64,000 nucleotides of DNA from Brevundimonas sp. NIBR10 (GTDB lineage: Bacteria > Pseudomonadota > Alphaproteobacteria > Caulobacterales > Caulobacteraceae). Position 1 is the first letter of the stretch; each line of letters starts with the position of its first letter. The notes below the pieces were generated by a model, which ran no database searches, was not told the origin of the DNA, and saw only the letters and a list, made by a program, of their open reading frames with translations. Position numbers and translations under genes: made by a program. Where the stretch lies: positions 992,001 to 1,056,000 of the forward strand of contig NZ_CP115464.1 of NCBI RefSeq assembly GCF_027912515.1. Reading direction: 5' to 3'. Below, in pieces: positions 1-64,000 of the stretch.

Positions 1-2970
1 GTCGCCCGACATGTCGCCGACGCCGACGGCCGTGAAGGGTTGGCTCTGGATGTCGTGGCCCAGTTCGCGGAAGTGGCGCTTCACCGCCTCCCAGGCCCCC
101 CGCGCCGTGATCCCCATGGCCTTGTGGTCGTACCCGATCGACCCGCCCGAGGCGAAGGCGTCGCCCAGCCAGAAGCCGTAGTCGGCCGACACCCCGTTGG
201 CGATGTCGGAGAAGGTCGCCGTACCCTTGTCGGCCGCGACCACCAGATAGGGATCATCGCCTTCCCAGGCGATGACATTGGCTGGATGGATCACCGACCC
301 GTCGGCGGCGATATTGTCGGTGATGTCCAGAAGGCCGGAAAGGAAGGTCTTGTAGGCGCGGATGGCCTCGGCCTGTTGCGCATCGCGATCGGCCCCGGCG
401 CGGACCAGTCCGGCCAGATATTTCGGGAAGAATCCGCCCTTGGAGCCGACGGGCACGATGACCGCGTTCTTGACCTGCTGTGCCTTGACCAGACCCAGCA
501 CCTCGGTGCGGAAGTCGTCGCGACGGTCGGACCAGCGCAGGCCGCCCCGCGCCACGGGTCCGAATCTCAGGTGAACGCCCTCGATATGCGGGGCCCAGAC
601 GAAGATCTCGCGATAGGGTTTGGGCAGGGGCAGGTCGTCGAGCTCGCGCGAGGCGATCTTGATCGAGATGTGCGGCTTGGGCGCGCCGTCGGGCCCGACC
701 TGATAGAAGTTTGTGCGCTTGATCGCGCCGATCAGCAGCATCAGTCGGCGCAGCACCCGGTCGTGGTCCAGCGACTTCACGTCCTGGAGCAGGGCCGTGA
801 TCTTGGTCACGAGTTCGGCCGTGTCTGCCTCGCGGGTCGCGGCTGCTCCGCCATAGGCGGGGTCGAATTTGCAGGCGAACAGGCTGATCAGGGCGCGGGC
901 GACGTCGGGATAGTCGCGCAGGGCCTCTTCCTGAACGGCCTGGGACGGGTCGAGGCCGGTCTGCTGGCGATAGCGGGCCAGGGTCCGCACCAGGGCCGCC
1001 TCGCGCCAGTCGACACCCAGTTCGAGCACCAGACGGTTGAAGCCGTCGCTTTCGGTGGTCCTGTTCCAGACGGCGGTGAAGGCGGCCTCGAACGGTGCCT
1101 TCACGTCGGCAAACACCAGCGATCCGCCGCGCGGATCCTCCAGCAGGAACTCGTGGACGTGGATCTCGGGGTCGCCGACGGGTCGGATGGCGTGACCGAA
1201 TTCCTCGAGCGTCTTCAGCCCCATGTCGGCCAGGATCGGCAGGACGTCGGACAGCGGTACGGCCGCGCCGCGATGGTAGAGCTTGAACCGGAATTGCAGC
1301 TCGCTGTCCCCCGACACGCGGAAGGCGCGCACGGCGACCGGTTCGCCGGCTCCTGTACCTGCCCCGGCGTTCAGCCGGTCGATCTCCTGCAGGTCGGCAA
1401 CGGCCTCGGCGGCGTCATAGCGGGCGCGATAGCCCGCCCCGAAAGCCTCGGCCCACTTCGTGGACAGGGCGCCGATCTCTGCGTCGGCGATATCGGCCTC
1501 GCGCGCGGCGGTCTCGAACCGGTCGATCCAGCTGCGTCCGGCCTCGGTGATCGCGGCCTCGAGCGCGACCGGATCCGGGGTCGGGTGATCGCCGGGCGTC
1601 ACGCCCAGGATATAGTGGACCCGCACCAGCGGGGTGTCCGACAGTTGCGGATACCAGGCCGACATCCGCCCACCCCAGGCCCGGGCCAGGATGACGCCGA
1701 TCCGCTCACGCACCGAGGCGTCGAACCGCTCGCGCGGGATGAAGGCCAGGACCGAGACGAACCGGTCGAACGGGTCCTTGCGCGTGAAGGTCTTGATCCG
1801 GGGCCGGTCATAGAGGTGCAGGATGCCGAGCGAGATCGACAGCAGCTCGTCCTCGGTGATCTGAAACAGCTCGTCCCGGGGATAGTTCTCGAGGATGTTC
1901 TTCAGCCGCTTCTCGTTGTGGCTGCCGGGTGCCTTGCCGGCGCGGGCCAGGGCGTTGGCCACCTTGCGCCGGACCAGCGGCACCTCGGAGGCGGCACGGT
2001 CATAGGCCTCGGCGGTGAACAGGCCCACGAAGCGGGTCTCCCCGGCGGGCCGGCCGTCCTCGCCGTAACGCTTGACCCCGACGTAGTCCATATAGGCGCG
2101 ACGGTGGACCCGACTGCGCAGGTTGGCCTTGGCCACCGTCACCGGCTCCGACAGGTCCATTTGCCGTTTCATCTGGGCCGTCAGGATCGCGGGTTCGGAG
2201 GTGCGACGGAGCACCGTCCGCTGGCGGTCGCGCAGCACGCCGACGCCCTCCGCCACCTGACCCAGGGGTTCTTCGGCCGCATAGCCGCCGTCCGCCGTGC
2301 GCGGATAGGCGTAGTCACGCGCGCCGAGGAAGACGAAATGGTCGTCCCGCATCCAGTTCAGGAAGGCGATGTTCTCGGCCGCGACCTCCGGCGACACCGA
2401 GCCGGGGCAGGCCTCGAGATGGGTGATCGATCGCTCCATCAGGTCCGACATGGCAGTGTGATCCTCGACCGCCCACCGCACGTCGGTCATGGCCGTGGAC
2501 AGCTCGGCCGTCAGCACCTCGCGCCGTTCGGCGGGCAGGGGGTCGATCACCACCACGATCGTCGAGATCCGCCCGAAGGTCGAGGCGACAACAGGGTGAT
2601 ACAGGGCCCGGACCGACACGCCCGCGTCGGCCATCTCGCCCATCACGCTATCGACCAGGAAGGGTCGGTCGTCCTGGAGGATGATCACGACGTCATAGGC
2701 CGTCGCGCCGTCCGACGAGGCCAGGGGGCGGACTTCGATCGAGGGGTCCTGGCCGGCCTTGCGCGCCTCGACGGCAGTCCAGACCGCGCCGAGGAGGGCG
2801 GCGAAGGCCGTGACCCCCAGATCCGGCGTCTCGTCGGCCGCATAGTCCTCGTGCGCCTGGGCCAGGAAGGACCGCGCCGTCTCCCCGTCCGGTCCACCGC
2901 TGCCTTGGAAGGCTGTCGCCAGCGCCTCCAGCGAAAACGCCTGAGGGACGGTGCGGAGGTCGCCGGACAT
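1..2970 (-). CDS. gdhZ: NAD-specific glutamate dehydrogenase, large class (3' end outside window)
   Basis: This is the N-terminal 990 residues of a very large enzyme that deaminates glutamate to 2-oxoglutarate and ammonia with NAD+. The frame stays open from the ATG at 2970 to the window edge, so it is cut by the window and not truncated by a stop. The family is usually about 1,600 residues. The first ~600 residues are the regulatory region. The catalytic region is recognised by GGLRWSDRRDDFRTEV near residue 808 and the substrate-binding SKGGFFPK with Lys844. The symbol follows the Caulobacter orthologue, which is reported to link glutamate use to FtsZ dynamics. That role is an inference here. 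A long spurious frame covers the opposite strand. Confidence 0.95.
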   Translation of the reverse strand, partial: MSGDLRTVPQAFSLEALATAFQGSGGPDGETARSFLAQAHEDYAADETPDLGVTAFAALLGAVWTAVEARKAGQDPSIEVRPLASSDGATAYDVVIILQDDRPFLVDSVMGEMADAGVSVRALYHPVVASTFGRISTIVVVIDPLPAERREVLTAELSTAMTDVRWAVEDHTAMSDLMERSITHLEACPGSVSPEVAAENIAFLNWMRDDHFVFLGARDYAYPRTADGGYAAEEPLGQVAEGVGVLRDRQRTVLRRTSEPAILTAQMKRQMDLSEPVTVAKANLRSRVHRRAYMDYVGVKRYGEDGRPAGETRFVGLFTAEAYDRAASEVPLVRRKVANALARAGKAPGSHNEKRLKNILENYPRDELFQITEDELLSISLGILHLYDRPRIKTFTRKDPFDRFVSVLAFIPRERFDASVRERIGVILARAWGGRMSAWYPQLSDTPLVRVHYILGVTPGDHPTPDPVALEAAITEAGRSWIDRFETAAREADIADAEIGALSTKWAEAFGAGYRARYDAAEAVADLQEIDRLNAGAGTGAGEPVAVRAFRVSGDSELQFRFKLYHRGAAVPLSDVLPILADMGLKTLEEFGHAIRPVGDPEIHVHEFLLEDPRGGSLVFADVKAPFEAAFTAVWNRTTESDGFNRLVLELGVDWREAALVRTLARYRQQTGLDPSQAVQEEALRDYPDVARALISLFACKFDPAYGGAAATREADTAELVTKITALLQDVKSLDHDRVLRRLMLLIGAIKRTNFYQVGPDGAPKPHISIKIASRELDDLPLPKPYREIFVWAPHIEGVHLRFGPVARGGLRWSDRRDDFRTEVLGLVKAQQVKNAVIVPVGSKGGFFPKYLAGLVRAGADRDAQQAEAIRAYKTFLSGLLDITDNIAADGSVIHPANVIAWEGDDPYLVVAADKGTATFSDIANGVSADYGFWLGDAFASGGSIGYDHKAMGITARGAWEAVKRHFRELGHDIQSQPFTAVGVGDMSGD

Positions 2971-3096
2971 GGGCAGTGTCTCTTGGAAAGCGCGGCTCTT
3001 GTGGCCGCCTTTGGATGACGACACCGTAGAGCCTCGCAAGGGCTGTGCAAGGCCGGGCGGATTATGCCGCGTCAGAGCCGAGAATATGGCCAGACA

Positions 3097-3127
3097 AACA
3101 AAACCGGACCCGCTTTCGCGAGTCCGG
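3097..3127 (-). terminator. Rho-independent terminator of the outer-membrane protein gene
   Basis: On the minus strand a 10-bp stem, CCGGACTCGC / GCGGGTCCGG with one G-T pair, closes a GAAA tetraloop and is followed by TTTTGTTTG. It lies about 50 bases past the stop of the beta-barrel gene and before the glutamate dehydrogenase start. It should separate the two transcription units. Confidence 0.85.
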
Positions 3128-3174
3128 CGATGTTTTTCGACCCTGCCGGCACGGCAGGCTCAGTCGCCTCGATC

Positions 3175-4044
3175 CTAGAAGCGGTAGCTCATGCCGAGGT
3201 TGAAGCCGTGCATCCCGAAACGCGAGTTCGACCGGATCTGGTCGGTGCCCGTGGTGAAGGGGGCCAGGATGAAGGGGTTGGTCGCCGGGGCCGTGCCCGC
3301 GCCGGTGCGGATCACATAGTCGCCCGCGTCCAGCGAGGTATAGAGGTACTCGCCCGTCAGGCTCAGGTTCGGAGCCAGGGCGTATTCGACGCCGCCACCC
3401 AGCTGGTAGCCGTCAGCCTTGTCGTCGTCGACGCTGGCGCGGAAGGAGTTGGCACCGTTCGAGGTGATGTAGCTGTTGTCCAGCTCGCCGGTCGCATAGC
3501 CACCCGTCACATAGGCGAGCGCCGGGCCGTAGGCGTAGCCGAGACGGGCGCGGACGGCCGCCAGTTGCTGGAGCGTCCGGGTGAAGGTGTAGTAGGCCGG
3601 AGTGGTGCTGAAGCCCGTGACCGAATCTTCCTGGTTCACGAAGCTGTAGTCGACCACGCCGCCGACGACGAAGCTGCCGAGCTGGTAGTCGTAACCGGCG
3701 CGGATGCCGCCCTGGGTTCCGCCGGCATCCTCGTCACAGCCGCTGGCGGCGACGGCGTTCGCGGCATTGCCGTCGCAGAAGCCGGGGCTGAAGGCGTCGG
3801 CACGCGCGGCACCGGCCAGCAGGACGGGATCGCCATAGTTGCCGTCCAGGTTACGGTCGAAGCGGATGCGCTCGTTGCCTTCGCCGTTCTGCTGGGTGAA
3901 GCCGCCGAAAGCGCCGACATAGGGGCCGGTCCAGGTGTCGGGCGTATAGCCCCACATCCCGCTCTGGGCCGAGGCGGCGCCGGCGGAGGCGAAGAAGGCC
4001 GCGGCAGCGGCGGCGGTCAGGAGCGTCTTGGTCGAGCGGTTCAT
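3175..4044 (-). CDS. Outer-membrane beta-barrel protein (OmpA-barrel / porin-like family)
   Basis: 289 residues from the ATG at 4044. A longer frame exists upstream, but only this start gives a clean Sec signal peptide: NRSTK, an Ala-rich hydrophobic core, and cleavage after ASA near residue 26. The mature protein begins with WTGPYVGAFGGF, typical of the small OmpA-like or Omp25-type barrels of alphaproteobacteria. It has alternating aromatic strands such as YQLGGGVEYALAPNLSLTGEYLY. It ends in GMSYRF, and the terminal Phe is the usual BAM recognition residue. A long loop (~residues 40-90) contains two Cys (FCDGN, SGCDEDAGG) that could form a disulphide. It is monocistronic, with terminators on both sides. 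The substrate is unknown. Confidence 0.88.
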   Translation of the reverse strand: MNRSTKTLLTAAAAAAFFASAGAASAQSGMWGYTPDTWTGPYVGAFGGFTQQNGEGNERIRFDRNLDGNYGDPVLLAGAARADAFSPGFCDGNAANAVAASGCDEDAGGTQGGIRAGYDYQLGSFVVGGVVDYSFVNQEDSVTGFSTTPAYYTFTRTLQQLAAVRARLGYAYGPALAYVTGGYATGELDNSYITSNGANSFRASVDDDKADGYQLGGGVEYALAPNLSLTGEYLYTSLDAGDYVIRTGAGTAPATNPFILAPFTTGTDQIRSNSRFGMHGFNLGMSYRF

Positions 4045-4199
4045 GGCGGTGGCGTATCCCGTGGATCGGTGAATGAGGAGAGCGGTCCTGACGGACGCTT
4101 GAACGGAACTACGGCAGCGCTGTTCCCGCGGATGCACACGGGTTTGACTCTGCGGAAGGCTGTGCGACCAATCTGCAACACGTCTGGGTGGTGGGCGAG
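4045..4199. other. Intergenic region upstream of the outer-membrane protein
   Basis: The full gap between the barrel gene and the AI-2E transporter is about 310 bases. This part should hold the barrel-gene promoter. I see no conserved protein, RNA or convincing operator here. Short frames in it are not supported. Confidence 0.5.
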
Positions 4200-4231
4200 A
4201 AAAAGGCCGCCGGACGGGGGGTCCGACGGCC
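4200..4231 (-). terminator. Rho-independent terminator downstream of the AI-2E transporter
   Basis: Read on the minus strand, GGCCGTCGGAC and GTCCGGCGGCC form an 11-bp stem with one mismatch around a short C-rich loop, followed by TTTTT. It lies about 125 bases beyond the transporter stop and before the next gene on that strand. Confidence 0.8.
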
Positions 4232-4354
4232 TCATCCACGATCCGGCGCTAGGAGGGGGAGGGCGCGCCGGTCGGTGAACGCCGGCCCGGAGGGGATGGG
4301 GTCGGCGTCAGACCCCGAGATGGGGTGGGATCATGGCGTTGCAAGGGCAGGGAA

Positions 4355-5506
4355 TTAGGCTTTCGCGTCGTCGACCTGCGACCGGACGCCGCGCTGTCGG
4401 GCTTTCCGGGTCTCGGCCTCGCGTTCTTCGGCCTCATAGGGCTTGCCGTCTCCAGACAACAGGATCGCCATCCAGCGGGATCCCTGGAACTCGGCCAGAA
4501 TGGCCATGGCCATGACGGCCAGGGGCGTCGAGAGGAACATTCCGACCACACCCCACATCTTGCCGAACAGGGCCAGCGACAGCAGCACGGCGACGGCGTC
4601 GATATTCTGGTTGTCGCCCTGCATTCGGGGCTGGACCATGTTGCCGACGATGAACAGGATGAGCTGAAGACCAACCAGCAGGATCAGAGCCGGCCAGTAG
4701 CTCTCGAACTGGACCAGGGCGAAGACGGGCGGTGCCAGCCCGCCCACGGCCCCGCCCAGCACGGGAATGAAGCCCACGATGAAGATGACGAAGGTCCAGA
4801 ACTCCGCATTCTGGAGGCCCACCGCCTTCATCAGGATCCAGGCGGCCACGCAGATCATCGCGCCCGTCACTGACTGGACCCAGATATAGCCCTCGACGCC
4901 GCCGCGTACACGATGGAACACCTGCAAGGCCTCGTCGCGCTGAGCGCCGTCCGGGAACATGGCGACCAGCTTTCTGCGAAACCCGCCCTGCGAGGCCAGC
5001 AGGAAGCCCAGATAGACCAGGACGAAGAAGGCGCCCGACACCACGCCCTGGGCCTGTACGGCGGCGCTGGCCAGATAGGAGCGGATGTCCAGGCCGTTGA
5101 TCACGTCCTGGGCCGTTGGCGGAGAGGCGATCCGTAACACGCCGTAGACGTCGGCGATGATCTGGTCGATGCGCGGTCCGATATTGGTCGCCACGCCCGA
5201 GGCCTGGCCGAAGAAGCCCGCTGCGCCATAGACGATGATGGCGATCGACCCCGCAAAAATCAGGACCACCGCCAGCAGGGCCGCGAGCCCGGCCCAGCGA
5301 TGGGGCAGGGGCGTCTTTTGCTCGATGGTCCGCTTCACGCCGTCGATGACGATCAACAGGAAGATGGCCATGGCCAGGGGCGTCAGGATGTCGGACAGCC
5401 AGACCAGGGCGGCCGCGGTCACCACGACCGCGATCAGGACCAGGGCGTTGCGGGCGACGGTGGGGCTGGGGACGACGACAGGCGTTTTCATGGAATCCGT
5501 TGTCAT
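4355..5506 (-). CDS. AI-2E family transporter (PerM/YdgG-like membrane protein)
   Basis: About 383 residues. Membrane segments: two near residues 20-65 (NALVLIAVVVTAAALVWL, then PLAMAIFLLIVI), one near 75-100, a cluster at ~145-165, and four or more in the last 150 residues. The conserved FIPVLGGAVGG and GNMVQPRMQGD stretches near the end are family signatures. Members are inner-membrane proteins proposed to export quorum signals or small ions; several are Na+/H+ antiporters. The substrate cannot be read from sequence. The ATG at 5506 was preferred. A TTG 7 codons upstream and an ATG 5 codons downstream are alternatives, none with a strong Shine-Dalgarno. The C-terminus is Glu/Arg-rich and cytoplasmic. 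It is divergent from the HerA-like gene. Confidence 0.85.
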   Translation of the reverse strand: MTTDSMKTPVVVPSPTVARNALVLIAVVVTAAALVWLSDILTPLAMAIFLLIVIDGVKRTIEQKTPLPHRWAGLAALLAVVLIFAGSIAIIVYGAAGFFGQASGVATNIGPRIDQIIADVYGVLRIASPPTAQDVINGLDIRSYLASAAVQAQGVVSGAFFVLVYLGFLLASQGGFRRKLVAMFPDGAQRDEALQVFHRVRGGVEGYIWVQSVTGAMICVAAWILMKAVGLQNAEFWTFVIFIVGFIPVLGGAVGGLAPPVFALVQFESYWPALILLVGLQLILFIVGNMVQPRMQGDNQNIDAVAVLLSLALFGKMWGVVGMFLSTPLAVMAMAILAEFQGSRWMAILLSGDGKPYEAEEREAETRKARQRGVRSQVDDAKA

Positions 5507-5592
5507 GGCACGGCGAAGGTCCGTCAATCGGCCTTGGCTCTGGAGAGGCGGATAAGGCTGCGCTAAGCGGGAGGTTCCAACGGAGACTTCTG

Positions 5593-7206
5593 ATGCCCGA
5601 CGCCGCCCCGCTCCTTCCCGGCCTTTTCGTCGGTCAGTCGAATGACGCAGACGTCGCCACCGCCCAGACCCTGCTGTTCCACCGCGCCAACCGGCACGGC
5701 GTGATCGCCGGGGCGACCGGCACCGGCAAGACGGTGACGCTCCAGATCATGGCCCAGGGGTTCTCCGACGCGGGCGTTCCGGTCTTCTGCGCCGACGTGA
5801 AGGGCGACCTGTCGGGGATCAGCCAGGTCGGGACGCCGAACGAAAAGCTGCTGGCCCGCGCCGCCCAGATCGGCCTGACCCTGACGCCCAAGGCCGCGCC
5901 GGTGGTGTTCTGGGACCTGTACGGGGTGAAGGGCCATCCCGTCCGCGCCACCATCTCCGAGATCGGGCCCCTGCTGCTCGCCCGGATGATGGACCTGAAC
6001 GAGGTGCAGGAGGGGGTACTGGCCGTCGCCTTCCATGTCGCGGACAAGGAGGGGCTGCTGCTGCTCGACCTCGACGACCTGCGGTCCCTGCTGGCCTATG
6101 TCGGAGAGAACGCGGCCGTGATCGGGCGCGAGGTCGGCAATGTGGCCCCCGCCTCCATCGCCTCGATCCAGCGGGCCATCCTGCAGCTGGAACAGGACGG
6201 CGGCGACGTCTTCTTCGGCGAGCCGGCGCTGAAACTGACCGACCTGATACAGGTCGCCCCGGACGGCAGGGGTCAGGTCAATGTGCTGGATTCGACCCGG
6301 CTGATGAACAGCCCGCGCCTGTACGGGGCCTTCCTGCTGTGGCTGATGTCCGAACTGTTCGAGCAACTGCCCGAGGTCGGCGATCCCGAAAAGCCGAAGA
6401 TGGTCTTCTTCTTCGACGAAGCTCACCTGCTGTTCCGCGACGCGCCCAAACCCCTGCTGGAAAAGATCGAACAGGTCGTGCGCCTGATACGGTCCAAGGG
6501 GGTCGGGATCTATTTCATCACCCAGAACCCGGCCGACATCCCCGACAGCGTCCTGGCCCAGCTCGGCAACCGCATCCAGCATGCGCTCCGCGCCTACACC
6601 CCGGCCGAACAGCGCGGCCTGAAGGCGGCGTCGGAAAGTTTCCGCGCCAACCCCGCCTTCGACACCAAGGACGCGATCCAGGCCCTGGGCACCGGCGAGG
6701 CCATCGTCTCCCTGCTGGACGAGAAGGGGGCCCCGACGATCACGGCCCGGACCCTGATCCGCCCGCCCGACAGCCGCCTGGGCCCTGCCACCGACGTCGA
6801 GCGTGCGGCGATCATCGCGGCCAGCCCGTTCAAGAGCGCCTATGAAACCACCATCGACCGTGAGTCGGCCGAGGAGGTTCTCGCCGCCCGCCACGCCGCC
6901 GCCGGTGCCGCCGAGGCCGACCGCGAGGCCGCCGAGGCGAAGGCGCGTGCCGACGCCGCCGCCGCCAAACAGCGCGACGCCGACCAGAAGGCGGCCGACA
7001 AGGCAGCGGACAAGGCCGCCCGCGACCAGGCCGCCGAACGCGCCCGCTACGACCGCGAAACCGCGCGCACCCGCGCGCCGGCCAAACCCCGCGCCTCCAG
7101 CCGCCAGACCCCGATGGAGGCCCTGACCAAGTCGGTCCTTCGCACGGCCGGATCGACCATCACGCGGGAACTGTTGCGCGGGATTCTGGGAGGCTTGAAG
7201 CGTTGA
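5593..7206 (+). CDS. HerA-like ATPase, DUF853 family (YjgR type)
   Basis: 537 residues. The ATG at 5593 is preceded by GGAG at 5582-5585; an upstream in-frame extension is not conserved-looking. Walker A is GATGTGKT at residues 40-47. Walker B is in KMVFFFDEAHLLF near residue 272. The stretch YFITQNPADIPDSVLAQLGNR near 310 is typical of the family. Residues ~430-500 are an Ala/Lys/Asp/Arg-rich charged coiled coil, followed by a conserved-looking tail (TRELLRGILGGLKR). Members are predicted hexameric DNA-pumping or DNA-remodelling ATPases; the physiological role is unknown. It overlaps the next gene by one base (TGATG). Confidence 0.9.
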   Translation: MPDAAPLLPGLFVGQSNDADVATAQTLLFHRANRHGVIAGATGTGKTVTLQIMAQGFSDAGVPVFCADVKGDLSGISQVGTPNEKLLARAAQIGLTLTPKAAPVVFWDLYGVKGHPVRATISEIGPLLLARMMDLNEVQEGVLAVAFHVADKEGLLLLDLDDLRSLLAYVGENAAVIGREVGNVAPASIASIQRAILQLEQDGGDVFFGEPALKLTDLIQVAPDGRGQVNVLDSTRLMNSPRLYGAFLLWLMSELFEQLPEVGDPEKPKMVFFFDEAHLLFRDAPKPLLEKIEQVVRLIRSKGVGIYFITQNPADIPDSVLAQLGNRIQHALRAYTPAEQRGLKAASESFRANPAFDTKDAIQALGTGEAIVSLLDEKGAPTITARTLIRPPDSRLGPATDVERAAIIAASPFKSAYETTIDRESAEEVLAARHAAAGAAEADREAAEAKARADAAAAKQRDADQKAADKAADKAARDQAAERARYDRETARTRAPAKPRASSRQTPMEALTKSVLRTAGSTITRELLRGILGGLKR

Positions 7207-7571
7207 TGAGAAACTTTGACCGAAGCCTGATCGTGGCCATGGCTGTGGCGGGATCGGTATCCTGTGCTTCTGCACCGAAGGTCGATGGTCTCGCGAGTGA
7301 TCGCGAGATCACAGACTATGTGACCGGTCACTGGCCGGACTTCACCATGCGGGCAGCTTACCTCGCGGGACGACCGTGGACAGCGAACACACTTCAATCA
7401 GTCAAGGACGTGGTTTGCGAGCCCAGCGAAGACATCATGAAATGTCGTTTCAAGGTCAGCGTTCGCTTTCAGGACGGGGGCCAGGCCTCACCGACACTCG
7501 AGGCCCTTTTTGGCAGGCAGCCCGACGGGTCGATCGAGCAGTATCTGGAAGTCATTGCAGCACCGACCTGA
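7206..7571 (+). CDS. Small secreted or lipoprotein-like hypothetical protein
   Basis: 121 residues starting at the ATG that overlaps the preceding stop, with GGGAGG at 7188-7193. The N-terminus (NRSL-type charged start, then VAMAVAGSVSCASAP) looks like a signal peptide with a possible lipobox Cys at residue 20, although VSC is a weak lipobox. The rest has two Cys (VVCEP and MKCRFK) and strand-rich sequence ending with FGRQPDGSIEQYLEV. I do not recognise a family. Base composition is less G+C-rich than the neighbours, so it may be a recent addition. Translational coupling to the HerA-like ATPase gene is likely. Confidence 0.65.
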   Translation: MRNFDRSLIVAMAVAGSVSCASAPKVDGLASDREITDYVTGHWPDFTMRAAYLAGRPWTANTLQSVKDVVCEPSEDIMKCRFKVSVRFQDGGQASPTLEALFGRQPDGSIEQYLEVIAAPT

Positions 7572-7658
7572 CAATCATCCGGGGACTGGCCGTGACATTC
7601 CATGCGGATGGCGTTGCGTTTCCAACTCGCAGTGGACTGAAGCGTCGATGAGGGCCCG

Positions 7659-8600
7659 TTGACTTCTACAGAGGGCCGCAGAGCTGACCGCGAGGACACC
7701 ATCGCCGGCGGCATCGCCCTGCGGGTCGCGGCGGCGGGGCTGTTCTCGGTGATGGCGGCCCTGCTCAAGCTGGCGACGACGCATGGGGTCGTGGCGCCCG
7801 AGCTGGTGTTCTGGCGCGCCCTGTTCGGCCTGCCGGTCGTGGTGGTCTGGGCACTTACCACGCAAGGGGGGATCGCCTCGCTCAAGGCCCAGCGGCCGGG
7901 GGTCCACGTCTTTCGCTGCGTGCTGGGGATCAGCGCTCTGACGTGCAATTTCCAGGCGCTCAGCATGCTGGCCCTGGCCGATGCGACGACCATCGGCTTC
8001 ACCGCCCCGATCTTCGCCACCCTATTGTCCGGCCTGATCCTCAAGGAGGCGGTGGGTCGCCATCGCTGGGCGGCGGTGCTGATCGGCTTCGTGGGGGTGG
8101 CGGTGGTGCTGCACGGCGGATCGGGTCCGCACGTCGGACCGTCGCTGGTCGGTGTCGCCGTGGGTCTGGTCGGGGCGCTGGGTACCGCAGGCGTCACCGT
8201 CACCCTGCGCCAGCTCAAGGATACCGAACAGGTCGCGGCCATCGTCTTCTGGTTCTTCGTCGCCTCGATCGGCGTCGGGGCGGTGCTGTTGCCCTTCTTC
8301 GGATCGTGGCACGGGCCGGCGGTCATGGCCATGCTGGCCGGCGGCGGTGTCGCCGGGGGTCTGGCCCAGATCTGCATGACCGCCTCCCTGCGCCAGGCCC
8401 CGGTCGCGGTCATCGCCCCGTTCGACTATCTCCAGATCGTGGGTGCGGTGCTGTTCGGCTGGTGGCTGCTGTCAACGACGCCGACGATGAACACCCTGGC
8501 CGGTGCCGCCCTCATTGCCGCCAGCGGCCTCTACACCGTCTGGCGCGAACGCGTCCGGCACAAGGAACGGATGATCCAGAGCACGTCAGCGCCGGTCTAG
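7659..8600 (+). CDS. DMT superfamily transporter (EamA domains)
   Basis: 313 residues and about ten hydrophobic segments, made of two EamA repeats (~residues 17-145 and ~155-295). The motif FTAPIFATLLSGLILKE ends the first repeat and DYLQIVGAVLFGWWLL lies in the second, as in S-adenosylmethionine or drug/metabolite exporters of alphaproteobacteria. The start is a TTG with GAGGG five bases upstream; no in-frame ATG lies near the N-terminus. The substrate is unassigned. Its stop overlaps the last codon of the convergent gene. Confidence 0.85.
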   Translation: MTSTEGRRADREDTIAGGIALRVAAAGLFSVMAALLKLATTHGVVAPELVFWRALFGLPVVVVWALTTQGGIASLKAQRPGVHVFRCVLGISALTCNFQALSMLALADATTIGFTAPIFATLLSGLILKEAVGRHRWAAVLIGFVGVAVVLHGGSGPHVGPSLVGVAVGLVGALGTAGVTVTLRQLKDTEQVAAIVFWFFVASIGVGAVLLPFFGSWHGPAVMAMLAGGGVAGGLAQICMTASLRQAPVAVIAPFDYLQIVGAVLFGWWLLSTTPTMNTLAGAALIAASGLYTVWRERVRHKERMIQSTSAPV

Positions 8601-9091
8601 CGGCGCAACAGCGGTCCGCTTTCATAGCCCTCGAGTGCCCTCGCCCTTTGCTCAGGCGTGAGTTCCCGGACTTCGGGCGGGGTATCGCTGATGACATCGA
8701 CGCAATGCCATTCCGTATTCACGAACCAGTGGGTGAGCGGCCCTGGATAGTCGTTTGTTGCGAATGTCGTGGCGCGCACATAGGCGAGGTAGGCGGAGCT
8801 CGTGACTATTCCGATCAAACCGGGGCTGAAATTGGCCCCGTCCTCCGGACTAAAGTAGCTCTCGTTGCGGACGCTATAGGCCACATAGCGCCACCATGTC
8901 AGTTCAAAGCCACGACTGGTTTGATCCGGCTCGATCGGGTTCGCAGGTCCGAGTTCTGTAACAACGACAATGGATTGTGGTTTTGCTTCCACAAGTATGA
9001 GCCGAAGGTCGTTGGACGATGGCTCCCCAATCTTGACGAGAAGCAGGGAGCTGTCGGCCGATAGAATGGGTTCTGGCAGAAGCGGCGCCAA
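8597..9091 (-). CDS. Hypothetical protein downstream of dut
   Basis: 164 residues from a TTG start three bases after the dut stop, so probably co-transcribed with coaBC-dut. No signal peptide is evident. It contains a central aromatic block (WWRYVAYSVRNESYF, then HWFVNTEWHCVDVI) and a charged C-terminus (ELTPEQRARALEGYE). The composition is clearly less G+C-rich than dut. I do not recognise a family. It reads as a real protein, because it is rich in aromatic residues and not the Arg/Pro/Ala noise typical of shadow frames. The start and even the gene are moderately uncertain. Confidence 0.55.
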   Translation of the reverse strand: MAPLLPEPILSADSSLLLVKIGEPSSNDLRLILVEAKPQSIVVVTELGPANPIEPDQTSRGFELTWWRYVAYSVRNESYFSPEDGANFSPGLIGIVTSSAYLAYVRATTFATNDYPGPLTHWFVNTEWHCVDVISDTPPEVRELTPEQRARALEGYESGPLLRR

Positions 9092-9094
9092 AGC

Positions 9095-9544
9095 CTACCG
9101 CCCCGTCGAGCCGAAGCCGCCCGTGCCGCGAGCCGTCTCATCCAGGGTCTCGACCTCTTCCACGACAGCCTGCGCATGCGCCGCGATCACCATCTGGGCG
9201 ATGCGTTCGCCGCGCCGGATCACGAAGGGCTCCGAGCCGTGGTTGATCAGGATGACCCCCACCTCGCCGCGATAGTCGCTGTCGATGGTGCCGGGCGAGT
9301 TCAGGCAGGTGATCCCGTGCTTGAGCGCCAGACCCGACCGGGGCCGCACCTGCGCCTCCCAGCCCGGCTCCAGCGCCATCTTCAGCCCTGTCGGCACCAG
9401 CGCCCGCGACCCCGGTTCAAGGGTCACTGGGGCATCGTCCGGCACGGCGGCGCGCAGATCCATCCCGGCCGAACCGCTCGTCTCATAGGCGGGCAGGGCC
9501 AGGCCCTCGGCATGCGGAAGCCGCTGGATGCGCAGGGTGGTCAT
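9095..9544 (-). CDS. dut: Deoxyuridine 5'-triphosphate nucleotidohydrolase (dUTPase)
   Basis: 149 residues, the usual trimeric dUTPase length. The family motifs appear in order: SAGMDLRA (motif 1), [11 protein letters not shown] (motif 2), [17 protein letters not shown] (motif 3, with the catalytic Asp), RIAQMVI (motif 4) and [10 protein letters not shown] (motif 5, the P-loop-like Gly-rich tail). It hydrolyses dUTP to dUMP and pyrophosphate, keeping uracil out of DNA and supplying dTMP synthesis. The ATG at 9544 lies four bases after the coaBC stop; a longer in-frame extension runs inside coaBC and is not real. The coaBC-dut pairing is common in bacteria. Confidence 0.97.
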
Positions 9545-9548
9545 GAGC

Positions 9549-10775
9549 TCAGGCCTTCGACAGATGGTCGGCGATGCGCAGTGCCAGGGCCCGCGCGATT
9601 TCGGCCTTGGACTGACGCGGCCAGCTTTCGGTCGCCCCGGCCGTGACCAGCAGCACCGTATTGCCGTCCGAGCCGAAGACGTCGGCCGAGACGTCATTGC
9701 CGACGATCCAGTCGCAGCCCTTCCTTGACAGCTTGGAGCGCGCATTGGCCTCCAGATCGGTGGTCTCGGCCGCGAAACCGATGACCAGGGCGGGTCGTCT
9801 GGGCCCCGGCGCGGCGATCCCGGCCAGGATGTCGGGGTTTTCGATCAGGCTGAGGGTCGGCGGGCCGCCCGGTCCCTTCTTGATCTTGCCGCCGGCGATC
9901 GTATCCACGCGCCAGTCCGCGACGGCCGCCGACAACACCGCGACGTCGGCGGGCAGGGCGGCCTCAGTCGCCGCCTGCATCTCCAGCGCCCCCTCGACGT
10001 CGATCCGTTTCACGCCGTTCGGGGTCGCCAGTGCGGTGGGGCCGGACACCAGGGTCACTTCACAGCCCAACGCGGCAAGGGCCGCTGCGATGGCATAGCC
10101 CTGTTTGCCGCTGGACCGGTTGGTCAGGCCGCGCACCGGGTCGATGGCCTCAAAGGTCGGCCCGGCCGTGACGACCGCACGCTTGCCAGCCAGAGGGCGG
10201 TCGGCCGGGCCCCGCAACGTTTCGATGATTGCGTCGAGGATCGCAGCGGGTTCGGCCATACGCCCCGGCCCGAACTCGCCACAGGCCATCTCGCCGTCGT
10301 CTGGCCCGACGACCGCCATGCCGTGATCGCCCTCGAACCCCTTCAGCCGTTCGACATTGGCGTGAACCGCCGGGTGCAGCCACATCCGAACGTTCATCGC
10401 CGGGGCCAGCAGGACCCGCTTGTCGGTCGCCAGCAGTGTGGTCGAGGCCAGGTCGTCGGCCATGCCGTTGGCCGCCTTGGCGATCAGCCCCGCCGTCGCG
10501 GGCGCCACGACCACCAGGTCGGCCCAGCGCGACAGCTCGATATGACCCATGGTCGTCTCGTCGTCGGGCATGAACAGGGTCTGGCGCACCGGGTGGCCGG
10601 TCAGGGAGGCCAGCGACAGGGGCGTCACGAACTCGGCACCCGCCGGGGTCAGCAGGGCCCGGACCTCGCCCCCCGCCTTCCGGATCAGTCGCACCAGCTC
10701 CAGCGCCTTGTAGGCCGCGATGCCGCCGCCGACGATCAGCAGGATCTTGCGCGCGCTCAGGGGGCTGTCGGTCAT
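9549..10775 (-). CDS. coaBC: Bifunctional phosphopantothenoylcysteine decarboxylase / phosphopantothenate-cysteine ligase
   Basis: 408 residues. The N-terminal flavoprotein half (CoaC) shows [19 protein letters not shown] and the PAMNVRMW substrate-recognition motif. The C-terminal half (CoaB) shows [18 protein letters not shown] and [12 protein letters not shown], with IGFAAET further on. Together they convert phosphopantothenate plus cysteine to phosphopantetheine in CoA synthesis. The start is the ATG at 10775. It is followed directly by dut. Confidence 0.97.
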
Positions 10776-10890
10776 GGGGCCTGTCTAGCGGCCAAGAGGC
10801 GAACCGTCGAGGAAGGCAAAAAAGAACATTGCAGGAACATGTGGGTTGTGCCAAACATCCTATGCGGGTTTCATCGAGGGAGAGCGGGTC

Positions 10891-11418
10891 ATGAGGACGC
10901 GGAAACAGGGGACGATGGCGTTGGCTGTCGTGATGGCGGGGCTGGCGCTGACGGCGTGCGACAACGGGCCGTCGGCGGTCGAGACGCGGGATCGCAGTGC
11001 CCAGGTCGCCGAGGCGGCCCTGACGGCGGCGACCGGCGCGACCCCGGCCGAGGCGGCAACGGCGGACACGATCAAGCCGGTGCTGACGGCCAACCGTCGC
11101 GAAAGCGTCGATGCCAAGATCACCCGACTGTATGAGCGCAACGGCCAGGCCTTCGGGGCGCGGACGCCCGAGGATTATCTGGCGCGGATCAAGGCCTTCA
11201 CCGAGACGCCACCCGCAGGGGTCGAGACGGTCAGCCGGCCCAACGGCGACACCCTGTTCTATCAGGCCTCGACCAACACCTTTGCGGTGGTGTCGCGCGA
11301 CGGGACGCCCCGGACCATGTTCAAGCCGGACGACGGCCCCACCTATTGGGCCCAGCAGAAGGAACGCGCCCCGACCTTCGGCCAGTCACGCGCCAGCTCA
11401 GGGTCCAGTCAGAACTGA
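10891..11418 (+). CDS. Predicted lipoprotein of unknown function
   Basis: 175 residues from the ATG at 10891, preceded by GAGGGAGAG. The N-terminus MRTRKQG, a hydrophobic stretch and LTAC give a textbook lipobox with Cys22, so the protein should be lipidated and anchored in the envelope. An upstream GTG frame start (10846) would place the signal internally and is rejected. The mature part is Ala-rich, then has a more structured region (YLARIKAFTETP, then DTLFYQASTNTFAVVSRDG), ending in a short Ser/Gln tail. No known domain is recognised. Its stop is followed at once by a tandem repeat. Confidence 0.75.
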   Translation: MRTRKQGTMALAVVMAGLALTACDNGPSAVETRDRSAQVAEAALTAATGATPAEAATADTIKPVLTANRRESVDAKITRLYERNGQAFGARTPEDYLARIKAFTETPPAGVETVSRPNGDTLFYQASTNTFAVVSRDGTPRTMFKPDDGPTYWAQQKERAPTFGQSRASSGSSQN

Positions 11419-11423
11419 CCATC

Positions 11424-11520
11424 GCGCTCATGCAGCGCGCCGCCGCGCGGCGAGCGATAGCGCCCAAAAGGCTAACTGCGCTCATGCAGCGCGCCGCCGC
11501 GCGGCGAGCGGAAGCGCCCC
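11424..11520. repeat. Two tandem copies of a ~54-bp G+C-rich repeat
   Basis: A 33-base core (11424-11456) recurs almost unchanged at 11478-11510, a 54-base period. Each copy begins GCGCTCATGCAGCGCGCC and ends GCGCGGCGAGCG, and is followed by a variant of ATAGCGCCC / GAAGCGCCC. CGCTC at the left and GAGCG at the right make each unit foldable. It sits between the convergent lipoprotein and XRE genes, where it could act as a transcription block, although no T-run follows. Confidence 0.75.
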
Positions 11521-11524
11521 GAAG

Positions 11525-11941
11525 TTAAGCCGTTTCGGCGTCGGGGCGGTCGGCCATCTCTCGGATGAGGTCCAGCGCCAGCTTCTGTTGCCGGGTCGAC
11601 AGCTGCGGTGCCAGGCGCGAAATCTCGATCGAGTAGCGGGTCGAGGGGAAGTCGTGGTCGAAGGCTGGCGCGCCGTCCTCGGCCACGCCAGGCTGACCCT
11701 GGGCGATGCCCTGGAAGAAATAGCCGATGTCGACCTTGAAGAAGCGGGCGATGTCCCAGAGCTTGGACGCCGAGATCCGGTTGGCACCCTTCTCGTATTT
11801 CTGGATCTGCTGGAACGTCAGGCCCAGCGCGCGGCCCAGGTCGCTCTGATTGTATCCCAGGCTGATCCGCTTCTCGCAGACCCTGCGCCCCACATGCCGG
11901 TCTACCGGATGCGGACCGTCTTCCCCCGTACCTCTAGCCAT
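11525..11941 (-). CDS. XRE-family helix-turn-helix regulator (copy 1)
   Basis: 138 residues. The helix-turn-helix spans about residues 20-75 (RISLGYNQSDLGRALG, FQQIQKYEKGANRISAS, LWDIARFF). The rest is an acidic linker and a helical C-terminal segment (LSTRQQKLALDLIREMAD) resembling other Caulobacterales and rhizobial one-domain XRE proteins. It shares the FQQIQKYE-GANR core with the regulator at 19089-19472, so the two are probably paralogues. The start is the ATG at 11941. The target is unknown, and an imperfect palindrome lies ~70 bases upstream. Confidence 0.88.
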   Translation of the reverse strand: MARGTGEDGPHPVDRHVGRRVCEKRISLGYNQSDLGRALGLTFQQIQKYEKGANRISASKLWDIARFFKVDIGYFFQGIAQGQPGVAEDGAPAFDHDFPSTRYSIEISRLAPQLSTRQQKLALDLIREMADRPDAETA

Positions 11942-12007
11942 TGTCTTCCTGCCGTTCAGCCATATCGTGCTGCGTTTTCAATGCGCCGCTCGCACGCGGT
12001 TGTCATC

Positions 12008-12020
12008 ATACTTTTCGTAT
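12008..12020. promoter_or_regulatory. Candidate operator upstream of XRE copy 1
   Basis: ATAC-TTTTC-GTAT, an inverted repeat in an unusually A/T-rich patch 67-79 bases before the start of the 11525-11941 regulator. Autoregulation is the simplest reading, but a single short repeat is weak support. Confidence 0.35.
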
Positions 12021-12077
12021 ACGGCCCCGCTTGGGGGTAGACGCAAGCACAAAGGCGGAAACGGCGATTTCAGCGGC

Positions 12078-12521
12078 CTATGGACGCCGCAGTTTTCGCA
12101 CGCCCATGCCCCGTAGCGCGGCCAGGGCCAGGGTCCGGTCCGCCGGGTCGAGATCGGCGGCGGCGACGGCAATGGCCTTGAGAACGTCGTCCGTCTCATG
12201 ATCGAACGCCGCAGCCGTCTCGGCCACGCCGGTGACGGACAGGGCTTTGGTCGGTGGCCCCACATGGTGGGGCAGTTCGGCGAACAGTTGCGTCACATCC
12301 AGCCCGTAGCGCCCACAGAACTGCCACAGCCGGGACGCCGGGATGCGCAGGCCGTCCTCATAGTTCTTGATCCGGGTTTCCGACACATCCAGAGCGGCTG
12401 CCACCTCGCGGCGGCTGAGGTTCATCGTCTCGCGCACCCGGCGCAAACGCAGGCCCAGGGTGGTGTCGATATGCTCCGTCTTCAGCCGATCAAGGCTGTC
12501 CTGCCCCCGTTTTCCCTTCAT
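12078..12521 (-). CDS. XRE-family helix-turn-helix regulator (lnt-linked)
   Basis: 147 residues. A helix-turn-helix lies at ~residues 20-75 (LGLRLRRVRETMNLSRREVAAALDVSETRIKNYEDG is its core region), followed by LWQFCGRYGLDVTQLFAEL. The C-terminal ~60 residues form an acidic helical segment. Its ATG overlaps the lnt stop by four bases, so it is translationally coupled to lnt. An XRE gene just after lnt is the conserved order in alphaproteobacteria, where metK usually follows; metK does not follow here. Target unknown. Confidence 0.88.
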   Translation of the reverse strand: MKGKRGQDSLDRLKTEHIDTTLGLRLRRVRETMNLSRREVAAALDVSETRIKNYEDGLRIPASRLWQFCGRYGLDVTQLFAELPHHVGPPTKALSVTGVAETAAAFDHETDDVLKAIAVAAADLDPADRTLALAALRGMGVRKLRRP

Positions 12522-14164
12522 CGACGGCTCCTGAGGACGGCAAGCCCGGGCGACAGCAGGCCGCCTGCGATCATCAGCCAGAAGATCAGGTCCCCGAACC
12601 GGCCGTACGGGGTGGGTGCCGCGGGCTCTGGCAGACGGGCGTCGATCACGCCGCTTTCGCCGGGCTCCAGCCGCTGATCCTGCACCACCCGTCCCCAGGG
12701 ATCGATCATCGCCGACACGCCCGTCGGCGTGGCCCGCACGACCGGCAGGCCGGTCTCGATGGCGCGATAGCTGGCCAGGTTGAGGTGCTGGAGCGGTCCT
12801 GAGGTGCGCCCGAACCAGGCGTCGTTCGACACATTGACGATCCAGCGCGGTCGCCCCGTCCCACCCGGGGTGAAGCCCGGATACAGGCTCTCGTAGCAGA
12901 TCAGCGGCTGCACCGTCGGCGCATTGGGCAGGGAGATCGGTGCCGGTCTGGCCCCCGCGCTGAAGTCGGCCGGCATATGCACCAGGCTGCGCACGCCAAG
13001 GGCATTCATCAGCCCGCCCAGCGGCAGGTATTCGCCGAACGGCACCAACCGGTACTTATCGTATACCCCCGCCACCCGCAGTCCCGGTCCCCCCTCGTCA
13101 TGGAGGGCGAACAGACTGTTGAAATATCGGTCGGGCCCGCCTCCTGCGCCCGGCTCTCCACGCGCCAGGCCGATCAGCAGGGTCTGCCCCGGCGAGACGG
13201 CGCGGGCGATGGCGTCGGCCTCGGGGGCTCCGGCGGCGAAGACGGAGTTGGCGCTGGCCGGAAGGGCACCTTCGGGCCAGACGATCACGTCAGGCAGGGC
13301 CGATGCAGGCCGCGCGGTCAGGTTCACATAGCGATCGACGATTCCCTGATAGGCCTCGGGCGTCCATTTCGACTCCTGGGCCACATCGGCCTGGACGATG
13401 CGGACGAGGGTGTCGGTCAGGGTCAGCCGTGCGCTCGACAACCGCACGGACCCGAACACGATCAGGCCGACCAGGACCAGCGCTCCGACGAAGGCCGCGC
13501 CGATCCGCGCCTCACGGCGTCCCGGTCCGGCCAGCGGCCCGAACGCCGCCACTGATGCAACCGTCACCACGCTCAATCCATAGACGCCGACGACTGAGGC
13601 AAGTTGAGACCCCGCCGATCCCGCCGCCCAGGTCGCCCCGGCCGGGTTCCACGGAAACCCGGTCAGGACATGACCTCTGAGCCACTCGAACAGGCAGAAC
13701 AGGGCTGCGAACAGCATCACCCGCACCACGCCGGACGGAGCAAACCGACGATAGAGGGCGCAGGCGGCGCCCCAGAACAGTCCTAGCCCCGCCGGCAACA
13801 GGCTGGCCGCGAACGGTGCCATCCAGGCCTGGGCCGGGTCTACCGCGAAGGCCTCGGCCACCCACCAGCAGCCGATGAAGAAATAGCCGAACCCCGACAG
13901 CCACCCCATCCAGAACGCGCCGCGCGTCGTCGTCGCTCGCTCGCTGAGCAGCATCAGCAGGGGATAGCCGATCAGTCCGGGCAGGATGCCGAACGGCGGA
14001 TGAGCCAGGGCCGCGATCGCGCCGGCCAGCAAGGCCAGAGCGATCCGGCCAAACCGGATGATCAGGCACCGTCGCCGGTCCTGGCTACCGTTGCCGGTGT
14101 CGAGCGGCTCGGCGGGGGCTTCGAGCGGGATGTGCTTCGGATCGGGGGTCGTTTCAGTGGTCAT
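12518..14164 (-). CDS. lnt: Apolipoprotein N-acyltransferase
   Basis: 548 residues. The N-terminal ~245 residues hold about seven membrane segments; the rest is the periplasmic nitrilase-fold domain. The catalytic triad is visible as Glu298 (IVWPEGALP), Lys370 (YDKYRLVPFGEY) and Cys423 (LICYESLYPG). It transfers a third acyl chain to the N-terminal Cys of lipoproteins, the last step of lipoprotein maturation. The ATG at 14164 lies inside the ybeY 3' end (11-base overlap); the longer upstream frame is ybeY shadow. Several predicted lipoproteins in this window, including Pal, would be substrates. Confidence 0.96.
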   Translation of the reverse strand: MTTETTPDPKHIPLEAPAEPLDTGNGSQDRRRCLIIRFGRIALALLAGAIAALAHPPFGILPGLIGYPLLMLLSERATTTRGAFWMGWLSGFGYFFIGCWWVAEAFAVDPAQAWMAPFAASLLPAGLGLFWGAACALYRRFAPSGVVRVMLFAALFCLFEWLRGHVLTGFPWNPAGATWAAGSAGSQLASVVGVYGLSVVTVASVAAFGPLAGPGRREARIGAAFVGALVLVGLIVFGSVRLSSARLTLTDTLVRIVQADVAQESKWTPEAYQGIVDRYVNLTARPASALPDVIVWPEGALPASANSVFAAGAPEADAIARAVSPGQTLLIGLARGEPGAGGGPDRYFNSLFALHDEGGPGLRVAGVYDKYRLVPFGEYLPLGGLMNALGVRSLVHMPADFSAGARPAPISLPNAPTVQPLICYESLYPGFTPGGTGRPRWIVNVSNDAWFGRTSGPLQHLNLASYRAIETGLPVVRATPTGVSAMIDPWGRVVQDQRLEPGESGVIDARLPEPAAPTPYGRFGDLIFWLMIAGGLLSPGLAVLRSRR

Positions 14165-14615
14165 CAGGCAGGCTGTATGGGTCCGCCACGCCCAGGCTGG
14201 CAAGCAGGGTGCGCTCTTCCGCCTCCATCGCCTCGGCCTCGGTCTCGTCCTCGTGATCGCGCCCCAGCAGGTGAAGGACGCCATGGACGACCAGATGCGT
14301 CAGGTGATTGGCCAGGGATTTCCCCTGCGCCTCCGCCTCGGCGCGGCAGGTCTCGAACGCCAGGACGATGTCGCCCAGATGCAGGGGCTGGCCCGGCATA
14401 GGCATGTCGCCGCCGGGAAATGACAGCACATTGGTCGGCCGGTCCTTGCCCCGGAACCGGGTATTGAGATCGCGAACGGTCGCATCGTCGGTCAGCAGCA
14501 CGACCAGGCCGCCCTCGACCGACCCCAGCCCGGCCGTCGCCGCTCGCTCAACGACCGCTCCCGCGTCCGGCAGCGCCACGGTCCAGGCGTCGGATTCGAT
14601 CTCGATCTCTATCAT
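14154..14615 (-). CDS. ybeY: Endoribonuclease YbeY (rRNA maturation)
   Basis: 153 residues. The zinc site is HGVLHLLGRDH, with His111, His115 and His121, and the preceding TNVLSFPGGD is also a family signature. YbeY acts in 16S rRNA 3'-end processing and late 70S quality control. It follows phoH by 11 bases and overlaps lnt by 11 bases, a clear operon. A CorC/HlyC gene often sits between ybeY and lnt in related genomes; none is present here. Confidence 0.95.
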   Translation of the reverse strand: MIEIEIESDAWTVALPDAGAVVERAATAGLGSVEGGLVVLLTDDATVRDLNTRFRGKDRPTNVLSFPGGDMPMPGQPLHLGDIVLAFETCRAEAEAQGKSLANHLTHLVVHGVLHLLGRDHEDETEAEAMEAEERTLLASLGVADPYSLPDDH

Positions 14616-14626
14616 CGCTGCGGGCG

Positions 14627-15615
14627 TCAGCCGGCCGGGGCATCGAGGTCGGGCCTGGGCCGACCCTGCGCGGCGTCGGCGTCATAGGCGCGCACGATCC
14701 GCTCGACCATGGCGTGGCGCACAACGTCCTGGGCCGCGAACTCCAGCACCCCGACGCCCTTGACGTCCTTCAGGATGCGCAGGGCGTGGGCCAGGCCGGA
14801 GTCGCGGGGATTGAGCAGGTCGATCTGTGAAGGGTCACCGGTGACGACCATCCGCGCGCCCTCGCCCAGTCGGGTCAGGACCATCTTCATCTGCAGCCGG
14901 CTGGTGTTCTGGGCCTCGTCGACGATGACAAAGGCGTGGCTCAGGGTCCGACCGCGCATGAAGGCGATCGGCGCCGCCTCGATCTCGCCCTTGTCGCGAC
15001 GGCGCTGGACATCTTCGGCCCCCAGGATGTCGTTCAGCGCCTCCCAGATCGGGGCCAGATAGGGATCGACCTTCTCGTTCAGGTCGCCGGGCAGGAAGCC
15101 CAGCTTCTCGCCCGCCTCGACCGCCGGCCGGGTGATGACTAGTCGGTCCACCTGGCCCCGCCGCAGCAGGGACGCGCCATAGGCGGCGGCCAGAAACGTC
15201 TTGCCCGTCCCCGCAGGACCCACGCCGAAGCTGAGTTCATGGTTGGCCAGAACGTCCAGATACCGCGCCTGGGCGTCGGTCTTGGGCACGATGGCGCCGC
15301 GCTTGCCGATCGGCAGGGCCATGGGATCGACGCGGCGGCCCCCGCCGGTGACGCCGGTGCGCGCCGTGCCGATGGCGGCGCGGACGTCGGCCTCGTTGAC
15401 CTCGGCGCGCTTTTCCGCCCGATCCGCCAGGGTCTCGATGACCTGTTTGGCATTGGCCCGGTCGCGCGCACCGCCGTTGATGGAGATGCCGCCTCCCGGG
15501 GCCTCGATCAGCACCTTGAACGCGTCCTCGATCAGGGCGACGTGACGGCTGTTCGGCCCGATGACGGCGCGCAGGGCGTCGTCTTCCAATGCAAGAAATT
15601 CTGACTCTCTGGCCA

Positions 15616-15616
<1 letters not shown>
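14627..15616 (-). CDS. PhoH-like ATPase (YbeZ family)
   Basis: 329 residues from a GTG start that overlaps the miaB stop by one base. An N-terminal KH-like region (~1-85) precedes the P-loop domain: Walker A GPAGTGKT at 133-140, Walker B with IVDEAQN (Asp233-Glu234), and GDPSQIDL near 260. It usually partners YbeY in rRNA processing and may be an RNA helicase or NTPase. The phoH-ybeY adjacency supports this. The name PhoH reflects homology only; nothing here shows phosphate control. Confidence 0.93.
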
Positions 15617-17002
<1,386 letters not shown>

Positions 17003-17010
<8 letters not shown>

Positions 17011-17314
17011 CGCGCGGCTTATGATCGCCGATGTCGGCAAGGGCAAGGCGCGCTTGTCGGCGGCGATGGAGCTTGAGTAACCGCGTCGCCTCCCATGCGG
17101 CCCCAAGCGCAAGCCCGACCAAGACCCATCCAACGAACGACAGCAAACCGGAGAATGATTGCCTGTTCAGGGAATCTGCAGCCGCCACGCCACCAAACAG
17201 CAAAGCAACAAAGGCCGCTCGCCACGAAAGTTCGCTGAAACGCTCAATCCGGTATCCGAACCTGCAAAGACCGATCACTCCCAAACCCGCTATGGGAGCG
17301 ATCCACCAGATCAC
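17003..17314 (-). CDS. Small membrane protein between fur and miaB
   Basis: 103 residues from a GTG two bases after the fur stop, and its end overlaps miaB by 8 bases, so it is embedded in the operon. It has three hydrophobic segments: residues 3-18 ([15 protein letters not shown]), 33-48 and 57-75 ([20 protein letters not shown]), followed by a basic tail rich in Arg/His ([12 protein letters not shown]). I recognise no family. The base composition is slightly A/T-richer than fur or miaB. Most relatives keep fur and miaB adjacent, so this looks like a lineage-specific insertion. Confidence 0.65.
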
Positions 17315-17316
17315 TG

Positions 17317-17784
17317 TCAGGCTTCTGCCCGCGCCGCGTGCCGCTTGAAGACCAGACCCTCGCGGGCCTCGGGCTCGGCCCCCTCTATGGCCTTGCCATA
17401 GAGTTCCAGCTTGTGGCCGATCAGCTCGAAGCCGAGCCGCCGGGCGATCTCGTCCTTCAGACGCTCGATCTCGGCGTCAAAGAATTCGATGACCTCGCCG
17501 GTGCGGGTGTCGATCAAATGGTCGTGGTGATCCTCGCCGGCCTCTTCGTACCGCGACCGGCCGTCACCGAAATCGTGCTTCTCGACGACCCCGGCCTCCT
17601 CGAACAGGCGGACGGTGCGATAGACGGTGGCGATCGAGATATGGGGGTCGATCGAGGAGGCGCGGCGATACAGTTCCTCGACGTCCGGGTGATCCTCGGC
17701 GTGGGACAGGACGCGCGCGATCACGCGCCGCTGTTCGGTCATGCGCATGCCGCGGTCGGCGCAGAGTTTCTCGATACGGTCCAT
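17317..17784 (-). CDS. fur: Fur-family metal-responsive regulator
   Basis: 155 residues from the ATG at 17784. The N-terminal winged helix (MTEQRRVIARVL, then ISIATVYRTVRLFEEAG) is followed by the metal-binding HHDH at residues 86-89. Helical segments then follow (EVIEFFDAEIERLKDEI, LGFELIGHKLELYG). No C-terminal CxxC pairs are present, as is common in alphaproteobacterial Fur. In this class Fur controls iron uptake, though some orthologues (Mur) answer manganese. Sequence alone does not settle which. It sits between rimI and a small membrane gene in the tsaB operon. Confidence 0.94.
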   Translation of the reverse strand: MDRIEKLCADRGMRMTEQRRVIARVLSHAEDHPDVEELYRRASSIDPHISIATVYRTVRLFEEAGVVEKHDFGDGRSRYEEAGEDHHDHLIDTRTGEVIEFFDAEIERLKDEIARRLGFELIGHKLELYGKAIEGAEPEAREGLVFKRHAARAEA

Positions 17785-17789
17785 GGCGC

Positions 17790-18284
17790 TCACGATAGGG
17801 CTGCGGGGGCGTCGTGGGAAGCGTCGCCACACAAGTTGAGAACGAGAATGAGTGCGTCGGTGCGTCCCTGCGCGGTTTCATAGTAGGCCCGCCGTCGCCC
17901 GGTCTCGACGAAGCCTGCGTCGGCGTACAAGCCGCGCGCCGCGACATTGTCCTCGGCCACCTCCAGAAACAGTCGTTCGGCACCCGCGCTGCGGGCCATG
18001 GCCCCGCCCGCCTCGACCAGCCGCCGGGCCAGACCGCGTCGCCGCGCGTCAGGGCGGACGGCCAGGGTCAGGATTTCGGCCTCGTCCAGCACGACCCGAC
18101 ACAGGATGAAGCCGCCCGTCGCCGCGATCCCGAACACCCCCGCCTGACCCAGCAGGTCCGCGATGGCCGCTTCGTCCCAGGGATGGTCGAACGCCTCGGC
18201 GTGGACGGCTGCCAGGGTGTCGGCGTCGGCCGGGGTCGCAAGACCCAGGGAGCCGCCGTTGGTGCGCATCGTCGTCCCGGTCAC
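17790..18284 (-). CDS. rimI: Ribosomal-protein-alanine N-acetyltransferase (GNAT)
   Basis: 164 residues. GNAT fold: acetyl-CoA site VRPDARRRGLARRLVEAG (~residues 77-94), then LEVAEDNVAARGLYADAGF and the Tyr-rich end RRRAYYET. RimI acetylates the N-terminal Ala of ribosomal protein S18. The GTG start at 18284 overlaps the tsaB stop as GTGA, which favours it over the ATG five codons later. tsaB-rimI is a conserved pair. Confidence 0.92.
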   Translation of the reverse strand: MTGTTMRTNGGSLGLATPADADTLAAVHAEAFDHPWDEAAIADLLGQAGVFGIAATGGFILCRVVLDEAEILTLAVRPDARRRGLARRLVEAGGAMARSAGAERLFLEVAEDNVAARGLYADAGFVETGRRRAYYETAQGRTDALILVLNLCGDASHDAPAALS

Positions 18285-19036
18285 GTCTGTTGTCGTGGCG
18301 GTCGCGCCTGACCGGGCAGGCGGGTCGGCGGCGTGGCGTCCGGCGCGCGCAGATAGAGCGGGCTGGGCGGATGATCTGCCGGATCGGCCGCGAGGGTCAG
18401 AGCGGCGAGGGCCTCGGCCGTGGGATTGGCGATCAACCCGGTTGCCTCTTCCGATGGCATTCGCTCAGGCGTCGGCGCCTGCTCGGCCGGCGTCGGCCAA
18501 TGGCGCGGCAGGGCGTCCACGATCAGAGGCGCGCCGCTCCCGACCAGGGACCACGCGAAATTGTCCGGCGATTTCACCAACAGGGCGCATGCAGCGTCCA
18601 CGCTCAAGGCCTGCGCAGGCTCGTCCGCAAGGCCCTCGTGAAAGGTTTGCAGGTAGACCTGCCCGCGCCGCGCGTCGATCGTGGCGGCGACGCCCATGGA
18701 GTCGGTCGGCTCAGGGTGTTTTGACCGTGCCAGCGCTGCCAGCGTCGAGACCCCGACCACCGGAATACCCAGCGCCGCCCCCAGTCCCTGCGCAAACGCC
18801 AGTCCGACGCGCAGACCGGTGAACGAGCCGGGCCCGATCGTCACACCGATCCGGTCCAGCGACTCGAACCCGCCCAACGCATCACCGGCCTCAGCCACCG
18901 CGTCGCGTACGAAGCCGCCGATGCGCTCGGAATGACCCTTGACCATGCATTCGGAGCGCACCGCTAGCGGCCGATCGTCCTCGAACACCCCGACGGTGCA
19001 GGCCCCCAGGGCGGTGTCGATGACCAGAACCTTCAT
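18281..19036 (-). CDS. tsaB: tRNA threonylcarbamoyladenosine biosynthesis protein TsaB
   Basis: 251 residues from the ATG at 19036; a TTG two codons upstream is possible. The N-terminal ASKHA-fold signatures are VLVIDTALGACTVGVF, the conserved GPGSFTGLRVGLAFAQGL (~residues 75-93) and VSTLAALA. TsaB is the non-catalytic partner of TsaD in forming t6A37 on ANN-decoding tRNAs. It begins the operon tsaB-rimI-fur-(membrane)-miaB-phoH-ybeY-lnt-XRE. Confidence 0.95.
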   Translation of the reverse strand: MKVLVIDTALGACTVGVFEDDRPLAVRSECMVKGHSERIGGFVRDAVAEAGDALGGFESLDRIGVTIGPGSFTGLRVGLAFAQGLGAALGIPVVGVSTLAALARSKHPEPTDSMGVAATIDARRGQVYLQTFHEGLADEPAQALSVDAACALLVKSPDNFAWSLVGSGAPLIVDALPRHWPTPAEQAPTPERMPSEEATGLIANPTAEALAALTLAADPADHPPSPLYLRAPDATPPTRLPGQARPPRQQT

Positions 19037-19088
19037 GCCCAACCTCGCGCTGAGGACCGTGCAGAACCAGAGGCCAGAAACGACGTGG

Positions 19089-19472
19089 TCAAGCCGCCCT
19101 GGCCAGTGCGCCGACGAGCACGGCGAGGGCGCGTCGAACCTCCCGGTCGTCGATCAGGTTGAATCCAGCCGCGACCATCCGTCCCTCGGCGCTCGCCGTC
19201 ATGAAGCGCGCCCCCTGCTGGCCCGAGGGATCGCCCGGCAGGGAGATCGGTCTTGGGGGAAAAAAGGTCTCGATCGGGGTGTCGAAGATGGTGGCCAGCT
19301 GATGCAGGCGTGAGGCGGACACCCGGTTGGCCCCAACCTCGTACTTCTGGATCTGCTGGAAGCTGATGCCGAGACGTTTCGCCAGTTGCGCCTGGGACAT
19401 CCCCGCATCGGTGCGCAGGGCCAGGATACGGCTGCCGACAAGGCTGTCGATCCAGTCCGGCGTCCTGGGCAT
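19089..19472 (-). CDS. XRE-family helix-turn-helix regulator (copy 2)
   Basis: 127 residues. Helix-turn-helix at ~15-70 (LALRTDAGMSQAQLAKRLG, FQQIQKYEVGANRVSAS, LHQLATIFD), then FFPPRP and a short C-terminal helical stretch (REVRRALAVLVGALARA). It is close in its recognition helix to the regulator at 11525-11941. A perfect 12-base palindrome lies 31 bases upstream, suggesting autoregulation. It is placed between nfuA and tsaB, which are neighbours in several relatives. Confidence 0.9.
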   Translation of the reverse strand: MPRTPDWIDSLVGSRILALRTDAGMSQAQLAKRLGISFQQIQKYEVGANRVSASRLHQLATIFDTPIETFFPPRPISLPGDPSGQQGARFMTASAEGRMVAAGFNLIDDREVRRALAVLVGALARAA

Positions 19473-19502
19473 GGCGATCTATCCTCTTTGCGCTCAAGGA
19501 GT

Positions 19503-19514
19503 GTTTCATGAAAC
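19503..19514. promoter_or_regulatory. Palindromic operator GTTTCATGAAAC upstream of XRE copy 2
   Basis: A perfect 12-base palindrome 31-42 bases before the start of the 19089-19472 regulator. A half-site (CGTTTCAT) follows at about 19532. The same half-sites, spaced by two more bases, occur in front of the adjacent XRE gene at 20160-20173. Two matching sites at two XRE promoters make an operator likely; which protein binds is unknown. Confidence 0.6.
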
Positions 19515-19538
19515 GACTTAACGTGCAACTTTTTCGTT

Positions 19539-20138
19539 TCATTCATCAAATCTCGCGGTAACCGCCGCCACTCTCTCGATCTCGGTCCGTTCAAGCTCGG
19601 TGAGGGTCGAGAGCCCTCCGGAACCGCCACGCACATACAGGCGATCCGCATCGGCGCGGTCATACAGCCGCACCAGGCGGCGACCATCGCACAGGTCGAT
19701 CACGCATCCCTGGTCCCGACGGGGCCAGCGACCCGGATCGAACTCCAGCTCCACTCCTGAAGCGGCCCAGGGCGCGAGATCGTCGTTGGACAGCTGCAGT
19801 CGCTCGCGAGACCGTTGCGGCGCTGTCGGCTGATGGGGGCTGAACGCTCGGCCAGGGCTCGCGACCCCTGTGGGTGCGGCGGCTGCCCCCGGGCCGGTCA
19901 GGCGGGCGGCGGCCATTCCCAGATCCTCGACCGAGAGGCCGAGCGCGCCGGTCAGACGACGCTGGACATCGGGACGATACAGACCGGGGCGCTTGCCGGC
20001 TTCGTAGAGTCCCCAGCCCTGGCTGGTCATGCCCAGCGCAGCTCCGGCCTCGGCCTGGCTCAGCCCGCGTTCACGCCGCAAGGTCGCGAGCGCCTCTCCC
20101 AAGGCACGTACCGTCTCGTCCTGCTCAAACCGCGACAT
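19539..20138 (-). CDS. XRE-family regulator with C-terminal extension
   Basis: 199 residues from the ATG at 20138; a GTG five codons upstream is possible. The helix-turn-helix is at ~12-65 (LATLRRERGLSQAEAGAALGMTSQGWGLYEAGKR). A Pro/Ala-rich linker (~85-115) leads to a second folded region (LAPWAASGVELEF, CVIDLCDGRRLVRLYDRADADRLYV) resembling a small beta-rich ligand domain, ending with the helical ELERTEIERVAAVTARF. The extension is unlike the other three XRE proteins here. Its likely operator is at 20160-20173. Confidence 0.85.
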   Translation of the reverse strand: MSRFEQDETVRALGEALATLRRERGLSQAEAGAALGMTSQGWGLYEAGKRPGLYRPDVQRRLTGALGLSVEDLGMAAARLTGPGAAAAPTGVASPGRAFSPHQPTAPQRSRERLQLSNDDLAPWAASGVELEFDPGRWPRRDQGCVIDLCDGRRLVRLYDRADADRLYVRGGSGGLSTLTELERTEIERVAAVTARFDE

Positions 20139-20159
20139 GGCGCACAGTGACACAAAAGC

Positions 20160-20173
20160 GTTTCAGGTGAAAC
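20160..20173. promoter_or_regulatory. Operator GTTTCA-GG-TGAAAC upstream of the XRE gene at 19539
   Basis: Inverted repeat with 6-base arms, 22-35 bases before the ATG, close enough to overlap a promoter or block initiation. It shares its half-sites with 19503-19514. Confidence 0.6.
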
Positions 20174-20207
20174 GGAACGGCGGATCGCGCTCGGACGGCA
20201 GCCGTGG

Positions 20208-20762
20208 CTACACCACCTGCTCGACCCGCGTCACCTCGGGCACATAGTGTTTCATCATCTGCTCGACGCCGGACTTCAGCGTCATGGCCGAGGACGGGCA
20301 GCCGGAACAGGCGCCGCGCATCTTCAGCGTCAGCACGCCGGTCTCTTCGTCGAAGGCATCGAACAGGATGTCGCCACCATCCTGGGCCACCGCCGGACGG
20401 ACCCGGCTGTCGAGCAGGGCCTTGATCTCGGCGACGACCTCGGAATCTTCGCTGTCCGATGAAGCCTCGGGCGCATCGCGCAGCATGGGCGCGCCGGACG
20501 TGTAGTGGTCCATGATGGCGGCCAGGATCGGCGCCTTCATCTCCGACCAGTCCAAGCCGTGCCCGGCCTTGGTCACGGCGATATAATCCGTGCCGAAGAA
20601 GACGCCGGCGACGTCCTCCTGCTGGAACAGGGCCTCGGCCAAAGGAGAGGCCGTCGCCTGATCGACGTTCAGGAACTCGCGCGCGCCGTGGGGGGCGACG
20701 TCGCGTCCCGGCAGGAACTTGAGCACGTTCGGATTGGGCGTGGGTTCGGTCTGGATGAACAT
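20208..20762 (-). CDS. nfuA: NifU/NfuA-like iron-sulfur carrier
   Basis: 184 residues. The N-terminal Nfu_N domain begins [19 protein letters not shown]. The C-terminal NifU-type domain carries the cluster-binding Cys152 and Cys155 (ACSGCPSS). It delivers Fe-S clusters to client enzymes; MiaB, ThiC and endonuclease III in this window are cluster proteins. The start is the ATG at 20762. It is divergent from purH. nfuA next to the tsaB-fur-miaB block is a known alphaproteobacterial arrangement. Confidence 0.95.
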
Positions 20763-20882
20763 GGGCGGGAAATGCGCCTGCGCGCGGCGGATCGCAAGGG
20801 CGGGCGGGGTGACCCGAGACCTCGATCGGTGCTAGAGGCGCGCCCGTCCCCTCCCCGCCGGATTCGCCCCCCAGGACTCGCT

Positions 20883-22487
20883 ATGCCCGCAGCCCCCGAT
20901 TTTCCGCCCGCTCCCGATGTCGTCAAACCCGTCCGCGCCCTGATTTCCCTGTCGGACAAGGCGGGGCTGGAGGATGCGGCGCGCGCCATGCACGAGGCCG
21001 GGGTCGAACTGGTCTCGACCGGAGGCACGCGCGCCGCCATCGCCGGTTTCGGCCTGCCGGTGAAGGACGTCGCCGACCTGACCGGCTTTCCCGAGATGAT
21101 GGACGGCCGGGTCAAGACCCTGCATCCCGTGGTCCACGGCGGCCTGCTGGGCGTGCGCGACGCGGCCGAGCACAAGGCGGCCATGGATGAGCACGGCATC
21201 GGGCCCATCGATATCGTCTGGATCGATCTCTATCCTTTTGAGTCCACCGTTGCTTCGGGTGCCGGTTTCGACGCCGTCATCGAGAACATCGACATCGGCG
21301 GCCCGGCCATGATCCGCTCGGGCTCCAAGAACCACGGCTATGTCGCCGTTGCCGTCGACGCGGACTCGATCGGCGAGATCGTCGCCGCTCTGAAGGCTGA
21401 CGGCTCGACCTCTCTGGCGCTGCGCAAGCGGCTGGCCGCCCGTGCCTTTGCCCGTACCGCCGCCTATGACGCCGCCGTGTCTGGCTGGTTCGCAGGACAG
21501 CTGGAAGACGCCGCCCCGGCCCGCAAATCCATCGCCGGCTCCCTGGCCCAGACCCTGCGCTACGGCGAGAACCCGCATCAGACCGGGGCCTTCTACCGCA
21601 CCGGCGAGACCCGGCCGGGCGTCGCCCATGCCCAGCAGATCCAGGGCAAGGAGCTGGGTTACAACAATATCGCCGACGCCGACGCCGCCTATGAGCTGGT
21701 CGCCGAGTTCGAGGCCCCGGCCTGTGTCATCGTCAAACACGCCAACCCTTGCGGCGTCGCGGTCGGGGGCGACCTGTCGGAGGCCTATGCCCGCGCTCTG
21801 GAGTGCGACGCGGTTTCGGCCTTCGGTGGGGTGATCGCCGTCAACCGTCCGCTGAATGCGGCTGACGCCCGGGCCATCACCGACATCTTCACAGAGGTCG
21901 TGATCGCCCCCGGTGCCGACGAGGAAGCCAAGGCCATCTTCGCGGCCAAGAAGAACCTGCGCCTGCTGATCACCGATGGCCTGCCCGATCCGCACGGTCC
22001 GGGCGAGGTGTTCCGCAGCGTCGCCGGTGGCTTCCTGGTCCAGTCGCGCGACCGGTCGCGGATCACGCCCGCCGACCTCAAGATCGTCACCCGCCGCCAG
22101 CCGACGCCTCAGGAGATCGAGGACATGCTGTTCGCTTTCACGATCGCCAAGCACGTCAAGTCCAACGCCATCGTCTATGCCAAGGACGGCCAGACGGCGG
22201 GTATCGGGGCGGGCCAGATGAACCGCCGAGACTCGGCCCGCATCGCCGCCATCCGCGCTCGCGAGGCCGGTGAAGCCAAGGGCCTGTCGCACTCGCTCGC
22301 GCAAGGGTCGGCCTGCGCGTCCGAGGCCTTCTTCCCCTTCGCCGACGGTCTGCTGGAAGCCGTCGCGGCCGGGGCCACCTCGGTGATCCAGCCGGGTGGC
22401 TCCATGCGCGACGCCGAGGTCATCGCCGCGGCCGACGAACAGGGCATCGCCATGGCCTTCACCGGCGTGCGGGTTTTCCGGCACTGA
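20883..22487 (+). CDS. purH: Bifunctional AICAR transformylase / IMP cyclohydrolase
   Basis: 534 residues from the ATG at 20883; the longer upstream frame overlaps nfuA and is not real. The N-terminal IMP cyclohydrolase domain (MGS-like) shows [20 protein letters not shown] and [13 protein letters not shown]. The C-terminal transformylase domain shows [25 protein letters not shown] and [12 protein letters not shown]. It carries out the last two steps of de novo purine synthesis (AICAR to FAICAR to IMP). Its 3' end faces the phasin gene across a terminator. Confidence 0.97.
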
Positions 22488-22488
22488 G

Positions 22489-22516
22489 AAAAGCCCGCTC
22501 CGGGCGGGGAGCGGCC
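22489..22516 (-). terminator. Terminator between phasin and purH
   Basis: Minus-strand reading: GGCCGCTCC and GGAGCGGGC pair around a short C-rich loop and are followed by TTTTC. It serves the phasin/creatininase unit; the stem could also slow read-through from purH. Confidence 0.75.
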
Positions 22517-22520
22517 GTGT

Positions 22521-23033
22521 TTATCGCTTCAGGCGCGCCGCATTGGCGACAGCGGTGCGGTGGATGGGCTTAAGGGCCTCGGACTGGGCCTTCAGCATCT
22601 CGGTGTTGAGGGTCAGCATCTGGGCCGCCGCACGGCTCCACCAGCCCAGCGCATAGTCATACTGGACGGCGGCGAAGGCCTGGGGGCTGGCCGATGTGGC
22701 CATGGCCGAGGCGGCTTTGCCCGCGCGGGCCATTTCGTCGGCCGCCGTGTGCGACAGGCGCTCGGACAGGGCCTCCAGGTTGCGGGTCAGAGACGCCGCC
22801 GACTCGGCCATGGCCTCGGACTTCTCCGAGCTCATCAGCGCGATTTCCTTGAGGTCGGTCTTGCGGGGGTCGGCGACACCGGTCGCCAGGATTTCGAGAC
22901 GGGCGGCGATGACGTCCCCGGCCGCCTTCATCATCTCGCCGCCGGCCACCGCCGTGGCGGTCGCGGAGGAGGCATTCTTGCCCACGGCGCGGGTGTCGCG
23001 CAGGAAACGGTCGAGCTGGCTGGTTGCGGTCAT
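22521..23033 (-). CDS. Phasin family protein
   Basis: 170 residues, almost wholly amphipathic helix with no signal or membrane segment. It matches the phasin pattern: Ala/Met/Ser/Lys-rich heptads (EALSERLSHTAADEMARAG), a conserved aromatic patch FAAVQYDYALGWW, and a final helix with LNTEMLKAQSEALKP. Phasins coat polyhydroxyalkanoate granules; some relatives have other surface roles. The ATG at 23033, with AGGA upstream, was chosen over an earlier GTG that nearly abuts the creatininase-like stop. Confidence 0.85.
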   Translation of the reverse strand: MTATSQLDRFLRDTRAVGKNASSATATAVAGGEMMKAAGDVIAARLEILATGVADPRKTDLKEIALMSSEKSEAMAESAASLTRNLEALSERLSHTAADEMARAGKAASAMATSASPQAFAAVQYDYALGWWSRAAAQMLTLNTEMLKAQSEALKPIHRTAVANAARLKR

Positions 23034-23057
23034 GCGTCGTTCCTGAACCCCGTTCAC

Positions 23058-23828
23058 TCAGGGCGCAAGCGGGGATGTCTCGGCGGCGAACCCGGTGACG
23101 TCCCGGATCAGGGCAGGGACAGCCGCGTCGATGATCCTCTGGCCCTTCTCGGGCGAGGCCTGGCCGGGGTCCGAACCGATGCGGCCGTCGGGGAACCGGG
23201 CGCGATAGTCGAGCGCGGAGCGGATCGGCCCGTTCGGCGCGATCTGGGGTGAATAGGTGGCGGTCTTGATCCGGTCGGGATAGGCGGCCTGGGTCACGGC
23301 GATCTCGGATGGGGTGGCATGCATGCCGTGACCGGTCGGGAAGATCGAGTTGCACAGGCCGTTGACGCCGGGCAGGTCCCACCAGTTGCGCAGCTTCAGG
23401 ATGAAGGGTGCGTCCTCGCCTTGGAATGAATGGGCCGCATAGATCTCGCTGAAGGTCGCCTCGATGGTGGCGACGTTGCCGCCATGGCCGTTCAGGAAAT
23501 AGATCCGCTCGAACCCGTGCCGGCTCAGCGACGCCACCCAGTCCGAGATCGCCGCCATGAAGGTCGAGGGGCGATAGGAGATGGTGCCGGCGAAGGCCAG
23601 GTGGTGCTGGGCCATGCCGATGTTGAAGGTCGGCGCGACGGTCAGGCTGTCGTCGCCCGCCTCGGCGGCATGGGCGATGATTTCCGGGCATAGCCAGTCG
23701 GTGCCGAGAAGGCCGGTCGGCCCATGCTGTTCGTTGGACCCGATCGGCACGATCACTGTCTTCGACAGGGGGGCACCCGCGTTCAGCCGCGCGTCGATCT
23801 CGGGCCAGGACGACATATGGATCAGCAT
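23058..23828 (-). CDS. Creatininase-family amidohydrolase
   Basis: 256 residues. Metal-binding signatures are in order: GSNEQHGPTG near residue 30 (Glu/His ligands), GTDWLCPE near 42 (Asp), FLNGHGGN near 113 and GHGMHATPSE near 165. The family hydrolyses cyclic or linear amides; members include creatininase, the formamide hydrolase of flavin synthesis and MftE. None of the mycofactocin or riboflavin genes is nearby, so the substrate is undefined. It is followed by the phasin gene on the same strand. Confidence 0.87.
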   Translation of the reverse strand: MLIHMSSWPEIDARLNAGAPLSKTVIVPIGSNEQHGPTGLLGTDWLCPEIIAHAAEAGDDSLTVAPTFNIGMAQHHLAFAGTISYRPSTFMAAISDWVASLSRHGFERIYFLNGHGGNVATIEATFSEIYAAHSFQGEDAPFILKLRNWWDLPGVNGLCNSIFPTGHGMHATPSEIAVTQAAYPDRIKTATYSPQIAPNGPIRSALDYRARFPDGRIGSDPGQASPEKGQRIIDAAVPALIRDVTGFAAETSPLAP

Positions 23829-23901
23829 GGGAACTCCGAAATCAGGCCGAGGCGTTACAGGTTAGCCCGGCCTGCGGCTCGCCGGAACGGTGAAGCCGTA
23901 A

Positions 23902-24495
23902 TCAGGGTGCGAAAGCTGTGACAAAGCGCCGGGCGGCTTCGGCTGCGCGCGCCTCAAGCGCGATCGGCGGGTGGGGCACGCCCAGCATCGCGCGGAGATG
24001 GCTATGCCCCAGCACCATGCCGGTGAACATCTCTGCCGCCGAATCAGGATCGGGGATCGTCAGCACCCCCTTTCGGTCCTGAAGGACCAGCCATTCCGAC
24101 AGGCGGCGCAACGATTCGCGAGGCCCGCCGTCATAGATGGCCAGCGCAATCTCGGGCGCGGCAGGAGACATCAGGGCGACGCCGCGTAGACCCTCCCCCC
24201 GGTCCGTCCTCAACAGCTTTTCCAGCAGGGTAAGCGCCAGGGCGGTCAGGATGGCTACGGGTGCTCCATCGGTCCGCAGCGGTGCCGTGATGTCATCCGC
24301 GCGCCGGCCGGCCAGGGCCCGCGCCAGCTCCACCTTGGAGGCGAAGCGGTTGTAGAGGGTCTGTTTCGACACCCCCGCCCGGCGCGCGATCTCCTCCATC
24401 GAGACGGTGACGCCGCGCTCCGAGAACAGCGCCAGGGCGGCGTCGAGGATGGCCTCGCGCTTCTTGTGATCGATCTGTCCGGCGACGCGGGGCAT
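23902..24495 (-). CDS. TetR-family repressor, likely of the emrAB operon
   Basis: 197 residues. The N-terminal helix-turn-helix is at ~12-58 (REAILDAALALFSERGVTVSMEEIARRAGVSKQTLYNRFASK). The C-terminal ligand domain is of the AefR-like type (LRRLSEWLVLQDRKGVLTIPDP, EMFTGMVLGH). It lies 51 bases after emrB on the same strand, so it is probably the last gene of the operon. The TAGAC-N6-GTCTA site in front of emrA is the natural operator, giving a self-controlled efflux system. The inducer is unknown. Confidence 0.88.
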   Translation of the reverse strand: MPRVAGQIDHKKREAILDAALALFSERGVTVSMEEIARRAGVSKQTLYNRFASKVELARALAGRRADDITAPLRTDGAPVAILTALALTLLEKLLRTDRGEGLRGVALMSPAAPEIALAIYDGGPRESLRRLSEWLVLQDRKGVLTIPDPDSAAEMFTGMVLGHSHLRAMLGVPHPPIALEARAAEAARRFVTAFAP

Positions 24496-24546
24496 CTCAG
24501 GGCCTCAAGCCGTGCGGGGTCGCGCCCCGATCATGAGCACGACACA

Positions 24547-26154
24547 TCAGTGCGCGTCCGTGACAGTGACCGACCCCGGCTTCACCGGTTGGGCGAACAG
24601 GGTCACGACGGCTGCGAAGGCGCAGCCGACGGCCAGGATGGCGAAGGCGTCGCCGAACGCCAGGGTCGTCGCCTGGCGGTTCAGTATGCCGTAGACGGCC
24701 TTCAGCGCCGCGCCGTCCGGATCGATCGAGCCGCTCATCCGCTCCGCCATGGCCGTCAGCATGTCCTGCATCCGGGTGTCCGACACCGGGATGGCACTGG
24801 TCAGCTCGCCCATGTGCGCTGCCGTGTTCGTGGTCAGCGACGTGTTCAGGAAGGCCAGGCCGAAGGCCCCGCCGACGTTGCGGAACAGGTTCACCAGCCC
24901 CGAGGCGTTCTTCACCATATGGACCGGCATGGTCGACATGGTGACCTGCTGGGCCGCCAGCATGGCCATCATGATGCCGGACCCGCGCAGGGCCTGGATG
25001 CTTGCGAACTCCCAGAAGCCCCAGTCGGTGGTCACCGCATGGGCATCCCACATCCCCCATGAGGCCATGACGAAGCCGCCGAACATCAGGACCCGCAGAT
25101 CGAGGACGCGCACCAGACGGCCGGCGATCGGTGCCGTCGCGAACATCGCCAGGCCCGAGACCACCAGGGTCGTGCCGACCTCGGCCGGCGAATAGTCACG
25201 CACCCGCGACAGGAACAGGGGCAAAAGAAAGCTGCCGCCGAACAGCGCCGCGCCCACGATGAAGGTCATGACGATGCCGACGAGGAAATTCCTGTTGTTG
25301 AACGCCCTCAGCTCGACGACCGGATTCCAGTAGACCAGCGAGCGCCACACGAAGGCCGGCCCGGTAATGGCCGCCACCGTCGCCAGCAGCAGGATCAGAT
25401 CGTCGGCTAACCAGTCGTTCTTGGAGCCTTCCTCCAGCACGAACTGCAGGCTCATCAGAAAGGTGGCCATCAAGCCCAGACCCCACCAGTCGAAGCCCTT
25501 GGAGAGGCTCGGATCACCCTTGTCGAAATTACCCCAGCGCCACACCAGAAAGAACGACAGAACGCCGAAAGGCACATTGATGAAGAACAGCCAGTGCCAG
25601 CTCAACGCCTCGGTCAGATGTCCCCCGAGCGTCGGACCGATGGTAGGCGCGAGCGTGACGATCAGGCCGATGAAGACGCTCGCCGTGACCCGCTTCGAGG
25701 GAGGGAACGCCGTGAAGGCCACGGCGAAGACGGTCGGGATCATGGCCCCGCCGACGAAGCCCTGAATAGCCCGGAACACGATCATGACCTCGACCGAGGT
25801 CGACAGGCCAACGGCGACGCTCATGATGACGAAGCCGGCGCAGCTCATCAGGAACACCTTCTGGGTGCCCCACAGCCGCGACAGATAGCCCGACAGCGGG
25901 ATCATCACGACCTCGGGGATCAGATAGGCGGTTTGGATCCAGCTGATCTGGTCAGCCGATGCCCCGACGCCCGACTGGATCTGGGGCAGGGACGAAGCGA
26001 CGATCTGGATGTCCAGGATGGCCATGAACTGGCCAATGACCATCCCGGCGAAGCCCAGGATCAGGACGGTCCAGTTGATGGCCGGCTGGGCCGGAGGCGC
26101 ACCGACGGCGTCGGTGGTCGCCGCCCCGCCCGCGGGGGGCGCTGCGGCTGTCAC
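24547..26154 (-). CDS. emrB: DHA2-family (EmrB/QacA) multidrug efflux permease
   Basis: 535 residues from a GTG at 26154 that overlaps the emrA stop as GTGA. The frame runs open far upstream, but that is emrA shadow. About 14 membrane segments. Signatures: GFAGMVIGQFMAILDIQIVA in helix 1, SWIQTAYLIPEVVMIPLSGYLSR (motif A region), and FRAIQGFVGGAMIPTVFA (motif C region). With EmrA and an outer-membrane channel it exports drugs across both membranes using the proton gradient. No TolC gene is in the window. Confidence 0.93.
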   Translation of the reverse strand: MTAAAPPAGGAATTDAVGAPPAQPAINWTVLILGFAGMVIGQFMAILDIQIVASSLPQIQSGVGASADQISWIQTAYLIPEVVMIPLSGYLSRLWGTQKVFLMSCAGFVIMSVAVGLSTSVEVMIVFRAIQGFVGGAMIPTVFAVAFTAFPPSKRVTASVFIGLIVTLAPTIGPTLGGHLTEALSWHWLFFINVPFGVLSFFLVWRWGNFDKGDPSLSKGFDWWGLGLMATFLMSLQFVLEEGSKNDWLADDLILLLATVAAITGPAFVWRSLVYWNPVVELRAFNNRNFLVGIVMTFIVGAALFGGSFLLPLFLSRVRDYSPAEVGTTLVVSGLAMFATAPIAGRLVRVLDLRVLMFGGFVMASWGMWDAHAVTTDWGFWEFASIQALRGSGIMMAMLAAQQVTMSTMPVHMVKNASGLVNLFRNVGGAFGLAFLNTSLTTNTAAHMGELTSAIPVSDTRMQDMLTAMAERMSGSIDPDGAALKAVYGILNRQATTLAFGDAFAILAVGCAFAAVVTLFAQPVKPGSVTVTDAH

Positions 26155-27266
26155 TGGTGCGCGCCAGATGCGGTCGCGTCGGCCAGCCGGGTCTGGCCCA
26201 GGGCGGCCTCGGCGAAGGAGGCGCCGCCCGGGCTCTTGAGATCGACCTTGACCTCGACCGACAGGCCGGGCCGCAAGGCCGCTCCGCCCGCCGCGCGATC
26301 GACGACGATACGGACCGGCACCCTCTGCGTGATCTTGGTGAAGTTGCCGGTGGCGTTCTCGACCGGGATCAGGGCGAACTCGGACCCCGTCGCGGGGGCG
26401 AAGCTGTCGATACGGCCAGTGATGTGCTGGCCCGGAAAGGCGTCGGCACCGATCTCGACGGTCTGGCCCAGACGAAGCCGTCCCAACTGGGTTTCCTTGA
26501 AGTTGGCGACCACATAGACGTCGCCCAGGGGCACGATCGACAGCAGCTGGCCGCCGGTGCGCACATACTGGCCGGGGCGCACGCCTCGCGCGCCGACCAC
26601 CCCGGCCGTGGCGGCGCGGATGACGGTGCGGTCCAGGTTGGTGCGCGCGACCTCGACCTGGGCGCGGGCCTGTTCGACGGCGGCGAGCGACTGTTGCCGC
26701 GTCGAGCCGAGCACGGCGGCGGTGCGCTGTTCGGCGACCAGGGCGGCCTGGGCCTGAGCCACGGTGGCAGCGGCCGAGGTGGCGCCGGCCTGTTCGGTCT
26801 GGATGCGCTGCTGCGAAACCCAGCCCTGTTCCGCCAGCTTGCCGTAGCGATCGACCTGGGCGCGGGCCAGACCGGCCTGGGCCTGGGCCTGGGTCACGCC
26901 GGCGGCGCGCGAGGCGATCAGGGCCTGTTCCTGGGCGGCGCGAGCATCGACGTTGTCTACGGCGGACAACAGGGCGGCCAGGTTGGCCTCGGCCTGGGCC
27001 AGCTGGGCGCGGGCGTCGGAATCGTCCAGTCGGACGAGGATCTGGCCGGGCTCGACCCGCTGGTTGTCGCTGACCAGGACCTCGGTGACATAGCCGTTGA
27101 TCTGGGGGCTGACGATGGTGGTGTCGGCCTGGACGAAGGCGTTGTCGGTCGCCTCCCACCGCTGCTTGCCCTGCCACCAGAAGAACCCGCCGATGACCAG
27201 GACAATGACGACCACGCCCGCCGCGATCAGGGGCAGACGCTTCTTGAGGGCAGGAGAGACGGCCAT
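26151..27266 (-). CDS. emrA: EmrA/HlyD-family membrane fusion protein
   Basis: 371 residues. A single N-terminal membrane anchor (~residues 11-31, LIAAGVVVIVLVIGGFFWW) precedes the split lipoyl/hairpin region: ATDNAFVQADTTIVSPQINGYV, then a long Ala/Gln-rich coiled coil (~85-195), then IRAATAGVVGARGVRPGQYV. The C-terminal beta-barrel ends the protein. It links EmrB to an outer-membrane channel. First gene of emrA-emrB-tetR, with the operator 71-86 bases upstream. Confidence 0.93.
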   Translation of the reverse strand: MAVSPALKKRLPLIAAGVVVIVLVIGGFFWWQGKQRWEATDNAFVQADTTIVSPQINGYVTEVLVSDNQRVEPGQILVRLDDSDARAQLAQAEANLAALLSAVDNVDARAAQEQALIASRAAGVTQAQAQAGLARAQVDRYGKLAEQGWVSQQRIQTEQAGATSAAATVAQAQAALVAEQRTAAVLGSTRQQSLAAVEQARAQVEVARTNLDRTVIRAATAGVVGARGVRPGQYVRTGGQLLSIVPLGDVYVVANFKETQLGRLRLGQTVEIGADAFPGQHITGRIDSFAPATGSEFALIPVENATGNFTKITQRVPVRIVVDRAAGGAALRPGLSVEVKVDLKSPGGASFAEAALGQTRLADATASGAHQ

Positions 27267-27336
27267 GGGGCAACTCGATCAGACGGGACGCGCGGCGTTC
27301 GGGGAGGAACGGTCCCGGGGAGGACAGCCGCAAAAA

Positions 27337-27352
27337 TAGACCCAATCGTCTA
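27337..27352. promoter_or_regulatory. TetR-type operator upstream of emrA
   Basis: TAGAC-CCAATC-GTCTA, a perfect 5-base inverted repeat with a 6-base spacer in an A/T-rich patch between the divergent emrA and amine oxidase genes. Spacing and symmetry suit a TetR dimer. It lies 71 bases from the emrA start and 62 from the oxidase start, so either or both could be controlled. Confidence 0.7.
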
Positions 27353-27413
27353 AAAATCAATCCGCCGCGAAGAAGACTCGTGAACACGTCGTGTTTCCGG
27401 CTATTCCAGCCTC

Positions 27414-28739
27414 GTGACCGCCTCCTCCGCGCCCTTGCCGTTCAACGCCGATATCGTGGTGATCGGTGCCGGTGCCGCAGGGCTGGGGGCCGCGCGTCGG
27501 TTGGCGGGAACGGGACTGTCGGTCGTGGTGCTGGAGGCCCGCGACCGGATCGGTGGCCGCGCTCACACGATCGACCATCGTCAGACCCGTCATCGCGGCG
27601 GTAGCGAGGTCATGGCGCTGGACCTCGGCTGCGGCTGGCTCCATTCGGCCGACGAGAATGCGCTCGCGGAACTGGGCCGCGACGCCGGCTTCACCATCGA
27701 CGAAACCCCGCCGCCCTGGCGCCGCCAGGCGTTCAACCTGGGCCTGACCCCTGCAGAACAATCGGCATTCGGCGTTGCCTTCGAGGCGTTCGACGACCGC
27801 ATTACCCAGGCGGCCGCAAGGGGCGAGGACGGCCCCGCCTCGGACCATTTCGCCCCGCCCGCCAGCGACGAGGCCCGCTGGAACGCCCGGATGGACGCCA
27901 TCTCGGGTGCTCTGAACGGGGCCAGGTTCGCCCAGGTCTCGACCCTCGACTACGACGCCTACCGCGATACCGGCGTCAACTGGCGGGTGCGCGAGGGCTA
28001 TGGCCGGCTGGTCGCCGCCCTCGGCCGCGATGCCCCGGTCGTGCTGGATTGTCCCGTCACCCGCATCGACCGCTCCGGCGCGCCTTTGCGGATCGTGACG
28101 CCACGCGGAACGGTGCTGGCCCGCGCCGTGATCCTGACCGTGCCGACCAGCCTGATCGGTGCCGAGACGATCCGCATCGACCCGCCGGTCCCGGCCCTGG
28201 TCGAGGCGGCCCTGGGCGCACCCCTCGGGCTGGCGTCCAAGCTTCACATGACGGTCGAGACGCCTGAGGATTTTCCCGCCGACAGCCAGCTCTGGGGACG
28301 TACCGACACGGCCCAGACCGGCGGCTATCATCTCAGGCCGTTCGGACGTCCGATGATCGAGGGCTATTTCGGTGGCGACCTGGCCTGGGGGCTGGAAGGC
28401 GAGGGGGAGGCCTCCTTCTTCGACTTCGCCGCGACCGAACTGTCGAACCTGCTGGGCTCCAGCTTCCGCCGACGCCTCGCCCCTATAGCCACCTCGATGT
28501 GGGGGGCGGAGGACTGGTCGCGCGGCGCCTATTCCCACTGCCTGCCCGGCCAGGCCGACGCGCGTCGCAGGCTCAAGCAACCGGTCGAGGACCGCATCTT
28601 CATCGCCGGCGAAGCCACCGCCGAAGCCTTCTATGGCACCGCCCACGGGGCTTGGGAGGAGGGGCAGCGCGCCGCCGTCGAGGCCCTGGTCTCGCTCGGC
28701 ATCGACCCGCGCGAGACCGGCGGATACGACGAGGCATGA
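27414..28739 (+). CDS. FAD-dependent amine oxidase family protein
   Basis: 441 residues from a GTG start. The dinucleotide-binding motif is IVVIGAGAAGLGAARRLAGTG with the acidic end VLEARDRIGGRAHT. The C-terminal FAD-contact segment is IFIAGEATAEAFYGTAHGAWEEG, as in flavin monoamine oxidases and polyamine oxidases. No signal peptide, so it is cytoplasmic. The substrate is not predictable. The stop overlaps the nth start (ATGA). It is divergent from the efflux operon. Confidence 0.85.
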   Translation: MTASSAPLPFNADIVVIGAGAAGLGAARRLAGTGLSVVVLEARDRIGGRAHTIDHRQTRHRGGSEVMALDLGCGWLHSADENALAELGRDAGFTIDETPPPWRRQAFNLGLTPAEQSAFGVAFEAFDDRITQAAARGEDGPASDHFAPPASDEARWNARMDAISGALNGARFAQVSTLDYDAYRDTGVNWRVREGYGRLVAALGRDAPVVLDCPVTRIDRSGAPLRIVTPRGTVLARAVILTVPTSLIGAETIRIDPPVPALVEAALGAPLGLASKLHMTVETPEDFPADSQLWGRTDTAQTGGYHLRPFGRPMIEGYFGGDLAWGLEGEGEASFFDFAATELSNLLGSSFRRRLAPIATSMWGAEDWSRGAYSHCLPGQADARRRLKQPVEDRIFIAGEATAEAFYGTAHGAWEEGQRAAVEALVSLGIDPRETGGYDEA

Positions 28740-29494
28740 AGCCGCCCAAGCCGAAAGCCAGGGGCCGGAAAGCCGCGCCCGCGCCGGTGAAACGCCCGGC
28801 CGTCATGACCGGCGCGGTCATTCCGACTTGGGGCTGGCCGCCGGACGAGGACCGGGTCGATCAGATCTTCGAGCGGCTGGCGCGGGTCATGCCGGAACCG
28901 AAGACAGAGCTCACCTTCCACAGCCCCTACACCCTGGTCGTCGCCGTCGCCCTGTCGGCCCAGGCGACGGACGTCTCGGTCAACAAGGCCACCGACCGGC
29001 TGTTCGCGGTCGCCGAAACACCGGGAAAGATGCTGGCCCTGGGCGAAGAGGGCCTAATCCCGTTCATCGCCGCGATCGGCCTTTATCGCGGCAAGGCGCG
29101 CAACGTCATCGCCCTGAGCCGCATCGTCATGGAACAGTACGGCGGCGAGGTTCCCCTGACCCGCGACGCGCTCCAGGCCCTGCCGGGCGTGGGGCGCAAG
29201 ACCGCCAGTGTCGTCCTGAATGAACTGGGCATCGAGGCGGCTATTGCGGTCGACACCCACGTCTTTCGCGTCTCGCACCGCCTGGGCCTGGCCAATGCCG
29301 CGACGCCCGACAAGGTCGAGGCCCAGCTGTTCAAGGTCGTGCCCGAGGCCTTCCTGCCCAAGGCCCACCACTGGCTGATCCTGCACGGCCGCTACACATG
29401 CACGGCGCGAAAGCCGAACTGCGGCGGCTGCCTGATTTCCGACCTCTGCCCCTCCCGTGCCGGGCTGATGGCGGCGGGAGAGGCGAAGGCCTGA
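28736..29494 (+). CDS. nth: Endonuclease III (DNA glycosylase / AP lyase)
   Basis: 252 residues, with a basic Lys/Pro/Arg extension of ~35 residues before the usual start region. The helix-hairpin-helix LPGVGRKTASVVL holds the catalytic Lys155, and VDTHV holds Asp173. The 4Fe-4S loop near the end has the C-x6-C-x2-C-x5-C spacing (CTARKPNCGGCLISDLC). It removes oxidised pyrimidines in base-excision repair. The start overlaps the upstream oxidase stop; an internal ATG at codon 24 is possible. Confidence 0.96.
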   Translation: MKPPKPKARGRKAAPAPVKRPAVMTGAVIPTWGWPPDEDRVDQIFERLARVMPEPKTELTFHSPYTLVVAVALSAQATDVSVNKATDRLFAVAETPGKMLALGEEGLIPFIAAIGLYRGKARNVIALSRIVMEQYGGEVPLTRDALQALPGVGRKTASVVLNELGIEAAIAVDTHVFRVSHRLGLANAATPDKVEAQLFKVVPEAFLPKAHHWLILHGRYTCTARKPNCGGCLISDLCPSRAGLMAAGEAKA

Positions 29495-29498
29495 TCCG

Positions 29499-31487
29499 TC
29501 AGTCCTCGGCCAGGACGATCACCCGGTCCTCGGGCAGATACTCCAGCATTTCGGACTTGGACGGATTGACCACCACCCCGCCCATGTTGCGGCCGTCGTC
29601 ATCGCCGTCCGTGCGCTTGCGCCGATAGCCGATGGCGGTCTCGCCCCGCTGACGGGCCGCCGCCGCGATGGTGTAGAAGCTCAGCGGCAGGGCCAGGTCC
29701 ACATAGTCGCCGACCGGCCGCATGTAGATTTCCGAACCGTCCTCATCCAGCAGGTCGTCGAAGATCGCCGACAGGTATTCGTTCTCCGACGCCTGGGCCA
29801 GCATCAGGCTGACCAGCTTGTTGGACACCACGAAGTCGTCGGCGCGGGTGACCTCGGCCAGCTCGCGGTTCCTGATGTCGATCATCTCCGAAACCACCGA
29901 GATGTGCTCTCCGAGCCGTTCGGACAGTTTCCTGAGGTGCAGAAGGGTGATCAGCGTGCGCGTATCCGCCGACTGCGCCTCCATGTGGTCGGAATAGCCC
30001 AGCACCATGACTGAGTCGTAGGACAGGGGCTCCAGCGCCTCCAGCGACGCGGCGTGGCTGGTGTCGATCCGGCGGGCCTCGACCTTCATGTTCTTCGACC
30101 CCATCGGCATGGACAGGATCTCGGCCTCGAAGTCGGGAATGTCGCCGGCGACGGTCAGGACCGAGCCGGGCTTCACGTATTTCGACAGCTCATGGGCAAT
30201 CATCGGCCCGCGACGGTTCCAGCCGATGATCAGGGTGCGTTCGGCGGTGCGCCGCACGGCCTTGCGCTTCCTGATCGCCGTGGGCTCGACGGCGTCGTCG
30301 GGCATGGGCGTCAGTTTGATGGCCTCATCGTCCTCGGCGATGATGATGGCGCGGGTTCCCGCGACGATGACCTGATCCATCGGCGGGTTCATCTTCACCC
30401 GCCCGTCCGCATAGCGCAGGCCGATCAGGGCCGAATCCTCGTAGCCCATGACGGCATCGCCGTAGGTGACGCCGACCAACTCCTCGAGTTCGGTGGTGTA
30501 GATTTCACAGCCGTCGAAATCGAGCAGTTCGGAATAGACGGCCGAAAGCCCCGCCTGGCGGCTGGACTGGACCACGATGCGGGCGATCAGGTCGTCGGCC
30601 AGCACCAGCTGGACCTCGTCGCCCCCGACGATGCGGGCGACCTCGGCGTTCTTGGCGTCACGCAGTTCGGCCGCGATCCGGTAGCGTTCGTCCCGGCGCT
30701 TGGGGTCGTTGGTCAGGGCCAGGACGGTCTTGATGACCTGGCTGTCGGGGTCCTCGGCGCCTTCGGGCGACACCACGATGATCGAGCGGCAGGTCTGGGC
30801 GTTGATCAGTGACAGGTCGAACAGGTCCGTCGGATCACCGGAACGACAGATGATGCGGGTGTTCTTGAGGTCGGACACCTTGTCGGCGATCTCGTCCTCC
30901 ATTTCGACCTTGTCCTTGTTGGCCATGATGACGATGCGCGGCTTCTTGCGGCTCTCGTTGGCGACGACCAGCTCGGAGATGATGTCGAAGATCGACGGCG
31001 ACCAGTTCAGGATCACTGTGTGATCCGCCTCCAGCACCCGCGACCGCCCCTTGCGCAGGGCTTCCAGCGCCGAATCCAGGCCCGCTGAGATGATGGAAAT
31101 CAGGGCGGAGAAGACCAGGATCCCCATCAGCGTCACGAAAAGGGTCAGGAACCGGAACGGCCAGCCTGAGTCTCCGCCCATGGTGCCGGCGTCCATCGTC
31201 CGCATCAGCGACTGCCACGCCGCCTCGAAGAAGTTGAACCCCCCGTCGGGCCCCAGTCGCGTCAGGGCCAGCAGGGTGGCGGCGAACAGGATGACGATGA
31301 AGGTCACCAGCGACAGCCAGCCGACCAGGGCGATCGGCCCGGCGGCCATCGACTTGTCGAACTCGTACTTGAGCTTCTCGGCCAGGCTGACCTCGCCCAA
31401 CTGTTGTCCCTTGGTGGTGTTCGGCTTCGGCGCGGCCGCGCCCTTGGACGCGGCGCGGGCCGCGTTCGCACGAGTCAGTGATCCCAT
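29499..31487 (-). CDS. CASTOR/POLLUX-related putative ion channel
   Basis: 662 residues from the ATG at 31487. After a basic Ala-rich N-terminus there is a membrane segment at ~52-75 (GPIALVGWLSLVTFIVILFAA). A pore-loop-like segment follows (LMRTMDAGTMGGDSGWPF, ~95-115), then a second membrane segment (LFVTLMGILVFSALISII). The remaining ~500 residues hold two RCK/TrkA-N-like Rossmann regions (DHTVILNWSP near 155 and ERTLIIGWNRRGPMI near 410). Plant CASTOR and POLLUX are nuclear-envelope cation channels; the bacterial role is unknown. Convergent with nth, four bases apart. Confidence 0.85.
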   Translation of the reverse strand: MGSLTRANAARAASKGAAAPKPNTTKGQQLGEVSLAEKLKYEFDKSMAAGPIALVGWLSLVTFIVILFAATLLALTRLGPDGGFNFFEAAWQSLMRTMDAGTMGGDSGWPFRFLTLFVTLMGILVFSALISIISAGLDSALEALRKGRSRVLEADHTVILNWSPSIFDIISELVVANESRKKPRIVIMANKDKVEMEDEIADKVSDLKNTRIICRSGDPTDLFDLSLINAQTCRSIIVVSPEGAEDPDSQVIKTVLALTNDPKRRDERYRIAAELRDAKNAEVARIVGGDEVQLVLADDLIARIVVQSSRQAGLSAVYSELLDFDGCEIYTTELEELVGVTYGDAVMGYEDSALIGLRYADGRVKMNPPMDQVIVAGTRAIIIAEDDEAIKLTPMPDDAVEPTAIRKRKAVRRTAERTLIIGWNRRGPMIAHELSKYVKPGSVLTVAGDIPDFEAEILSMPMGSKNMKVEARRIDTSHAASLEALEPLSYDSVMVLGYSDHMEAQSADTRTLITLLHLRKLSERLGEHISVVSEMIDIRNRELAEVTRADDFVVSNKLVSLMLAQASENEYLSAIFDDLLDEDGSEIYMRPVGDYVDLALPLSFYTIAAAARQRGETAIGYRRKRTDGDDDGRNMGGVVVNPSKSEMLEYLPEDRVIVLAED

Positions 31488-31693
31488 GGTGTGTCTGATT
31501 GTCCCCCCGCCGCGCATTCCCCCGCGCGGCGTCGTGATGTCCGCCGATCCCCTGACCGGCGATCTCGGCCCGATACGCGAAGCGTCGAAGGCGTTGAACC
31601 GCGTTATGAATACGCCCAAGCCGGACGCTTTAGAAAGCGCAGATTTCGGACTATGACGGCGCAAAGACACCGTGCGGTAACCGGGGGACAGAC

Positions 31694-32134
31694 ATGCGAT
31701 ACCTTCACACCATGGTCCGGGTGGCCGACCTGGACGCAGCCCTGCATTTCTGGCGCGACCTGCTGGGTCTGGTCGAGACCCGCCGGATCGACAACGAAAA
31801 GGGCCGGTTCACCTTGGTCTTCCTGGCCGCCGACGCCGATGTGCCGCGCAGCCAGGCCGAGCGGTCGCCCGAGGTCGAGTTGACGTACAACTGGGATCCG
31901 GAGGTCTATGCCGGCGGCCGCAATTTCGGACACCTGGCCTACAAGATCGACGACATCCACGCGGCCTGCCAGCGGTTGATGGACGGCGGCGTGGTCATCA
32001 ACCGGCCGCCCCGCGACGGGCATATGGCCTTCGTCCGCTCGCCCGACGGCATCTCCATCGAACTGCTTCAGGAGGGCGAGGCGCTGGAACCGGTCGAGCC
32101 CTGGATCTCGATGCCGAACACGGGCGCATGGTGA
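31694..32134 (+). CDS. gloA: Glyoxalase I-type (lactoylglutathione lyase) protein
   Basis: 146 residues in one VOC fold made of two beta-alpha-beta-beta-beta modules. MRYLHTMVRVADLDAALHFW starts the first and GHLAYKIDDIHAAC the second, with the C-terminal metal ligand in SPDGISIELLQ. It isomerises the methylglyoxal-glutathione hemithioacetal to lactoylglutathione. The start is well placed after CCGGGGACAG. The gene is coupled to the lipoprotein gene that follows. The active-site ligands fit GloA, though other VOC substrates cannot be excluded. Confidence 0.85.
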   Translation: MRYLHTMVRVADLDAALHFWRDLLGLVETRRIDNEKGRFTLVFLAADADVPRSQAERSPEVELTYNWDPEVYAGGRNFGHLAYKIDDIHAACQRLMDGGVVINRPPRDGHMAFVRSPDGISIELLQEGEALEPVEPWISMPNTGAW

Positions 32135-32751
32135 TGAGGGTCGCCGTCTATGCCGTTGTGGCCGGTATGGCCGGCCTCGTCACCGCCTGTGCCTCGACGA
32201 CCGAAAGCAACCCGGGCCGCACGGCGACCGAACAGCTGCTGATCGCCCGCGCCGCCGACCGCGCGGTCGAGGGGCTGACCCTGCCGGTGCCGCGCGGCAA
32301 GTCGGTCTTCGTCGACGACGCCTATTTCCGTTCCGAGAACGCTCCCTATGCGGTCAGCGCGGTCCGGCATGCCCTGTCGGAGGCCGGCTATGCCCTGGCC
32401 GACAAGCGCGAGAACGCCGAGGTGGTGTTCGAGATGCGCGCCGGAGCCCTGTCGCTGGAGCAGATGCGCCGTGTCGTCGGCCTGCCGCCGCTGGCCGTAC
32501 CGATCAACGAGACCTTCAACGTCGTCTCCCTGCCCGAACTGTCGCTCTACAGCCGCCGCGACCGGGTCGGCGTCGCCGAGTTCACGGGCTTCGTCTACGA
32601 CGCTAGGACTGGCGCACCCCTGGGTGCCGTGGCCCCCATGATCGGTCAGTTCCGCATCCGCAGCCACAAGGTGCTGATGGTGATCGCCTGGGGCCAGCAG
32701 TCCGTCGATCCCGGCGAGCGCGACCCCGGCGACAGCTGGCGCCAGTTCTGA
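32134..32751 (+). CDS. Predicted lipoprotein of unknown function
   Basis: 205 residues from the ATG that overlaps the gloA stop (TGATG); starts at 32128 or 32131 are also possible. The signal ends in LVTAC with the lipidated Cys about 19 residues in. The mature part begins TATEQLLIARAADRAVEGL and continues with a folded alpha/beta region (GKSVFVDDAYFRSEN, KRENAEVVFEMRAG, VGVAEFTGFVYDA). It is a recurrent lipoprotein type in alphaproteobacteria, but I cannot name a function. Confidence 0.75.
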   Translation: MRVAVYAVVAGMAGLVTACASTTESNPGRTATEQLLIARAADRAVEGLTLPVPRGKSVFVDDAYFRSENAPYAVSAVRHALSEAGYALADKRENAEVVFEMRAGALSLEQMRRVVGLPPLAVPINETFNVVSLPELSLYSRRDRVGVAEFTGFVYDARTGAPLGAVAPMIGQFRIRSHKVLMVIAWGQQSVDPGERDPGDSWRQF

Positions 32752-32803
32752 ACCGTCACGAGGCCTGACATGGCCCGGCGGCGGTGAGGATGTAGGAAAG
32801 GAA

Positions 32804-32878
32804 TGGTGGACGCGACAGGGATTGAACCTGTGACCCCCTCGATGTCAACGAGGTGCTCTCCCGCTGAGCTACGCATCC
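32804..32878 (-). tRNA. tRNA-Val (anticodon GAC)
   Basis: 75 nt with encoded CCA. On the minus strand the 7-bp acceptor stem GGATGCG pairs with CGCGTCC (one G-T). The D-arm begins TAGCTCAGCGGGAGAGC. The anticodon stem CCTCG/CGAGG holds the loop TTGACAT (anticodon GAC). The T-arm has GGTTCAATCC. It reads GUC and GUU valine codons. A short T-rich run (TTCCTTTCC) follows the 3' end. Confidence 0.97.
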
Positions 32879-33083
32879 GCCAAGACGGTTCCGGGCTGAC
32901 CGCGAGCGGGGTCCGGAACGGGAAGGAGCGGTCTATAGCCCACCGGCCCATCGGATCGCAAGGCCCTTCGAACAACTGATTCCCCCGTACGGGCACCAAC
33001 CCGACGGCGCGGAAGCGCAGCCGTTAGCGGAGCCGTTTTCATTGTCATGGACGGCCGGGCCGCCTGCGGCTAAAGGCGCGAGC

Positions 33084-33941
33084 ATGGCGATAGGTGTCTT
33101 CGATTCCGGCGTCGGCGGACTGACGGTCCACCGTGAACTGGTCAACCGGTTCCCTGATCGGGACTTCATCTACTTCGCTGACCAGGCCAATGCGCCGATC
33201 GGCGGCAAGACCGGCGAGCAGATCGTCGATCTGACCCGCGGCGGGTGCGAGACCCTGTTCGATGCCGGGGCCAGCCTGGTCGTCCTGGCCTGCAACACGG
33301 CCTCGGCTGTGGCCCTTCGTCGGCTTCAACAGACCTGGATCCCCGAGCAGAAGGCGCGCTACGGGCGGCCGGTCAATGTGCTGGGCATCATCGTGCCGAC
33401 CATCGAGGCGGCGACCGGCCTGCCGTGGACCTATGAGGCCGACCTGACGGCGCGCGACGACAAGGTCGAGGCCATCGACATCACCGGCGTGTTCTCGACG
33501 GCCGCGACGGCGATCAGCCGGGTCTATGAGATCGAGATCGACAAGCGACGCGAGGACCTGGCGGTCTTTTCCGAGCCCTGTCCGGGGCTGGCGGGCTTGA
33601 TCGAGCTGGGCGCCACCACCGAGGAGTTGAAGGTCGTCGTGGACGAGCATGTCGACGCCCTGCGCCGTCGCATCGGTCGCCATCCCGACACGGCCATCCT
33701 GGGCTGCACCCACTATGAGATCGTGGCGGACCTGTTCGCAGGGGCGCTTCCGCCCGGTACGCCCCTGATCCATCAGCCGACGGCGGTGGCGGATGCGCTG
33801 GAGCGCTATTTCGCCCGTCATCCCGAGTATGACCTGGGGTCATCCGGCCGGCGGTCCTTCCTGACCAGCGGCACGGCCGGGCCGCAGTCGGACATGGTCA
33901 ACCAGTTCTGGGGCGCGCCCCTGGCCTTCGAGGCGATCTGA
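33084..33941 (+). CDS. murI: Glutamate racemase
   Basis: 285 residues from the ATG at 33084. N-terminal IGVFDSGVGGLTV. The two catalytic cysteines lie in VLACNTASAVALR (~residue 72) and ILGCTHYEIV (~residue 208). FIYFADQANAPIGGK is also a family signature. It interconverts L- and D-glutamate to feed peptidoglycan synthesis. The earlier in-frame ATG at 33042 is less likely. It lies next to tRNA-Val and is apparently monocistronic. Confidence 0.95.
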   Translation: MAIGVFDSGVGGLTVHRELVNRFPDRDFIYFADQANAPIGGKTGEQIVDLTRGGCETLFDAGASLVVLACNTASAVALRRLQQTWIPEQKARYGRPVNVLGIIVPTIEAATGLPWTYEADLTARDDKVEAIDITGVFSTAATAISRVYEIEIDKRREDLAVFSEPCPGLAGLIELGATTEELKVVVDEHVDALRRRIGRHPDTAILGCTHYEIVADLFAGALPPGTPLIHQPTAVADALERYFARHPEYDLGSSGRRSFLTSGTAGPQSDMVNQFWGAPLAFEAI

Positions 33942-33950
33942 CGTGCTGGC

Positions 33951-34160
33951 TCAGTCCTGGTCCTGGGCCAGGGTCTCGAACATGGCCTCGGCCTCGTCGA
34001 ACGTCTCGTAGACCAGTTCCTCGGGCGGGTTGACGATCCAGAACCGGCTGATGACGCCGCCGGCCGCATCGGTCTCGTCCTGCTGCCACATCGCGTGTTT
34101 GATATGGCCCTGAAGCAGGGTCCAGACGCCTTCGCCTTCGGGGTGGTCGAGAACGGACAT
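33951..34160 (-). CDS. Small hypothetical protein
   Basis: 69 residues, acidic, starting MSVLDHPEGEGVWTLL. Two Trp-containing segments (AMWQQDE and ISRFWIVNPPEELVYETFDEAE) and an acidic C-terminal helix ending AQDQD. No signal or membrane segment. Family not recognised; the sequence is well ordered, not shadow-like, so it is probably expressed. It is convergent with murI, nine bases apart. Confidence 0.6.
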   Translation of the reverse strand: MSVLDHPEGEGVWTLLQGHIKHAMWQQDETDAAGGVISRFWIVNPPEELVYETFDEAEAMFETLAQDQD

Positions 34161-34276
34161 GGCGGCTCCTGCGCAGAAGGACGGTGAGAGCGACCACAGC
34201 ACCGTCGTCGTTCGCGATGCAAGCGCTTGACGCAGCTGTGCGGTTCCGGCCTCATCAGCCGCAAGGGAGACCGCCC

Positions 34277-37242
<2,966 letters not shown>

Positions 37243-37268
37243 TCAGGGGTCCGAAAGACGCGGGTGGC

Positions 37269-38309
37269 TCAGGATGGCGACAGGGCCATCGGACCCGCTG
37301 GAGACAGTGGTGGGGCTGCGACCGATTCAGGCCGCGCGACTGGGTCCACTATACAGGAATCCGGACGATAAAAGCGAGGGAAAGCGGCGTCGCCCGTGCC
37401 GGCGGCCGGGCTCGGACCCCCGTCGGGCGATGCCCCGGGGTCGTCAGACGGGGCGTCGTCGTCGGCGACGGGAAAAACAGGGTCCGAAAGGTCCGAATGG
37501 TCCGAAACCGGGGGTTCGGCGGGCGGGGTCGGGCGGCCCGAAGGCATGGTCCTGAGCATCTCGATCAGGCCGGTGATGGCGGCATGACCGGCGGCATTGT
37601 CCTCCGACAGGCCCGTGGCGGCCTTCGCCACCTCGCCCACGGCCTTCATCCTCAGGGTGATCAGGTCCAGCGGATCGGGCTCGGGCGGCCCCTGCTCAGC
37701 GCGGGCAGTTTCGGTGATCATCCGGGTCAGCTGGCGATGCGATCTCAGCCAGGACGCGGCCTCCGCCGCCCGGCCCGCGTCGATGGCGCGCTGGGCGTGG
37801 ATCAGGGCGCGGGCGGCCATGTCGACCGGATCGGGCGCCGGGCCCGCCAGCGCCGCCTCCATGTCGAAGGCCCCGGCCGCAGACGACGGGGTCTCGACCG
37901 GATCCGGGTCCGGCTGGTCCTGGCGCCGCCAGCCCTCGCGCTGGGCCCGGTCCCAAAAGGTGGCGCGCTTGATCAGATAACGTTCGCAGACGGTCCGGGC
38001 ACTGTCCCCGGCCAGATAGTCGGCCCGCGCCTGGTCCCAGACGTCGCCGGAACGGATGGCGTACCCGCCGCGCTGCCCCGTCGCCCGCGCCGCCTCGTCC
38101 GGCGACAGGTTGCGCTCGATCCCGTGATCCAGATCGCCCCAGCCGGTCAGGCCGTTCGCCGGCGCGTCGCCGGCGTCGTCGTGGGGCGCAAACACCTCGG
38201 GCCGGCAGCTCTCCGGATAATAGGTGGTGTCCCCATACTCGTCCTGGCTCCACGCCCCGCGCGCCACGATGCGCGGCTGGCGCCGGCGTGTGTCCTGATC
38301 CCAATCCAT
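37269..38309 (-). CDS. Hypothetical protein with terminase-small-subunit-like HTH and disordered tail
   Basis: 346 residues from the ATG at 38309. Residues ~85-135 form a helix-turn-helix (ARADYLAGDSARTVCERY, RATFWDRAQREGWRRQDQ) like the DNA-recognition part of phage terminase small subunits and homeodomain-like proteins. Residues ~155-255 are Ala-rich helices (ALIHAQRAIDAGRAAEAASWL), and the last ~90 residues are Pro/Asp/Ser-rich and probably unstructured. No other phage gene is nearby, so a chromosomal DNA-binding protein is more likely than a prophage remnant. It ends 26 bases before gyrB on the same strand. Confidence 0.6.
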   Translation of the reverse strand: MDWDQDTRRRQPRIVARGAWSQDEYGDTTYYPESCRPEVFAPHDDAGDAPANGLTGWGDLDHGIERNLSPDEAARATGQRGGYAIRSGDVWDQARADYLAGDSARTVCERYLIKRATFWDRAQREGWRRQDQPDPDPVETPSSAAGAFDMEAALAGPAPDPVDMAARALIHAQRAIDAGRAAEAASWLRSHRQLTRMITETARAEQGPPEPDPLDLITLRMKAVGEVAKAATGLSEDNAAGHAAITGLIEMLRTMPSGRPTPPAEPPVSDHSDLSDPVFPVADDDAPSDDPGASPDGGPSPAAGTGDAAFPRFYRPDSCIVDPVARPESVAAPPLSPAGPMALSPS

Positions 38310-38477
38310 GATGCGTCCTCCCACGCGCCGCCCCATGCGCGGGGCGAGACCATGATGAGGGCCGCGCGGACCTGGGCGCGTCCGAGGGGGTGTTTTTCGG
38401 TGCGATCCCTTGTGGCGCAAGGGATTGGAGCCGCGAAGTTTGAAACCTGGGGGCCCCGGACCAGCCGGATCGGCGAC
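38310..38477. other. Intergenic region upstream of the HTH protein
   Basis: Holds no supported gene. It contains a strong 8-bp inverted repeat, ATCCCTTG...CAAGGGAT, at 38405-38425, without a T-run on either strand, so it is not a clear terminator. It may be part of the adjoining palindromic repeat. Confidence 0.45.
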
Positions 38478-38660
38478 CTCTCCTCCCCGTCGCGAAGCGA
38501 TGGGGAGGTGGATCGGCGCATCTTCGCGCCGAGACGGAGGGGGCGACACGGTGTTTGAAGTGAGGGTTTGCGGTGCTCGCTCGGTGAGACCCCGTCGCCC
38601 CCTCCGTCAGCTCGCAAGAGGCTCGCTGCCACCTCCCCATGCTGCGCACGGGGAGGAGAG
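38478..38660. repeat. Nested palindromic intergenic repeat, type A (~183 bp)
   Basis: Outer arms CTCTCCTCCCCGT (38478-38490) and ACGGGGAGGAGAG (38648-38660) are perfect complements. An inner pair, GACGGAGGGGGCGAC (38533-38547) and GTCGCCCCCTCCGTC (38594-38608), is a perfect 15-bp match. Each outer arm also holds a small hairpin (TCCCC...GGGGA). The whole can fold as a branched cruciform. No gene lies inside. The right end touches the stop of the small gene at 38661, where it could terminate that transcript. Confidence 0.85.
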
Positions 38661-38843
38661 TTACGCCGCCCGCCCCTTCTTCGCCGGCTTCGGCGCGACG
38701 TCGGCGGCGGTGACCAGATGCCCGGTCCAGCCGGGGGGCGGCAGGAACTTGCCGGACTTTTCCTCGCGCGTGCCGTGCTTGGCGATCCAGGCGGCGTCGC
38801 GCCCGGCCTTGATCACGGTTTCGGTGTCGAAGATGATGCTCAT
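38661..38843 (-). CDS. 60-aa partner of the zeta-like kinase
   Basis: 60 residues beginning MSIIFDTETVIKAGRDAAWIAKHG, with a Pro/Gly-rich middle (PPPGWTGHLV) and a Lys/Ala-rich tail (PKPAKKGRAA). Its ATG overlaps the kinase stop (ATGA), so the two are translationally coupled. A GTG three codons earlier is an alternative. Small size and coupling suggest a partner or antitoxin role, but antitoxins usually precede the toxin. No family is recognised. Confidence 0.6.
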   Translation of the reverse strand: MSIIFDTETVIKAGRDAAWIAKHGTREEKSGKFLPPPGWTGHLVTAADVAPKPAKKGRAA

Positions 38844-39373
38844 GACGGCCACTCTTCTAGCAGATCAAGGCCCTCGTCGCTACTGGCGTAGACCTGCCAG
38901 CGGTCCACGATCGGCTTGTAGACGGTCTCCAGGTATTCGAGGCTGAGCAGGAAGCGGCGGCGCAGGGCATCTTCAGGAATGCCATGACCCCCTTCAGCGA
39001 CCCTGTGGGCGACGCGCGCGACTGAGAAGTCTGCCGAAGGAACCTTGAGATAGACCAGCTCGACCCGATACCCGGCCGCCCGCCACTCGCGGATGCGCAC
39101 GGCGTGGGAGCGGGTGGCGAGGGTGGTCTCCAGAACCACGTCGGCGCGATCCATGAACAACTGGTCCAGCCGCTCGATCACCAGCCGCCCGGCCGCCAGA
39201 TCGCGGGCGGGACCGGCACCGGCACCCGGGTCAAGCCCGAGGGTGACGAGGCTGCGCGCCACCTCGTCGGGATTGACGAACTGGAACGTTTCTGTGCGCT
39301 GACGCAGGAAGCGGTTGATGAAGGTGGTCTTCCCGGCTCCGTTCGGACCGGCGAGGAGGACAAGGGCGGGCAT
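38840..39373 (-). CDS. Zeta-toxin-like / COG4185 predicted kinase
   Basis: 177 residues. Walker A is LAGPNGAGKTTF (~residues 7-18). FQFVNPDEVARSL then holds the Asp typical of zeta toxins and related kinases. After this come LVIERLDQLF, VVLETTLATRSH and VELVYLKVPSADFSVARVAHRV, and the lid region GGHGIPEDALRRRF. Zeta toxins phosphorylate UDP-N-acetylglucosamine; many COG4185 proteins are untested. No epsilon antitoxin is adjacent; a 60-residue gene follows instead. It is flanked on both sides by palindromic repeats. Confidence 0.82.
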   Translation of the reverse strand: MPALVLLAGPNGAGKTTFINRFLRQRTETFQFVNPDEVARSLVTLGLDPGAGAGPARDLAAGRLVIERLDQLFMDRADVVLETTLATRSHAVRIREWRAAGYRVELVYLKVPSADFSVARVAHRVAEGGHGIPEDALRRRFLLSLEYLETVYKPIVDRWQVYASSDEGLDLLEEWPS

Positions 39374-39425
39374 GGACGCAACCTATTCGCGTCTTCCGGG
39401 CGTTTGCAAGTGAGGCGGTCAGTGG

Positions 39426-39587
39426 GTTCATCACAACGGGCACGACGGGGCACAACGAACACGACGGGAGGGGGAGTGGAGGTCGCGGTCGCGGGCCCTT
39501 GCCCGCCATCGATCGGTTGCGTCTCCCTGCGGGAGCCGCCGGCCCCGTGGTGTTCGTTGTGCCCTCGTTGTGGTCGTTGTGATGAAC
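39426..39587. repeat. Long palindromic intergenic repeat, type B (~162 bp)
   Basis: GTTCATCACAACG (39426-39438) and CGTTGTGATGAAC (39575-39587) are perfect arms. The complementarity continues, imperfectly, for about 40 bases on each side through ACAACGA-rich sequence. The centre holds smaller G+C-rich hairpins. It is intergenic, between the kinase and the thiol oxidoreductase gene. The arm sequence differs from type A and C. Confidence 0.8.
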
Positions 39588-39632
39588 CAACGGCCCCGAA
39601 GTCTATATGAAGGCCCCCAAGGAGCTCTCCCC

Positions 39633-40313
39633 ATGACCCGCACCCTGCACATCGACTTCGTGTCCGACATCGTCTGCCCCTGGTGCGTGGTGGGGCTGGG
39701 CGGGTTGCAGGCGGCGCTGGAGACGCTGAAGGGCGAGGGGATAGAGGCGCAGGTGCATTTCCAGCCGTTCGAGCTGAACCCGCAGATGCCGGCCGAGGGC
39801 GAGAACATCGTCGATCACATCGGCCGCAAATACGGCTCGACCCCCGAACAGTCGGCCGCCAACCGGGCCATGATCACCCAGCGGGCGGCGGAGGCCTGGC
39901 CCAACTTCGCGGAGGGGAAGGCTTTCGAGATGCGGATGGGGCCGGACAGCCGCATCTGGAACACCTTCGACGCCCACCGGCTGCTGCACTGGGCCGCCAC
40001 GATCGGCCCGGCCGAACAGAAGGCGCTGAAGACCGCCCTGTTCGTGGCCCATTTCACCGAGGGCCGGACGATGACGGACCCCGGCGTCCTGGCTGACGCG
40101 GCGGCGGCGGCGGGGCTGTCGCGCGACAAGGCGGTCGAGGTCCTGGCCGACGACCTGTATGCCGCCGAGGTGCGGGCGGCCGAGGCCCTGTGGGTCTCGC
40201 GCGGCATCAACAGCGTGCCCGCCGTGGTGGTGGAGGGGAAGTGGCTGATCTCGGGCGGGCAGCCGGCGGCGGTGTTTGAAGAGGCGTTGCGGGGGATGGC
40301 GGGGGAGCTCTAG
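39633..40313 (+). CDS. DsbA-family (FrnE-like) thiol oxidoreductase
   Basis: 226 residues from the ATG at 39633 with AAGGAG at 39619-39624. Thioredoxin-fold CPWC active site at Cys15-Cys18 (DIVCPWCVVG). The helical insertion domain spans ~45-165 and the cis-Pro loop is NSVPAVVVEGKWLISGGQP. No signal peptide, so it is cytoplasmic like other FrnE proteins, which act in disulphide or oxidative-stress chemistry. Partner unknown. Stop overlaps the convergent gene by four bases. Confidence 0.9.
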   Translation: MTRTLHIDFVSDIVCPWCVVGLGGLQAALETLKGEGIEAQVHFQPFELNPQMPAEGENIVDHIGRKYGSTPEQSAANRAMITQRAAEAWPNFAEGKAFEMRMGPDSRIWNTFDAHRLLHWAATIGPAEQKALKTALFVAHFTEGRTMTDPGVLADAAAAAGLSRDKAVEVLADDLYAAEVRAAEALWVSRGINSVPAVVVEGKWLISGGQPAAVFEEALRGMAGEL

Positions 40314-41257
40314 CCGGGTGTCTCAGCGAGCTTCTCATCAACCGCGCGCAGATGTCTGAGCAGATTCTGAACGTGGGAATCGATGCCTTCGCTAATCACC
40401 CACCACGTCTGTTCGATCCGGTCCGCTTCAGCGATTTCGTGCAAGCGCTCACCCAACCTGAGTCCAGCGCGTATTGAAACGATCGGGTACTCGGACGCCT
40501 CGTACCAAAATTTGCGGTCTTTCAGCTGTGCCTCAAGGTCATTGAGACTGCGTTCAAGCATCCGCATCGCCATTTCTCGACGGCTATCGCCTGGTCCGGA
40601 ACGGAGCTTCTCAAGGGTATACGTCAGGCCATTTTCGAAGGCTGCGGACAGCGGTTGAGCTTTCTCGGCCTGCCGAAATGCAGCTTCTCGTTCGTCCATT
40701 GTACGCTCGGCCTCCAATAGCGATTCCGTAAGTCCACAGCAGTTGTCTGCGAGTAGCTGAGAAAAAGAAACGTCAACCACGTCCATATCATCGTCATAGT
40801 AGATCACAGCCTTAAAGCCACTCGATCGATCAATATCGTGAAGGTTGATGATAGAAGACGAGGGCCGTTTACCAGAACCCACCTTCTCGGCTCGAGCAGG
40901 ATGCCCTGCGATACGGTTTCGCAGTTCTCGAACGCGCCTAACCTTGGCATCGGCGAGCGGTTCTCCAGCCAGATTTAGCGCTCTCCAGATCAGTGCCACG
41001 GCGTCCTGTTGGATGTACAACGCCTGAAGATAGCCATAGCAGGCTAGGATCGCGTGCTGCTTGTCTGCCGGAATTCCTCTCGCGACATTCGACAGGGCAA
41101 ATTCGGTATCCAGCAGGGCATCGGTTGCCCCAAAGAACAATCTCCAATTCGCCCTGTCCCAGCGCTGCAAGTCATAAAAAAAGTAGTCGTTAGCCTTCGC
41201 ATGTAGGCGCGCTCGCACTCGCCCTAAAGCCATAAGTTCGGAAACATCTTCGTTCAT
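40310..41257 (-). CDS. Uncharacterised protein with HEPN-like motif
   Basis: 315 residues, soluble, mostly helical. The stretch RELRNRIAGHPAR places an RNxxxxH motif at Arg113-His119, the form seen in HEPN ribonucleases and HEPN-associated proteins. It follows helices ACYGYLQALYIQQDAVALIWRAL. A beta-containing segment (FKAVIYYDDDMDVVDVSFSQLL) and a long charged helical tail follow. The composition and codon choice are clearly A/T-richer than the neighbours, suggesting transfer. It is divergent from a membrane/coiled-coil gene of similar composition. The HEPN assignment rests on the motif and helical context only. Confidence 0.7.
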   Translation of the reverse strand: MNEDVSELMALGRVRARLHAKANDYFFYDLQRWDRANWRLFFGATDALLDTEFALSNVARGIPADKQHAILACYGYLQALYIQQDAVALIWRALNLAGEPLADAKVRRVRELRNRIAGHPARAEKVGSGKRPSSSIINLHDIDRSSGFKAVIYYDDDMDVVDVSFSQLLADNCCGLTESLLEAERTMDEREAAFRQAEKAQPLSAAFENGLTYTLEKLRSGPGDSRREMAMRMLERSLNDLEAQLKDRKFWYEASEYPIVSIRAGLRLGERLHEIAEADRIEQTWWVISEGIDSHVQNLLRHLRAVDEKLAETPG

Positions 41258-41388
41258 GGAAACGCCTCAGCCTGCTGATGCAGGACGCTGTTGAGGAAGA
41301 CAATTTTTCCCGTCCACAAGGACGGTAAGGAGGGAAGGGCAGCACCAGGAAATTTGCGAGTCGGCCGATTCGCGGTGAAGGTGAGCGC

Positions 41389-42408
41389 ATGGACCAAAAT
41401 ACGCTCACAATCGTCCTTTTCTTCTTTGCTTCTGCTCTCCTACTGGGAGTCGAGGCAGTGAAGGCGCAGGGACGGTTGCGCTACACGTTCGCCGCAGGAT
41501 CTGGAATTTTCATTTTTTCTGGGATTTTCTGGACACCTCTAGCCACAACCTTTCCCGTTTTTGCGCGGCAAATCGCCAGCGTAGCGCAAACGCCAATCTC
41601 TTGGTTTGTGCTGTTGGTCGCAATTTTCTTGTTGAGCCGCGAGGGCTGGGGAACCTCTCTCAAACTCGGTCGCGCGAAGGACGAGATCACCGGCGATTTT
41701 GACTCGGAGGGTTGGCCTGGAGAAGCGATCCAAACTTTGGAAGCTGTTTGGCAATCCACGGACGATATCAAAAAGCAGGCGTTGCTCACCAGCGATCAGC
41801 TCAGTCGATCCCAAGCTCGATTTGAAGAGCTGAGGGTCCTGTTTGATGACATTCGCGGTGACATTGTTACAGCGAACGCAACAGCGGCTGAGGCGCTTGA
41901 AGCCGCCAAAGCAACCGCAAAAACAGCCGACACCGTGGATGGACGCCTCGCGGGGCATCTTCATATCTTTGCTGAGCAGAAATCGCACATGCAGGCTTTG
42001 GAAAAGACGGTCGATGTGCTTCTGCGCAGCCGCGAGGCCCAAAAAACGCGCATCGCACTAGATAGTCTGGAAGAACGCATCAAGAATTTCGATGCCCTTC
42101 TCTACTTCCCAGAGGCCGAAGGTATTCGCGATACCAAATGGGACGTTTGGCAGCAGAACGAACATCAGTGGCGAACAGCCGTTAAGCTTTGGGCGTTCCA
42201 CGCGTCGCGTTACGCAGACGGGGACGACCTGATGGCGACGATACTCTCTACTCCGCAGGAGAGTTTTTATGGAACCTGGAGCTTCAATGACTCCGACTTA
42301 CCGAACGCGGACACCATTCACAGATACAAAGCTTTTTGCATAATGCGGCGTAACTTTGCGGACGTTAAGGCAAAGGTAGATGATGCAGTGTGGAGCGCAT
42401 CTTACTAG
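41389..42408 (+). CDS. Uncharacterised membrane protein with coiled coil
   Basis: 339 residues. Three membrane segments at ~6-22 (LTIVLFFFASALLLGVE), ~33-52 (FAAGSGIFIFSGIFWTPL) and ~70-86 (ISWFVLLVAIFLLS). A charged helical region with likely coiled coil runs ~105-235 (EELRVLFDDIRGDIVTAN, HMQALEKTVDVLL). A soluble C-terminal region rich in Trp/His follows (WDVWQQNEHQWRTAVKLWAFHA). Family not recognised. A/T-richer than flanking genes, like the divergent gene at 40310-41257; the 131-base gap between them probably holds both promoters. Confidence 0.72.
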   Translation: MDQNTLTIVLFFFASALLLGVEAVKAQGRLRYTFAAGSGIFIFSGIFWTPLATTFPVFARQIASVAQTPISWFVLLVAIFLLSREGWGTSLKLGRAKDEITGDFDSEGWPGEAIQTLEAVWQSTDDIKKQALLTSDQLSRSQARFEELRVLFDDIRGDIVTANATAAEALEAAKATAKTADTVDGRLAGHLHIFAEQKSHMQALEKTVDVLLRSREAQKTRIALDSLEERIKNFDALLYFPEAEGIRDTKWDVWQQNEHQWRTAVKLWAFHASRYADGDDLMATILSTPQESFYGTWSFNDSDLPNADTIHRYKAFCIMRRNFADVKAKVDDAVWSASY

Positions 42409-42432
42409 CCAGCGAGGTGCGCACCCTCGCCC

Positions 42433-44530
<2,098 letters not shown>

Positions 44531-44563
44531 ACGGGGCGACCCTAGCGCGATCGGGGCGGAGGC

Positions 44564-45438
<875 letters not shown>

Positions 45439-45439
<1 letters not shown>

Positions 45440-46422
45440 CAGGCGGGCTCCTGCTGGGAGATGCAATGAAACGATCCGCCGCCCGACAGGATGGCGATCG
45501 ACGGCAGGGGGATGATCTCGCGGTCGGGGAAGACGGTGGCGAGGGCTTCGCAGGCGAGGCGGGACGCCAGGGGATCGCCGTAGGTGGGGACGATGACGGC
45601 GCCGTTGGCGATGAGGAAATTCATGTGGCTGGCCGGGACCGGGCGTTCGTCCTCGTCGAGGATCAGGCCGGGCGACGGGATGCGCAGAGGCTTGAAGCCG
45701 GCCTCGGCGATGGCGGCGGCGGCGGCGTCATAGGCGTCGGCGTTGGGATCCTTGCGGCCGAAGGCGATGGGAACGGCGACGGTATCGGGGGTGACGAAAC
45801 GGGCCAGGTTGTCGACGTGGCCGTCGGTGTGGTCGTTGAGCAGGCCTTCGCCCAGCCAGACGATGCGGGTCGCGCTGAGCGATGCGGTCAGGGCGGCTTC
45901 GGCCGCGGTGTCGGTCCAGCCGGGGTTGCGGTTGGGGTTGAGGACGCACTGGCGGGTGGTCAGGAGAGTGCCGGCCCCGTCGTGGTCGACGGCGCCGCCC
46001 TCCAGGATGAAGGCGTGGCGGTCGAGCGTCGTGCCCGAGGCCTTTCCGATCTGGTCGGCGACGGTGTCGTCGAATTCGAGTTCGTACTTGCCGCCCCAGC
46101 CGTTGAAGCGGAAGGCGGCGGCGCGGGTCGAGCCCGCACCGAAGATGGGGCCGGTGTCGCGCAGCCAGATGTCGCCGAAGCGGCCGGGGACGACGGTGAC
46201 GCCGTCCACGTCCGCGAACCTGCCTTGCGCGTCCGTCAGCGCCTCGTCGTTGCCGACCAGCAGTTTGACCTGCTCGCGGCCGGGACCGGCGAGGGCGCGG
46301 ATCAGGGCCTCGACCTCAGATTGCGCCGGCTCGAGATTGTCCTCCCAGAGATCGGCGTGGCTGGGCCAGCCGACCCACATCGCCCGGTGAGGCGACCATT
46401 CGGCGGGGATCGGCGTGGGCAT
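45439..46422 (-). CDS. aguA: Agmatine deiminase
   Basis: 327 residues, shorter than plant enzymes but normal for bacteria. Pentein-fold markers: MWVGWPSHADLWEDNL, DIWLRDTGPIF, LNDHTDGHVDNLARF and the nucleophile Cys320 in GGGSFHCISQQ. It converts agmatine to N-carbamoylputrescine and ammonia. First gene of aguA-aguB; the upstream region is a palindromic repeat. Confidence 0.95.
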
Positions 46423-46520
46423 GGTCGGAGCGGTCCTGAAGCGGCGGGCGGACCCAGATAGTGGGCGAGAGCGGCGACTTCAATGTGACGGGGGTGGCGC
46501 CCCCCTTTGCGCCCCTTCCT

Positions 46521-46722
46521 TTCGTCATTCCGGGCGAAGCGCAGCGGAGACCCGGAACAGGGCGGCGCCGATAGGCGATCTGTTCAGGCACAATATCCGC
46601 CGGCTGCGTCCTCGACAGCTTCCTGCTCGCGCAGGCCGTCCCCCGGTCCGAGCTTTGCTCGGCCGGAGGATGACGTAGGTTCCGGGTCAGCGCCGCAAGC
46701 GCGGCTTGCCCGGAATGACGAA
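46521..46722. repeat. Nested palindromic intergenic repeat, type C (~202 bp)
   Basis: Outer arms TTCGTCATTCCGGGC (46521-46535) and GCCCGGAATGACGAA (46708-46722) match perfectly. Inner arms GACCCGGAAC (46549-46558) and GTTCCGGGTC (46679-46688) also match. A central CCGAGCTTTGCTCGG hairpin lies near 46648. It occupies most of the gap between aguA and the padR-type gene; no gene lies inside. GTCATTCCGGGC-type repeats are widespread in this bacterial group, to my knowledge. Confidence 0.85.
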
Positions 46723-46734
46723 AGTTTTGGAAGA

Positions 46735-47352
46735 CTACTCCCCGCTGATCTCGCGGACAGCCTTCATCAGGGCCTCGACGACCTTGGCGGTTTCGGGGTC
46801 GGACCAGCCGCCGGGCTTCATCTGGACGGCGTGGCGCAGGGTGTGGAAGGCCTCGCGGACCACCTCGGGGGTCTGTTCGCCCGAGACGAGGCGGGCGGCC
46901 AGGGCCATGCGCTGCATGACGCCGTCCACCGCCGCGCGGTTCTCGTCCAGCCAGGCCTTGCCGGCCTCGGTGATGGAAAAGACCCGTTTGCCGGTGCTGT
47001 CCTCGACGCCCGCGATCAGGCCTTCGTCGGCCAGCAGGGACAGGGTCGGATAGACGACGCCGGGCGAGGGGGCATAGCCGCCGCCGAAGGCCGTCTCGAT
47101 GGCCTTGATCAGATCATAGCCGTGGCGCGGTTCCTGCTCGACCAGGGCCAGCAGCACCAGCCGCAGGTCGCCGGGGCCGAACATCCGCCGGCCCCGTCCG
47201 GGGCCACGGCCCTCGCCGCCGCCCGCTCCACGGCCGCCCCGACCCCAGGGGCCCTTGGAAAACCCGGAACGGCCCCGGCCTTCGCCGCCCTCGGACGGGC
47301 CGCACCAGTGACGGCCGCCGCGGCCGCGCATCTCGCTCTTGAAACCAAACAT
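46735..47352 (-). CDS. PadR-family transcriptional regulator
   Basis: 205 residues from the ATG at 47352, preceded by GAAGAAAG; an ATG eight codons upstream lacks a ribosome-binding site. The first ~55 residues are Gly/Arg-rich and probably unstructured. The PadR winged helix follows: DLRLVLLALVEQEPRHGYDLIKAIE, then GGYAPSPGVVYPTLSLLADEGLIAG and KRVFSITEAGKAWLDE. The C-terminal helices mediate dimerisation. Two AGATATATCT palindromes upstream point to autorepression. No obvious target other than itself and the divergent small gene. Confidence 0.88.
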   Translation of the reverse strand: MFGFKSEMRGRGGRHWCGPSEGGEGRGRSGFSKGPWGRGGRGAGGGEGRGPGRGRRMFGPGDLRLVLLALVEQEPRHGYDLIKAIETAFGGGYAPSPGVVYPTLSLLADEGLIAGVEDSTGKRVFSITEAGKAWLDENRAAVDGVMQRMALAARLVSGEQTPEVVREAFHTLRHAVQMKPGGWSDPETAKVVEALMKAVREISGE

Positions 47353-47382
47353 TCTGTGTCTTTCTTCTGTTTTCATGAGGCC

Positions 47383-47428
47383 AAGATATATCTTTCGAAA
47401 CGCAAAGCAAGGGTCTTGAGATATATCT
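47383..47428. promoter_or_regulatory. Tandem AGATATATCT operators upstream of the PadR gene
   Basis: AAGATATATCTT (47383-47394) and AGATATATCT (47419-47428) share a 10-base palindrome, with centres 35 bases apart, 31 and 67 bases before the PadR start. They are very A/T-rich in an otherwise G+C-rich region. Confidence 0.7.
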
Positions 47429-47490
47429 TTATGAAATGAGGAACTGGCGGTGCAGCCCGGTCATTCCTGTGTCCTGAACAGGAGCCGCCC

Positions 47491-47826
47491 ATGACCGACC
47501 AGCCAGAGACCCAGGACGCCCGCGAAGCCGAAGCGACGGGCGAAAAACCCGATCTGGGCCGCACGCCCGATGCGATGATCGAGGCCCTGACCGGCTCCGA
47601 CTCGGGGTCCGACACGCGCGCGGGCTCGTTGCAGGGCGGGGCGGCGACCGGATCGGACGACGACCCGGATTCGGACATCATCAACCAGGCCCTGGCCAGC
47701 GAGGGCATGGTCTCGGCCGACGCCCCGACGCCGTCGTCGGGCGGACCGGACACGGTCAAGAATACGGGTGCCGAACCCGGGGCCGAGACGTCCGCCGGGG
47801 ACAAGACCGAGGCCGCGACCGGCTGA
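47491..47826 (+). CDS. Acidic low-complexity hypothetical protein
   Basis: 111 residues with AGGAG at 47480-47484. Rich in Asp, Glu, Ser, Gly and Thr with few hydrophobics (LTGSDSGSDTRAGSLQGG, GSDDDPDSDIINQALAS), so probably disordered. No signal peptide. The phase is supported by the ribosome-binding site and the lack of Arg/Pro noise. It is divergent from the PadR gene and may share its operators. Function unknown. Confidence 0.6.
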   Translation: MTDQPETQDAREAEATGEKPDLGRTPDAMIEALTGSDSGSDTRAGSLQGGAATGSDDDPDSDIINQALASEGMVSADAPTPSSGGPDTVKNTGAEPGAETSAGDKTEAATG

Positions 47827-47954
47827 CCTGTGGCGCCGTTGCCGCGCGTGGACCGGCCGGGGCCCGCCGTCGCCTTGCCGTCGCCTTGACGATGGGCCAC
47901 GGTACGGGGAAGTCGAACGGTGTCGGTTCAACGGTTTATGGGGCGTATGCGGAT

Positions 47955-48434
47955 ATGAAGTGCAGTCTTGCGGGGGGTGCCCTGTTGCTGACCCTCGCGA
48001 TCGCGGGTTGCGACCGGCCCGGCGAGGCTCCGGCACCGGCCGAAGCGCCCGCTGCGGTCGAAGTCGCCCCGACGCCCGCCCCCGTTTCGCCCGCTCCGGT
48101 CACCGAACCGGCCGCATCGGCGGTCGCCGCCGCGCCGGCTTTCGCGGCCCTCTATCCCGGAGCCGAGCTCGATGGGCCGCCGCTGGCCGCGACCGGGCCG
48201 GCGGGCCCGGGCGGGGTCGTGACCTTTACCACCGACGCCGATCCGGACGCCGTGATCGCCTTCTATCGCGAACGCGCAGAAGGGGCGGGCATGGCCATCA
48301 TCTCGTCGATGAATCAGGGCGAGGCGCGGGCTTACGGCGCCCAGAACCAGGCCAGCGGCGCCAACATCAATGTCGTGGCCGCGCCGTCAGAGGGCCGGAC
48401 CTCGGTGCAGCTGACCTGGAGCGCGGGTCAGTGA
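47955..48434 (+). CDS. Predicted lipoprotein
   Basis: 159 residues from the ATG at 47955. Lipobox IAGC with Cys20, then a Pro/Ala-rich linker (~25-65), then a compact C-terminal domain (YPGAELDGPP, VVTFTTDADPDAVIAFYRERAEGAGM, GANINVVAAPSEGRTSVQLTW). The last part looks like a small alpha/beta fold seen in other Caulobacterales envelope proteins. It overlaps the PAP2 phosphatase gene (GTGA), so the two are co-translated. Confidence 0.75.
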   Translation: MKCSLAGGALLLTLAIAGCDRPGEAPAPAEAPAAVEVAPTPAPVSPAPVTEPAASAVAAAPAFAALYPGAELDGPPLAATGPAGPGGVVTFTTDADPDAVIAFYRERAEGAGMAIISSMNQGEARAYGAQNQASGANINVVAAPSEGRTSVQLTWSAGQ

Positions 48435-49273
48435 GGGGGTCGCCGGCGGTTTCGGCGGCGGCCCTGGCCGTGACGGCTCTTCTGGCGGGCTGTTCCAGCA
48501 CGCCGTTCGGGGCCCCGGTGGCCTCGGCGGTCGCCGCGCCTGCCGCGATGTCAGCGCCGGCGCATGCAGGCGGCTATCTGGCGGTCGAACGGGTCGAAGC
48601 CCTCGCAGGATCTGTGCCGGCGCCGTTCGCCGACAGCTCGGCCGAACAGGCGGCGGACCGGGCCCTGTCGGACCGCTACCGTGCCTATGAGGGCGGGGAC
48701 CGGTGGTTGCTGGCTACGGCCCATGCCGAACTGTCGCCAAGACTGGCGGCCCAGCATTTCGATTGCGCCCTGAACGCGCGGTTCGCGTCCGCGCCGACGC
48801 CGCGCCTGACCGCCCTGTTCGACAAGGTCCTGAAGGACGCCAACGGCGCGGCGGAGTTGGCCAAGACCCGCGTGTTTCGCCCCCGGCCCGTGGGCGTCGA
48901 TCCGAGCCGCGCCGCCTGCACGACTGTCAGCGCGGCCGGCCGGGCCAGCGCCTCCTATCCGTCCGGTAGCGCCACGGTCGGCTCGGCCTATGGCGAGGCC
49001 ATGGCCGCGCTGGATCCCGCCCATGCCGCCGCCGCGCGTGAGATCGGCCATCAGATCGCGGTCAGTCGGGTCGTCTGCGGCATGCACTATCCGGCCGATG
49101 CGGCGGCCGGCGAGGTTCTGGGCCGGGCGGTGTTTGCACAGATCGCCGCCACGCCCGCGTTTCAGGCCGATCTGGAGGCAGCGCGGGCCGAGCTGGCGGC
49201 GGTGCGGGCCACCGGCCTGACCAACCCCGGATGCGCGGCCGAGCGGGCGGCCCTGGCCCTGCCCCTGCCCTGA
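48431..49273 (+). CDS. PAP2-family (class A acid phosphatase-like) protein, PSGS variant
   Basis: 280 residues from a GTG overlapping the preceding stop. The N-terminus has a signal or lipobox (ALLAGC, Cys21). Motif 1 is KTRVFRPRP (K-x6-RP) and motif 3 is SRVVCGMHYPAD (SR-x5-H-x3-D), both intact. Motif 2 is PSGS (SYPSGSATVG) with Ser180 where the family has His. That His is thought to be the acid catalyst, so activity may be altered. The frame open upstream is lipoprotein shadow. It is a periplasmic or outer-membrane-anchored phosphatase candidate. Confidence 0.82.
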   Translation: MRGSPAVSAAALAVTALLAGCSSTPFGAPVASAVAAPAAMSAPAHAGGYLAVERVEALAGSVPAPFADSSAEQAADRALSDRYRAYEGGDRWLLATAHAELSPRLAAQHFDCALNARFASAPTPRLTALFDKVLKDANGAAELAKTRVFRPRPVGVDPSRAACTTVSAAGRASASYPSGSATVGSAYGEAMAALDPAHAAAAREIGHQIAVSRVVCGMHYPADAAAGEVLGRAVFAQIAATPAFQADLEAARAELAAVRATGLTNPGCAAERAALALPLP

Positions 49274-49274
49274 G

Positions 49275-50237
49275 ATGATCGCGACGCTGATCCTCGCGGC
49301 GCTTCAGGGCCAGGCGGGCGCTCTGCCTGCCGCCCGGCCCTGTTCGGCGGCGGAGATCACGGCCCTGACCACGGCCTCGGCCGAACCCTACCGGCTGACG
49401 TGCCGGGCCGTTCTCGGCGGACGGTCGGTGACGCGGCGGGTCCTGATCGAGGGGGCGGAGGCCTCGGGCGCGGGGATCGACTGCGGCGGCGGTTCGATCG
49501 GTCGACCGGGCGTCCAGACCTCGACCCAGGCGCCGACGGTGGCGATCTGGTCGCGGCGGATCGACGGACCGGTCCCGCGCTGGAGCCGTCCCACCGACCT
49601 GTCGATCGCCAACTGCACCATCCATGGCAACATCCGTATCTGGGGCATGGGGGCGCTGAGCCGGATCGAAGACCTGCGGGCCTCGTCGCGGACGCCGGGC
49701 CACACGGCGGCGGCACAGGCTTCGGCACCGACGCGGATCGCGGTGACGGGGACGACCCTGCTGGGGACCGGATCGATCCCCTTCTATGTCGGGCCGGGGG
49801 TGACGGGGGTCAGCCTGAACGGCGGGCGGTTCGCAGGACGGTCGGATTCGGCGGCGATCTATCTGGACGCCGAGAGCGCGGGGGCGGCGATCCGCAACGT
49901 CGCCTTCGACATCACCACCCCGCGCGAGCAGATCGCTGTGGACGGCTCGGCGCGCAACCTGATCAGCGGCAACCGCTTCGTCCTGCGCGGGCGGGGCGGG
50001 GTGTTCCTGTACAGGAACTGTGGCGAGGACGGCGTGATCCGGCACCAGACGCCTTCGGGCAATGTGATCACCGACAATGTCTTTTCGGGCTCGACCGCGC
50101 GGTCGGTGGTGGTCGGGTCGCGCAACGGCGGGCGCAGGTACTGTGGCGACGACCGGGGCTATCCGTTCGGGTCCAGCGCCGACGACCGCGACCTCGCGAC
50201 CGGCAATACGGTGCAGCGGAACCGCACGGTGCGCTGA
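49275..50237 (+). CDS. Secreted right-handed beta-helix protein
   Basis: 320 residues, starting one base after the PAP2 stop. Short hydrophobic N-terminus (IATLILAALQGQAGALPAARP) consistent with a signal peptide. Residues ~100-300 show repeating parallel beta-helix coils (SIANCTIHGNIRIWG, GVSLNGGRFAGRSDSAAIYL, NLISGNRFVLRGRGGVFLYRN, NVITDNVFSGSTARSVVVG). Such folds occur in polysaccharide-modifying enzymes and surface proteins; no catalytic set is recognised. Co-transcribed with the lipoprotein and PAP2 genes. Confidence 0.75.
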   Translation: MIATLILAALQGQAGALPAARPCSAAEITALTTASAEPYRLTCRAVLGGRSVTRRVLIEGAEASGAGIDCGGGSIGRPGVQTSTQAPTVAIWSRRIDGPVPRWSRPTDLSIANCTIHGNIRIWGMGALSRIEDLRASSRTPGHTAAAQASAPTRIAVTGTTLLGTGSIPFYVGPGVTGVSLNGGRFAGRSDSAAIYLDAESAGAAIRNVAFDITTPREQIAVDGSARNLISGNRFVLRGRGGVFLYRNCGEDGVIRHQTPSGNVITDNVFSGSTARSVVVGSRNGGRRYCGDDRGYPFGSSADDRDLATGNTVQRNRTVR

Positions 50238-50386
50238 GGCGCGTCCTGCTGCGCCTTTCGCATTTGTCATGCTGATGAACCGAACCTGACGCGGCCTGTT
50301 CAGGTCGGGATCAGCCGCGCGGTGGTTATCTCAAGTCATCGCTGGCCACCCCGGCCCCCGACAGAACACCAGCAAGGAGAGATCCG

Positions 50387-50779
50387 ATGTTCAAGAAGAT
50401 GCTTGTCCCCGCCCTCGTCCTGGCCGCGACGTCGGCCGCCCTGCCCGCCGCCGCCCAGTCCTGGGGCCATCAGGACCGTGACTACGGCCGAGGCCATGAC
50501 CGTGGCTATCAGAACGCCGGCTACGGCAACTGGCAGTCGATCAACCAGCGCCAGGTCCAGCTCGACCGCCGCATCGACCAGGGCGTCCGCAACGGTTCGC
50601 TGAGCCGCCGGGAAGCCGGCCGCCTGCGCGCCGAGTTCAACGGCATCGCCCGTCTGGAGCAGAGCTATCGCCGTGGTGGCCTGTCCGGCTGGGAACGCGC
50701 CGACCTGGACCGCCGCTTCGACCGGCTGTCGGCCCAGATCCGCAACGAACGCTGGGACCGCGACAACCGCCGCGGCTGA
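50387..50779 (+). CDS. Small secreted basic protein
   Basis: 130 residues with AAGGAGAG upstream. Signal peptide MFKKMLVPALVLAATSAALP with cleavage after AAA near residue 23. The mature part starts with a Gly/His/Tyr/Arg-rich stretch (DRDYGRGHDRGYQNAGYG), then helical repeats (LDRRIDQGVRNGSLSRREAG, LDRRFDRLSAQIRNE). Similar small periplasmic proteins are common in this group. Function unknown. Own terminator follows. Confidence 0.78.
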   Translation: MFKKMLVPALVLAATSAALPAAAQSWGHQDRDYGRGHDRGYQNAGYGNWQSINQRQVQLDRRIDQGVRNGSLSRREAGRLRAEFNGIARLEQSYRRGGLSGWERADLDRRFDRLSAQIRNERWDRDNRRG

Positions 50780-50802
50780 GGCTGACAGGCCTTGAATGAG
50801 AG

Positions 50803-50832
50803 GGGCGCGATCCGAAAGGGTCGCGCCCTTTT
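50803..50832 (+). terminator. Rho-independent terminator
   Basis: GGGCGCGATCC and GGGTCGCGCCC-type arms pair around GAAA and are followed by TTTT, 24 bases after the small secreted protein stop. Confidence 0.85.
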
Positions 50833-50840
50833 CGCATGCG

Positions 50841-51413
50841 TCAGGCGGTGACGATCCGGATCTCGGGCCAGCGCTCGGTCGCGCTGGCGACGACGCGGTC
50901 CCAGCCCCTGGCGAGCGGCCGGTCGGGATTGGGACGCAGCGTCAGGGCGAACAGGTCGTCCAGGCCGAAGGGGGCGGCGACGCTGATACTGTCGTCAGCC
51001 TCCAGCCGAACCCCGACGGCGAAGGCGGGGGCAACGAAGCGGCGGAGCGCCGTGTCGGTGTCTGGCAGGGGCTCGTAGGTCTCGCCGAACCGGTCGGGGA
51101 ACCAGATGTGGACCCGCGCCTGATTGCGGACCTCGACCTCGGAGCGGAACGGTTCGTCGAAGGCGGCTGCGACGCGGCCGATCACGACGTCCTCGGCGTC
51201 CCAGGAGGTGTCGGGGTCGAAATAGCCGAGGTCGAAATCCTTGCGGCCATAGCCGACCGGGCGGCCGGTAACGGCATTCCAGACGCTCTGATAGACCGCG
51301 CCCGAGAACACCCGCCAGTCCGGCAGACCGAGGCCGCGCACTGTGGTCAGGACGTGCATCAGGCCGGGGTCGGCGCGGACGATTGCGATCAGCCGGGCCT
51401 CCAGATCGCTCAT
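50841..51413 (-). CDS. Nucleotidyltransferase-like protein (DUF925/NTP_transf_6)
   Basis: 190 residues. LGLPDWRVFSGAVYQSVWNAVTG, GRKDFDLGYFDPDTSWDAED and NQARVHIWFPDRFGETYEPL are the family signatures, with the DxD-like metal site in KDFDLGYFD. Members are predicted nucleotidyltransferases with unknown substrate. The ATG overlaps the thiD stop (ATGA). Last gene of a seven-gene operon. Confidence 0.88.
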   Translation of the reverse strand: MSDLEARLIAIVRADPGLMHVLTTVRGLGLPDWRVFSGAVYQSVWNAVTGRPVGYGRKDFDLGYFDPDTSWDAEDVVIGRVAAAFDEPFRSEVEVRNQARVHIWFPDRFGETYEPLPDTDTALRRFVAPAFAVGVRLEADDSISVAAPFGLDDLFALTLRPNPDRPLARGWDRVVASATERWPEIRIVTA

Positions 51414-52216
51414 TGCCGTTCCCGCAGCGGCCAGCCGTGATCGAGGGGGCCGTGACCGCCGCCCAGACCCGGCGCGCGGCGGATGGCCTCGGCGACATAG
51501 GCGCGGGCGTTGGAGACGGCGGTTTCCATCTGCAGGCCCTTGGCCAGGCCGACGGCGCAGGCGCTGGCCAGGGTGCAGCCGGTGCCGTGGGTCGAGGTGG
51601 TGTTCAGCCGGGGTCCGGCCATCAGGGTCTCGCCCTGGGCCGTCAGCAACAGATCGACCACGCGCGGACCCGGCACATGGCCGCCCTTCATCAGCACGGC
51701 CCGCGCGCCCATGGCCATCAGGGCCTCGCCGGCGCGCCGCTGGCCGTCCAGGCCGTTGACCGCGATGCCGGTCAGGGCCTGCGCCTCCGGTGCATTGGGG
51801 GTCAGGAGGGCGGCGCGGGGGATCATCAGGGTACGGACGGCCTCGATCGCGTCACGGTCCAGCAGGGGCGCGCCGCCCTTGGCGACCATGACGGGGTCGA
51901 TGACGGCGGGGGCGGTGCAGGTGTCGAGTATGGCGGCGACGCGTTCGACCACCTCTATAGAGCCCAGCATCCCGGTCTTGATGGCGTCGGCGCCGATATC
52001 GTCCAGCACCGCGCGGGCCTGGGCTTCGATAAGGTCGAGCGGCAGGGCAAAGACGTGCTGGACGCCCAGGGTGTTCTGGACCGTGATGGCGGTAACGGCG
52101 GTGGCGGCGTAACCGCCCAGCAGGGTCACGGTCTTGATGTCGGCCTGGATGCCGGCGCCACCGCCGGAGTCCGAACCGGCGATGATCAGGACGCGTCCGA
52201 GCGGCGAGCCTGCCAT
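51410..52216 (-). CDS. thiD: HMP/HMP-P kinase
   Basis: 268 residues from the ATG at 52216; the longer frame upstream is SMR-gene shadow. Ribokinase fold: VLIIAGSDSGGGAGIQADIK at the start, KTGMLGS, VIDPVMVAKGG, and the anion-hole/catalytic region THGTGCTLASACA. It phosphorylates HMP and HMP-P to HMP-PP for thiamine synthesis. It overlaps the SMR exporter gene by one base (TGATG). Confidence 0.96.
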   Translation of the reverse strand: MAGSPLGRVLIIAGSDSGGGAGIQADIKTVTLLGGYAATAVTAITVQNTLGVQHVFALPLDLIEAQARAVLDDIGADAIKTGMLGSIEVVERVAAILDTCTAPAVIDPVMVAKGGAPLLDRDAIEAVRTLMIPRAALLTPNAPEAQALTGIAVNGLDGQRRAGEALMAMGARAVLMKGGHVPGPRVVDLLLTAQGETLMAGPRLNTTSTHGTGCTLASACAVGLAKGLQMETAVSNARAYVAEAIRRAPGLGGGHGPLDHGWPLRERQ

Positions 52217-52554
52217 CAGTGAGCGCCCGAGAAGAGCTTCAGCCCGACGATTCCGGCGACGATCAGGACGATGCAGGCGATCCGCAGGGCCGTCGCGGGC
52301 TCTCCGAATACGAGGATGCCGACGCTGGCCGCACCGACCGCGCCGATGCCGGTCCAGATGGCATAGGCCGTGCCGATCGGCAGCTTCTGGGTCGCCAGCC
52401 ACAGGAAGTAGAAGCTCAGCAGCATGGCGACGCCGACGCCGAGCGAGATCAGCGGACGCTGGGGCCCGACGTATTTGAAGCCGGACGCCCAGACGATTTC
52501 CAGCGCCCCGGCGACCACCAGGGCGACCCAGGGGTTGATCCACGATACGTTCAT
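52216..52554 (-). CDS. sugE: SMR-family exporter, SugE/Gdx type
   Basis: 112 residues with four membrane helices. Helix 1 carries the essential Glu (VALVVAGALEIVWASGFKYV). LPIGTAYAIWTGIGAVGAAS and LRIACIVLIVAGIVGLKL match SugE closely. SugE-type proteins export guanidinium and some quaternary ammonium compounds. No guanidine riboswitch fits in the 39-base gap after folP. Coupled to thiD by TGATG. Confidence 0.92.
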   Translation of the reverse strand: MNVSWINPWVALVVAGALEIVWASGFKYVGPQRPLISLGVGVAMLLSFYFLWLATQKLPIGTAYAIWTGIGAVGAASVGILVFGEPATALRIACIVLIVAGIVGLKLFSGAH

Positions 52555-52593
52555 CGGGTCCAGATGGGACAGGCCGACGGTCGGGGCAAGCGG

Positions 52594-53397
52594 TTATTCG
52601 CCGGTCAGGGCCGCCTGGACCTTGAGCGCCTGCATGGTCTCTCGGACATCGTGGACCCGGACGATGTCGGCCCCGCGCCGGGCGGCCTCCAGCGCCAGAG
52701 CGATCGAGCCGCCCAGCCGGTCGGTGGGGTCGGTCGCCGTGGCGTCCAGGCCCTGGATCATCCGCTTTCGGCTGGCACCGAACAGTATCGGAAAGCCGAG
52801 CGCCGCCAGGGCGGGCAGGTTCCGGGTCAGGGCCAGGTTGTGCTGAACCGTCTTGCCGAAGCCGATGCCGGGATCCAGCCAGATCCGCTCGCGCGCCACG
52901 CCTGCGGCCAGGGCGGCCTGGGCGCGTTCGGCCAGTTCGGCGCAGACCTCGGTGACCACGTCGTCATAGGCGGGGGCCGCCTGCATGGTGCGGGGCTCGC
53001 CCCTCATGTGCATCAGAACGACGTCGCAGCCGAGGTCGGCGGCGGTGGCCAGGCTGTCGGTCGAAAAACTCAGGGCGGTGACGTCGTTCCACATCGTCGC
53101 CCCGGCGGCGACGGCAGCGCGGGCGACCTCGGGCTTCATGGTGTCGATGCTGACGGGACCGGGCCACAGGGCGCGGATGCCCTCGATCACGGGGACCGCG
53201 CGGGCGATCTCGTCGGCGACCGGGACGGGGTCGGCACCCGGGCGGGTGCTCTCGCCGCCGATGTCAAGGATGTCGGCACCCTGTTCGACGAGGGCCAGGG
53301 CGTGGGCGACGGCCGCCTGCGTCGAGGTCAGCCGCCCGCCGTCCGAGAAGCTGTCGGGGGTCACGTTGACGATGCCCATGACGCGGGTGCGGCTCAT
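52594..53397 (-). CDS. folP: Dihydropteroate synthase
   Basis: 267 residues from the ATG at 53397, overlapping the YdeI-like stop (ATGA). Signatures: MGIVNVTPDSFSDGG, DILDIGGESTRPGA, ISVDT-type SIDTMKPEVA, LMHMRGEP, DPGIGFGKT and FGASRKRMI. It condenses p-aminobenzoate with the pterin diphosphate in folate synthesis and is the sulfonamide target. The longer frame upstream belongs to the YdeI-like gene. Confidence 0.96.
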   Translation of the reverse strand: MSRTRVMGIVNVTPDSFSDGGRLTSTQAAVAHALALVEQGADILDIGGESTRPGADPVPVADEIARAVPVIEGIRALWPGPVSIDTMKPEVARAAVAAGATMWNDVTALSFSTDSLATAADLGCDVVLMHMRGEPRTMQAAPAYDDVVTEVCAELAERAQAALAAGVARERIWLDPGIGFGKTVQHNLALTRNLPALAALGFPILFGASRKRMIQGLDATATDPTDRLGGSIALALEAARRGADIVRVHDVRETMQALKVQAALTGE

Positions 53398-53993
53398 GGC
53401 TTCGCCTGCTGCGGATGGGGCGTCTCGCCGCGTGCGAGCATGGCGGTCAGGTCGGCGATCTTTCGCGCGCGACCCGCCGGCGTCTTCATCTGCTCGGTCC
53501 GAAAGATCAGGGCGAAGCGGTTCTGGGCGGTCAGGCCTGCGAAGGTCGCCGTGGCCTGCGGGTCGGCGTCGATGGCGGCCTGGAGGTCGGCGGGGACTTC
53601 CGCGCCCTTGACGCGATAGGCGGCATCCCAGCGGCCGTCGGCCCTGGCCGTCTCGACGTGCTTCAGGCCGTGCGCCGTCATCAGGCCGGCGGCGGTCAGG
53701 GTCGCGACCTTGTCGACATTGATCTTCGACCAACTGCTTTTCGGTCCACGCGGGGTCAGGCGTTGCAGGAAGCTGCGGTCATCGAGACTCTTCCTGATCC
53801 CGTCGACCCAGCCCCAGCACAGGGCGGCGTCCACCGCCTGGCCCCAGTCGATGGAGGCCAGGCCGGATCCCTTCTTGTGCGTCCTGATCCAGACCTCGGG
53901 CTCGCGGTCGTGATGGTGCGCGAGCCAGTCGTGGAAGGCCTGGAAATCGACGAACTCCCTGACGCGCGCCGGATCGACGACCATCGGGGCCAT
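53394..53993 (-). CDS. YdeI/OmpD-associated family protein
   Basis: 199 residues. Markers: DFQAFHDWLAHHHDREPEVWIR, ALCWGWVDGIRKSLDDRSFLQRLTPRGPKSSWSKIN, and LQAAIDADPQATATFAGLTAQNRF with FAL-R at the end, the YdeI pattern. Members are annotated as bacteriocin-protection or OmpD-associated, but the biochemical role is unclear. The ATG overlaps the regulator's stop (TGATG). Confidence 0.9.
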   Translation of the reverse strand: MAPMVVDPARVREFVDFQAFHDWLAHHHDREPEVWIRTHKKGSGLASIDWGQAVDAALCWGWVDGIRKSLDDRSFLQRLTPRGPKSSWSKINVDKVATLTAAGLMTAHGLKHVETARADGRWDAAYRVKGAEVPADLQAAIDADPQATATFAGLTAQNRFALIFRTEQMKTPAGRARKIADLTAMLARGETPHPQQAKP

Positions 53994-54295
53994 CAGTCCC
54001 GGCCCCCGATCAGGCTGCCGATGGCATCGAGATAGGCGGAGAAGGCCCGGCGGCCCTCATCCGTGATCGACACCCGGGTCAGGGGCTTGTTGTCCCTGAA
54101 GCTCTTGTCGATGGCGACGAAGCCGGCCTCTTCCAGCTTCTTCAGATGGACCGACAGATTGCCCTGGGTGGCGTCGAGCACGGTCTTCAGCTCGGTGAAG
54201 TCGGCGCGTTCGGCGTCGGCCAGATAGACCATGATCCCCAGCCGCATGCGGCCGTGGATGACCTCATCGATCCGTCCCAGATCGGCCAGACCCAT
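53993..54295 (-). CDS. Winged-helix transcriptional regulator (HTH_34 / ArsR-MarR-like)
   Basis: 100 residues. Starts MGLADLGRIDEVIHGRMRLGIMVYLAD, then the recognition helix (GNLSVHLKKLEEAGFVAIDK) and the wing (KPLTRVSITDEGRRAFSAYL). One-domain DNA-binding protein of the type usually paired with a small membrane protein. That partner is immediately upstream at 54303, with a seven-base gap. The longer upstream frame is rejected. Confidence 0.88.
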   Translation of the reverse strand: MGLADLGRIDEVIHGRMRLGIMVYLADAERADFTELKTVLDATQGNLSVHLKKLEEAGFVAIDKSFRDNKPLTRVSITDEGRRAFSAYLDAIGSLIGGRD

Positions 54296-54302
54296 GGCGC
54301 GC

Positions 54303-54947
54303 TCAGGCTCCCCTGGGGGCGGCGCGGGCGTCGCGGAACAGGATCCAGCCGGGCAGGGCGAACAGGGCGAACAGGGCGACGGTGCAGACGTCGAGATACC
54401 ACAGGGGTTCGCGCACCAGCACACCCAGCGCCACCGCCGTGGCCCAGCCGCCGAGCGCCGTGGCCAGCATCCAGCCCTTTCGCTTCAGGGTCCAGGCCAC
54501 ATACCAGGCCGCCGCCTGAAGCGCGAAGACGATGGCGGCGTAGTAGAGCCAGACGGCGAAATCCTGATCCCGCATCGCGCCGACGCCGAAGACGATGATG
54601 ACGGCCGTATTCGTCATGCCGGTGGCGCTGAAGGCTGCGTTCAGGGTGCGGCTGGCCATCGGGCCCCGGTTGGCGCCGCCGTCCTTGCGGTCCCTGAGGA
54701 TGGCCCAGGTCAGGATCGACAGGAAGGCGACGGTGATGCCGACCACGAAGGCCAGTGTGGCGAGGTCGGGCCAGCGGATCAGTCCGATCGCCTGGCCGAG
54801 GTGGAACAGGCACTGGAGACCGTACAGCAGGCCACCCGCCAGATAGCAGACCGCCAGGGTCATCGGCGGCCGTCCGCCGCCCTCGACGATCGAACGCATG
54901 AAGGCGAGGTCGTCCTCGGGCGAGTGCAGGCGGGGCTTGGCGGGCAT
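54303..54947 (-). CDS. Membrane protein partner of the winged-helix regulator
   Basis: 214 residues from the ATG at 54947. After a soluble N-terminus (HSPEDDLAFMRSIVEGG) there are about six membrane segments: ~33-52 (AVCYLAGGLLYGLQCLF), ~60-82, ~105-125, ~130-150, ~158-178 and ~182-202. No enzyme motif. Regulator and membrane-protein pairs of this kind are common in alphaproteobacteria and remain of unknown function. First gene of the 54947-to-50841 operon. Confidence 0.78.
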   Translation of the reverse strand: MPAKPRLHSPEDDLAFMRSIVEGGGRPPMTLAVCYLAGGLLYGLQCLFHLGQAIGLIRWPDLATLAFVVGITVAFLSILTWAILRDRKDGGANRGPMASRTLNAAFSATGMTNTAVIIVFGVGAMRDQDFAVWLYYAAIVFALQAAAWYVAWTLKRKGWMLATALGGWATAVALGVLVREPLWYLDVCTVALFALFALPGWILFRDARAAPRGA

Positions 54948-55006
54948 GATTGTCTCTCCGGAGCCGGCTCGTCTCTGGGGTGGACGAGCCGGCAGGTCTT
55001 GGCAAG

Positions 55007-56227
55007 CTATTCGGCAGGGGCGAGTTCGGGTTCGGACGCGCGGCGCCAGGGGACGCGGCGGCCGTTCAGCCATCCACCGACGAAGCTGTGGCGGACCAGA
55101 AGTTCATAGGTCAGCAGGCTGATCGTCAGGGTTCCGCCGATGACGACGCCGAACTTGATGAACCAGGGCCAGGTCTGGTTCACCACCAGGATCTGTCCGA
55201 CCATGACCAGAGGCAGGTGGACGATATAGACCCAGTAGGAGGCGTCGGCGAGGTAGCGGCGGATGGCGCTGTGTCCCGAAGCGAAGCGCAGGGCCAGGGA
55301 CAGGACCGCGAAGGTCGAGGCGAAGACGGCCAGGGCCATGATCGCCGCCAGCCGGGCCTTCAGCGCGGGCTCGGTGACCGGTGCCAGGTCCGGGACCGGC
55401 CCGCCCACCATGATCAGGGCGGCCGTCCCTGTGCCCAGGGCCAGGACCGTGAACGCCGGCCACAGCCGCTCGATACGGCCCAGCAGGTCGCGGCGGCGAT
55501 CCAGCAGGACGCCGAGCCCGAAGGCACTGCCAAAGGCGGTCAGGGCCACGGCATTGGGAACCAGCCCGGTGTCCGGCGTCGGGATGCCGAAGAAGGGCGT
55601 CCAGTTCGGCGCGAGCCAGAAGGCCAGGGCCAGAGGCGCGGCCATCACAAGCGGCGTCCACGGCCCGATCAGGGCACCGGTGATCCGGTCGCTGACGCGG
55701 CCCCAGCCGCCCTCGCGGTCCAGCAGGGCGAACGGCGCGCGCAGGACCAGCAGGCCGACATAGAGGATCAGCAGCACCCACAGGAACCACAGATGGGTCA
55801 GGGGAAAGGTCTCGAGCGTCAGGGGCGGCGGGGGCGGTCCGTCGGTCGGGATCGTCCCGCCGTTGCGGATGGCGGCCATCCAGATCAGGCCCGCGATGAT
55901 GGCGGCAAGGACCGGAAACCAGAAGGTCGCCAGCGGTCCGGCGATGCGGATCAGCCGGTCCCTGATGAAGCCGACAGTCCCCCGGCGGCCGAGCATCATA
56001 TGGGCGAACAGACCGGCGATCAGGAAGAAGCTGGTCATCCGGAACAGGTGGATGGCGAAGAAGAGGGCACCGGCCACCGGGGAGTTGTCGGTGTCGGGCA
56101 CGATCCAGATGGTGACCGGGAAATAGGACATGGACGCATGAAGGACGACGCCCAGCAGCAGGGCGGTCCCGCGCAGGGCGTCGAGGCCATGGAGGCGCTC
56201 GGGCGAACGGGTTTCGGATGACGACAT
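55007..56227 (-). CDS. Acyltransferase family 3 membrane protein
   Basis: 406 residues from the ATG at 56227. About ten membrane segments. The N-terminal LHGLDALRGTALLLGVVLHAS carries the family Arg and catalytic His, and LTHLWFLWVLLILYVG is a second signature. The C-terminal part (ASYWVYIVHLPLVMVGQILV) completes the fold. These enzymes O-acylate exported sugars, such as lipopolysaccharide, glucans or exopolysaccharide. Substrate unknown. Standalone gene. Confidence 0.87.
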   Translation of the reverse strand: MSSSETRSPERLHGLDALRGTALLLGVVLHASMSYFPVTIWIVPDTDNSPVAGALFFAIHLFRMTSFFLIAGLFAHMMLGRRGTVGFIRDRLIRIAGPLATFWFPVLAAIIAGLIWMAAIRNGGTIPTDGPPPPPLTLETFPLTHLWFLWVLLILYVGLLVLRAPFALLDREGGWGRVSDRITGALIGPWTPLVMAAPLALAFWLAPNWTPFFGIPTPDTGLVPNAVALTAFGSAFGLGVLLDRRRDLLGRIERLWPAFTVLALGTGTAALIMVGGPVPDLAPVTEPALKARLAAIMALAVFASTFAVLSLALRFASGHSAIRRYLADASYWVYIVHLPLVMVGQILVVNQTWPWFIKFGVVIGGTLTISLLTYELLVRHSFVGGWLNGRRVPWRRASEPELAPAE

Positions 56228-56420
56228 GAGAACGGCTCCCCTCTTCACGAAGCCGTATCCCACAGACCTGTTTGAAATGCAAACAAGTTCGCGAGGGAGG
56301 GCATGTTCCCAGCGCAGGTCCACGGGTGTCCTCGGCCCGAAAGGCGTCAGATCCGGCTGTCAGAAAAAGTCACTACGATCGCAGCGTGCCGCGTTTCAGT
56401 GTGGCGGCGGGAGAACCGCC

Positions 56421-56813
56421 ATGCTCATCATGCTTGCCCTGATCGCCGCGCTCCAAAGCGGCCCGACGCCTCAGCAGCAGGATGCCATCGAGCGCATCAA
56501 ATGCCAGGTCGCGGCGGCGCAACTGGCGTCAACAGCGGCCTATCTTCGGCCGCCGGAACTGGAACAGGTCATGGAAACCGCCTCGGCCCACGACCAGGCC
56601 GTGCGCTTCGGTCAGGACTGGCCCGCCGGAACCGCCGCTGCCCTGGCCCTGATCCAGGCTCCCCAGGCCGAAGTCGATCACCTGAGAGCGCTGATCACCA
56701 CCCAGGCACGGGCCGGGACGGATCAGCAAGCGGCCGACATCTTCAGCCGGTGCGTCGCTCACTTCGGCGCTTCGCCGCACCAGATCGTGTCCGAAGACGA
56801 CGACGGCTGGTAG
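56421..56813 (+). CDS. Small secreted hypothetical protein
   Basis: 130 residues from the ATG at 56421 with GGGAG upstream. Hydrophobic N-terminus (MLIMLALIAALQSG) that may be a signal or anchor, then helical Ala/Gln-rich sequence (QQQDAIERIKCQVAAAQLAS, LEQVMETASAHDQAVRFG, LRALITTQARAGTDQQAADIFSRC). Two Cys. Family not recognised. Convergent with ftsH. Confidence 0.6.
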   Translation: MLIMLALIAALQSGPTPQQQDAIERIKCQVAAAQLASTAAYLRPPELEQVMETASAHDQAVRFGQDWPAGTAAALALIQAPQAEVDHLRALITTQARAGTDQQAADIFSRCVAHFGASPHQIVSEDDDGW

Positions 56814-56832
56814 CCGCCGCCGCCTCCACGCC

Positions 56833-58781
<1,949 letters not shown>

Positions 58782-58785
<4 letters not shown>

Positions 58786-60224
58786 TTCGGTTCTCGGTCC
58801 TTCGGCGGCACCGCATGGCGCGCGTCGGTTTCATGTCTTGCAGAGGAAAATAGGTCAGACGGCGGCGTTTCGCCATGGAGGGGGCGAAAGAGGTCGGCTT
58901 CATGCGTCGTTTCGCCCATTCCCAGCGCAGACAGCGCCAGATCCAGACGGCGCGGCACAAGCGCACGAACCTCCGCAAGCCTCCATGCGAGAACCGGGCC
59001 GCGATGGTCGTTCCGGATCAGGACAGGCAAGGCGGCGCGGGCTTGGGGAGCGACGGTGCGGATGACGGCGCGGTCGGCGGGGCTGAGCGCGGCGAGGTGC
59101 CCCTGGGCGGCGGTGACGGTCCAGCCGGGTTCAGTGGTGGTGATCTCGTAGCGGCCGTCCCAGACGGCGGGGCGACCGGGGGTCAGGGGTCGGTCGGGGA
59201 CGGGGCGGCGGCGCAGGTCTCCGGGCTCGCGGGTCAGGGTGACGGTTGTGCCGTCGGTGGTGATGCGTGCGCCGGAGAGGCTGGCGGTGAAGGGCTGTCC
59301 GGGGACGAGGCGGGCGGTAAGGGTGGCGATCCTGTCGGGGCGTGGGATGGCGGTGCCGCCGGAGGTGCAGACGATGGCGGCGGAGAGGGTTGGGGGAGAG
59401 GGGTTCTGGAGAGTGACCCCCTCTCCCAGAGGGAGAGGGCTTGAGGCTCGCAGAGCGAAGCGATGCGCCAAGCCGAAAGGGTGAGGGGTTCCGCCCTCAA
59501 CGGTTGGCACCGAACCCCTCACCCTTTCGCGCAAGTCCGATCGCTGACGCTCTCGGGCGCTCAAGCCCTCTCCCGATGGGAGAGGGGTCAGGGTGTGGCG
59601 GGCTCGGCTTCGGCCAAAGCGCAGGTCGGCGTTGGCGGGGTCTTCGATCCAGATGGCCTGTCGTGCGCGAAGACAGGCCCTGAGCGCCTCCCGCCCTTCC
59701 CCCAGCATGGGCCGAAGCAGCATCAGCCCCCGCCCCTCGGGCCAGGACGGGGAGGGCGACCATTCGCGCAGGGTGCCCAGGTTGGACCCTCGCTCTCGCA
59801 TCCAGTCGCCCTCGGCGATGTCGTCGGCGGTGTGGGCCAGCAGGATGACCTTCGCCCCCGCCTCTCGCGCCGCGTCGGCCAGCAGGGCGTGGCGGGCGTG
59901 GCGGGCGGCGGCAGGGAGGCCGGTGGTCGGCTTGTCACCGGTCCAGCGGCGCTCGGTCCAGGCGACGTTCAGGGCCTCGCAGGCGTGGCGGCAGGTCTCG
60001 CTCCAGCCGGAGCTGTCGGGATTCAGGGCGTGGTCGACGGTGACGGCGAGGAGGCGGCGGCCCCGCGCCTTCGCCCAGTCGGCGGCGATGTGCAGCAGGG
60101 CCATGGAGTCGCCGCCGCCGGACAGGGCCAGGACGACAGGGTGCTCGACCGCATGCTGTAGTCGAGCGTCGAGACAAGCGCCGACGCGCACCGCCAGGTC
60201 ATCGTCGCGGCCCCCCACGCTCAT
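58782..60224 (-). CDS. tilS: tRNA(Ile)-lysidine synthetase with in-frame repeat-derived segment
   Basis: 480 residues. The N-terminal PP-loop domain is intact: [13 protein letters not shown] with SGGGDS at 35-40, [21 protein letters not shown], and [20 protein letters not shown] near 193-212. The C-terminal region ([20 protein letters not shown] onwards) also looks normal. Between them, residues ~212-281 are not the expected helical domain. They are the translation of a nested palindromic repeat plus low-complexity flank ([40 protein letters not shown]). The frame stays open throughout. TilS modifies C34 of tRNA-Ile(CAU) and is normally essential. Cloned-assembly error or a second tilS elsewhere cannot be excluded. 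Confidence 0.85.
59415..59589. repeat. Nested palindromic repeat, type D, inside tilS
   Basis: About 175 bp, encoding tilS residues ~212-270. Outer arms start GACCCCCTCTCCCAG and end GATGGGAGAGGGGTC, and continue as GAGAGGGCTTGAG / CTCAAGCCCTCTC with a one-base difference. Inner arms CGAAAGGGTGAGGGGTTC (59474-59491) and GAACCCCTCACCCTTTCG (59512-59529) are a perfect 18-bp match. The C-rich flank on the tilS 3' side (to ~59381) also looks repeat-derived. Confidence 0.85.
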
Positions 60225-60235
60225 GGGGCTCCCGG

Positions 60236-61087
60236 TCAGCGGCAGGCGGCCTGGGTGCGGATCTGGCCGGCGATGGTCTTGAGCTGAGCCGAGGCCGCCG
60301 CCGCATAGCGCCGGTTGAACTCGCCCAGCGCCCCGCAGGCCTGGGTGTCGCGCTCGGTGGCGACGAGGGCGCGGGCCAGTTTCAGGGTGGTCTCGCCGGC
60401 CCAGGCGGTAGTGGGCCAGCCGTTCAGGGCCTGGGCATAGGCGGTGACTGCACCGGCCTGATCGCCCGCCGCACGGCGGATGTCGCCCAGACGCCAGCCG
60501 GCCTCGCGGGCCTGGGGCGTGTCGGGCCAGTTCTCGATGAGCATCTCATAGGCGCGGCCGGCACCGGCCGGATCGGCGGGCATCAACCCTTGTGCGGCGG
60601 CCAGATCGCCCGCCGCATCGCCCGTAGGGGAGCGCAACGCCTCGGCCTCGGCTTCGGCCCGTTCGGCGGCGGCGCGAGCCGCGTCCTCCATGGCCTTGAG
60701 GCGGGTCTCGGCCTGGTTCAGGCGGGTGCGCAGGGCGGCGGTTTCACTCGCGCTTTCGTCGGCGGCGAAACTGGCGCGTTCCAGGTCGCCGTTGATGCGC
60801 TGGACGGTTTCCTCAAGGTCGCCGAGGCGTCGGCCGATGGTCTCGACCTGGCCCATCAGGGTGACGACCTCGGGATCGGACTCGACCAGGACGGGCTGGC
60901 CGACCGCGTTTCTCTGGGTCAGGGCGCGTTCGAGGCGGCGGACGTTGCGGTCCAGGGTGTCGAGCCGACGGACGTCCCACTGGACGGCGGGCAGGGGCTG
61001 GGTCTGGGAGACCGCAATGCCTCCGGCGAGGGCGCAGCCGGCGGCCGTGGCGAGCATCAGGGACAGGGCGAGAGGCTTGATCGTCAT
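60236..61087 (-). CDS. cpoB: Tol-Pal system coordinator CpoB (YbgF)
   Basis: 283 residues from the ATG at 61087. Signal peptide MTIKPLALSLMLATAAGCALA. The N-terminal trimerising coiled coil spans ~45-155 (LDTLDRNVRRLERAL, VETIGRRLGDLEETVQRING). TPR-like repeats follow at ~165-275 (AGRAYEMLIENWPDTPQAREAGWRLGDIRRAAGDQAGAV). CpoB coordinates Tol-Pal constriction with peptidoglycan synthesis at division. tolB and pal lie upstream on the same strand; two membrane genes intervene. Cys near the signal end (GCALA) is not a clear lipobox. Confidence 0.93.
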   Translation of the reverse strand: MTIKPLALSLMLATAAGCALAGGIAVSQTQPLPAVQWDVRRLDTLDRNVRRLERALTQRNAVGQPVLVESDPEVVTLMGQVETIGRRLGDLEETVQRINGDLERASFAADESASETAALRTRLNQAETRLKAMEDAARAAAERAEAEAEALRSPTGDAAGDLAAAQGLMPADPAGAGRAYEMLIENWPDTPQAREAGWRLGDIRRAAGDQAGAVTAYAQALNGWPTTAWAGETTLKLARALVATERDTQACGALGEFNRRYAAAASAQLKTIAGQIRTQAACR

Positions 61088-61127
61088 GCCCGCTTTCGTT
61101 CCACCGATTTGGGGCCGTCGCAAGGCG

Positions 61128-62255
61128 TCAGACGCCCAGACCCAGGAGGATGATGGCGACGAGGAACAGGCTGACGACAAAGATGCAGAAGAGAAGCAGC
61201 AGGATCGTGCGCCACAGGGCCGAGAAGATCGACAGGCCGTAGGTCCCCTTCAACTGGGCGAACATATGGACGGGAGGGGCGAAGACCAGAACCGCCGACA
61301 GGATGCCGAACACGGGGGCGATCCAGGGCGGCGAGGCCGCTGCGATCGCGCCGATCACGGCCATGGCCATCCCGAGAATCGCCATGAAGGTCAGGGAATA
61401 GAGGACGAAGACGCCGTGGTCGTACCAGGTGAAGCCTCGCTTCCAGGCGAACAGCAGCCAGACGAAGGGGATCGACAGGGGCACCAGGAGGAAGGCGTAT
61501 TTGTAGACCGTCTGCTGGATCTTGTAGATCGCCAGGTCGGGGTTCGCGAGCTTGTGGAGGATCTTGTCCTTCATCTTCTTGTCGCCGACGCCGATCGTGA
61601 TGTTGCCGTCGTGAGCGGCGTCGGCGATCGCGGCCTGGAAGCTGCCGGGAGCCAGACCGTCGGCGCGGGGTCCGGCGGCCCTGGCGTCCTCGAGGACGCG
61701 AAGGGAACGCTCGGCACCACCAACCGCGGCCGTGGCGCCGGCCACCACGCCTTCATCGCCCGGTTCTCCGTTGGAGGCGGCCTGCGCCCGCGCCAGCTCG
61801 GCCTTCGCCTCGTCGACATCGGCTCGCGCGTCGGCGATCCGTTCGTCCAGAGGGGCCTGGTTGACGCCGAGCGTCGAACCCCCGCTGAAACTCAGGATGA
61901 AGAACATCAGGAAGACGGTGAACAGGAACATCGCCAGGGGCGAGACGTAGCGGGTGCGTTTGCCCTCGATCCACTCGCGGGTCAGCTTGCCGGGGTTCAG
62001 GGCCAGCAGGGGCAGGGTGCGCCAGATGCGGGCGTCGAAATGCATGACCCCGTGCAGCAGCTCTTCGCCGAGGTGCAGCAGGGTGCGGTGGACGTGTGTC
62101 GGCTGGCCGCAGTTGGCGCAGAAATTTCCCGAGACCGGTTCACCGCAGTCGCTGCAGACGCGGGTCTCGTGCTCGCCCGCCTTGCCCGTCGGGGCCTCGA
62201 CCGCTCCGGCGATCAGGCCGCCCGTGATCGCGCCGCCCGCTGCTTCGATATCCAC
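61128..62255 (-). CDS. DUF3667-type membrane protein with N-terminal zinc ribbon
   Basis: 375 residues from a GTG at 62255, which has a G-rich sequence upstream; an earlier GTG at 62285 lacks one. A CxxC-x8-CxxC zinc ribbon (CSDCGEPVSGNFCANCG) starts at ~residue 34. HLGEELLHGVMHFDARIWRTL and LNPGKLTREWIEGKRTRYVSP are the family signatures. A membrane segment (LAMFLFTVFLMFFILSF) follows, a charged extracytoplasmic or soluble domain, then four membrane segments at the end. Function unknown. It sits inside the tol-pal cluster. Confidence 0.85.
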   Translation of the reverse strand: MDIEAAGGAITGGLIAGAVEAPTGKAGEHETRVCSDCGEPVSGNFCANCGQPTHVHRTLLHLGEELLHGVMHFDARIWRTLPLLALNPGKLTREWIEGKRTRYVSPLAMFLFTVFLMFFILSFSGGSTLGVNQAPLDERIADARADVDEAKAELARAQAASNGEPGDEGVVAGATAAVGGAERSLRVLEDARAAGPRADGLAPGSFQAAIADAAHDGNITIGVGDKKMKDKILHKLANPDLAIYKIQQTVYKYAFLLVPLSIPFVWLLFAWKRGFTWYDHGVFVLYSLTFMAILGMAMAVIGAIAAASPPWIAPVFGILSAVLVFAPPVHMFAQLKGTYGLSIFSALWRTILLLLFCIFVVSLFLVAIILLGLGV

Positions 62256-62341
62256 GTCCGCCCCCGCCCTGACTGTGCAGCGCACAATCTGACGGGTGGC
62301 AGCGGTTGGGTCAAAAGGAAAGGGCGCAGACGCGCTGATCC

Positions 62342-62758
62342 TCAGCGCGGCGCGGCAGCAGCTTCCGGCGAGATGTAGGACAGCAGCAGGCAGGCCAGAA
62401 AAATTCCGAGTCCCAGACCGTAGAACGACGGAACCAGCCGAAGCGCCAGCCTGGAGCTGTTCAGCGGCGGTTTGACGCCCAGGCTCAGCTGAGTGATGTC
62501 GGTCTGAGCCTGAAGGGCCAGCAGACCTGAGACGGCCACGGGCAGGACCGCCATCGCCATCTGCAAGGGGCTGATCCGGGCACCGAAGACGGTTCCGCTG
62601 AGGGTCAGCACGCCGCCAAGGGTCGCGACGCTGAGCGACACCATGCTCTTGAAATAGTCATAGGCCAGGGCCGGTTCGGCGAAACCGGTGCGTGACACGG
62701 CGTCGTCCTTGCCGATGGCTGGATCGGCCTGCGTCAGGGGTGGGGGTCCGTCACTCAT
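62342..62758 (-). CDS. Small hypothetical membrane protein
   Basis: 138 residues from the ATG at 62758. A soluble N-terminus (~1-35), then membrane segments at ~42-62 (SLSVATLGGVLTLSGTVFG), ~68-85 (MAMAVLPVAVSGLLALQ) and ~112-132 (FYGLGLGIFLACLLLSYI). Family not recognised. On the same strand, between pal and the DUF3667 gene. Confidence 0.65.
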   Translation of the reverse strand: MSDGPPPLTQADPAIGKDDAVSRTGFAEPALAYDYFKSMVSLSVATLGGVLTLSGTVFGARISPLQMAMAVLPVAVSGLLALQAQTDITQLSLGVKPPLNSSRLALRLVPSFYGLGLGIFLACLLLSYISPEAAAAPR

Positions 62759-62851
62759 GGCCTCGTCAACTCCCCGGACGGTATCGCGTGAGAATAGCCG
62801 GGGCCGGTCTCCGCACAAGTCGGTGCGGAGACACAGGCGAAGAAACCTGAC

Positions 62852-63418
62852 CTACTGCGCGCCGCTGACGATGGCGGTGTGGCCGTTGCGGTTGCGGGCC
62901 CAGCTGTCCTCGGTCGAACCCTCTGCAATGGGGCGCTCCTTGCCGAAGGAAATGGTGTCGATGCGGCCGGCCGAGACGCCGCGCTGGATCAGGTAGTTGC
63001 GGATCGATTCGGCGCGGCGGGCACCCAGGGCCAGGTTGTACTCGCGGGTGCCGCGTTCGTCGGCATTGCCCTCGATCCGCACCCCGATCTGGGGATAGCG
63101 GGCCAGCCACTGGGCCTGGGCGTCGAGGCGCGGATAGGCCTCCGGGCTGACCTGATAGGAATCGAGCTCGAAATAGATGCGGTCGCCGACGTTGATGGCG
63201 AAATCCTGTTCAGAGCCGGGGCGCGACGAACCGCTCATGTCCGAGCCGCCGACATTGCCGCCGGCCCCGGGATAGACGGGGTTGTTGTCATAGGGGGCCG
63301 TGGGGCCACCCGGCGTCGCCGTTTCGACCGCGCGCTTTGGCGTACAGGCGGCCAAGGCCACGACGGACAGGCCGATGGCGGCGATCTTCAGGGGCAGGCG
63401 GCTGATCGGGCGGGTCAT
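62852..63418 (-). CDS. pal: Peptidoglycan-associated lipoprotein Pal
   Basis: 188 residues. Lipobox ALAAC with Cys25. After a Gly/Pro-rich linker comes the OmpA-C domain (~residues 85-185): RIYFELDSYQVSPEA, LARYPQIGVRIEGNADERGTREYNLALGARRAES and GKERPIAEG-type end. It anchors the outer membrane to peptidoglycan and works with TolB and CpoB. Substrate of Lnt. 101 bases separate it from tolB. Confidence 0.97.
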   Translation of the reverse strand: MTRPISRLPLKIAAIGLSVVALAACTPKRAVETATPGGPTAPYDNNPVYPGAGGNVGGSDMSGSSRPGSEQDFAINVGDRIYFELDSYQVSPEAYPRLDAQAQWLARYPQIGVRIEGNADERGTREYNLALGARRAESIRNYLIQRGVSAGRIDTISFGKERPIAEGSTEDSWARNRNGHTAIVSGAQ

Positions 63419-63519
63419 CGGGGTCTCCTCGGGTCGGCGGGGCCTTCAAGCGTGGCCATTTAACTCAGGCGTTCGTGTCGTGTCTGTGGCGCTCGGGTCG
63501 GTAACGCACAGTTGAGGTA

Positions 63520-64000
63520 TCAGGTCCCGCAGCTGTCGGGGCCCGAACTGCCGAGACCGGCGGGCGGCGCGTCCAGCAGGGGCGACCAGGCGGGATCGGA
63601 GCCCCGGCCCTGATAGCCGGACTGGGCGATGACCCGGCCCGACAGATCGACCATCCACAGATTGGTGTTCCCGCCCCGCGTCTGGCGCGCGAACATGATG
63701 TAGCGGCCGTTGGGGGCCCAGGACGGGCCCTCCTCGAAATAGGAGGACGACAGGCTGCGCTCGCCCGAGCCGTCGGTGTTCATGACGCCGATGCTGAACC
63801 GGCCGCCCGAGGACTTGGTGAAGGCGATCATGTCGCCGCGCGGGCTCCAGGACGGGGCGGTGTAGGAGCCGCCGCCCCTGGAGATCGGCCGCTGGTTCGA
63901 ACCGTTGGCGTTCATGACGTACAGGCGCGGGGTGCCCGATCGGTCGGAGTTGAACACGATCTGGGACGCGTCGGGGCTGAAGGACGGCGAGGTGTCGATG
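63520..64000 (-). CDS. tolB: Tol-Pal system beta-propeller protein TolB (5' end outside window)
   Basis: The last ~160 residues of TolB; the start lies past the window edge. Propeller blades repeat the pattern [30 protein letters not shown], then [14 protein letters not shown] and [14 protein letters not shown]. It ends with a short tail ([17 protein letters not shown]). Periplasmic partner of Pal and TolA. First visible gene of the tolB-pal-cpoB-tilS-ftsH run. Confidence 0.95.

Follow-up and report, generated by a model that had tools for sequence, protein, structure and literature searches.

What is a long nested palindrome doing inside the reading frame of tilS, and by what route could it have come to lie there? 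The window, by which we mean the whole stretch of 64,000 nucleotides analysed from Brevundimonas sp. NIBR10, carries tilS on its minus strand (58782..60224) as a single open frame encoding a tRNA(Ile)-lysidine synthetase of 480 amino acids. The protein was assigned to TilS through its N-terminal lysidine synthetase domain, which scores above the curated cut-off (TIGR02432, 118.9 bits for a cut-off of 93.6; PF01171, 117.1 bits). This catalytic PP-loop domain (aa 30-214; 59583..60137, minus strand) is intact over the TIGR02432 match and includes the SGGGDS motif (aa 35-40), its final residues reaching into the palindrome. The conserved C-terminal part (about aa 283-459; 58848..59378, minus strand) was delimited by alignment with relatives, and residues 270-281 lie outside the repeat and align with the conserved run that leads into it. 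The initial annotation had judged both parts intact, and the match of the one at 118.9 bits and the alignment of the other bear this out. Directly downstream, ftsH (56833..58785, minus strand) overlaps the end of tilS by 4 bases; it was used both as the neighbour gene for the tree and as a control for inverted repeats.

Between the two parts lies a palindromic element, here called type A, whose extent was set by comparison of copies to 168 bp or 56 codons (59419..59586, minus strand; TilS residues about 213-269). Its outer arms (59418..59457 and 59548..59587, 40 nt each) are 83% complementary, and its inner arms (59474..59491 and 59512..59529) pair at 18 of 18 positions, so that the nested structure with outer arms and a perfect 18-bp inner pair, read earlier from the letters alone, is confirmed. 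The in-frame translation proposed with it also stands, and the size first given (175 bp, residues ~212-270) is refined: the ends are placed best at 59419 and 59586, where the edges CCCTCTCC...GGAGAGGG are common to nearly all of 43 other copies, and matches to a 176-nt element query mostly span bases 5 to 172. The element thus has terminal inverted repeats (CCCTCTCC/GGAGAGGG), and no GANTC occurs within the 176-nt query sequence. The predicted RNA fold of the 206-nt segment 59400-59605 reaches -133.8 kcal/mol, compared with a mean of -86.5 in 200 dinucleotide shuffles (z = -9.71), none of which was equally stable. Curated RNA families were searched in 58500-60500 and set aside, all matches being below their gathering scores (the best, MIR8788, at 42.4 bits for 124) and reflecting the hairpin shape.

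The part of TilS that this element occupies is a linker. In type I TilS, an alpha-helical linker joins the catalytic and C-terminal domains, according to PMC12514573. This feature is not recognisable in the protein of the window, whose linker contains no long run free of proline and glycine. Other families of the order have a long linker poor in these two residues, whereas it is short and rich in them in Caulobacteraceae without the palindrome. The median length of the longest such run is 10 in palindrome-free Brevundimonas (n=69) and 11.5 in members of Caulobacteraceae from other genera (n=26), compared with 23 in other families of the order (n=7 loci). The landmark-to-landmark linker measures 56-58 aa in six named palindrome-free Caulobacter loci, and the 56 residues of the palindrome occupy the place of roughly 25 variable linker residues in palindrome-free relatives. 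The initial annotation was therefore right that the expected helical segment is unrecognisable, but this is not special to the palindrome, since family members without a palindrome lack the segment as well. Alignment with relatives did reveal palindrome-free genes, as it had been proposed to look for; it did not bear out a replacement of 60-80 helical residues, because in palindrome-free Brevundimonas and Caulobacter, too, the TilS linker is short and offers no long stretch that could form a helix. As palindrome-free TilS of Caulobacteraceae also lack a helical linker, the helix appears to have been lost before, or independently of, this palindrome.

Differences at codon positions 1, 2 and 3 amount to 0.24, 0.19 and 0.27 in ten B-type linkers (a second palindrome type, see below) versus 0.09, 0.10 and 0.33 in their catalytic domains, and palindrome-free linkers are likewise relaxed. 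This pattern suggests that the TilS linker evolves almost neutrally yet keeps its frame. Two linkers, L131 (G116) and L100 (G144), owe their growth to short tandem repeats (EIGPEVEIGPEIEIGP; a 21-residue unit present twice) and not to palindromes; the linker is thus also expanded by a route other than palindromes.

We then asked how widely the insertion recurs. A TilS match was present in 125 of 131 Brevundimonas genomes; with five TilS places of the genus left out (L225-L229, 5/125), 120 loci were used, 114 of them in a tree built from ftsH and tilS without the linker, while six truncated loci (G071, G003, G083, G047, G102 and G097) stayed outside it. Palindrome-derived linkers were labelled in about 41 of the 114 (A, 10; B, 17; C, 4; remnant R, 10) and the other 73 were labelled as having none. 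These labels were assigned from text patterns and some are doubtful, which makes the 41/114 approximate and the count of changes rough: on inspection by eye, two of the A labels (G112 and G113) belong to remnants and one R label (G117) to a complete B-like copy, and four linkers labelled none (G084, G140, G094 and G110) could be remnants. The palindromes in Brevundimonas tilS form two unrelated groups, and both orientations occur. On the tree, presence and absence changed at least 11 times, and the five labels required 18 changes versus a mean of 39.3 when shuffled, so that the trait, though clustered, has switched many times. An inverted-repeat score of 15 or more was reached by 12 of 114 linkers (23 kb) versus 0 of 120 N-terminal domains (71 kb); the same threshold was reached by 2 of 114 C-terminal parts (58 kb) and by 0 of 114 ftsH genes (212 kb). 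Inverted repeats with scores of 14-20 were seen in the C-terminal part of tilS in three related genomes, G020, G061 and G122 (region of L122, L128, L135 and L152), where the linker is palindrome-free.

The N-terminal SGGxDS and C-terminal WDGR motifs share one open frame in 38 of the 41 palindrome-labelled genes. The remaining three comprise a gene starting at a contig end (G048), one in which the N-terminal motif was not found in frame (G043) and one frameshifted at the linker (G067). The latter (L156), with a C-type palindrome in a single-contig genome, reads as two frames that part at the linker, through either an error or a real lesion. As far as the sequence can tell, the segment is translated within tilS.

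The frameshift in G067 is one of two observations that would fit a damaged gene, in which TilS activity is lost or lowered by the palindrome and the near absence of AUA codons lets the cell manage. The other comes from the window itself: AUA, the codon that needs TilS, is absent from all 2,883 codons of six genes, and its rarity relaxes the need for activity, so that the demand on TilS may be further relaxed. This reading is nevertheless highly improbable in our judgement, since the catalytic and C-terminal parts are conserved, codon-position bias is strong outside the linker, and this genome (G000) has tilS as its sole TilS match and no UAU anticodon, the mark of a tRNA-Ile(UAU), among the 30 of 42 tRNA loci examined. 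The initial annotation had pointed to a second tilS, or a tRNA-Ile reading AUA without lysidine, as things to look for, and within that scope neither was found. Four CAU tRNAs are present, one of which (L366) resembles tRNA-Ile2 by eye.

Could the palindrome be a product of assembly? Repeats break assemblies, and the draft contigs of G071, G003, G083, G047 and G102 stop at the TilS linker, which a repeat breaking the assembly there would explain, with the left palindrome arm lying at the contig end in G071, G003 and G083. However, a tilS palindrome is carried by single-contig genomes (among others G000, G076, G119, G135, G063, G068 and G190) and by the isolate B. bacteroides DSM 4726 (L244), and we give an artefact practically no weight. 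A local misassembly in the window, a concern raised at the outset, is unlikely because the genome consists of one contig of 4,006,378 bases.

The recurrence of the palindrome also bears on whether the hairpin itself is selected, for example because it delays the ribosome during folding of the catalytic domain, or because it protects or attenuates the tilS-ftsH message. The RNA hairpin is extremely stable, it stands exactly between two domains and it has been acquired repeatedly, all of which would suit such a role. Yet the 73 of 114 Brevundimonas genes labelled without a palindrome do without it, the arms decay freely within a nearly neutral segment, and no U-run follows the hairpin by eye. 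A function of this kind is, in our opinion, very unlikely.

The age of the copies and their exchange were approached through the element itself; direct codon-free identity over the whole linker was discarded, being inflated by free end gaps, and BLAST of the element was used instead. The window element shares 89.6% identity with the element in tilS of B. bacteroides (G045), which has the opposite orientation, against 67% for the remainder of tilS; for G076 the values are 88%, again in opposite orientation, and 65%. The element in tilS of G119 has the orientation seen in the window, and those of G135 and G017 are so symmetrical that no orientation could be assigned. With non-tilS copies picked for their similarity to the window element, the best match was a non-tilS copy for 9 of 10 tilS copies, the surrounding gene having diverged to 65-70% identity, and for the tilS copies of G045, G076 and G119 it was a non-tilS copy of their own genome. 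The tenth copy (G103) is a half-deleted remnant matching the tilS copy of its relative G135; G103 and G137 keep one half only, and both have the tilS copy of G135 as their best match. These data fit renewed insertion or recombinational overwriting better than plain descent, as judged from sequence comparison.

The competing account is one ancestral insertion in Brevundimonas followed by vertical descent, the differences being decay and local inversion and separate events being confined to other genera. Several observations agree with it, or with a single old insertion of types A and B and many losses: types A and B, which occur in separate clades, have junctions at nearly the same codons by eye, all B copies except the B-like G117 fall in a single larger clade, the palindrome label is clustered on the tree with its 11 presence/absence changes, and the remnants in G103 and G137 are clearly vertical. 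It is difficult to reconcile with tilS elements 88-90% identical in genes that are otherwise 65-67% identical, with both orientations inside one clade, with nine of ten best matches outside tilS, and with type C, an unrelated family in the same genus. We therefore consider a single insertion with descent unlikely, while the similar A and B junctions keep one old insertion with later replacement in play.

Palindromes were also found in tilS of other genera, for which the sample of 40 TilS loci from 226 genomes was non-random, being taken from the better-scoring places among the matches listed. Within it, a linker inverted-repeat score of 14 or more was obtained for 12 of 40 loci, namely 11 of 18 in Caulobacter (g31) and one in g27, with 0 of 11 in g15. 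As shuffles of these linkers reached scores of 8-16, the evidence is stronger for the seven linkers scoring 17 or more than for those at 14-16. Of the palindrome families in tilS other than that of the window, the four searched for in their hosts (C, D, E and F) are all multicopy: with the two strands counted apart, the tilS-borne palindrome has 97 matches in its own genome in G190 (D), 63 in G349 (E), 77 in G163 (F) and 25 in G001 (C). By BLAST, A/B, C, E and F have no element sequence in common at E < 0.01, and D overlaps B over 47 nt at 87% and C over 24 nt. In G163 the match of family F with its other copies covers exactly 99 bp (33 codons), which is what a clean insertion should give. Because relatives carry the same or different repeats in the same loop, the TilS linker of these bacteria is a likely site of repeated insertion of mobile DNA.

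Outside tilS, the element was followed across genomes and relative to genes. The search for further copies in the genome of the window, also proposed at the outset, yielded 13 loci, tilS included, and element-like matches occur in 123 of 131 Brevundimonas genomes. Among the 13 loci, the tilS copy is the only one shown inside a conserved gene; element-spanning ORFs exist at two of the other 12, both without a Pfam family, and at four loci a named neighbour (gyrA, M16 peptidase, glmU and murG) ends at or just inside the element. The murG frame ends within its copy (L220:1501-1523; own genome, 1631876), which supplies the last residues EASLSQGERA and the stop. In several genomes taken together, a stop codon lies at most 6 nt from an edge in 21 of 43 non-tilS type A copies versus 7-9% per side in controls, about three times the control rate, and only 46 of 258 frames are open in these 43 copies, so that an open frame like that kept in tilS would seldom arise by chance. 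The element thus favours gene ends, to which the tilS copy is an exception. In all, 70 non-tilS copies were examined (12 of the own genome, 38 of type A and 20 of types C, D and F), Pfam covering 10 of 11 element-spanning ORFs in one set and 20 of 22 in another, and one copy sits between two Pfam domains of one ORF. This C-family copy in G063 (L338:2-1585, minus strand) is in frame at about aa 211-261 of an Lhr-like helicase, between DEAD (24-200) and Helicase_C (303-399), and rules out a palindrome confined to tilS. With one helicase case among 70 copies, the insertion of palindromes in frame into linkers is a general but infrequent event, of which tilS is the case that recurs in this material.

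Taken together, we propose that a multicopy palindromic element was inserted into the permissive linker of a working TilS, is translated there and was then overwritten by other copies, a scenario that we hold to be very probable. The linker of Caulobacteraceae, having lost its helical structure, would only have to connect two parts, so that 50-60 additional residues would be tolerated as long as the frame stays open; the composition of the linker, its relaxed codon pattern and the open frames all point this way. In a nearly neutral linker, an insertion that keeps the frame would be tolerated and would persist. Several palindrome families would have reached this linker more than once, given the different families, orientations and hosts. 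Recombination through the arms with other copies in the genome would probably have overwritten or inverted the resident copies, or new insertions would have taken their place, and the copies would then decay or be partly deleted into ordinary-looking linker; the similarity of the copies, their opposite orientations and the remnants suggest these steps.

A broader proposal, to which we give slightly less than an even chance, is that Caulobacteraceae keep a permanent docking site within an essential gene, the TilS linker, where a resident palindrome is replaced by other families through palindrome-for-palindrome recombination or insertion, and where the enzyme repeatedly gains segments of 30-60 residues of non-coding origin that are kept, trimmed and turned into ordinary linker. 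Since insertions, decayed copies, partial deletions and palindrome-free states coexist in related species, these genes offer a natural experiment on mobile non-coding DNA becoming protein sequence, and also on the homogenisation of palindromes by recombination inside a gene and on the amount of linker that an essential tRNA enzyme tolerates.

The mobility of the element is deduced from copy number alone, as neither target-site duplications nor a RAYT match were detected: the mean flank match was 3.47 versus 3.15 in shuffles (shuffle maximum 3.67), within the range of the shuffles, and the RAYT transposase (PF01797) had 0 matches in G000, the control search finding it in C. vibrioides. REP/BIME elements with RAYT are likewise palindromic, present in many copies and located near gene 3' ends, but the window element is a far longer nested palindrome in a genome without PF01797. 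MITEs (Correia 107-bp, ERIC/RU-1) are small and non-autonomous, and their open frames are in some cases fused to conserved genes; the window element shares terminal inverted repeats with them, but no target-site duplication stood out from the shuffles and no parent transposon was found. The coding palindromes of nematomorph mitochondria are also long inverted repeats in coding genes, sometimes at shared positions; theirs are perfect and both arms encode conserved residues, whereas here a dispersed element lies in an unconserved linker. A description of palindromes in tilS or in Brevundimonas proteins was not found in the literature searched, which comprised main texts, few of them from subscription journals. 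Coding palindromes are reportedly presented as a peculiarity of Rickettsia in the title of Ogata et al. 2002. The CIR of Caulobacter and Brucella are hairpin-forming repeats of Caulobacter and relatives, mostly intergenic, and according to PMC2229807 they have GANTC sites, two arms and stops in all frames and are not found inside genes; the window element differs in being intragenic, with open frames and without GANTC. The closest parallel is with the Rickettsia palindromic elements (RPE), a likeness already drawn in the initial annotation and supported here by a multicopy palindrome translated in frame inside TilS. RPE are described, in PMC10969869, PMC2229807 and PMC6649704, as multicopy palindromes of 100-200 bp lying in frame inside conserved proteins, and these texts suggest that the same might happen elsewhere; the product of an RPE-bearing Rickettsia gmk was active when tested (PMC2229807). 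The window element is also a multicopy palindrome of ~100-200 bp, in frame in a conserved protein gene. We do not file it as an RPE because the host differs, the likeness being one of description. Moreover, RPE are described as spread over many unrelated genes, whereas here several families recur at one linker of one enzyme. Coding palindromes like those of Rickettsia are thus now found in another alphaproteobacterial family, repeatedly at one site.
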